NCBI GenBank assembly: GCA_030682655.1
Contig: JAUXNU010000172.1
Coordinates: forward strand, 1-32,249
Direction of reading: 5' to 3'
DNA: 32,249 nucleotides
Source: Actinomycetota bacterium
GTDB lineage: Bacteria; Actinomycetota; Coriobacteriia; Anaerosomatales; JAUXNU01
Under the pieces are notes generated by a model, which worked only from the letters and a program-made list of their open reading frames with translations, was not told where the DNA came from and made no database searches. This document shows positions 1-32,249 of this stretch, one piece after another. The first letter of the stretch is position 1. Every line of letters starts with the position of its first letter. A program made the position numbers and the translations under genes.

Positions 1-211
1 GGAAGGCCGCCCGGCCCGTAGACGTATGTGTAGACCTTGCCGTCCGAGTCCTTCTCGGACACGAGCTGCTCGCCGATCCAGAACGAGTCGGTCGTCTTGG
101 TCGACCCCGGCCGCGCGACGACCTTGCGCTCCCTCATCCCCGTCGCGCCGTAGGAGTACGTCGCGGTGACGTCGGCGCTCCCGACGACAGCGAGCTGCCC
201 CAGCGCGTTCC
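1..211 (-). pseudogene. Rhs core fragment, cut by the window edge
   Basis: The minus strand reads a piece of the Rhs repeat region, from NALGQLAVVGSADV through GMRERKVVARPG to VYTYVYGPGG, and then runs off the window. It is nearly identical, base for base, to 8791-8996 of the Rhs module at 7828-9021. Similarity stops abruptly at about 211, where the upstream sequence becomes unrelated, and no start codon belongs to it. It is therefore a fourth copy of the Rhs core, truncated at its 5' side by recombination. Its tip lies outside the window. Whether it is ever expressed is unknown. Confidence 0.8.
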
Positions 212-247
212 GATGAAACGGGCGCGCGCGAATCGGAATCGATGGCC

Positions 248-553
248 TCACACAGTCGTGCCCGCGCGGTATCGGCGCAACCGGGTCTGTCGCACGAGGA
301 TGACAAGTCCGGAGAAGAGCACGAACATGCCGTTTGTTGCGATGTAGTAGCGAGCATCTGGGGCGTCCCCCGTGAGACCACGGATCCAGAAGTAGGTCAG
401 ACCGAACATGTGGACGCCCCCGATGGCCCAACTCACGTAGCGCCACGACTTGCCCAACAGCGCCGCCGACGGAATCAACGCAGCCGAAAGTAGGAAGGCG
501 AGCATCATTGCCGTCTCGGCGGCGACATAGACTCCTAGGCCGAATTCCGTCAC
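248..553 (-). CDS. Small three-pass membrane protein, candidate Rhs immunity protein
   Basis: The 101-residue product starts at a GTG that overlaps the Rhs stop codon (TAGTG), which points to translational coupling with 553-1650. It has three hydrophobic segments, near residues 7-31, 36-57 and 71-92, and a short basic tail (RLRRYRAG). I do not recognise the family. Its position directly after a polymorphic Rhs tip is where immunity proteins normally sit. The tip itself is hydrophobic, so a membrane-embedded protector would fit. The immunity role is inference. The alternative is a small membrane protein caught up in the recombining region. Confidence 0.6.
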   Translation of the reverse strand: MTEFGLGVYVAAETAMMLAFLLSAALIPSAALLGKSWRYVSWAIGGVHMFGLTYFWIRGLTGDAPDARYYIATNGMFVLFSGLVILVRQTRLRRYRAGTTV

Positions 554-1650
554 TACTCCACCCCCGTCACGCGCCGTATTGCTGGTTGATAGTATGTCCT
601 GTCGACGGCGTACAACCCTGCACCTATGCCGAAGAGTAACGCACCCACGGCGTACGCGCCCCCGACCGAGATGGTCGCAGCCGGCGCAAGTGTCAGTCCA
701 CTCCCGGCCGAGATAGTGACTGCTGGCCCCGTCGCCGAATACGCTGCCACCATCAAGGCCGTGCCGCAGCCACTGTAGACAAGCGCCCACGTGCCTGGTC
801 CGACGATACTCAGCACGGCATACATTCCGCGGTCTGGTTCGGGCTGTGTGGAGACAGCAGACGCCGAGTTGCCAGCGACGGTATCCGGAGATCGGAAGCG
901 GACGCGCGCGAGTCGCGCCTCGGCGGCTTGCCTCTCCCTCTGTCCGGAACTCGACGGCGCATGGCTGCTTCTCGTGCCTCCGCGACCCGTACGTCCTGAG
1001 CTCCGCGCGAACCCCTTTCCGCCGGGCGCCGCATCGTGCTGGGGAATGTCCGGTTCATGATCGTTGTCAGGCTCAGCGTAGTAGTTCCCAAGCAGGATGT
1101 CCCGCCCGTCGGGGTCGAGGAACATGATCGGGCTGTCGCCGACATAGACGTACGCGTTGAGCGAGACCGGACTGCCGGCTTTCGGCGGTGCAGGGTCCAC
1201 CGAGATGAAGCGCGCCACGGCGGGGTCGTAGTAGCGGGCGGGCAGGTAGTACAGGCCGGTCTCGGTGTCGTGGTAGTAGCCCCGGTAGCGCAGCGGCTGA
1301 CGGGCGGCAAGGCCGCTCGAGTTCCAGTCGATCGCCTCGATGACGCGGCCCCACGGGTCGTAGCGGTAGCCCGCGACCGCGTTGCCGGAAGCGTCCGCGA
1401 GTCCGACGACCGATCCGAGGGCGTCGGTGACATACGCGTAGCTCGTCGACGTGGCCCCGCTCGTGACGGCGAGCTCGAGCGGGGTGCCGCCCGGCCCGTA
1501 GACGTAGGTGTAGACACGCCCGTCGGAGTCCTTCTCGCTCACGAGCTGGCTCCCGACCCAGAACGAGTCGGTCGTCTTGGCCGACCCCGGCCGCGCGACG
1601 GCCTTGCGCTCCCTCATGCCCGTCGCGCCGTAGGAGTACGTCGCGGTCAC
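553..1650 (-). CDS. Orphan Rhs C-terminal module with hydrophobic tip
   Basis: The 365-residue product begins at GTG (MTATYSYGATGMRERK). It carries YD/RHS repeats (YRYDPWGRVIEAIDW) and the RHS-associated core (YRGYYHDTETGLYYLPARYY) ending at DPDGRDILLG, where Rhs tips normally begin. The tip is a low-complexity Arg/Ser linker followed by about 100 residues rich in Gly, Ala and Val, with two or three potential membrane segments (for example GAYAVGALLFGIGAGLYAVD). A full Rhs protein has over 1,000 residues, so the N-terminal shell is missing. An in-frame TGA lies at 1720-1722, just upstream of the junction. It is probably a silent donor module rather than a secreted toxin. Membrane activity of the tip is inference. 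Confidence 0.75.
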   Translation of the reverse strand: MTATYSYGATGMRERKAVARPGSAKTTDSFWVGSQLVSEKDSDGRVYTYVYGPGGTPLELAVTSGATSTSYAYVTDALGSVVGLADASGNAVAGYRYDPWGRVIEAIDWNSSGLAARQPLRYRGYYHDTETGLYYLPARYYDPAVARFISVDPAPPKAGSPVSLNAYVYVGDSPIMFLDPDGRDILLGNYYAEPDNDHEPDIPQHDAAPGGKGFARSSGRTGRGGTRSSHAPSSSGQRERQAAEARLARVRFRSPDTVAGNSASAVSTQPEPDRGMYAVLSIVGPGTWALVYSGCGTALMVAAYSATGPAVTISAGSGLTLAPAATISVGGAYAVGALLFGIGAGLYAVDRTYYQPAIRRVTGVE

Positions 1651-1719
1651 GTCGGCGCTCCCGACGACGGAAAGCTGGCCAAGGACAGTGCACCCTATTC
1701 CGGGGGAGTCGGAGCACTC

Positions 1720-1797
1720 TCAGGTCACCCCGAAGCCAAGCGCCAACGCGATTGCGACAAGTCCTGAGATAACTGTGCCCAGTTGGCGCCCTTTCAC
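1720..1797 (-). pseudogene. Truncated small membrane ORF at the Rhs junction
   Basis: A GTG-initiated ORF of 25 codons encodes one hydrophobic helix (VISGLVAIALALGFGVT) and stops at TGA. The same reading frame continues after that stop into a Cys-containing stretch (ECSDSPGIGCTVLG) and then runs straight into the Rhs core. This looks like the front part of a small membrane protein whose remainder was replaced when the Rhs core recombined in at about 1682. It may be a second immunity gene of the preceding module. The ribosome-binding site is weak and expression is doubtful. Confidence 0.35.
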
Positions 1798-1813
1798 ATG
1801 CGCCCGGAACCGG

Positions 1814-1849
1814 CGAGGAGTCAGGCACGCAAGTGCCCTACTCTCCTCG
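1814..1849 (-). terminator. Imperfect hairpin over the stop of the downstream membrane gene
   Basis: CGAGGAG (1814-1820) pairs with CTCCTCG (1843-1849), and GGCAC (1824-1828) pairs with GTGCC (1833-1837), around a GCAA loop. The hairpin covers the stop codon of the 1838-2221 gene. There is no run of T after it on the minus strand, so it is at best a weak or factor-assisted terminator. Confidence 0.3.
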
Positions 1850-2221
1850 GGATCTCAGCCCCTTCGCCGCAGCCCACTGCTCAATTTCTCGTCGATCGAG
1901 TCCTCTTGGAAGCTGTCTATCGTTTGAGTAGGCGATCCACAACGCATGTCGGAATGCAACGAACAGAACGAGGATCCCGAGTAGACCGACAACCGGACCG
2001 ATGAAGACCATGGTTCCGAGTGTCAGGGCGAGGGCTGAGTTGGGACTGGCTGCCCTGAACAGAATCCCAGCAGTGGCCGACAACCCAGTCGCCATGGCCA
2101 GCGCACACATGATCATGACCTTCGTGCTGTACACGTTCCAGCCACTCAGTCTGAGAACCACATACGTGGAAGCACCGGTGACCAGGAGAGTGCATGCCGC
2201 AAGACCATACAGGATGACCAC
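1838..2221 (-). CDS. Small membrane protein, orphan candidate immunity protein
   Basis: The 127-residue product starts at GTG (2219-2221) behind a strong ribosome-binding site (AAGGGGAG, 5-nt spacing). An upstream in-frame extension of 66 codons is rejected because it reads out of frame through the tip remnant. Three hydrophobic stretches lie near residues 2-24, 35-57 and 65-92; the last is long enough for two helices. A charged C-terminal tail follows (RREIEQWAAAKG). It sits 11 nt after the stop of a broken Rhs-type tip, which suggests an immunity gene kept after its toxin decayed. The family is not recognised. Confidence 0.6.
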   Translation of the reverse strand: MVILYGLAACTLLVTGASTYVVLRLSGWNVYSTKVMIMCALAMATGLSATAGILFRAASPNSALALTLGTMVFIGPVVGLLGILVLFVAFRHALWIAYSNDRQLPRGLDRREIEQWAAAKGLRSRGE

Positions 2222-2232
2222 AGTTGCTCCCC

Positions 2233-2445
2233 TTATCTGAGACGAACTCCTAGTTCGTTTGCCACATACACGAGGACAATGGCCGCCGACCACGCGTCCA
2301 TATCCGTGCCCCCGTGCTGCTTCGTGATATTGTGATATTGAACGCCTGGATACCGCATCCAAGTGAGGCCGCACCGAGAATGATAGCCCCAGAACCGACA
2401 ACCGCGCCGAATCCCACACCGACCCCTGTAGTGGTGGTTTGGCGC
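2233..2445 (-). pseudogene. Frameshifted Rhs-type tip remnant
   Basis: One minus-strand frame reads a Gly-rich hydrophobic segment (GFGAVVGSGAIILGAASLG) followed by GIQAFNIT. The natural ending (KQHGGTDMDAWSAAIVLVY, stop TAA at 2233-2235) is in another frame. Removing one copy of an 8-bp tandem duplication at 2324-2339 joins the two into a single open tip with two hydrophobic helices. The stop then falls just before the ribosome-binding site of the membrane gene at 2221, the usual tip-immunity layout. No Rhs core precedes it; an in-frame stop and the CWB2 promoter region lie there instead. It is a decayed toxin tip of the same style as those at 553 and 7828. Confidence 0.6.
2324..2339. repeat. 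8-bp perfect tandem duplication (GTGATATT twice)
   Basis: GTGATATT occurs at 2324-2331 and again at 2332-2339. Because 8 is not a multiple of 3, the duplication shifts the frame of the tip remnant around it. Collapsing it restores one reading frame. Confidence 0.9.
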
Positions 2446-2516
2446 GTTCAGCATCTCGATATGTCCTGGTATTCGAAGAACAGTCCGCTCTTCAGGCATC
2501 GACGGAGGTGGGGGTT

Positions 2517-4028
2517 ATGGGACGTCGATACGTAGGACTTCTGGCCTCGAGCGCACTGGCACTCTTAGTAGCGCTGCTAGTGCTAGCGGGTGCGCCGCCA
2601 TCGTACGCGCTCGGGTTGCCGCCACGTGCCAAGGGCGGTCTCTTGACGCCTCCCCGGACAGCAGACCTGCTTGCGGCTCCCGGCCTAGACGATGTCGCAG
2701 AGACGGCGGGCACTGTGGCGGCGACGGGCGGTGGCGTCGCGGGTGTGGTCCGGGACGCCAACACGCGAGTGCCTATTCAGGACGTTGCCGTCGCCGGATT
2801 GATGTGGGTCCCATCCAATCAGGCATGGGAAATTCAGGCCATGGATCTATCCGGACCGGACGGTTCCTATGAGCTGACTCTGCCCAGCTCCGGCTTCTAC
2901 CAGTTCGCGGCAAGCGACTCTCTCAACCAGTACACGACTGAGTGCTGGCTTGACCAGCCTTCCCCGCAATGGGCGAAGGTAGCGAGCTACTTCGATGATG
3001 GGACGATCTGGACGCTGGACTTCGACCTCGACCCCATCGGTCGGTTCAACAGCGTCCGGCTCGCCGGGAGGACTCGCTATTCGTGTGCGGTCGGGATGGC
3101 TCGCCACAGCTTCGACCCACGTGGCGATAGACAGTGGCCCGGTGTGACTGACGTTGTCATCGCTTCGGGAGACGACCGAGCGGCAGCCGACCCTCTTGCT
3201 GCGTCCGGGCTCTGCTGGGTCTATGATGCGCCCCTCTTCCTGATCTCGGCGTCATCAACGCCGTCTGAGGTGAAGACCGCAATTCAGGAGATCGTTGCAG
3301 CCAATGGGAGCGTGACCGTTCACATCGTTGGTGGCCCGGCCTCGGTCCCCGACGCACGGTTCCGTGATCTACAGATGGCTGCTGGAACAACCCTCGGTCG
3401 CGATCGGATTCTCGCCACAGGCACCAGGTACGACCTGGCTGCGAGAATTGCGGAGATTGTCGATGCCGAATGGTCTTCGCGATACGGGAATGCGCTGTCG
3501 CCGCCTGTGGTGCTGATGGCCAACGGCGCAGACCCGTCGAAGTTCTTCGATGCACTCGCTCTGTCTCCCATCGCTAGAGCAACGGGCTTTCCGATTCTCC
3601 TTGTGCAGCAGGACGGGTGTCCGGGTGCAACGCGGGCTGCGTGGACGAGTATCTCACCGGGACGCACGATCGTTGCCGGTGGTCCGGCCACGGTGTCCGG
3701 ACGCGTAGTTGCATCGTTCAGAGCAGAAAGATGGTCGGGGAATGATCGATACGAGACAGCTGCCGTCGTCTCGATGAAGTCCACCATACAGGGTTGGCTC
3801 AACCACAGCCACAGGGCGATTGCCGCGAAGCTTCCAGACGCCCTGACCGGGGGGAGCATGATCGGCAGGGAACAGGGGACGCTGCTACTCACTCGGTCCG
3901 ACGGGGTTCCGACTGTGACCAGGGACCTGATCAGCTACCCACAGCACAAGGTCTATGTGCTTGGGGGAGAGCTCAGCGTTGTGCCTGCCACCAAGGCGGC
4001 CATCGACCGACAACTGAAGCGCGACTAG
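2517..4028 (+). CDS. Secreted protein with cell-wall-binding repeats 2
   Basis: The ATG at 2517 follows GGAGGTGGGGG and begins a Sec-type signal peptide (LLASSALALLVALLVLAGAP, ending near PSYA). An upstream in-frame extension to 2439 is not needed. Residues about 75-160 resemble a carboxypeptidase-regulatory or SpaA-like beta-sandwich (GVVRDANTRVPIQDVAVAG, then DGSYELTLP). The rest contains putative cell-wall-binding repeats (Pfam CWB2): RLAGRTRYSCAVGMA near residue 182, GGPASV near 270, RWSGNDRYETAAV near 405, and VLGGELSVV near 485. Such repeats non-covalently anchor proteins to the wall of Gram-positive bacteria. The 503-residue protein is probably displayed on the surface, with the N-terminal domain as a spacer. 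It faces opposite to the flanking Rhs genes and has its own transcription unit. Confidence 0.85.
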   Translation: MGRRYVGLLASSALALLVALLVLAGAPPSYALGLPPRAKGGLLTPPRTADLLAAPGLDDVAETAGTVAATGGGVAGVVRDANTRVPIQDVAVAGLMWVPSNQAWEIQAMDLSGPDGSYELTLPSSGFYQFAASDSLNQYTTECWLDQPSPQWAKVASYFDDGTIWTLDFDLDPIGRFNSVRLAGRTRYSCAVGMARHSFDPRGDRQWPGVTDVVIASGDDRAAADPLAASGLCWVYDAPLFLISASSTPSEVKTAIQEIVAANGSVTVHIVGGPASVPDARFRDLQMAAGTTLGRDRILATGTRYDLAARIAEIVDAEWSSRYGNALSPPVVLMANGADPSKFFDALALSPIARATGFPILLVQQDGCPGATRAAWTSISPGRTIVAGGPATVSGRVVASFRAERWSGNDRYETAAVVSMKSTIQGWLNHSHRAIAAKLPDALTGGSMIGREQGTLLLTRSDGVPTVTRDLISYPQHKVYVLGGELSVVPATKAAIDRQLKRD

Positions 4029-4345
4029 TCGCCCTGGACCGCACGACACCGAGAACCGGAGGGTTGGCTTGCGCCCTACTACAGAGAGTTGAGTGCTAGC
4101 CTGCCTCGAAACTCTCGCATGATGGCCCACGACGAATGCGGCACGGCCCCACAGGGCTCCATTTCCAGGAGTCCGAAGAGGTGTTTTCCATTTTGGTACA
4201 CCCCACAGAAGCCCCACCGTACTACGGTTTGCACAGACCGCATGTGCACATACGCGCAGGTCGGATGTATGCTTGTGCGGCAGAAGGCGCCGTCCGCGTA
4301 GCTTGTGCGGTCCGCATGATGATTGTTCGAAGCACCGGAGGTTCT
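4029..4345. other. Leader region ahead of the first integron cassette gene
   Basis: I see no convincing gene in these 317 bases. It must hold the left border of the first cassette and probably its promoter. TGCACA (4245-4250) and TATGCT (4268-4273), 17 bp apart, make a weak sigma-70-like pair. A single GTTGAGT (4088-4094) fits the integron core consensus GTTRRRY but has no matching palindrome upstream. Two copies of GCTTGTGCGG (4271-4280 and 4301-4310) lie just before the gene. No attC fold could be made here, so an attI-like simple site or a decayed site are both possible. Confidence 0.3.
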
Positions 4346-4936
4346 GTGAGTTCGATCCTTGAGAGGCTGGAGCAGACTGAGCACATACGCAATCTGCTCG
4401 TAGGGGATCTCGGTCGACTCAAGCCGAGACTCGGCGAGAGATCCGTAGCTGTCGCACACACGGCCGCTCAGTACGCAAACCGACGCGCGTACGTCAGGGC
4501 GACATTCGCCCTAGTCGAGGCACTCGTCGAACAACATGCTCGCCTCCTGGTCGATCTTGAGTCTGGGGGTGCCGTTTCGCTGACACCGGAAGAGCGCGCG
4601 GCATTGTCTGAGACTACCTACGAGGTACGGCAAGGCGGTCAGATTCGCATGCGAGATGCGCGTCTATCGTTGGACCGGAAACTGCGACTCGTGTATCGGC
4701 TGGCAGGTGAAGTGCTCGGCGAGCCTCTCGCGATTCGTTTCGATGACCAGGGGTGGGTGTCGTTCCGTGAGGCGCAGAGAATCAGAGATGCGCTCATGCA
4801 TCCCAAGACCCCACATGATTGCTATGTGGACGAGCGCCAGCTCAACAAGGTCGATTCGGCGGAAGAATGGTATCGAGTCGTCCACAACGAGTTCACGAGA
4901 GTCGCTGAACAGCATCGGGCCAGTCGCAAGTGGTGA
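4346..4936 (+). CDS. Cassette-borne protein with HEPN-like R-x4-H motif
   Basis: I chose the GTG at 4346 because GGAGG (4337-4341) sits 4 nt before it. The frame is open from 4136, but the extra N-terminus looks non-coding. The 196-residue product is almost all helical and charged. The key feature is RIRDALMHPKTP near residue 147. RDALMH fits the R-x4-H signature of HEPN domains, which form all-helical dimeric RNases in toxin-antitoxin, abortive-infection and CRISPR-linked proteins. The gene ends 6 nt before the first attC core, as integron cassette genes do. HEPN assignment rests on this motif and the helical character. RNase activity is inference. Confidence 0.55.
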   Translation: MSSILERLEQTEHIRNLLVGDLGRLKPRLGERSVAVAHTAAQYANRRAYVRATFALVEALVEQHARLLVDLESGGAVSLTPEERAALSETTYEVRQGGQIRMRDARLSLDRKLRLVYRLAGEVLGEPLAIRFDDQGWVSFREAQRIRDALMHPKTPHDCYVDERQLNKVDSAEEWYRVVHNEFTRVAEQHRASRKW

Positions 4937-4942
4937 ACGGGC

Positions 4943-5046
4943 TTCGAACCGGAGCTTCGACCTGACAAGATGAGGCCCGCGAGCTACGCTCGACAAGACA
5001 CTGCCATTAGGCCTCATCTTACAGGTCAAGCTCAAACACGTTGGAC
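4943..5046 (+). other. Integron attC recombination site A
   Basis: R'' is TTCGAAC (4943-4949) and R' is GTTGGAC (5040-5046); they pair at five of seven positions, including the AAC/GTT triplets. AGCTT (4953-4957) pairs with AAGCT (5028-5032). C4958 is left unpaired. GACCTG (4959-4964) pairs with CAGGTC (5022-5027), and AAGATGAGGCC (4967-4977) pairs with GGCCTCATCTT (5010-5020). A small terminal hairpin CGAGC-TAC-GCTCG lies at 4980-4992. Extrahelical bases and conserved GTT cores are the hallmarks of attC. Integrase would cut the bottom strand between G5040 and T5041. Confidence 0.9.
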
Positions 5047-5609
5047 ACAACCATGCCAACTCGAGACGACGTATATCGTGAGTTCGGGAAAGCCGCGGAG
5101 ATTGCTCAGGCCATCGAGTATGACCTCGGCCGCGTATTGCTGGTGCACGAAGGCATTGAGCAGCGCGTCTACGTTCTCGACGCATGGGAGCCTGACCGAG
5201 CGTTCATGGATGCCGTGCAGCACAACACTCTGGGAAGATCGCTCCGCAAGTTCCGCTTGAACTACAACCTGGTGGGCGACTTCTCTCCCCTAGATGACGC
5301 TCTGGAGGCGCGCAACTCTCTTGCCCATCGCTTCTTCCTCCAGCACTTCAACGAAATCGAGACCGATGACGGGTGCGTGGCGATGGTTGCCCATCTTGAG
5401 GAGATTCAACGTCGACTCTGGAGGGGGCATCAGCTCACTCGCTCCATGGCGGAGTTCTTCATTGAACGACTCGAGTCGCTTTCGCGGGTGCATTCGCAGG
5501 AGGGCTAGGTGTGTCCAACCAGTGCTTCGGCCTGACAAGATTCGGCCGGAGAGCGACGCTCTCCCCAAGACGAGACGGCGCCTCGTCTTGCAGGTCAAGT
5601 GCTACAACG
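5041..5609 (+). mobile_element. Complete integron gene cassette (569 bp)
   Basis: The segment from the cut point of attC A (after G5040) to the cut point of attC B (G5609) has exactly cassette form. It has a 12-bp 5' untranslated stretch, one gene reading with the array, a stop codon 4 bp before R'', and then the attC. There is almost no spare DNA. The flanking attC sites are alike in length, arm sequences and unpaired base, as within a single chromosomal integron. No integron integrase is visible, so this is at least a cluster of attC sites lacking an integrase in this window. Confidence 0.85.
5053..5508 (+). CDS. Cassette-borne HEPN-like protein (RNxxxH)
   Basis: The ATG at 5053 lies 7 bp after the core site GTTGGAC, typical of cassette genes, which often lack their own promoter and a good ribosome-binding site. 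The reading frame also allows a TTG at 5041, but that codon is part of the recombination site. The 151-residue product is helical. Residues near 92-97 read EARNSLAHRF; RNSLAH is the R-N-x3-H form of the HEPN signature. A second helical half follows, rich in Arg and Glu (EEIQRRLWRG, FFIERLESL). No nucleotidyltransferase partner is adjacent. It could be a stand-alone toxin, an RNase defence effector or an RNA-binding protein. The motif is seen; the activity is inferred. Confidence 0.65.
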   Translation: MPTRDDVYREFGKAAEIAQAIEYDLGRVLLVHEGIEQRVYVLDAWEPDRAFMDAVQHNTLGRSLRKFRLNYNLVGDFSPLDDALEARNSLAHRFFLQHFNEIETDDGCVAMVAHLEEIQRRLWRGHQLTRSMAEFFIERLESLSRVHSQEG

Positions 5610-5615
5610 TTGGAC
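5513..5615 (+). other. Integron attC recombination site B
   Basis: R'' GTCCAAC (5513-5519) is the perfect complement of R' GTTGGAC (5609-5615). AGTGCTT (5521-5527) pairs with AAGTGCT (5597-5603) using two G-T wobbles. C5528 is unpaired. GGCCTG (5529-5534) pairs with CAGGTC (5591-5596). The variable end holds two hairpins: GGAGAGC-GAC-GCTCTCC at 5548-5564 and CAAGACGAG...CTCGTCTTG at 5566-5590. Arm sequences match attC A (CTGACAAGAT on the left, CAGGTCAAG on the right) while the middle differs, as in sites of one integron. Confidence 0.92.
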
Positions 5616-5683
5616 CGAACGAGCGGGGTCTTCGCAACATCCTGAAGCGACTGCCATGTTGCCGCTCCGTTCGTGGGTTCGCA

Positions 5684-5977
5684 TCAGGGTGCGGGACCCG
5701 TGAGGCGCTGAACCATCGCAGGCAGCCACAATTGATCGTTGCGCAATGCCAACGCCACCAACGTCTCAGCCTGCTCCTTGGAGTCAAGCGGCGCAGCCGC
5801 CGAGCAGATAGGGCAGTACATCCAGTACTCACGCTGCCACTTCGCTACGGGGACAAAGAACAAGCATGCTTTGCGGCTCGTTCGTGCGACCAGCCACGTG
5901 ACGGTGTTGTGGCGCAGGTAGCGATGATGCCAGCTGTAAGTGCCAGGAACCCAAGTGCGGTGCTCGCCGCACCCCAC
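5684..5977 (-). CDS. Short zinc-ribbon-like protein, possibly damaged at its N-terminus
   Basis: The frame from a GTG at 5977 gives 97 residues. The middle (TSRKACLFFVPVAKWQREYW, then CPICSAAAPLD) resembles small zinc-ribbon proteins in which a 'LFFIPV' strand is followed by a CPxC knuckle. The usual first CxxC, about 25 residues earlier, is not seen. The neighbouring frame just upstream is open and hydrophobic (GAASTALGFLALTAGIIATC), and is also in frame with the Rhs stop at 6028. A frameshift may have separated a membrane helix from the ribbon. It follows the Rhs module at 6028 on the same strand, so an immunity role is possible but unproven. Confidence 0.4.
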   Translation of the reverse strand: MGCGEHRTWVPGTYSWHHRYLRHNTVTWLVARTSRKACLFFVPVAKWQREYWMYCPICSAAAPLDSKEQAETLVALALRNDQLWLPAMVQRLTGPAP

Positions 5978-6027
5978 AGATTGGCTTCCGGCGGAATCTG
6001 ACCAGTGTACTCGAACGAATCTGGAGG

Positions 6028-6858
6028 CTAGTTCTGAATCGGCTCGATCAGACCGACTTTGGGAGCCTTCTGGCGCGTGGGCTTGCCGGATCCGTGCCCG
6101 GGCGTGTCATTGTTCCGTCCCCGATAGTTTCCCGAGTGCCGCTTGTAGGAGCTGGACGAAGGTGCTCTCCCACTCCCGTTGCCATCATGCGGGCTCCGGG
6201 CCTCATGTCGATCCATCGCAGGATCCGGATAGTACTCACCAAGCAGGATGTCCCGCCCGTCGGGATCGAGAAACATCACAGGGCTGTCGCCAGCGTAGAC
6301 ATACGCGTTGAGCGAGGCCGGGCTGCCCGCCTTCGGAGGGGCAGGGTCCACCGAGACGAACCGCGCCACGCCGGGGTCGTAGTATCGGGCGGGCAGGTAG
6401 TACAGGCCGGTCTCGGTGTCGTGGTAGTAGCCCCGGTAGCGGAGCGGTTGGCGGGCGGCAAGGCCGCTGGAGTTCCAGTCGATCGCCTCGATCACGCGCC
6501 CCCACGGGTCGTAGCGGTAGCTCGCGACCTCGTTGCCGGAAGCGTCGGCGAGCCCCACGACCGATCCGAGGGCGTCGGTGACGTACGCGTAGCTCGTCGA
6601 CGTGGTCCCGGCAGTCACGACGAGCTCGAGCGGGGTGCCGCCCGGCCCGTAGACGTAGGTGTAGACACGGCCGCCGGAGTCCTTCTCGCTCACGAGCTGG
6701 CTGCCGACCCAGAACGAGTCGGTCGTCTTGGTCGACCCCGGCCGCGCGACGACCTTGCGCTCCCTCATCCCCGAAGCTCCGTGGGAGTACGTCGCGGTGA
6801 CGTCGGCGCTCCCGACGACGGCGAGCTGCCCGAGCGCGTTCCAAGCATACGTGCTCAT
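6028..6858 (-). CDS. Orphan Rhs C-terminal module with short hydrophilic tip
   Basis: Translated from the ATG at 6858 (MSTYAWNALGQLAVV), it contains RHS repeats and the complete RHS-associated core (YRGYYHDTETGLYYLPARYY, then DPDGRDILLG). Homology with the module ending at 9021 extends a little further upstream, to about 6890 (RRTSAASLAG). There is no convincing ribosome-binding site, and the frame is open to a GTG at 7035 without recognisable Rhs sequence. After the core, the tip is only about 65 residues, polar and rich in Ser, Gly, Arg and His, with no membrane segment and no catalytic motif I recognise. It may be a truncated tip. It shares its core end (KAGSP, GDSP, FLDPDGRDILLG) with the module at 553 rather than with that at 7828. 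Confidence 0.7.
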   Translation of the reverse strand: MSTYAWNALGQLAVVGSADVTATYSHGASGMRERKVVARPGSTKTTDSFWVGSQLVSEKDSGGRVYTYVYGPGGTPLELVVTAGTTSTSYAYVTDALGSVVGLADASGNEVASYRYDPWGRVIEAIDWNSSGLAARQPLRYRGYYHDTETGLYYLPARYYDPGVARFVSVDPAPPKAGSPASLNAYVYAGDSPVMFLDPDGRDILLGEYYPDPAMDRHEARSPHDGNGSGRAPSSSSYKRHSGNYRGRNNDTPGHGSGKPTRQKAPKVGLIEPIQN

Positions 6859-6889
6859 ACCCGCCAAGGACGCTGCCGAGGTGCGACGT

Positions 6890-7205
6890 CCGAGCTCGTC
6901 GTTTGATGACACCGGACGGATCCGCACCCTCGGGCGGATTCCGCCCACTCCTTGATGCCTCTCACCTGCTCTTGAATCGGCCTGTCCCAGCCTTGGACCA
7001 GATCGCATGGGAAGCCGCTCATGCCCACTGGACACGCCCTACTGCCTGAGAAGAACCCGAAGGTAGTGCCGAAGGATCGGGAAGAGGGAGGCCTGGCGAC
7101 AGGTGCCGGTGCCTGAGAGGGGTCAATACTCAATCAGCACGAAGGGGTCCGTCTTCGACCGGCATCGACACAAACGACGATCGACCCCATGAGATGTCAT
7201 CGCGG
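6890..7205 (-). other. Region of Rhs debris without a clear gene
   Basis: Between the last recognisable Rhs codon of the 6028 module and the end of the membrane gene at 7206 there are about 315 bp with no gene I can support. Minus-strand frames contain short protein-like pieces (for example RPIQEQVRGIKEWAESARG), which may be remains of a deleted tip. They have no start signal and no family match that I can name. Confidence 0.4.
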
Positions 7206-7505
7206 TCAGCTATCTAGCGCGTTGGCCGTGCTGGATGGCTCGAGCGACCTGAGCGCAAGACACAGGGAGGCCGACGAGAACGCGTGTGTGGCGACAACGA
7301 TCGCGACAACCTGCAGCTGTCCCTTCGTCAGAAGCGCTCCGCCATCGAACGAGAGCGTGCCAAGCAGAACTGTTCCGGCGGACAGTAGCACGAACACCCA
7401 CAAGGCGGTCACGTACTTCTGTTGTCCACCTCTCGATTGTAGGACGCTCACAAGCAGCACGACCCCACTGGCGAGGACTAGACTCACGGCGAGGAAGTAA
7501 ATCAC
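7206..7505 (-). CDS. Small three-pass membrane protein (second in Rhs unit)
   Basis: The 99-residue product starts at a GTG overlapping the TGA of the previous gene (GTGA). Three hydrophobic segments lie near residues 2-22, 31-51 and 62-86, with a short polar C-terminus. It is the third gene of a tightly overlapping set: Rhs tip at 7828, membrane protein at 7502, then this one. I do not recognise the family. It and its neighbour may act together as a two-subunit immunity protein, or they may protect against different tips that once stood here. Both readings are inference from position and membrane character. Confidence 0.6.
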   Translation of the reverse strand: MIYFLAVSLVLASGVVLLVSVLQSRGGQQKYVTALWVFVLLSAGTVLLGTLSFDGGALLTKGQLQVVAIVVATHAFSSASLCLALRSLEPSSTANALDS

Positions 7506-7831
7506 CTAGGTTCTCCCTTCTCGTACGTTCGGCCCTGTTCTCGCAGGCCCTTGCGTGTCGCTTCCATGCGGGAGAGGGCAGGAATCGCAATCAGCAACCC
7601 CAGAGGCCACGCCAAGAGGACCAGGAAGTCGGTGCCCGGGAAGCCCGTTCCTTGAACTGCGCTCACGAAGTCGTAGACGACTAGTCCAGCGACTCCTGCC
7701 ACCTGAATCGTCAGCAGCACCATAGTCACTGGGCGCTCCCACACAGCTGGTTGCCGCTTGCCGCAAAGCACCACAAGCGCGAACCAGGAAGCCCACCCTA
7801 TCACCATCAGTGCTATCAGCAGCACCCTCAT
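7502..7831 (-). CDS. Small three-pass membrane protein, candidate immunity protein
   Basis: The 109-residue product begins at an ATG that overlaps the Rhs stop codon (ATGA), so it is probably translated by coupling to the tip at 7828. It has hydrophobic helices near residues 3-22, 36-58 and 69-86 and a basic C-terminal tail (RKGLREQGRTYEKGEPR) likely in the cytoplasm. The layout mirrors 248-553 behind the Rhs module at 553. Function is inferred only from that repeated arrangement. No sequence family is recognised. Confidence 0.65.
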   Translation of the reverse strand: MRVLLIALMVIGWASWFALVVLCGKRQPAVWERPVTMVLLTIQVAGVAGLVVYDFVSAVQGTGFPGTDFLVLLAWPLGLLIAIPALSRMEATRKGLREQGRTYEKGEPR

Positions 7832-9021
7832 AGTGGACCGCCATGGTCTCGGAAACCGGGAATGTCGCCGCCGTCAACCTCCTCGTAGGATACCGCCGCT
7901 GCATATGCGCACCCAACGCCGGCGATGAAGAAGACCGCGCCCGCAGCGACTGCGGCAACGCCCGCTGGAGCCCCGGCTACGGTTCCAACCCCGAGCACAC
8001 CCATGCATATCAGGAGAAGTCCTCCAGCCATCCCTGCGGCAGCAGCACCTGCAAGCAGCACGGTGGCCGATGGCTGTGTGATGACACTCAGGGCGAAATC
8101 GAGTCCCGGGTCTTCAGCGAGAGGCGTGTGTTTCGGCCCCCATTTCTCAATACCAGTCAGCGGCGATGCAAGACTGACTGAGGCGAACGTCCCCACCCTC
8201 ACGAGCTCAGCCCTATTGTCCTTTGCGGCTCGAGTTCCCCGTCGCTTGTCGACATCCTTCTTCCAGCCCGGCTTGGCCTTCTCCACCGCCTTCACCATCT
8301 TCGCACGGCGCTTCGCCTTGAGGGGACTGCTCTTCGGCGTGCGTATGTAGCTCTGCGAGACGCTGTCCTCGGAATCGAGCCTGCCGTCGCCGTCCACGTC
8401 GATCGTCTCGCCGCTTGGATCGGAATACAGAAGGGGGCTGTTGACGCAGTACACGTACGCGTTGAGGGTGGTGGGGTCGTCAGCCATCGGCCCGGACGGG
8501 TCCACCGAGATGAACCGCGCCACGACCGGGTCGTAGTAGCGGGCGGGCAGGTAGTACAGGCCGGTCTCGGTGTCGTGGTAGTAGCCCCGGTAACGCAGCG
8601 GCTGACGGGCGGCAAGGCCGCTGGAGTTCCAGTCGATCGCCTCGATCACGCGCCCCCACGGGTCGTAGCGGTAGCTCGCGACCGCGTTGCCGGAAGCGCC
8701 CGCGAGTCCGACGACCGATCCGAGCGCGTCGGTGACATACGCGTAGCTCGTCGACGTGGCCCCGCTCGTGACGACGAGTTCGAGCGGAAGGCCGCCCGGC
8801 CCGTAGACGTATGTGTAGACCTTGCCGTCCGAGTCCTTCTCGGACACGAGCTGCTCGCCGATCCAGAACGAGTCGGTCGTCTTGGCCGACCCCGGCCGCG
8901 CGACGACCTTGCGCTCCCTCATCCCCGTCGCGCCGTAGGAGTACGTCGCGGTGACGTCGGCACTCCCGACGATCGCGAGCTGCCCGAGCGCGTTCCACTC
9001 ATACGTGGTCGTGCCCGCCAA
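7828..9021 (-). CDS. Orphan Rhs C-terminal module with membrane-hairpin tip
   Basis: RHS repeats and the RHS core are clear (TTYEWNALGQL, YRYDPWGRVIEAIDW, YRGYYHDTETGLYYLPARYY), ending at SDPSGETIDVDGDG. The only possible start is a TTG at 9021 inside the repeat; an in-frame stop lies a little upstream, near 9085. The N-terminal shell is therefore lost and expression is doubtful. The tip has a basic linker (SSPLKAKRRAKMVKAVEKAK) and then two long Ala/Gly-rich hydrophobic stretches (ATVLLAGAAAAGMAGGLLLI and AVAAGAVFFIAGVGCAYAAA). This suggests a membrane-inserting toxin. Two overlapping membrane genes follow. It is the most upstream module of the minus-strand array, back to back with acuC. Confidence 0.75.
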   Translation of the reverse strand: MAGTTTYEWNALGQLAIVGSADVTATYSYGATGMRERKVVARPGSAKTTDSFWIGEQLVSEKDSDGKVYTYVYGPGGLPLELVVTSGATSTSYAYVTDALGSVVGLAGASGNAVASYRYDPWGRVIEAIDWNSSGLAARQPLRYRGYYHDTETGLYYLPARYYDPVVARFISVDPSGPMADDPTTLNAYVYCVNSPLLYSDPSGETIDVDGDGRLDSEDSVSQSYIRTPKSSPLKAKRRAKMVKAVEKAKPGWKKDVDKRRGTRAAKDNRAELVRVGTFASVSLASPLTGIEKWGPKHTPLAEDPGLDFALSVITQPSATVLLAGAAAAGMAGGLLLICMGVLGVGTVAGAPAGVAAVAAGAVFFIAGVGCAYAAAVSYEEVDGGDIPGFRDHGGPL

Positions 9022-9141
9022 GGACGCTGCCGAGGTGCGGCGCCTTCCATCTTCCGAACAGCGGCACGCGCCGACAACGTGTCATCTTCGGCGCTCTGTG
9101 GCATCTTCTCGGAAGAGCCACTCGCGACCGGGGAGCCGCAT

Positions 9142-10320
9142 GTGAACGTCGTCCTCCCGTACGATCCCGCGCTCGAAGCATACGACCTGGGCCCGCACCA
9201 CCCGCTGCGCCCGGAGCGCTTCTCGCTGGCCGTAAGCCTCATGCGCGCGTACGGCCTACTCGCCGAGGACGGAGCGACCGCCACGACGGCCGACGCGTCC
9301 ACGCCCCGAGCCGGCGTCTTCGCGCCGCGTCCCGCAACCCGCGAACAGCTGGAACTCGTACACTCCCCCGCCTACATCGACGCCGTGATCGAAGCGTCAG
9401 CGCATCCGACGACGTTCCGGCCCCGGCACGGACTCGGCCCCGGCGACACCCCCGCCGCCTCCGGCATCCACGAGGCGGCCGCCCTCGTATGCGGCGCCAC
9501 GATCGCGGCGCTGACCGCCGTGCTCGACGGATCGGCAACCCGTGCGTTCTCGGTCGCGGGCGGCCTGCATCACGCCCACCGCGACCACGCGGCCGGCTTC
9601 TGCGTCTACAACGACCCGGCGGTCGCCATCGCCGTCGCGCGCCGAGTCAGCCCGGACCTGCGTGTCATGTACGTCGACATCGACGCCCACCATGGTGACG
9701 GCGTGCAGGAAGCCTTCTACGACGACCCCTCCGTGCTCACGCTCTCCGTGCACGAATCAGGCCGCTACCTGTTCCCGGGCACCGGCTACGTCCGCGAGAC
9801 CGGTGCCGACGCAGGCGCGGGCTTCGCGCTCAACGTCCCGCTGCCTCCCTACTCCGACGCCGCCTGCTATCGCCTCGTCTTCGAGCGCGCAATCGCACCC
9901 GCCGCCCGCAACTTCCAACCCGACGTCATCGTCGCCCAGTGCGGTGCCGACACCCACGTCTCCGACCCGCTCACGCACCTCGCGCTCGACCTGCCCGGCT
10001 ACCGTGACCTCGTGCGCAACATCATCGGCCTGGCCGACGAGCTGTGCTCCTGCCGCATCTGCTGCACCGGCGGTGGCGGCTACAGCACCTTCGACGCAGT
10101 ACCGCGCGCGTGGACGCTGGTACTCGCGGAGCTCCTTGGCATCGATCTCGCCGAGGAACTGCCTGCCGCCTGGCGCGAGAAGTGTGCACGGTTGTCGGGT
10201 GAAAGAGCGCCGGAGACGCTCACGGGCGAGCGAGGCGCGACGCGGTCCGAGGCCGAGGCGTTCTCGCTCACGGGGCGTGTCCTCGAGCAGCTGGAGCGGC
10301 TGTCCCCGTTGCTGCGCTAG
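9142..10320 (+). CDS. acuC: AcuC-like histone deacetylase family protein
   Basis: The GTG at 9142 follows CGGGGAG and begins NVVLPYDPALEAYDLGPHH, the usual AcuC opening; the frame further upstream runs antisense through Rhs sequence. The 392-residue product has the zinc deacetylase features of the arginase/deacetylase fold. These are GLHHAHRDHAAGFCVYND near residue 141 (active-site His pair), DIDAHHGDG near 179 (zinc Asp and His), CGADTH near 272 (zinc Asp), and GGGGYS near 312 (catalytic Tyr). Bacterial AcuC removes acetyl groups from lysine, classically on acetyl-CoA synthetase. No synthetase or acetyltransferase partner is adjacent. It is transcribed away from the Rhs array and convergently with the next gene. 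Confidence 0.9.
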   Translation: MNVVLPYDPALEAYDLGPHHPLRPERFSLAVSLMRAYGLLAEDGATATTADASTPRAGVFAPRPATREQLELVHSPAYIDAVIEASAHPTTFRPRHGLGPGDTPAASGIHEAAALVCGATIAALTAVLDGSATRAFSVAGGLHHAHRDHAAGFCVYNDPAVAIAVARRVSPDLRVMYVDIDAHHGDGVQEAFYDDPSVLTLSVHESGRYLFPGTGYVRETGADAGAGFALNVPLPPYSDAACYRLVFERAIAPAARNFQPDVIVAQCGADTHVSDPLTHLALDLPGYRDLVRNIIGLADELCSCRICCTGGGGYSTFDAVPRAWTLVLAELLGIDLAEELPAAWREKCARLSGERAPETLTGERGATRSEAEAFSLTGRVLEQLERLSPLLR

Positions 10321-10342
10321 AACCGGCCAGCTCAAGAAGCGC

Positions 10343-10429
10343 TCAGCTCGGGCCGTCCACGAACACGACGTCGACCGCGTAGTCCAGCTCGCCCAGGGTG
10401 ATCTGTTGCCGCTCACGCAGGCCGCTCAC
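10343..10429 (-). CDS. Candidate 28-residue microprotein overlapping the YgjP-like gene stop
   Basis: A GTG (10427-10429) overlaps the stop of the gene above (GTGA) and opens a 28-codon frame ending at 10343. The product is acidic at its C-terminus (LGELDYAVDVVFVDGPS). Third codon positions are G or C in 25 of 27 codons after the start, as expected for coding sequence in this genome, although random sequence of this composition could also do this. It has no family that I know. It could be the degraded end of a longer coupled gene. Confidence 0.35.
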   Translation of the reverse strand: MSGLRERQQITLGELDYAVDVVFVDGPS

Positions 10430-11166
10430 AGCTCGGCCCACGGAGGCACGATCTCGGCGGCGTGGCGCATGGCGCGACGGATCTCGTCCGTGTCGGGACG
10501 GACTCGACGCATCTCGCGCCAGAAGGCTGGCGAGTGGCCCGGTTGCGACATGTGCACGAGCTCGTGCGCCATCACCCATGTCGCGAATTCGGCAGGCAGG
10601 AACACCAGGTTGCGGTTGAGCGAGATCGTGCCGCGCCCGGAGTAGCTGCCCCAGCGGCTGCGCTGCGCCCGCACGCTCACGCAGCTCACCGAAACGCCCA
10701 GCTCCGACGCGATGCAGGCGAGCATGCCTGGCAAACGCTCGCGAGCAGCGCGGTCTCGCCAGCGGCCGAGTGCCCGCAGGCAGGCTTGCGCATCGTCCAC
10801 GGGGCCCGAGACCACGATGAGCCCGCCCCGCTCGCGTGCCGAGCACGACGTCGCGCCCGTGTGGCGGTACTCGACCGGAAGCGTCACGCCGACGGCGAGA
10901 AGCTCCACCGTATCGGGGAGCAGCGCATCGGGACCGGCGGTGTACAGCGCCCTGCGGTCGGCCACGCGATCGAGCCCCCGCTGCGCCCAGCGGGCGTGTG
11001 TGACGACGGCGTCCCGGGCGGCCGCGTGCGGAACTCCGCGCGGCAGCGTGACCACCAGCCCGTCGCGGGCGGTCACCGACAGGCGCAGGCGGCGTGCCCG
11101 TGCGCTCATGCGGACCGTGTAGTCCGGCAGGGGCTGCGGCGCCGGTCCCCGGGCGTCCTCAGCCAC
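10426..11166 (-). CDS. YgjP/WLM-type zinc metallopeptidase
   Basis: The 246-residue product has the zincin motif HELVH, in VMAHELVHMSQPGHSPAFW near residue 204, with the downstream His in GHSPAFW. It is preceded by the family signature RWGSYSGRGTISLNRNL. This is the YgjP (DUF45) group of SprT/WLM-related metallopeptidases, typically about 230-250 residues and cytoplasmic. The physiological substrate is unclear. The GTG start overlaps the stop of the RlmKL gene by 8 nt, so it is the second gene of that operon. The N-terminal half is the beta-rich region usual for the family (LRLSVTARDGLVVTLPRGVP). Confidence 0.85.
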   Translation of the reverse strand: MAEDARGPAPQPLPDYTVRMSARARRLRLSVTARDGLVVTLPRGVPHAAARDAVVTHARWAQRGLDRVADRRALYTAGPDALLPDTVELLAVGVTLPVEYRHTGATSCSARERGGLIVVSGPVDDAQACLRALGRWRDRAARERLPGMLACIASELGVSVSCVSVRAQRSRWGSYSGRGTISLNRNLVFLPAEFATWVMAHELVHMSQPGHSPAFWREMRRVRPDTDEIRRAMRHAAEIVPPWAEL

Positions 11167-13315
11167 GCGCGATCCTCCACGTGCTGTGGACGCCCGGCCT
11201 GCGCGCGAAATCGAACGGGATCGTCTCCGCGGTAATGTCCTCGGCAGTCAAGCCGGTGAGGGCCTCGGTGTCCATGCGGAACTTGCGGCGGTTGTTCGAG
11301 AAGATGAGCGTGCCGCCGGGGGCGAGCAACGCCGCTACGGCATGAATCAGCACAACGTGATCGCGCTGGACGTCGAAGCTGTCCTCCATGCGCTTGGAGT
11401 TCGAGAATGTCGGCGGATCACAGAAGATGAGGTCGTATGCCGCGCCACGTCGCGCGCCCTCGTCGGCGAGCCATGTCAGTGCATCAGCCTGCACGAACAC
11501 GTGCTCGGTGCCGCCAAAGCCGTTCGCGGCCATGTTCTCGCGCGCCCAGTCCATGTATGTCGCCGACATGTCGACGGTGGTCGTCGACGACGCACCGCCC
11601 GCCGCCGCGTAGACGCTCGCGACGCCCGTGTACGCGAACAGGTTCAGGAACCGCGCGCCACTCGCCGCATCGCGCAGCATCGCCCGCGTCAGCCGGTGGT
11701 CGAGAAAGAGCCCCGTATCCAGGTAGTCGCGGAAGTTCACGCGCAGAAGCAGCCCCGACTCCGCCACCGTGTGAAACTCCCGCGCCCCCTCGAGCCGTTC
11801 GTACTGGTCGCTCCCCCGCTGCCTGCGCCGCACCTTCAGGTAGCAGTCCTCGCGTTCCATGCCAAGGACCTTCGGCACCACGTCCACCGCCTCGTCGCGC
11901 CGGCGGTCCGCGGCGTCAGCATCGACAGTCGGCGGCGCCTCGTACTCGGCGATGTGCGCCCAACGCCGCCCAGCGTCGTCACCGGCGCCCTCGTAGATAT
12001 CGACCGCGAGCGAGTACTCGGGCATATCTGCGTCGTAGACGCGATAGCAGGTCACGCCCTCGCGGCGCGCCTCCTTGGCACGGAGCTTCAGGTTCTTGCG
12101 CAGGCGGTTCGCGAACATCTCCTGCCCCGCAGAGAGATCCGCCGAGGAGTCGTCGCCGACTCCTGCTGCGAACACCGCCAGCGTGACCGGAATCTTGCCG
12201 GCGTGAAGCGAATGCCGGGCGCTGACCCGTCGCCCCACGCGCAAGACGAGCGATTCGTCGGGCGCAATCGCCGCACCGCTCCAGCCCGCGAAGGGTCCTC
12301 GCAACCGTTCCCCGAGCGCGGCGTATGCCGCTCCGACATCGCCGCCCAGGCGCTCGCCCCACGGCGGGTTTGTGGCCATGAGCCCGCACTGCGCACCCGC
12401 TGGCGGGACACAGTCCCGCACGTCACCGTCTTCGATCCGTACGCTCGCGCCGAACCCGGCGCGCCGCACACATGCCGAGGCGACCTCGACGGCTCGCGGG
12501 TCGATGTCGTATCCGACGATCGGCGGCAGCTTCTCGCGACCTGCCTCGGCTCGGTCGTCCGCCTCGGCGAGGAGATCGTCCCATGCGTCCGCGTCGTGGC
12601 CGAGCCAGCCTGAGAACCCCCAGCGCTGGCGTAGGATCCCCGGCGCGACGTCGCCCGCGATCATGGCCGCCTCGATCGGAAGCGTCCCCGACCCGCACAT
12701 CGGGTCGACGAACCCTCCGCCGTCCCCGGCGATCGCGGGCCATCCGGCCATCAACAGGACCGCTGCGGCCATGTTCTCCTTCAGTGGCGCCTCGACCTGG
12801 ACTCCCGGTTCGCGGTAGCCGCGTCGGTGGAGCGGGTCGCCGGCGAGATCAAGCGACACGATGGCGCGGTCGCCTGCAACGCGCACGTTGATGCGAACGT
12901 CGGGACTCACGGCGTCAACACTCGGGCGCTCGCCGTACAGATCGCGGAGCCGGTCCACCACGGCGTCCTTGACCTTGAGAGCGCCGAACATCGTGTTCGT
13001 CACGCCAGCGCCGCTGCCTACGAAGTCGACCGCGAGCGTCCGCGAAGCATCAAGATGCTTCTCCCAGGGGAGATCGCGGAGCCGGGCATAGAGCGCGTCC
13101 GCGTCAAGGGCGTTGACCATCGCCAGCTTCAGGAGAACCCGCGAAGCGGTCCGCGACCACAAACATGCGCGATAGGCGGTCGCCAGATCGCCACGGAACG
13201 ACGCCCCCGCGCGGACCGGCTGCACCTCGGTCGCGCCGAGCGCCGCAAGCTCCTCGGCCAGCACGGCCTCAAGGCCTTTTGGCGCCGGAGCGAACAGATC
13301 GAGTGCGCGTGTCAC
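11159..13315 (-). CDS. rlmL: 23S rRNA methyltransferase RlmKL (two-domain fusion)
   Basis: The 718-residue product matches the fused RlmK/RlmL enzyme, which methylates G2445 (N2) and G2069 (N7) of 23S rRNA. An N-terminal THUMP RNA-binding region occupies roughly residues 40-155. The first Rossmann methyltransferase has FVDPMCGSGTLPIEAAMIAG near residue 203 and the catalytic NPPWGERLG near 315. The second has FLNLFAYTGVASVYAAAGG near 565 and FCDPPTFSNSKRM near 645. Length agrees with the E. coli enzyme (about 700). Start is GTG at 13315. It precedes the YgjP-like protease with an 8-nt overlap and follows the NYN-LOTUS gene by 12 nt, so the three probably share a transcript. Confidence 0.93.
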   Translation of the reverse strand: MTRALDLFAPAPKGLEAVLAEELAALGATEVQPVRAGASFRGDLATAYRACLWSRTASRVLLKLAMVNALDADALYARLRDLPWEKHLDASRTLAVDFVGSGAGVTNTMFGALKVKDAVVDRLRDLYGERPSVDAVSPDVRINVRVAGDRAIVSLDLAGDPLHRRGYREPGVQVEAPLKENMAAAVLLMAGWPAIAGDGGGFVDPMCGSGTLPIEAAMIAGDVAPGILRQRWGFSGWLGHDADAWDDLLAEADDRAEAGREKLPPIVGYDIDPRAVEVASACVRRAGFGASVRIEDGDVRDCVPPAGAQCGLMATNPPWGERLGGDVGAAYAALGERLRGPFAGWSGAAIAPDESLVLRVGRRVSARHSLHAGKIPVTLAVFAAGVGDDSSADLSAGQEMFANRLRKNLKLRAKEARREGVTCYRVYDADMPEYSLAVDIYEGAGDDAGRRWAHIAEYEAPPTVDADAADRRRDEAVDVVPKVLGMEREDCYLKVRRRQRGSDQYERLEGAREFHTVAESGLLLRVNFRDYLDTGLFLDHRLTRAMLRDAASGARFLNLFAYTGVASVYAAAGGASSTTTVDMSATYMDWARENMAANGFGGTEHVFVQADALTWLADEGARRGAAYDLIFCDPPTFSNSKRMEDSFDVQRDHVVLIHAVAALLAPGGTLIFSNNRRKFRMDTEALTGLTAEDITAETIPFDFARRPGVHSTWRIARG

Positions 13316-13327
13316 GTGTGGCGGAAC

Positions 13328-14116
13328 CTACTTCTCGCTCGTGAAGCCCTCGACCACGTATGTCCCGGAACGCGGGTCCTTGCGCAGCGAGATGAATCCG
13401 AGTTTCTGGGCGTCTTCGAGGAGTTGCGTGAATGAGCGGTAGCCGTAGGCCGACTCGGCGAACGACGGTTGCTTGCGCTTGATGGTGTCCTTCACGAGCG
13501 ACGAGTGCATCGCATCCACATTCTCGCGCTGAAGCGCCTCGAGCGTCTCGAGTAGCAGCTTGAACGCGGGGCGTTTCTTCTTCTCGACCTTGTCGCCGAT
13601 CGCGGGGGCCTTCGAGGCCGAAGCGATGTCCTCGTAGTAGATGAACTCGTCGCAGCTCGCTGCGAGCAGATCGCTCGTCGAGTCCTTCATCCCCACGCCG
13701 ATGACCGTCTTGCCGTTCTCCTTGAGTTTGGCCACCAGCGGTGTGAAGTCCGAGTCACCGGAGACGACCACGAACGTGTCGATGTGTTCCTTGGTGTAGC
13801 TGAGCTCCATCGCATCGACCACGAGCCGGATGTCGGCGGAGTTCTTGCCGGTCACCCCGCGCTCGGGAATCTCCATCAGTTCGATGCCCAATTCGTGCAT
13901 GGGCGTGACGTAGGTCTGGAACCGCGCCCAATCGGCATACGCACGCTTTGCGACGATCTTGCCCTTCTCCACAAGCCGCTCGAGCACGCGCTTCATGTCG
14001 AAGGTGGTCTCGGCCTTCTTGGCACGAGAGCGACCGCGACTGTTGTCCTTCTCAACCCCCAGCGCGACGTTCTCGAAGTCTATGAATACGGCAAGCGAGT
14101 GAGCTTCATCGGCCAT
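13328..14116 (-). CDS. NYN-domain RNase-like protein with LOTUS/OST-HTH domain
   Basis: I chose the ATG at 14116 (MADEAHSLAVFIDFENVALG) because AAAGGGG precedes it by 6 nt. The 262-residue product begins with a NYN (LabA/DUF88) PIN-like domain. Acidic metal-binding residues are visible in FIDFENV (residue about 13), in KNSADIRLVVDAMEL (Asp), and in VVSGDSDFTPLVAKLKENGK. Residues about 190-262 form a LOTUS/OST-HTH winged helix (AFKLLLETLEALQRENVDA...AYGYRSFTQLLEDAQKLGFI), an RNA-binding module. NYN-LOTUS proteins are widespread in bacteria and are presumed RNA-processing enzymes; targets are unknown. Its place 12 nt before an rRNA methyltransferase suggests, but does not show, a link to RNA metabolism. 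Confidence 0.88.
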   Translation of the reverse strand: MADEAHSLAVFIDFENVALGVEKDNSRGRSRAKKAETTFDMKRVLERLVEKGKIVAKRAYADWARFQTYVTPMHELGIELMEIPERGVTGKNSADIRLVVDAMELSYTKEHIDTFVVVSGDSDFTPLVAKLKENGKTVIGVGMKDSTSDLLAASCDEFIYYEDIASASKAPAIGDKVEKKKRPAFKLLLETLEALQRENVDAMHSSLVKDTIKRKQPSFAESAYGYRSFTQLLEDAQKLGFISLRKDPRSGTYVVEGFTSEK

Positions 14117-14274
14117 GTCGGCCCCTTTCGGCATCGATTATGGGTGCCCAATTGCCCCCCCATATGGATGGTACCACCGCCACAAGCAAGCGAAGCCGGC
14201 AAGAATACGGTAAAATCCCTGCTGGCACACGCCGATACCTATGGAGTATCGCCTTCGTAAGGGGGAGGAGCCCC

Positions 14275-15189
14275 ATGTCCGGGATTCGTACCACGCAGAA
14301 GAGCCGGATGGCCCGCATCTTGCGGACCCTTCTGGCCGCGGTCATCGTGACCGCACTGCTCGCAGCACTGACCGGATGCGGTGGTGGCTCGACGCCATCT
14401 TCGACCGCAACCAAACCACCCGCCGAAGGATCGTCAGCCACCGGCAGCTCGCCCGAATCGGCGGAGGCCGCCAGCGCGGCCACCCAAGAGGAAGCGGCGA
14501 TCATGATGGGGGTCACGCCCATCGACGAGGCCGAGGCGGGGCGGCTCGTCAAGGAGGGTGCCCGCCTCATCAACGTGGACACCAAGGCAACCTCGAACGC
14601 CGAGCGCATCAAGGGAGCCAAGCAAGTCCCGCTCTCGAAGCTGGTCGATGCTGCCGCGGACTGGAGCACGAGCAAGGCTGTCATCGTGACCAGCGGGACG
14701 CAGGCCCGATCGATGGTCGGCGCGGCGTATCTCGCACGCCAGGGATTCGCCGAAGTCTACTACCTCTTCGACGGGCATGACGGCTGGACGGGTTCGTACG
14801 CCGGAAGCAGCCCCCGCAAGCCCACCGACCCGCCGTTGTGCTACTACATCTACAGGTCCGATTACCCCGATGAAGACGCCGAGACTATCATGCGGGAACT
14901 CGAGGACCAGTTCGATGCGCTTGAGGACAAGTACGACCAAATCGACTTCGAACTCATCGACGGCAGCGTGTCGCTATCGAAGGCCCTAAGTCTTCTCAAG
15001 GAGTACAAGATCAAGCAGGCGGTTCTGCCGGACGGCTCGGTCGACTACGTGATTCCACAGTGGATCCTCGTCGACTCGAACGGCAAGGTCACGACCTGGA
15101 ACGCCTACATCAACGGGCCGCTCGAGGTCGTCGTACCCACGATCCACGGGTTCGTCTACAAGACCTCCGAGAAGCTCGACAGCGAGTAG
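14275..15189 (+). CDS. Lipoprotein with catalytically dead rhodanese-like domain
   Basis: The ATG at 14275 follows GGGGGAGGAG. The first 40 residues are a lipoprotein signal (LRTLLAAVIVTALLAALTGC) with a clear lipobox Cys, followed by a Gly/Ser/Thr-rich linker. Residues about 80-180 are rhodanese-like (ITP-DEAEAGRLVKEGARLINVD, then FDGHDGWTGSY). The active-site loop reads VTSGTQARS where CxxGxRS is expected, so the catalytic Cys is Ser and sulfur transfer is unlikely. Residues about 185-304 are a second domain with YYIYRSDYPDEDAETIMREL and PQWILVDSNGKVTTW, which resembles a thioredoxin-like fold without its CxxC. It is probably an envelope-anchored binding protein. It is divergent from the NYN-LOTUS gene. 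Confidence 0.75.
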   Translation: MSGIRTTQKSRMARILRTLLAAVIVTALLAALTGCGGGSTPSSTATKPPAEGSSATGSSPESAEAASAATQEEAAIMMGVTPIDEAEAGRLVKEGARLINVDTKATSNAERIKGAKQVPLSKLVDAAADWSTSKAVIVTSGTQARSMVGAAYLARQGFAEVYYLFDGHDGWTGSYAGSSPRKPTDPPLCYYIYRSDYPDEDAETIMRELEDQFDALEDKYDQIDFELIDGSVSLSKALSLLKEYKIKQAVLPDGSVDYVIPQWILVDSNGKVTTWNAYINGPLEVVVPTIHGFVYKTSEKLDSE

Positions 15190-15253
15190 CGGCACGAATA
15201 CAGCCTGTCGGACACGCATCGAGCGATTCCGACGGCCGTTTGCACGGTCAGAC

Positions 15254-15293
15254 ACGACCGCGGCAGGCTCCTAACGGGGCATGTCGCGGTCGT
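15254..15293 (+). terminator. Weak hairpin after the lipoprotein gene
   Basis: ACGACCGCG (15254-15262) pairs with CGCGGTCGT (15285-15293) around a 22-nt loop, followed by TTCCC. It lies between convergent genes and overlaps the end of the gene at 15271. The loop is long and the T-run is only two bases, so terminator function is a guess. Confidence 0.25.
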
Positions 15294-15582
15294 TTCCCAT
15301 CACGTCGTCGTGCACGCGCCATACGCCCACCACACGCCCATAGCCGTACTTGAGTCCCGTAAGTCCCCCGCCGATGAGCGCGATGCCGGCAACAACCACA
15401 CCCCACTGCCCGAACTGGAGTCCCAGGAAGGACACAACGACGCCATCAACGAAAGCGAGTGCGTTGCACAGCCAGTAGACCCAGGGCGGGCGCTCGCGCA
15501 CGCGAGAACCGACCGCGAGTCCTGCGGCGATACCCACCGCGAGCCCGATGGCTCCGAGCACTATCGTCACCACTGTGTCCAT
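15271..15582 (-). CDS. Small membrane protein of unknown function
   Basis: The ATG at 15582 is preferred over one at 15594 because GGGGG lies 6 nt before it and the protein then opens with a membrane helix (VVTIVLGAIGLAVGIAAGLA). The 103-residue product has two further hydrophobic stretches (VYWLCNALAFVDGVVVSFLG and GVVVAGIALIGGGLTGLKYG) and a polar, charged C-terminus. I do not recognise the family. It stands alone, convergent with the lipoprotein gene and 63 nt downstream of the dehydrogenase gene on the same strand, so it could be the last gene of that operon. Confidence 0.65.
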   Translation of the reverse strand: MDTVVTIVLGAIGLAVGIAAGLAVGSRVRERPPWVYWLCNALAFVDGVVVSFLGLQFGQWGVVVAGIALIGGGLTGLKYGYGRVVGVWRVHDDVMGNDRDMPR

Positions 15583-15645
15583 GCGGACCCCCATGCCGTC
15601 TTCTGTTCCTTGGCCAACCAGATTACCATCGCGCCGACGTCCGTG

Positions 15646-16533
15646 TTACGCGTCCACCCCACCGTAGAGCTCGATGAGCGACTGCGTGCCGGCGTCGCCG
15701 TAGCCCGCCTCGGCGAGTTGGTCGTAGAGATGCTTCGCGAGCCTGAGGCCAGGCAGCTCCAGGCCCATCTCATCTGCCGAGGAGATCGCAATCCACATGT
15801 CCTTGATGAAGTGCTTCACGAAGAAGCCGGGGGCCGTGTCTCCTGCCAGCATCCTCGGCGCGAGGTTTGACAGCGTCCAACTGCCTGCGGCACCTGCAGA
15901 GATGCTCTCGAGCACGAGCTTGGGGTCGAGCCCGGCCGCCTTCGCGTATGTGAGCGCCTCGACGACGCCCACCATCGTGGACGCGATCGCGATCTGGTTG
16001 CACATCTTGGTGTGCTGACCGGCGCCGGCACCACCCTGGAGCACAACGTTGGCGCCCATGACGCGCAGCATCGGCTCGGCGGCGTGAAACGCGTCTTCGT
16101 CGCCACCGACCATGATCGTCAGTCGCGCCTCACGAGCGCCAACATCCCCGCCGGACACAGGAGCGTCCAGCGCGTGTAGTCCGCGAGCGGAGGCGGCACC
16201 AGCGATCCGGGTGGCAAGCGCAGGCGACGACGTGGTCATGTCGACGAGATACGCGCCCTCCTTGGCAGACTCGACGATGCCTCCCGAGCCGAGGTAGAGG
16301 TGCTCAACATCCTTGGGGTAGCCGACTATCGTCACGACGGCATCGGCGTCACGGGCTGCATCGCCAGCGGTCTCAGCCCACCGCGCACCCCGCGCAATGA
16401 GCGACTCGGCCTTGGCGCGCGTGCGGTTGTGCACGGCGAGCCTGAAGCCGGCGTCCATCAGGTGGCCCGCCATCGAAGCGCCCATCACGCCGGTGCCGAC
16501 GAAGCCGACTTCCGCCCCTGCTGCGAGAATCAT
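15646..16533 (-). CDS. 3-hydroxyisobutyrate dehydrogenase-family oxidoreductase
   Basis: The start is the ATG at 16533, which overlaps the stop of the GNAT gene (ATGA); an open extension upstream is the antisense of that gene. The 295-residue product has the NAD(P)-binding signature VGFVGTGVMGASMAGHLMDAG at the N-terminus. The substrate motif DAPVSGGDVGAREARLTIMV lies near residue 120. The catalytic lysine is in GAGAGQHTKMCNQI (near residue 172), and family glycines follow in SAGAAGSWTL. Relatives reduce or oxidise short beta-hydroxy acids (3-hydroxyisobutyrate, tartronate semialdehyde, glyoxylate/succinate semialdehyde). The exact substrate cannot be read from sequence. It is the third gene of an overlapping operon. 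Confidence 0.87.
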   Translation of the reverse strand: MILAAGAEVGFVGTGVMGASMAGHLMDAGFRLAVHNRTRAKAESLIARGARWAETAGDAARDADAVVTIVGYPKDVEHLYLGSGGIVESAKEGAYLVDMTTSSPALATRIAGAASARGLHALDAPVSGGDVGAREARLTIMVGGDEDAFHAAEPMLRVMGANVVLQGGAGAGQHTKMCNQIAIASTMVGVVEALTYAKAAGLDPKLVLESISAGAAGSWTLSNLAPRMLAGDTAPGFFVKHFIKDMWIAISSADEMGLELPGLRLAKHLYDQLAEAGYGDAGTQSLIELYGGVDA

Positions 16534-17381
16534 GCGTGCCGCCCTCCCGTGTCGACTCCAGACAATCCGCACCCCAGTCGCGTCATCTCGACGCGAGTAT
16601 AGACAATCCGGAAGCCGCGGCGCTCCATGTTGCGCTGGGAGGGGCTGCCCGGCGTCGCTTCGGTGACCGCGAGCTCGCAGCCTGCCTCGCGGGCAAGCCG
16701 CAACCGTGCCAGCTGCATTGCAGTCTGCACGCCGCGGCCGCGGTAGGCGGGCAACGTCGTATCTGCCGACAGCCACCCGACCGCGTCATCGACCACAAGC
16801 TCCCCGGTGCCTGCGGGGACTCCGTCGACCCGCGCCAGCAGGAGCACGACATTGTCGCGGTGAGCGACGACCTGTGCGAGCCGCATCTCCGCCTCCGTCG
16901 GCTCGGCACCGTCGGAGAAGCCGTACGCTACGGTATCTATCCAAGTCCCAAGCTCCCCCGGGGCCACGATCGAGATCTCGATCGAGGGATCGGGCTCCTC
17001 GGCGGGCAGGGCATCGAGTTCGCGTACCAGCACGTTCTCAAAGTCGCACGGCGCGAAGCCCCGGCTGCCGAGCGCGCGCAGCAGCGTGACGTCGGCAAGT
17101 GGGCACACGGCGAATTTGGCCTGGTCAACGTGGTAGGAGTAGAAGCATTCCACCTCGTCAACGATGTCCTCGGCGACCTCGCCATCCATACCAAAGCCCG
17201 CCGCGATGTTGACGGGCGACTCCGGCCCCATCCACAGAGCGGCCCCATCGCCGAAGTCACGGTACTCCGCACCAAGTGCCGGGTACAGCGCCGCGGTCGA
17301 CGCGGCGAAGCGGCTCAGATCGAGCTCAAGTGCACGCTCCAGCCTGCGGGCCAGGTCGCGATCTGCAAAGACCCCCGTCAC
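16530..17381 (-). CDS. GNAT-family N-acetyltransferase
   Basis: The GTG at 17381 overlaps the stop of the flavoprotein gene (GTGA), so I prefer it to a start further up. The 283-residue product has a C-terminal GNAT domain with the acetyl-CoA loop LPAYRGRGVQTAMQLARLRL near residue 218 and the C-terminal strand NMERRGFRIVYTRVEM. The N-terminal half (LWMGPESPVNIAAGFGMDGE, then FENVLVRELD) fits the two-domain GNAT proteins in which the first half is a degenerate repeat. The substrate is unknown. It is translationally coupled on both sides, which suggests that the three products act in one process, though none points to a known pathway. Confidence 0.85.
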   Translation of the reverse strand: MTGVFADRDLARRLERALELDLSRFAASTAALYPALGAEYRDFGDGAALWMGPESPVNIAAGFGMDGEVAEDIVDEVECFYSYHVDQAKFAVCPLADVTLLRALGSRGFAPCDFENVLVRELDALPAEEPDPSIEISIVAPGELGTWIDTVAYGFSDGAEPTEAEMRLAQVVAHRDNVVLLLARVDGVPAGTGELVVDDAVGWLSADTTLPAYRGRGVQTAMQLARLRLAREAGCELAVTEATPGSPSQRNMERRGFRIVYTRVEMTRLGCGLSGVDTGGRHA

Positions 17382-17953
17382 GAGCCGATCCGCTCGAGCA
17401 GCCACCCCATGTTCTCGCCAAGGACGCGCATGGTCTCCATCGCTTCTTCGTCCTTGGCCACCTCGCCCTTGCCGCGACCGATGCCGACGTTCCAGTAACT
17501 CGACCCGACCACGAACATCCGGCCGATGAGGAAGAAGTGGTTGATGGTGTCGAACGCATGTATCGCGCCTGCACGTCGCACCGCGATGACCGCGGCGCCC
17601 GGCTTGCGGGCGAACATGTCGCCGTTGGCGCGCGATGTGTAGCCGGCCCTGTCGATGATCGCCTTCATCTCCGACGTCACATCGGCGAAGTAGACCGGCG
17701 AGCCCAAGATCAGCGCGTCGGCTCCGTCCATCTTCTCGATGACCTCGTTGCCAAAGTCGTTACGCCCGTGGCAGCGACGGTCCTTCTCGCGGCCGCACGC
17801 ACCGCAGGCGGTACACCCACCCACCGTCTCGCCCGCGAGCTCCACGATCTCGCACTCGATGCCTGCTTCACGCAGCGGCGCACAGGCAGCCTCAAGCATC
17901 AAGGCGGTGTTGCCCCCCTTGCGAGCGGAACCGTTGACTGCAAGAACCTTCAT
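17378..17953 (-). CDS. NADPH-dependent FMN reductase / flavodoxin-fold protein
   Basis: The 191-residue product starts at ATG 17953 behind GGAGG. It opens with KVLAVNGSARKGGNTALML, the phosphate loop of the flavodoxin fold that binds FMN. LILGSPVYFADVTSEMKAII near residue 80 is the typical second FMN loop. Four Cys lie between (GGCTACGACGREKDRRC), as in the iron-sulfur flavoprotein group, where CxxC-x2-C-type sets bind an iron-sulfur cluster. The spacing here is CTACGAC then C, so a cluster is possible. It probably serves as a quinone, nitro or flavin reductase in the cytoplasm. It is the first gene of the three-gene operon. Confidence 0.87.
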   Translation of the reverse strand: MKVLAVNGSARKGGNTALMLEAACAPLREAGIECEIVELAGETVGGCTACGACGREKDRRCHGRNDFGNEVIEKMDGADALILGSPVYFADVTSEMKAIIDRAGYTSRANGDMFARKPGAAVIAVRRAGAIHAFDTINHFFLIGRMFVVGSSYWNVGIGRGKGEVAKDEEAMETMRVLGENMGWLLERIGS

Positions 17954-18171
17954 GCGCCCTCCTCCTGAGTCTCCGCACGGGAAAGATACGCTGTGCTGTC
18001 TGTGACGACCTTGACGGAAGCGGCCACATGACCCCCTACGAAGAATGCGGCCCTCAAAGCCGCTGGATGCCTTTGGGGATTCTACCCTAGTGCGCTATGC
18101 GGTGCGCCGCTATCATCGGGGAACATACGTACATAGAATCGACGCGATAGTGCATATCGTGAGGAGAACAC

Positions 18172-19503
18172 ATGAATCGCAGACGCATCGTCATCATGGG
18201 TGCCGCAGGGCGTGACTTCCATAACTTCCAGACCTGCTACCGCGACGATTCAACCGTCGAGGTGGTCGCGTTTACCGCGAACCAGATTCCGGGCATAGCA
18301 GGTCGCCCGTTCCCGGCGGACCTTGCCGGGCCCCTGTACCCAGACGGCATTCCGATCCTTGACGAAAGCGAGCTGCCGCGGCTCATCCGCGAGCACGATG
18401 TGCAGAGCGTGGTCTTCGCATATAGCGACATCGCGCACGAGGACGTGATGCACCGCGCGTCGCTCGTTCTGGCTTGCGGCGCCGACTTCGAGCTCCTTGG
18501 TCCGGCACGTACGATGATCCCGTCGACCAAGCCGGTCGTTTCGGTGTGCGCGGTCCGCACGGGCGTGGGCAAGAGCGGCATCTCCAAGTACGTCTGGGAG
18601 CTCCTGCGTGAGCGCGGGCTGACAGCCGTGGACGTGCGGCACCCGATGCCATACCGCAACCTCTCGCGCATGAGGGTCGAGCGCTACGCGACCATCGAGG
18701 ACCTCGACCGCTTCGGCTGCACCATCGAGGAGCGCGAGGAGTACGAGCACCTCGTCGCGATGGGTATCATCGTCTACGCGGGCGTCGACTACGAGGCCGT
18801 CTTGCGCGAGGCCGAGAAGGAAGCCGACGTCGTCATCTGGGACGGCGGCAACAACGACCTCCCGTTCTTCCGATCCGACCTTGAGATCGTCGCGCTCGAC
18901 CCGCACAGGCTTGGCCACGAGCGTCGCTACCACCCCGGCGAGGCCAACTTCCTTCGCGCCGACGTGCTGGTCGTGAACAAGGTCGACTCCGCGCGACCCG
19001 AGGACATCGATGCCGTGATGGCCTCCGCCGCCGAGTTCAACCCCGGCGCGACCGTCGTCAAGACCGCCTCCGCGATCACTGCCGAGGAGCCCGAGCGGCT
19101 CGCAGGCAAGCGTGTCCTCGTGGTCGAAGACGGCCCCACCGTGACTCACGGCGGTATGGCATACGGAGCGGGTGCCCTTGCAGCGAGGCGATTCGGCGCG
19201 GAGCTGGCGGATCCTCGGCCGTACGCGGTGAAGTCGATCCGCGCGGCGCTCGAAGCGTACCCTCACCTCACCGACATTCTCCCTGCGGTGGGCTACTCTG
19301 CCGAGCAGCTCGCCGACTTGCAGGAGACGATTGCGGCGGTACCCTGTGACTTCGTGGTGATCGGCACGCCGATCGACCTCTCGCGCCTCATCGACATCCC
19401 ACAGCCGACCGTGCGAGTGACGTACAGCGTCCAGGACGCCGGCTCACCCACGCTCGCTGACGTCATCGACCGATTCGTCGCCGACAACGGCCTCGGTGGG
19501 TAG
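18172..19503 (+). CDS. Cyclic 2,3-diphosphoglycerate synthetase-like GTPase
   Basis: ATG at 18172 follows GTGAGGAG. The 443-residue product begins RRRIVIMGAAGRDFHNFQTC, the hallmark of proteins annotated as cyclic 2,3-diphosphoglycerate synthetase. A P-loop, VCAVRTGVGKSGISKYVWEL, lies near residue 125, and ADVVIWDGGNNDLPFF near 215. The guanine-specific type motif is VLVVNKVDSARPED near 265. The archaeal enzyme makes a compatible solute and phosphate store. Bacterial relatives occur in actinobacteria and are of uncertain activity. The length (about 440-460) fits. It appears monocistronic, with the unknown gene at 19677 following after 173 bp. Confidence 0.82.
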   Translation: MNRRRIVIMGAAGRDFHNFQTCYRDDSTVEVVAFTANQIPGIAGRPFPADLAGPLYPDGIPILDESELPRLIREHDVQSVVFAYSDIAHEDVMHRASLVLACGADFELLGPARTMIPSTKPVVSVCAVRTGVGKSGISKYVWELLRERGLTAVDVRHPMPYRNLSRMRVERYATIEDLDRFGCTIEEREEYEHLVAMGIIVYAGVDYEAVLREAEKEADVVIWDGGNNDLPFFRSDLEIVALDPHRLGHERRYHPGEANFLRADVLVVNKVDSARPEDIDAVMASAAEFNPGATVVKTASAITAEEPERLAGKRVLVVEDGPTVTHGGMAYGAGALAARRFGAELADPRPYAVKSIRAALEAYPHLTDILPAVGYSAEQLADLQETIAAVPCDFVVIGTPIDLSRLIDIPQPTVRVTYSVQDAGSPTLADVIDRFVADNGLGG

Positions 19504-19676
19504 CACCGCGACCGCAGGTCCCGGGACAGCTCCTTGGCAGGACACGGGCACGTTCGTGGGGCGGAAGACCGAACGTCAGATTGACGCTCATCACTGAGTC
19601 CTAAGCGTCCGATAGAGGAAACAGAAGGCGTGTGCCATGCGCGCGCAGATACGGATGACTCCAGGGAAGTAGCACC

Positions 19677-20249
19677 GTGCTCACGACAGTACAAGCCCTG
19701 AGCTTCGTCAGGCCCCACTACACACCTGACACCGAGTACCTCTTCCAGGTCCTGCTCAACACAACGTCGGTCGTCGAGGCGAATATCGCCCTCGACCTTC
19801 TCGTGAAAAGCGTCCCGGAGAAGCCTCTAGTCACTGCCGTGAACCTGCGTGAGGTCTTCAAGACCCTTCCTGCCTCCCCCTTCACCATGGCTGTCGACGA
19901 GAGGACGCTACTGCGCGTCACCGGGATGCAGAAAGACCTTGCCGTCTACAAGATCGCCACGCCAGACGACTACGAGGTCATAGTGACGACCGCGGGCAAC
20001 CTGGTACTCGACCTGATCGTGAAACATGCGGGTGAGAAGCTCTTCTGGACGCCGGTTCCCCGTACCGAGGACTTCATCAACCCGAAGCTCGTGAAGCATC
20101 TGGTTGTGAGTGACTACCTTCTCACGCAGACGATCGAGATCGTCAAGGCGATGGGAATGGTGTTCAACCCCACGCTCTATCTCTCCTTGGACGACTGGCA
20201 CCTGGAGTATGCGCGGGAGACCATGGAGGGTCTCGGCGACCTGTTCTGA
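19677..20249 (+). CDS. Conserved-looking protein of unknown function
   Basis: The 190-residue frame starts at GTG 19677 with AGGGAAG about 8 nt before it. The sequence is well formed, mixed alpha/beta, and without signal peptide or membrane helix (for example YLFQVLLNTTSVVEANIALD and KDLAVYKIATPDDYEVIVTT). I do not recognise a family and see no catalytic motif. It lies downstream of the GTPase at 18172 and runs convergently to the universal stress protein gene, with 15 bp between them. G/C-rich third positions and the length support a real gene. Confidence 0.7.
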   Translation: MLTTVQALSFVRPHYTPDTEYLFQVLLNTTSVVEANIALDLLVKSVPEKPLVTAVNLREVFKTLPASPFTMAVDERTLLRVTGMQKDLAVYKIATPDDYEVIVTTAGNLVLDLIVKHAGEKLFWTPVPRTEDFINPKLVKHLVVSDYLLTQTIEIVKAMGMVFNPTLYLSLDDWHLEYARETMEGLGDLF

Positions 20250-20264
20250 GAGCGGCGTCCGCCC

Positions 20265-21164
20265 CTAGAGCACTTCCGCTTCAGTCGTATTCCCTTGCAT
20301 GACCGCTGCCTCGGGCACGAGCAGTACCGGTACCTCCGACCGCTTGACGACCGAATCGCTGACTCCGCCCAGTGTTGACTGCCCACCGCCGCGCGAGCGG
20401 CCGTGCGAGCCCATTATCACCAGCGTGTAGCGCCCACTCTCCGCGCGCGAAGCGATCGCCTCGCTAGGCGAATCGAACACGATCTCCGTGTCAACCTCGT
20501 CAGCACCGAGCCGGAGAAGACACTCGCGCAGCTCGTTCAACCTGACAGCGTCCTTGCGATCGAATTCCGCGATAACGGCCGATGACTCCCCGGCAAGGTG
20601 CGTGCTGTCCTGCACATGCATGAGCGCATACCGTCGCGCGCCGCAGTCGACAAGGCCTGCCGCGACATCGAATGCCCGTTGCGCGCACTCCGAGAAGTCC
20701 GTCGCGCACAGTACGTGGCCAAGCAGATGTTGGCATGCCATCGCGTCCGGCCGAGAGAGAACCGCGGGCGACACGATGAGCACCGGCGTGTCGCTGAAGG
20801 TCAGGATGTCCGAGGACACGCTTCCTGAAAACGGTGTCGAGTAGATGCCCTTGCCATGAGAGCCGACCACGATCAGCGAGGCTCCGTGGCGGCGCGTGAT
20901 GTCCTGCAAGGAGTAGGCGGGAAATCCCACCGTTGCTTCGACGCGCACCTGCAGACCACTCGTCTCAAGCGTCTCGATCTGGCGCTCGAACGCATGCCCT
21001 TGTTCCTGGCCGACATCAGGACCGTCCGGATTGTCGGAGAACACATCAACGACGTGCGTCAGAACCACTTCGCGCACACCGACAGAGCTGAGACCGGCCG
21101 CACAGGCAACGAGAGAGGCCGAGTCTGCCGTCAGGTCCGTGCACACGACTGCCTTGTCAAACAC
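20265..21164 (-). CDS. Universal stress protein with two UspA domains
   Basis: The GTG start at 21164 follows GGAGGAG. The 299-residue product has two tandem UspA folds. The first ends with IVVGSHGKGIYSTPFSGSVS and the second with VIMGSHGRSRGGGQSTLGGV. Both contain the G-S-H-G-x(9-10)-G-S/T pattern that binds ATP phosphate and ribose, so both domains may bind nucleotide. Each ends in a PVL(I/L)V strand (DTPVLIVSP, EVPVLLVPE). Tandem Usp proteins are common in actinobacteria and act in dormancy and redox stress. The cytoplasmic partner is unknown. The gene appears monocistronic. Confidence 0.92.
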   Translation of the reverse strand: MFDKAVVCTDLTADSASLVACAAGLSSVGVREVVLTHVVDVFSDNPDGPDVGQEQGHAFERQIETLETSGLQVRVEATVGFPAYSLQDITRRHGASLIVVGSHGKGIYSTPFSGSVSSDILTFSDTPVLIVSPAVLSRPDAMACQHLLGHVLCATDFSECAQRAFDVAAGLVDCGARRYALMHVQDSTHLAGESSAVIAEFDRKDAVRLNELRECLLRLGADEVDTEIVFDSPSEAIASRAESGRYTLVIMGSHGRSRGGGQSTLGGVSDSVVKRSEVPVLLVPEAAVMQGNTTEAEVL

Positions 21165-21285
21165 GGCTCCTCCATCTTCGCGACTGGCGACAAGACCCTT
21201 TGCCTACAAGAAACGCACGTGACGCACCGCCCGATACGCCGGCGCCCGGTCACCATTGTAGTCGCTCCGACCCTGGGTGACGCGG

Positions 21286-22179
21286 TCACGCCCCAAGGAC
21301 GGCACGCAGCCACGCGACCATGGTCTCGCTTTCTGCACAGCCATCTCCAAGGAACATGCGCACGAGGTCGGCATGGTGCGCCGAGTCAGCCACCACCAGC
21401 TCCGCAGCACTCGGGCGCAGGGCGTTTGTCTGCTCGACGTACGATCGCGATGCGTCGACGGGAACCAGCGGGTCATGAGCGCCATGAACGGCGAGTACGC
21501 GGAAGCGGTGCTGGCGCGAGATGCGGCACACCGGATCTGCCTCGTCCCAGATGGGGCCACGGGCAGATCCCATGAGTTCCTCGATAAGCCCACACATGCC
21601 GCCGCCGCATGCGACCTCGAGGTCGAGCGGGCCGCTCACGAGAAGCAGTCCGGACAGCTCAACGCCGCACGGCGGTCGATCGCCGGAAACACGCGGATCC
21701 GCTGCCGCGAGCGCAGCAAGGTGCGCCCCGGCCGATTGGCCTCCGATCACCCCGGCGCGCATCGGTCCACCAAACCCGACTGCGGTCTCACACGCGGCCC
21801 GGTAGCCTGCGATGCTGTCCTCCAGCTGAGCCGGATAGCGACTGCCCGGCGCATGACGATACCCGCCGACCGCCGCCGGGATACCTCGACCTGCCAGGAA
21901 TCGCGCCATGAAGCGATAGCTTCCGGCATCTCCGCTTTGCCAGCCACCGCCGTGCAGGAGATACGCGAAGCCTGCGACAAGTGGCTCAGAGGGCATAGAG
22001 AACACCAGGTACTGACGCTCGTCATCGCCGAACTGGACACGTCGCTCTTCGACGTCGCTTGGCAATGCTGCATCGCCGAAGGCCGCCATCGCATAGACGC
22101 CCGGGCGCGACGCGAACTCCGCGATGTCCCAGGCCAGGCGCTCGTCCGAGTCCGGGGTCACCCGGCGTGCTTCGGTCAC
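21286..22179 (-). CDS. Alpha/beta hydrolase (esterase, BD-FAE/HSL-like)
   Basis: I start at GTG 22179, preceded by GGAAAGGAG, rather than at the ATG at 22200, which has none. The 297-residue product has the oxyanion motif LLHGGGWQSGD near residue 82 and the nucleophile elbow IGGQSAGAHLAAL near 145. The acid is in VHGAHDPLVPVDAS near 232, and the His is in DSAHHADLVRMF near 265. This is the carboxylesterase/kynurenine-formamidase-like branch that lacks a signal peptide. The substrate is not readable. It lies 120 bp upstream of the stress protein gene on the same strand. Confidence 0.87.
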   Translation of the reverse strand: MTEARRVTPDSDERLAWDIAEFASRPGVYAMAAFGDAALPSDVEERRVQFGDDERQYLVFSMPSEPLVAGFAYLLHGGGWQSGDAGSYRFMARFLAGRGIPAAVGGYRHAPGSRYPAQLEDSIAGYRAACETAVGFGGPMRAGVIGGQSAGAHLAALAAADPRVSGDRPPCGVELSGLLLVSGPLDLEVACGGGMCGLIEELMGSARGPIWDEADPVCRISRQHRFRVLAVHGAHDPLVPVDASRSYVEQTNALRPSAAELVVADSAHHADLVRMFLGDGCAESETMVAWLRAVLGA

Positions 22180-22411
22180 ATGCACTCCTTTCCGAACCAT
22201 CCGGACTTGCAGACGTCGCTGACCGCTCCGGGCGGTTCGATCTACTCTCAGACGGTACCCCTTAATCGGTCAGGACGCGAAACGGCACGGTGGCCGCCGT
22301 CAGAATCCGGAGGTATCTCGCGTGTACCGTGAACGGTGTCGAGAACTCCGGTCATAAGGGGTATAAGTGTGACGGCACGCGATACCGTGTGCCCGCAAGA
22401 GGGGGTGCACG

Positions 22412-22606
22412 ATGACTCATCCAGACTCGCAGAGCGACGGGACCATCCCTGTTCGGGAAGCGGTCCATGAGCACGTGCTTGCGGACCTGCGCGACGTTGC
22501 GTCGCGCGCTGCGGACACAGCCACAGAGCTCTACGTAGCCCAGGAACACGAGAGCCGCAACACCCGCTTTGATAAGGCGCTCGAACGCGCCTGTGAGGCC
22601 GTCTAG
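22412..22606 (+). CDS. Small helical protein of unknown function
   Basis: The 64-codon frame (ATG at 22412, weak GGGGGTG upstream) encodes an acidic, probably all-helical protein (VHEHVLADLRDVASRAADTA, then FDKALERACEAV). It has no Cys pair, signal or membrane helix. Its stop overlaps the end of the convergent membrane gene by 4 bp. Codon use is like that of the surrounding genes, which supports a real product, but no family is recognised. Confidence 0.5.
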   Translation: MTHPDSQSDGTIPVREAVHEHVLADLRDVASRAADTATELYVAQEHESRNTRFDKALERACEAV

Positions 22607-23919
22607 GACTTCTCGAACTCAGCACGAGGGATTGGCCCCTCTTCACCCAGGTCGACTGCAACGATTGCGGCGGCACGGCGCAGTTCACCGTACTCCCGCT
22701 CGAGATACGCTCGCGCAACCCGCAACCGCGGATGCGCGGGAAGCCCGTCGATCTCCACTAAGACCGTCGCGGCGTCATGCAACCTAACGCGCTTCCATTC
22801 GCGCCACACCCCATCGCCGACCAGAGTGCCTAGCACGTCGCGAGTACGGTCTTCAGCGCGATACGCGAAGTGAGGTCCGAGACCGCGTTCGACTACTGGC
22901 GCGCGGAACTCGCGCGAGCGCAGGCTGGCACGGACGTCTTCGGCAAGGCGGCCCTCGATGTCGACCACGACGTCGGGCGAACTCGAGGCGAGCACAACGC
23001 CAAGGAGCGCTTCCGCATCCAGTACCCCCACTTCACACACGTCTGGCGGTAGTCCGATCCTGGCAAGCAGCGGAACCACATCGCGTGTGAACGGCTCGCG
23101 AACGAGTGCTCCAGGGAACCTCTCCGGCTCGAGCCCGCCAACGACTTCGCGAAGCCTTTCCACCGGTTCACGGAAGCTGCCCGAATCATGCGATCTGAGC
23201 GCGGCAAGACGGAACTCCAGAAGCGCCTGCGCATGCGCCCCGTCGGCCTCGAGACGGGCCGCGTGCGCCGCAAGCAACTGCGATGCACGGGGATTGCGCC
23301 GCAGGAGAACGAAGACGTCGGATGTCGAAACCCGTGCAATGCCGGAGAGTGCAGCCCTCACAGCTCGCCCGGTGCGCACCGAATTGCGCACCTGCCACGC
23401 GAAGTAGACCCCGACTGCACTCGTGTAGCCGAGAGAGGCGGCCCGCATGTCCTGCGACCACCCTCCGCGCAAGGCGGCCGCGACCGTCAGCAACGCCGCT
23501 CCACCGACGAGTGCGCCAAGGAGCCCGACCGTCCAGCCCAAAGGACGCGACGCGAGCGACGGCGCAGGCTGCGGGTCGAATGCCTCGGCGGAACGATCGA
23601 GTAGCGGAACGTGGCCCTGAAACACGACTGCGGCATCGAGCAACTGCGAGTAGGAATCCCATTGCACAAGCCACGCGACCCACGCGGCTACAAGGAAGCC
23701 CGTGCCCGCGCTCGCTGCACCCCAGAGGTCCGCCGCCCCGAGTCCGACGAGCGCACCCACAGCTCCGACCAAGCCGGATGCTACGAACAGAACAGGCGGA
23801 TGGACGGGGTCATAGTGCTCGAGCCGGTCGAGAGCTGCAAACGCGTCCATTCGCGTCCGGCGCTCGCCGATCCACGCAGCCACAAGGAGGGCACCCCCGA
23901 CGATCGCCCCGATCCACAT
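22603..23919 (-). CDS. Large membrane protein of unknown function
   Basis: Starting at ATG 23919 (MWIGAIVGGALLVAAWIGER) gives 438 residues. A CTG in frame a few codons earlier lies better behind GAGGAGGGG, so the true start is uncertain. Hydrophobic helices lie near residues 2-17, 35-85 (two) and 125-180 (two). After these comes a soluble domain of about 240 residues with helical repeats (VFVLLRRNPRASQLLAAHAA, then ALLEFRLAALRS) and a beta-rich C-terminal part (DAATVLVEIDGLPAHPRL). It is not a family that I recognise. The N-terminus lies opposite the leader of the diguanylate cyclase gene, so the two genes diverge from about 23920-24107. Confidence 0.65.
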   Translation of the reverse strand: MWIGAIVGGALLVAAWIGERRTRMDAFAALDRLEHYDPVHPPVLFVASGLVGAVGALVGLGAADLWGAASAGTGFLVAAWVAWLVQWDSYSQLLDAAVVFQGHVPLLDRSAEAFDPQPAPSLASRPLGWTVGLLGALVGGAALLTVAAALRGGWSQDMRAASLGYTSAVGVYFAWQVRNSVRTGRAVRAALSGIARVSTSDVFVLLRRNPRASQLLAAHAARLEADGAHAQALLEFRLAALRSHDSGSFREPVERLREVVGGLEPERFPGALVREPFTRDVVPLLARIGLPPDVCEVGVLDAEALLGVVLASSSPDVVVDIEGRLAEDVRASLRSREFRAPVVERGLGPHFAYRAEDRTRDVLGTLVGDGVWREWKRVRLHDAATVLVEIDGLPAHPRLRVARAYLEREYGELRRAAAIVAVDLGEEGPIPRAEFEKS

Positions 23920-24107
23920 GATCGCAGCCAGTGCCCCTCCTCGGCCGGATTCCGTGCGAGAACTACATCTCCAGGTTATCATCAGCAGCACTGGATCTTC
24001 GGTCATCCGGCGACTCCAACGCACCGCTGGCGGCTCCTTGGCCAAGGAAGGCGACGCACACCCTCCCGCGACGCGATTGCAGCGACAAGAAAGCCCGGAG
24101 ACACCGA

Positions 24108-25385
24108 ATGGCGACGATAGAAGAACTCCAGGACGGAGGCGCACACGGCCTGTCTGTGTTCCGGTTCCAGATTGCAGCACTCGTCGGGCTCTACACAATC
24201 ATCGTCTTCGGGGCACTGTACCTGCAGGCGCGCTCATCGACGGTGGAAGCACTGCGTTCCCAGGGCGAGTCCTACTTCTACCTTGTCGTCACCACCCGCG
24301 CGTGGAATTCGCAGCACGGCGGCGTATGGGTCGAGAAACGTCCGGCTGTGGAGACGAACCCCTACTTGGCCAAGATGGGGATTCCCGCCGACCTTCGCAC
24401 CGAGAACGGTGTGGACCTCACTCTTCGTAATCCCTCCGCTATGACGCGCGAGGTCTCCGAACTCACCGACATCGGCTTCGGGGTGACTTTCCACCTCACC
24501 GGCAAGGACCCAGTGAACCCCGGCAACGCACCCGATTCCTGGGAACACGCTGCGCTCGATGCCTTCGAGGCCGGTGAGTCGTCCGCCGAGACCTTCGACC
24601 GGACATCTGACACCCCTGTCTTCCGGTACATGGAGCCCTTGATCGTCGAGGAGTCATGCTTTCAGTGCCACGGAGAGCAAGGCTACAAGGTCGGCGACGT
24701 ACGCGGAGGGCTGAGCATCAGCATCCCGACCAAGCAAGTAGACGATACGCTTCGCAAGACCGCGACGAATCTCGGGATGCTCGCAATACTCACGCTGGGC
24801 GTAGCCGTCGCTGTCAGTCAGGCATTCGTGACTCAACTCCGTCGTCGCCTCGATGTCGCCAACAGTCTGCTGTCTTCGATGGCCGTTACCGACGATCTGA
24901 CCGGGGTCGCCAACAGAAGGGCCATCATGGCCAGGCTGACGCAGGAGTTCTCACGCTCGAAACGCTCCTCGGAGCCACTCAGCCTAGTCGCGCTCGACAT
25001 CGACCGCTTCAAGCGCATCAACGATCAGCACGGCCACGCCGTAGGCGACGCGGTGCTCAAGGAAGTCGCCGCACGCATGGGCGACTCTCTGCGCGAATAC
25101 GACGGCTTCGGCCGAACCGGGGGCGAGGAGTTCCTTGTGATCGCACCCGAAACAGATTCCGAGGCAGCCCTGCGCCTAGCCGAACGAGTGATCTCGCAAG
25201 TGCACGCGGGGCCGGTATCCGTGGGCGATCTGGAGCTGACGGTAACCGCCAGCGCCGGCGTCGCAACCATCGATAGCCGCGACGAACGCGGTGACGACCT
25301 GCTCGCTCGAACTGACCTGCAGCTCTATCGGGCAAAAGCCGCCGGTCGGGACTGCGCGCGGGCGGGCGAACCGCGCAAGGCGTGA
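24108..25385 (+). CDS. Diguanylate cyclase with heme-binding Tll0287-like sensor domain
   Basis: ATG at 24108 follows CCCGGAG with 7-nt spacing. The 425-residue protein has a membrane helix at residues 19-40. A periplasmic-type Tll0287-like (DUF3365) domain carries CFQCH at 184-188, the covalent heme c site. A second helix at 221-241 precedes a GGDEF domain. That domain has RTGGEEFLVI (active site GGEEF 338-342) and REYD (329-332), an allosteric inhibitory I-site. It should make cyclic di-GMP in response to heme-bound ligand or redox state outside the membrane. It is complete at the C-terminus. The remnant MFS gene follows immediately. Confidence 0.92.
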   Translation: MATIEELQDGGAHGLSVFRFQIAALVGLYTIIVFGALYLQARSSTVEALRSQGESYFYLVVTTRAWNSQHGGVWVEKRPAVETNPYLAKMGIPADLRTENGVDLTLRNPSAMTREVSELTDIGFGVTFHLTGKDPVNPGNAPDSWEHAALDAFEAGESSAETFDRTSDTPVFRYMEPLIVEESCFQCHGEQGYKVGDVRGGLSISIPTKQVDDTLRKTATNLGMLAILTLGVAVAVSQAFVTQLRRRLDVANSLLSSMAVTDDLTGVANRRAIMARLTQEFSRSKRSSEPLSLVALDIDRFKRINDQHGHAVGDAVLKEVAARMGDSLREYDGFGRTGGEEFLVIAPETDSEAALRLAERVISQVHAGPVSVGDLELTVTASAGVATIDSRDERGDDLLARTDLQLYRAKAAGRDCARAGEPRKA

Positions 25386-25467
25386 CACACAGCCGTGACA
25401 TATTTCGGGCGTTCTGGTCGACCGCTACGGTCCCCGTCGCGTACTGGTCTTCGGGGAGCTCCTGTTC

Positions 25468-26481
25468 GTGCCGGCGGCGTTGGCGCTCGCACTGGCCGAC
25501 ACCCTGCCCCAACTGACCGCAATCGTCGGGCTCTGGGCTCTGGCAGGCGCACCGGTCGTCACGTCGAGCGCATCTTTCGCCCCCTACCTCGCACAGCCCG
25601 GCGAACGCCTCGAGCGCCTGAACGCATGGATCGAGGGAGCCGGTTCCGCCGCCTTCGTGATGGGCCCGGCCGTGGGAGCGCTGATCGTGCGCTACGGGAA
25701 CGTGAACTGGGTGTTCGTCCTCGATGCGGCCACCTCCCTCGTTGCAGCGCTCCTCGTCGCGCGGGTGACGCTGACTCTCCCAAAACGCGAGACGGCCGAG
25801 AAACGGCATGCTCTTGCCGAACTGACCGAGGGAGCACGAACGGTCTATTCACTGCGCAGCGTGCGCTACTACGTGCTTGCCGGCAGCGTGGTCTGGATGG
25901 CGTTCGGAGCGTTCGGGGCCCTCGAACCGCTCTTCTTCCGCGACGTGGTCAAGACCGGAATAGAACAGATGGGCTGGATCAACTCGATCTTCGGCCTAGG
26001 TTTCGTGGTAGGTGCGATGCTGCTGCCGCGTCTACCGCGCAAGCTCATCTCCGCGCGCGGGCTTGCGCTCATGCTCTCGCTCACGGGTCTCGGCACCATC
26101 GCATACGTTGGCTCTCCGGACCTGCGCATCATCGCGACCGGCGCGTTCGGTTGGGCTATCGTCATTGGCGTGCTCGAACCACTGCTGCGCACGCTCATCC
26201 ACCGCGATTCGCCGCACAGACTCGTAGGGCGTGTGATGGGAACGGCCGAGGTGCACCGGAGGATGGGTGAGCTGCTGCCCCTCGCCTTCGCGCCGGCACT
26301 CGCGACGCGCTTCGGCGTGCAGACGGTCCTCATCGGCGGTGGCCTGCTATCGACACTCATCGGTCTGCTGTCATTTGGCGAGGCTCGGAAGATCGATCGC
26401 GAGCTTGCCATCTGCGGCATTCCCGATGTCGAACTGCAGGGACTCAAGGCCTCCGACGAGCCGATATCGCCCAACCCGTAG
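25468..26481 (+). pseudogene. MFS transporter lacking its N-terminal helices
   Basis: The frame from GTG 25468 encodes about 9-10 membrane helices of a major facilitator, with a central charged loop (TLPKRETAEKRHALAELTEG). MFS-like sequence extends upstream of that codon to 25399: GVLVDRYGPRRVLVFGE is the conserved loop between helices 2 and 3 (GxxxDRxGxR). An in-frame TGA stands at 25396-25398. Helices 1 and 2 are therefore missing, and the fragment abuts the diguanylate cyclase stop. A 12-helix MFS needs about 400 residues; here 337 remain. Either the deletion joined the cyclase gene to a broken transporter or the product starts at GTG and is non-functional. Confidence 0.75.
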
Positions 26482-26484
26482 GTC

Positions 26485-26622
26485 CTAGTCCTCCTCGGCG
26501 AGCCTGCGCTCCCGCTCCTTCTTCTCCTTCATGCTCGCGAGCATCTTCTTGCCGACGACGATCTTGATGTAGCCGATCACGACAACACCGACAGCAATCA
26601 GCACCCACCAGTACCATGCCAT
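26485..26622 (-). CDS. 45-residue single-pass membrane protein
   Basis: ATG at 26622 follows GAAGGAGG at 7 nt. The product has one membrane helix (WYWWVLIAVGVVVIGYIKIV) and then a strongly charged coiled tail (ASMKEKKERERRLAEED). It lies 27 bp downstream of the second ABC permease gene on the same strand and is probably the last gene of that operon. It might be a small accessory subunit of the exporter. The family is not recognised, and no other function is suggested by the sequence. Confidence 0.7.
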   Translation of the reverse strand: MAWYWWVLIAVGVVVIGYIKIVVGKKMLASMKEKKERERRLAEED

Positions 26623-26649
26623 CGTGCCCACCTCCTTCGCACCTGGCTC

Positions 26650-27714
26650 CTACTGCGCTGCCATCTGCGCCTGAACGCGGCGGGCGACCAACCCGACAAG
26701 CGGGATGAGCGCGATCGTGATGCCCACGGCAACGGTGAGTTCGACCCACACCTCGCTGATGGAGCCACCCATGATCGACACCTGCCAGATGGGCTCGAGA
26801 ATCCAGTAGAGCGGGAAGAGCTTCGCTATCCATTGCGGCCACTCCGGGAAGATGTAGAAGAGCGTGGGGGCGAACAGGAAGATGCCCAACCCTTTCACCA
26901 TGCCGAACATGATCGTCGAGTCCTTGGCGAACGTGCCGATGAGCAGTCCGATCATCGATGAGAGGCCCGCTGCGACGATCACGACGACGAGCACCTGGAG
27001 CCAGTTCGTCCCGAATGCCTTGTTCAGGGCAAGCGTGGCTGCAGCCAGGACCGTGGCAAGCAAGGTGCCGAGAGCCCATTTCGCGGTGAGAACGTCGGCG
27101 ATCCTGGCGGGCGTCACGAGCATGGCCATGAGCGTGCCCTGCTCCTTCTCCTCGACCAGATTCGAGCCGGGTACGAAGATGCCGGCCATCACGAGAGCGT
27201 AGAACACGATGACCGGCACGAGCCGGACCGAGATAGGCAGACCAGCGGTACCGTAGCTGACCACGTCCACCGTGACGGGCGCAACACTCCCCTCGAGCTC
27301 TCGCACCAGGTCGATCGCCGTGACGCTCAAGATGATGCGATTCGAGGCAAGACTCTCGCCGCCGATGAAGAACTGGAGGTCAGGTCTGTCACCGTTCTTG
27401 ACCGCAGCATCGAACCCGGCGGGAAGAACCAGACCGGCGTCGAGGTCGTTCGCCTCGACCTTGGTCTTGAGTTCCTCGGCATCGTCGAGCAGCGTGAGCG
27501 TGATGCCGTCCATCTTCTCGACCTGCGAGGTGATCTCGGAATTGCCATCGTCCACGATGCCCAACCGCGGCTCGGGGCTGAAGAGCGAACCGAACGTGAC
27601 CTGCAGTATCAGAGTTATGGCGAAGGGAAGAACGATCGCCCACAGGAAGATGGGTGAGCGTGGTCCGAGCGCCAGGTCCTTGCGCAAGACCCTCCATGTG
27701 AGTTTCGGACTCAT
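26650..27714 (-). CDS. ABC-2 type permease
   Basis: The ATG at 27714 overlaps the stop of the first permease (ATGA). The 354-residue product has an N-terminal helix (IFLWAIVLPFAITLILQVTF), then a large extracytoplasmic domain of about 160 residues. Five further helices follow, including the family signature NLVEEKEQGTLMAMLVTPAR after the second. This is the ABC-2/YhaP-NatB type permease layout. Together with the neighbouring permease and ATPase it should form an exporter for a drug, lipid or sodium-type substrate. The substrate is unknown. Confidence 0.88.
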   Translation of the reverse strand: MSPKLTWRVLRKDLALGPRSPIFLWAIVLPFAITLILQVTFGSLFSPEPRLGIVDDGNSEITSQVEKMDGITLTLLDDAEELKTKVEANDLDAGLVLPAGFDAAVKNGDRPDLQFFIGGESLASNRIILSVTAIDLVRELEGSVAPVTVDVVSYGTAGLPISVRLVPVIVFYALVMAGIFVPGSNLVEEKEQGTLMAMLVTPARIADVLTAKWALGTLLATVLAAATLALNKAFGTNWLQVLVVVIVAAGLSSMIGLLIGTFAKDSTIMFGMVKGLGIFLFAPTLFYIFPEWPQWIAKLFPLYWILEPIWQVSIMGGSISEVWVELTVAVGITIALIPLVGLVARRVQAQMAAQ

Positions 27715-28958
27715 AGTGATTCCACCTTCCGCTTCAGCGCGAACAAGCCGGCTCCGAACAGAAGAACCAGCCACGCAGCGGCGTATGCGAGCGACCCTGC
27801 CGAATCGGACCACGTCGCGCCGTAGTTGAACGCACCGACGAGCGTGTTGATGACCGGATACGTGGGAATCGCCTGCACCCACGTCGCCGCTGTGCCGGGG
27901 AACATCACCGAGAACGACGGGATGAGCAGCGGGATCGTGAACAGCATGGAGTAGAAGAGCTGGCCCATGAAGTCCTTGCCCGAGGAGCCCACGAAGAGCG
28001 CCACGCCCGTGAACATCATCGAGCCCATGAGCAACACTGCCAATACGAGCGACCAGTTCTGACCCGTGAGCCCTCCGACCAGCAGGAGGATGAGCAACCC
28101 CTGGCCCAGCGACATCGCGGTGCCGAAGATCGTCTTGGCCAGAAGGAAGTCGCTGATCTTGGCAGGCGTCACGAGCACCGCAGTCACCGTCCGCTGCAGC
28201 ACTTCCGTCGAGACGAGCGATGCCATCGAGAATGTCTCCATCAGCAGCACCATGAAGATGAGCATGGGGCGCAACTTGTCCTTGATGCTGACCTGATCTC
28301 CCGCGCGGTCCGTGCCGAGCACGATCGACTGCTCGTCAGCCATGGTGACCGGAAGCTGCTTGCCCGCCAGCTGATAGGCCGCTTCCCGCACGAAGCTCGT
28401 CATCGCACCCTGGATCTCCTCGGGGACGTTGGCGTCAGAGTAGACAGTCACTGTCACGCCGCTCTTGGCGGCGGCGACATCGGCGATGAAATCCTTCGGG
28501 AATGCTATTCCAATGTCGAGTCCGAGCTTCTCGGCATCTTCCGGCTTGGGATCGTCGATCTCCGTATCGCGCAAGATCAGCGTGCCGTCGTCAGTGCGCC
28601 AGGCCTCAAGCTTGCCCTCGACGACCTTCTGCATGTCGGCCTCATTGTCGAACTCGATGAGAAGCAGGCCCTCCTGCTCCTCGCTCAAGTCCGCCTGGTC
28701 GAGTTCAGCGAGCTGCTCATCGGTGGCGCCCATGGCCTTCAGCGAGTCCTTGGCGTCCTCGATCATCGACGTGACCGGCGGCGAGACGGCGAGTGTGATC
28801 GTCTCGTTGACCTTCGTCGGCAGGAACGTATACATGATCGGTATCACGATCAGCACGAGCAAGGTCAGGAACAGGTATATCTTGTCCCGCGAGTATGCTT
28901 TCAGCTCCTTCTTCAGGAGCGCCCCGACGATCGCGGGGCGTGAGATCGGGCGGCTCAT
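27711..28958 (-). CDS. ABC-2 type permease (NatB-like)
   Basis: The 415-residue product begins KKELKAYSRDKIYLFLTLL, the cytoplasmic start typical of NatB-like permeases. Residues about 50-230 form an extracytoplasmic domain. The C-terminal helices include MVLLMETFSMASLVSTEVLQ, followed by RTVTAVLVTPAKISDFLLAK, the coupling-helix motif. It differs clearly in sequence from its partner at 26650, so the exporter is probably a heterodimer of permeases. The ATG at 28958 overlaps the stop of the ATPase gene by 4 nt, so all four genes of the operon are translationally coupled. Confidence 0.88.
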   Translation of the reverse strand: MSRPISRPAIVGALLKKELKAYSRDKIYLFLTLLVLIVIPIMYTFLPTKVNETITLAVSPPVTSMIEDAKDSLKAMGATDEQLAELDQADLSEEQEGLLLIEFDNEADMQKVVEGKLEAWRTDDGTLILRDTEIDDPKPEDAEKLGLDIGIAFPKDFIADVAAAKSGVTVTVYSDANVPEEIQGAMTSFVREAAYQLAGKQLPVTMADEQSIVLGTDRAGDQVSIKDKLRPMLIFMVLLMETFSMASLVSTEVLQRTVTAVLVTPAKISDFLLAKTIFGTAMSLGQGLLILLLVGGLTGQNWSLVLAVLLMGSMMFTGVALFVGSSGKDFMGQLFYSMLFTIPLLIPSFSVMFPGTAATWVQAIPTYPVINTLVGAFNYGATWSDSAGSLAYAAAWLVLLFGAGLFALKRKVESL

Positions 28959-29818
28959 CCCTCCAGCCCCCTGCCGGTCAGCTCGATGAAGATCGCTTCC
29001 AGCGTGGCCTCCTCGGTATGGATCGTAAGGAGGTCGGGGGACGCCGCGAGTTCCGCAAGCTTGGCCGAGGAGTCATCCCCGGCAAGCGCGATATGCTCTT
29101 CGCGGACTCCATCACCATCGCGCAGACGCACCTTCACGGAGCGGGTCCCGTACTTGAGCTTCAGATTCTCGGCAGTGTCCAGCGCGACGATCTCGCCGTC
29201 ATTGAGAAACGCCACGCGGTCCGACAGCTCATCCGCCTCGAACATATCGTGCGTGGTGAGCAGAACGGCCGCTCCACGCTCCGCCTCCTCCTTGATGGTC
29301 TTGCGAATCGACGCCGAGGTGACCGGGTCTAGTCCGTCGGTCGGCTCATCGAGGAAGAGCACCGTGGGCTTGTTGATGAAGGCGCGGGAGATCATCATGC
29401 GCTGACGCATGCCTTTGGAGAAGCTGTGTACGCGGTCCTTGGCACGATCTGCGAGACCGACGCGGCGCAGAACCTCCATGCTGTCCGCGTCCTTGATGCC
29501 GAAGAGCGACGCGAAGAAGTCCAGGTTCTCAAGCGCGCTCATGTTGAGGTAGAGATTCTTCTCCTCGAAGCACACGCCGATCTTCGCCTGGATCTCCGGA
29601 TCATCCTTGGCGATGTCCTTGCCAAGGATGCGAGCCACCCCGCTCTTGGGCGTGATCTGTCCGGTGAGCATCTTGATAGTCGTAGACTTGCCGGCCCCGT
29701 TCGGGCCGAGGAACCCAAGAATCTCGCCGGGCTGGACATCGAAGCTGACTCCCTTGACCGCTTCGATATCGCCGTAGCTGAACGAGATGTTCTCGACCTG
29801 GATCGCAGGTCCGCTCAT
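28955..29818 (-). CDS. ABC transporter ATP-binding protein
   Basis: The ATG at 29818 overlaps the regulator's stop (ATGA). The 287-residue product has Walker A GFLGPNGAGKSTTIKML near residue 38, the ABC signature HSFSKGMRQRMMISRAF near 131, Walker B PTVLFLDEPTDGLDP near 152, and a switch His in LLTTHDMFEADE near 187. It carries the usual C-terminal extension of export-type (ABC-2 linked) ATPases, ending LEAIFIELTGRGLEG. The signature reads FSKGM rather than LSGGQ, as seen in several NatA/DrrA-like ATPases. Confidence 0.94.
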   Translation of the reverse strand: MSGPAIQVENISFSYGDIEAVKGVSFDVQPGEILGFLGPNGAGKSTTIKMLTGQITPKSGVARILGKDIAKDDPEIQAKIGVCFEEKNLYLNMSALENLDFFASLFGIKDADSMEVLRRVGLADRAKDRVHSFSKGMRQRMMISRAFINKPTVLFLDEPTDGLDPVTSASIRKTIKEEAERGAAVLLTTHDMFEADELSDRVAFLNDGEIVALDTAENLKLKYGTRSVKVRLRDGDGVREEHIALAGDDSSAKLAELAASPDLLTIHTEEATLEAIFIELTGRGLEG

Positions 29819-30288
29819 CGTCGGTCCCCCTTCGTCGTCTTCCACTTCTCAAGCATCTTCCCGTACTCATCTGCCGCGAACGCGTACATATCGCGCACCT
29901 CAAGCAACCGATCTCGCTCCAGCGGCGTCTCCCCCACGAGCGCCAGGCCCTCCTCGGCCAGGTTGCGCATGTCGTCGAGCAGTCCGCGCTTGGCTTCGAA
30001 CCCGCGTTCCCATACGCCCGGACTCATCTCGTACGACAGCTCTCGCGAACCCCGGCGATGCTTCTTGGTGATGAGCCCCACACCGGCGAGAAGTTGCGTC
30101 GCCTGACTGATGGACGCCTTGCTCGCGTGAAGCGCCTCGACAAGCTGTGAAGTCGTCTGTTCAGGTGGGTCGCACACAAGTAGCCATCCCATCACTCGAC
30201 CAGAGGTCCTCGGGAGTCCGCTGTCGGCCATGAGCGCACCGAACTCGTCGACGACGTGCATGAGGGCTTCGTTGTCTCGCCCGGGCAT
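29815..30288 (-). CDS. GbsR/MarR-family transcriptional regulator
   Basis: I chose ATG 30288 (PGRDNEALMHVVDEFGALMA). The open frame continues upstream through the operators and is not coding there. The 157-residue product has the GbsR-type opening GLPRTSGRVMGWLLVCDPPE followed by a winged helix (TTSQLVEALHASKASISQAT, recognition helix ASISQATQLLA) and a wing (GLITKKHRRGSRELSY). Such proteins repress their own operon and release on ligand binding. Here it heads the exporter operon, so it most likely controls it. Confidence 0.87.
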   Translation of the reverse strand: MPGRDNEALMHVVDEFGALMADSGLPRTSGRVMGWLLVCDPPEQTTSQLVEALHASKASISQATQLLAGVGLITKKHRRGSRELSYEMSPGVWERGFEAKRGLLDDMRNLAEEGLALVGETPLERDRLLEVRDMYAFAADEYGKMLEKWKTTKGDRR

Positions 30289-30347
30289 GGTTCGCCTCGC
30301 TCTCAAACATGGAGAAGAACGGGTCGGACAGTCGCATTGGTATTTCC

Positions 30348-30382
30348 AACATTCAGTATGTTCTAAACGTTCCGTATGTCCA
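30348..30382 (-). promoter_or_regulatory. Promoter with two tandem palindromic operators
   Basis: On the minus strand two 15-bp elements of form RACATACnGAAYGTT stand 3 bp apart: GACATACGGAACGTT (30366-30380) and AACATACTGAATGTT (30348-30362). The second has perfect AACAT/ATGTT arms. Centres are 18 bp apart, nearly two helical turns. A sigma-70-like pair, TGGACA (30377-30382) and CATACT (30355-30360) with a 16-bp spacer, is covered by them. A repressor bound here would block transcription of the exporter operon. The regulator's own gene starts 60 bp downstream. Confidence 0.6.
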
Positions 30383-30499
30383 TATGTATCCGAAAGCACA
30401 CGGATTCGTCGCTGACTACTCCTACCCGAGCAGCGGAGCATTCATCGGCTTCGAAATCACCGGGTCGACGGCCTACCATGGGAGTAGGAACTGGCAGCC

Positions 30500-30643
30500 A
30501 TGGTGGAGACCGGCGAGCCATTCTGCGCCGAGTGCGGGAGCGCCTCCCCTGACACTGCGCGGCTCTGCCCGAAGTGCGGTGCCCCGAGGAGCGCCGAAGC
30601 TGTTCTTGTGTCGCGAGGCTGCGGTCGGACAGGTCAGCACTAG
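30500..30643 (+). pseudogene. Double zinc-ribbon protein gene cut by the IS element
   Basis: The ATG at 30500 (GGAGTAGG upstream) opens a frame with two zinc knuckles, CAECGSASPDTARLCPKCG, the pattern of N-terminal zinc-ribbon domains of membrane or sensor proteins. After 47 codons it ends at a TAG whose bases belong to the CTAG at the IS end. The gene was therefore probably longer and was interrupted by insertion of the element. Its remaining part would lie beyond the right edge of the window. Confidence 0.7.
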
Positions 30644-30658
30644 GAGCCTGTCGGGAAA
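30644..30658 (+). repeat. Left terminal inverted repeat of the IS
   Basis: GAGCCTGTCGGGAAA matches the reverse complement of 32231-32245 at all 15 positions; similarity ends after that. Confidence 0.92.
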
Positions 30659-30699
30659 AAGTTGCCGCGCCCTGGCCCAGGTGATGGTGCCCCCGTAGA

Positions 30700-30734
30700 A
30701 TGGTGTCGACGGCGAGACGGAAGGTCGACACCAT
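30700..30734 (+). promoter_or_regulatory. Hairpin over the transposase start codon
   Basis: ATGGTGTCGAC (30700-30710) is the exact complement of GTCGACACCAT (30724-30734), with a 13-nt loop. The downstream arm contains the first two bases of the preferred start codon at 30733, and the ribosome-binding site GGAAGG (30719-30724) lies in the loop and stem base. In a transcript starting outside the element this stem would hide the start. A transcript starting after 30700 would not form it. Confidence 0.6.
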
Positions 30735-32088
30735 GGCCCGAGAGTTCCTGCCCTACGATCCTGACCAGCTCTTCCTCCTTCCCCCGAGCATGCGGGAGTG
30801 GGTGCCCGAGGATCACCTGGTCTGGTTCGTCTCCGATCTGGTGGACTCCCTCGATCTTTCCGGCATCCTCTCCGTCTATGAGAAGAGCGACATGCGGGGC
30901 CGCCCCGGTTACAACCCGGTCATGATGACCAAGCTGCTGGTGTACGCCTACGCGGTCGGCAAGCCCTCCTCCAGGGCGATCGAACGGGCCTGCTTCGAGG
31001 ACATCCCCTTCCGCGTGCTGTCCGCCGACAACCACCCCGACCACACGAGCATCGCCGACTTCCGCAAGGCTCACCTCGCGGCGCTTGCCGGTCTGTTCGT
31101 GGCTGTGCTCGTGCTCTGCAGGCAGGCGGGGCTGGTCAAGCTGGGTCACGTGGCGCTGGACGGCACCAAGGTCAAGGCCGGCGCATCCAAGCACAAGGCC
31201 ATGAGCTACGGTCGCATGTGCACGGCTGAGACCGGCCTCGAAGCCGAGGTCGCCCGCCTGCTCACCGAGGCCGAGACGGTCGACGCCGAGGAGGACGCGC
31301 ACCACGGCCCCGGCCGTCGCGGCGACGAGCTGCCCGTCGAACTCGCCACGCGCGCGAGCCGGCTGGAGAGGATACGCGCGGCCAAGGCGGCCCTGGAGGC
31401 CGAGGCGCGCGAGAAGGCATCAGCCGGGGTCGAGGAGGCGGAGAAGCGAGTAGCCGAGCGTGAGCGCAAGGAGGCCGCACATGGCGGGAGGCTCCCCGGG
31501 CGCCGTCCATCAGTCCCGGACCCCGACGAGGCCAGACCCCGCGACAGGGACCAGCGCAACTTCACCGACCCCGACTCCCGCATCATGGTGGACGGTGCGA
31601 CGGGCTCGTTCGTGGCTGCCTACAACGCGCATGCCGCCGTGGATGAGGACTCGCAGATCATCGTGTGCGCATCGGTGACGCAGCAGGCGAACGACAAGCT
31701 GGCCCTCCTCCCGCTGCTCGAACAGATCGAGGGACACCTCGGCGCACTGCCCAAGCATGCGTCCGCGGACTCGGGGTTCTACAACGAACTCGTCCTGGCT
31801 GATCCGAGGCTCACGGGCGTCGAGTGCTACGTGCCGCCGGAGAGGCGGATACGGACACCGCTCTCAGACACCATGCGTGAGAAGCTCGCCAGCAAGGCCG
31901 GCGAGGCCGTCTACAGGAAACGCAAAGCGATCGTGGAACCGGTATTCGGGCAGATCAAGGAGGGTCGTGGCTTCAGACGCTTCAGCTTCCGGGGACTGAG
32001 AGCCGTGAGTCAGGAGTGGGACCTCATCTGCCTGACCCACAACCTGCTCAAGCTCCACCGGGCCGGGGTGCGTCTGAGCCCCGTCTGA
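30733..32088 (+). CDS. IS1182-family DDE transposase
   Basis: The 451-residue protein begins MAREFLPYDPDQLFLLPPSM, the family's usual opening, so I prefer ATG 30733 to the in-frame ATG at 30700. The N-terminal DUF772-like region (YNPVMMTKLLVYAYAVGKPS) is followed by catalytic residues in VALDGTKVKAGASKHKAM (first Asp), HASADSGFYNELVL (second Asp) and AIVEPVFGQIKEGRGFRRF (Glu). An insertion rich in Glu and Arg (residues about 180-265) lies between the first and second Asp, as in this family. The gene is intact and the terminal repeats are perfect, so the element may still be active. Confidence 0.93.
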   Translation: MAREFLPYDPDQLFLLPPSMREWVPEDHLVWFVSDLVDSLDLSGILSVYEKSDMRGRPGYNPVMMTKLLVYAYAVGKPSSRAIERACFEDIPFRVLSADNHPDHTSIADFRKAHLAALAGLFVAVLVLCRQAGLVKLGHVALDGTKVKAGASKHKAMSYGRMCTAETGLEAEVARLLTEAETVDAEEDAHHGPGRRGDELPVELATRASRLERIRAAKAALEAEAREKASAGVEEAEKRVAERERKEAAHGGRLPGRRPSVPDPDEARPRDRDQRNFTDPDSRIMVDGATGSFVAAYNAHAAVDEDSQIIVCASVTQQANDKLALLPLLEQIEGHLGALPKHASADSGFYNELVLADPRLTGVECYVPPERRIRTPLSDTMREKLASKAGEAVYRKRKAIVEPVFGQIKEGRGFRRFSFRGLRAVSQEWDLICLTHNLLKLHRAGVRLSPV

Positions 32089-32230
32089 CCAGGGCCAGAA
32101 CCCGTCAGCAACGCCGAAGAGACGCCGATGGCGACCTTCCGCGCCGCGAAAGAGCGTCCAGCGCCCGATGTTGCGAGTTCAAGGGCCTTAGAAACGATCG
32201 ACCTCCGTCGGCCACCTGAATCGCAGGCTA

Positions 32231-32245
32231 TTTCCCGACAGGCTC
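32231..32245 (-). repeat. Right terminal inverted repeat of the IS
   Basis: TTTCCCGACAGGCTC is the exact reverse complement of the left end at 30644-30658. It is followed by CTAG, the last four bases of the window. Confidence 0.92.
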
Positions 32246-32249
32246 CTAG

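Follow-up and report, generated by a model that had tools for sequence, protein, structure and literature searches.

Gene organization of the locus

The window, by which we mean the whole stretch of 32,249 nucleotides analyzed here, carries a paired sequence repeat that precedes, on the same strand, the genes of a regulator, an ABC ATPase and two ABC-2 permeases. The genes and the upstream features discussed below are as follows.

26650..27714, minus strand: ABC-2 permease 2 (ABC2_membrane_3, 107.5 bits)
27711..28958, minus strand: ABC-2 permease 1 (ABC2_membrane_3, 70.3 bits), with an ATGA overlap with the ATPase gene
28955..29818, minus strand: ABC exporter ATPase (ABC_tran, 122.7 bits), with an ATGA overlap with the regulator gene
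29815..30288, minus strand: MarR-type regulator of 157 aa, Rv0678/Mj223-like by homology and predicted fold; the start codon is a candidate
30343..30376, minus strand: proposed 34-bp operator, TAC-NN-AACGTTTAG-AACATA-CTGAATGTT-GG-AAA, from columns conserved in the window and 24 relatives of the same order
30348..30362, minus strand: copy 2 of the repeat, AACATACTGAATGTT, an exact match forming the right half of the dyad
30352..30367, minus strand: core dyad TTTAG-N6-CTGAA, half-site centers 11 bp apart, TTCA-N8-TGAA outside the order
30355..30360, minus strand: candidate -10, CATACT, from a promoter-pair search; position not conserved in relatives
30366..30380, minus strand: copy 1 of the repeat, GACATACGGAACGTT, an exact match forming the left half of the dyad
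30377..30382, minus strand: candidate -35, TGGACA, from the same search; position not conserved in relatives

The regulator scored 24.1 bits against Pfam MarR_2 (PF12802; E 4.2e-05), where the gathering cut-off of 27 was not reached, and 26.5 bits against the NCBIfam choline regulator equivalog CudC, where the cut-off of 218 was not reached. Solved structures were matched both by a profile (4nb5, 3.4e-25; 5jbr, 8.5e-15; 1ku9, 1.7e-14) and by the window sequence alone (5.4e-20, 0.00045 and 0.00069, respectively). The entry 4NB5 is Rv0678 (PMC10156607). An AlphaFold2 model of the regulator, with a mean pLDDT of 90.9, predicts, along the full length of the chain, a winged helix and then long C-terminal helices, and the same three entries ranked top in the fold comparison of this model, with 141-149 aligned columns or residues. 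The homology and the predicted fold thus place the regulator in the Rv0678/Mj223/GbsR-like group of the MarR superfamily, with a dimer predicted on the operator. The term "GbsR-type" used in the first-pass annotation is fair in a wide sense, given the match to Mj223, but Rv0678 (MmpR5) is nearer and the CudC cut-off was missed.

Upstream of the repeats, an IS1182-family element occupies 30640-32249, with its transposase at 30700-32088 (NCBIfam IS1182, 354.3 bits) and ends that share CTAGGAGCCTGTCGGGAAA. The contig stops at the right end of this element, and 141-base pieces of 100% identity end the contigs C182 and C24; the IS1182 repeat probably broke the assembly. The start of a divergent zinc-ribbon ORF (MVETGEPFCAECGSAS..., 47 aa) lies at 30500-30643 and looks cut by the insertion, because its stop codon falls in the IS end. 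Longer divergent zinc-ribbon ORFs begin 45-117 bp from the operator in five other loci (L010, L021, L025, L030 and L032), and the operator might serve both the regulator operon and the divergent zinc-ribbon gene.

The paired repeat in the window

The minus strand from 30380 to 30343 reads GACATACGGAACGTTTAGAACATACTGAATGTTGGAAA. The pattern RACATACNGAAYGTT is matched exactly at two places on this strand, 30348-30362 and 30366-30380, with a centre-to-centre spacing of 18 bp, which bears out the earlier description of two RACATACnGAAYGTT copies 18 bp apart. The interval then assigned to the feature, 30348-30382, takes in both repeats but misses a conserved arm at 30343-30347. Across the 2,940,109 bases of the genome, the window pair provides the only exact matches to the 15-bp pattern. 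Up to two mismatches, 18 matches were found versus 12 for a reversed control pattern. The sole match with one mismatch, on contig C11, falls within a 730-aa ORF and was set aside. An exact pair of this kind is very unlikely by chance, while the looser single matches are background.

Conservation within the order

A search for the regulator in 61 genomes of the order, the window's own included, found it in 26, that is, in the window and 25 relatives. The first-pass annotation had staked its proposal on conservation of the motif before orthologous regulator genes, and AACGTT-N12-AACGTT with at most two hexamer mismatches is indeed present upstream of the regulator in 23 of the 25 relatives. The two exceptions, L031 and L034, have four hexamer mismatches each; the L031 site is still recognizable and that of L034 is not. 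L034 is also the most distant regulator match (26% identity), with neither a site nor an ABC gene found, and it was left out of the later counts, which leaves a set of 25 regions (the window and 24 relatives). In this set the paired hexamer occurs in 24 regions under the same threshold, and the conserved columns read approximately TTC-NN-AACGTT-YAGAA-NN-TACTGAACGTT-GG-GAA. The sequence GGGAACG of the outer arm also makes the closer arrangement AACGTT-N3-AACGTT common (20/25). Behind the regulator gene, 24 of the 26 loci, window included, show a Walker-A match; the other two are L011, with a run of unknown bases there, and L034.

The specificity of the site was examined by searching AACGTTYA-N8-TGAACGTT with up to two mismatches in 69 genomes of the order, each place being counted by its better strand. 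All 21 places with zero or one mismatch, most of which had helped define the search pattern, lie directly upstream of the regulator gene, identified by profile search for 17 of them and by coordinates for four (G018, G033, G017 and G002); no near-exact site was found elsewhere than before regulator genes in the 69 genomes. Loci were assigned to 30 pattern places, 22 with the regulator and eight without it (L037, L049, L052, L053, L058, L059, L060 and L062), and the latter all carry two mismatches. Among the eight genomes new to the pattern search (G061-G068), the operator pattern alone led to the regulator gene in five.

Conservation outside the order

Of 396 genomes of the phylum that were searched, 59 carry the regulator, counting that of the window. 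This search gave 73 places besides that of the window, and 49 were examined, leaving out the 23 weakest and a strong second copy (G219:C107). A total of 54 outside regions were compared, comprising 29 loci (L093-L121), 20 fetched stretches, and L065, L066, L067, L072 and L080; L072 and L080 were counted as outside the order on their record titles alone.

TTCA-N8-TGAA is present exactly in 38 of the 54 upstream regions, with a mean of 0.1 after shuffling, and at any of the remaining spacers between 0 and 16 exact TTCA/TGAA pairs occur in no region or in one. Allowing one mismatch, the core is found in 47 regions and missing from seven; spacers 1 and 6 then give 11 each versus shuffle means of 3.3, none near 47. 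Exact cores are distributed over 13 of 18 groups by our own labels, and cores with at most one mismatch over 15. The regions are not all independent, because one family (f30) supplies 18 of the 54 and 17 of the 38 exact cores. The outer arms, which played no part in selecting these regions, are conserved outside the order too, with mostly T, T/A and C at -16.5 to -14.5 and G, A and A at 14.5 to 16.5. Example sites are CTTCATAAAGTTCAGTAGTTAGTGAACGTAATGAAG in L106 and AACTTTCAGCATTGACTGAAAGTG in L067, a record titled Deltaproteobacteria.

Outside the order, 22 of the 29 loci have a Walker-A match after the regulator. Downstream genes were scanned for ten cases, chosen partly for variety, and ABC_tran was found in four. 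The others are an AcrB-type pump part (L120), two LCM-family methyltransferases (L117 and L121), a PPDK_N protein (L116), a MacB/FtsX protein (L065) and a LolA-like protein (L067). Since the type of downstream gene changes while the site stays, the site follows the regulator and not one exporter type.

Two further observations concern individual loci. In L117 and L121, both of family f42, TACGTTTAGTACGTACTGAACGAA precedes the regulator, which is followed by a leucine carboxyl methyltransferase-family gene and no pump. The regulators of L065, L066 and L067, from records titled Chloroflexi, Candidatus Aquidulcis and Deltaproteobacteria, share 41-42% identity with the window regulator, more than homologues of the same order do (26-38%). 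This closeness may denote either a separate sublineage or horizontal transfer.

Geometry of the operator

The first-pass annotation read the two copies as twin 15-bp operators. On this reading there would be two independent sites of 15-16 bp (roughly TWC-NN-AACGTT-NN-GAA) placed 18 bp apart and each bound by one dimer. The same-order data are compatible with such an arrangement, given the paired hexamer in 24 of 25 regions and dyad scores of 0.58 and 0.53 when centered on each hexamer, next to 0.64 for the central 16-bp dyad. Outside the order, however, the hexamer-centered scores fall to 0.35 and 0.37 and the central dyad scores 0.77. Because the alignment of the same-order set was anchored on AACGTT-N12-AACGTT and that of the outside set on TTCA-N8-TGAA (at most one mismatch), each set of centre scores leans to its own anchor, and more weight is given to the unanchored motif counts because the two anchors are different strings. 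These counts are 3 of 54 outside regions for AACGTT-N12-AACGTT with up to two mismatches versus 47 of 54 for the central dyad. The inner dyad pairs do not clearly covary beyond what column composition predicts; at ±3.5, for example, 14 were observed versus 12.5 expected.

The cross-genome comparison thus points to one dyad centered between the two copies in place of twin operators, and we regard two independent sites as improbable. The older unit is most likely a single dyad, TTYAG-N6-CTRAA, with outer arms and half-site centers 11 bp apart. As judged from the aligned regions, the bases beside the core have settled on AACGTT in the window's order, and the paired AACGTT form occurs for the most part only there. 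The halves of the dyad resemble direct repeats because AACGTT is itself a palindrome.

Role of the site

The conservation before orthologous genes supports the claim that the motif belongs to the adjoining regulator gene, and as its predicted operator the site is well supported. It is very improbable that the dyad is bound by another regulator and is merely placed before this operon, as all 21 near-exact sites in the 69 genomes precede this regulator gene and, outside the order, the site persists through the changes of downstream gene type.

A promoter-pair search of 30200-30700 returned a lone promoter-like pair, TGGACA-N16-CATACT, which matches 9 of 12 positions (mean of 0.1 in shuffled sequences) and is overlapped by the repeats. 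A promoter-like pair overlaps the site in 9 of 25 regions (the window and 24 relatives) at varying offsets. The earlier statement that the repeats cover the candidate -35 and -10 of the exporter operon therefore holds for the overlap in the window, but the promoter position varies among relatives, and because it is not conserved the -35/-10 assignment is only a candidate. A sigma-70 promoter at a single fixed offset was rejected on the same numbers, the offsets in the 9 of 25 overlapping regions being different. An ECF-sigma -35 element was also considered for the conserved GGGAA and rejected; inspection of the aligned regions by eye showed no conserved partner hexamer downstream, and these bases match the dyad's outer arm. 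That the conserved bases are mainly a core promoter or mRNA leader element, not an operator, is the least probable reading of all, for although promoter-like hexamers overlap them in the window and, as read by eye, TTGACT-N17-TATAAT overlaps the core GTTCAGTCTTGACTAAAC of L065 (titled Chloroflexi), the dyad symmetry with its fixed 8-base spacing, the lack of a fixed promoter offset and the reach of the arms beyond the promoter hexamers speak against it.

We consider it very probable that the regulator encoded at 29815-30288 has its operator at 30343-30376, where a dimer of it would hold one dyad and the outer arms and repress its own operon until a ligand arrives. From the observed conservation, position and near-uniqueness of the site, together with the homology and predicted fold of the regulator, we infer its binding, dimer state, repression, release by ligand and dimer number as follows. 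The regulator, as an Rv0678/GbsR-like dimer of the MarR type, would bind the dyad TTYAG-N6-CTGAA, whose half-sites are 11 bp, one helical turn, apart, and also touch the outer arms, which lie nine bases farther out. Bound there, it would lie over the promoter region from which its own operon is transcribed and so keep both its own gene and the ABC exporter genes repressed. Release would come from a ligand, probably hydrophobic or drug-like, and the exporter would then be made. One dimer may sit on the core of each 34-bp site, possibly with a second engaged through the outer arms.

Comparison with known regulators

The closest solved structure to the window regulator is Rv0678 (MmpR5) of M. tuberculosis, both by sequence (5.4e-20) and by fold (Foldseek, 30-31% identity; VIA Z 17.5, rmsd 2.7 over 148). 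Rv0678 represses an efflux pump, as the window regulator is predicted to do, but this pump is MmpS5-MmpL5 and that of the window an ABC-2 exporter; it also differs in sharing only about 30% identity with the window regulator and in a site without the AACGTT form. Lipid-like ligands are known for Rv0678.

More sites have been published for this regulator family than the "few defined sites" of the first-pass annotation implied, namely the GbsR operator (PMC7396694) and two sites of CydE (PMC6096048). GbsR, OpcR and OpuAR of Bacillus belong to the MarR superfamily, and Mj223 (1KU9), which the window protein also matches, served as a template for the models of GbsR and OpuAR (PMC6207618). An aromatic cage for choline or glycine betaine is described for the choline regulators of the CudC/GbsR kind in the same work (PMC6207618). 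The Bacillus proteins control osmoprotectant genes, whereas the window operon encodes an ABC exporter. The mutationally defined GbsR operator is reported to lie downstream of the start site and to consist of an A/T-rich inverted repeat whose half-sites are separated by a 4-bp spacer (PMC7396694). As this 4-bp spacer is not obviously the same as in the window dyad, a shared code may fail in Bacillota. Literature searches for an AACGTT palindrome of MarR-type regulators gave nothing resembling the window site among the matches listed, and no paper naming Rv0678 and GbsR together was found in the collection searched.

CydE of Alishewanella, a GbsR-type repressor, has two footprinted sites in its own promoter region (PMC6096048); the one operator proposed for the window regulator would likewise lie in its own promoter region. 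Its site 1, TATTTCAGAAATTTCTGAAAGTTCA, contains TTCAG-N6-CTGAA, with the core and spacing of the window; this likeness was noticed once the motif was known and concerns the sites only, not the proteins. CydE differs in controlling cytochrome bd and in being relieved by sulfate, and its site 2, as published, is dissimilar to the window motif (PMC6096048).

For Rv0678, the -10 box has been suggested within TTTCAGAGTACAGTGAAA, and DNA-binding assays of other studies are cited as indicating the same region (PMC10300004). This promoter region has TTCAG-N6-GTGAA, again the core and spacing of the window. Promoter changes at -30, -11, -9 and -8 are described in strains with raised drug tolerance, though earlier reports conflict on such positions, and in tuberculosis Rv0678 mutations go together with resistance to bedaquiline and clofazimine (PMC10300004).

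The window core TTTAG-N6-CTGAA is one transition away from TTCAG-N6-STGAA, the form common to the Rv0678 region and CydE site 1, which is proposed here as a group feature and is not part of an established definition. The kind of regulator is known, and the main interest apparently lies in this shared operator code. With a little less than even confidence, we suggest that a large part of the Rv0678/GbsR-like group in Actinomycetota, Chloroflexota and Proteobacteria shares one code, TTC-N6-TTCA-N8-TGAA-N6-GAA, its four half-sites suggesting two cooperating dimers. What began as a guess from one window is now a testable operator for a large, thinly studied regulator group, with links to CydE (PMC6096048) and, through Rv0678, to drug resistance in tuberculosis (PMC10300004). 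If the code holds, the targets of many uncharacterized members, perhaps including the Rv0678 regulon, would be predictable from sequence, and a family-wide operator pattern would allow many autoregulated operons to be mapped without species-by-species work.
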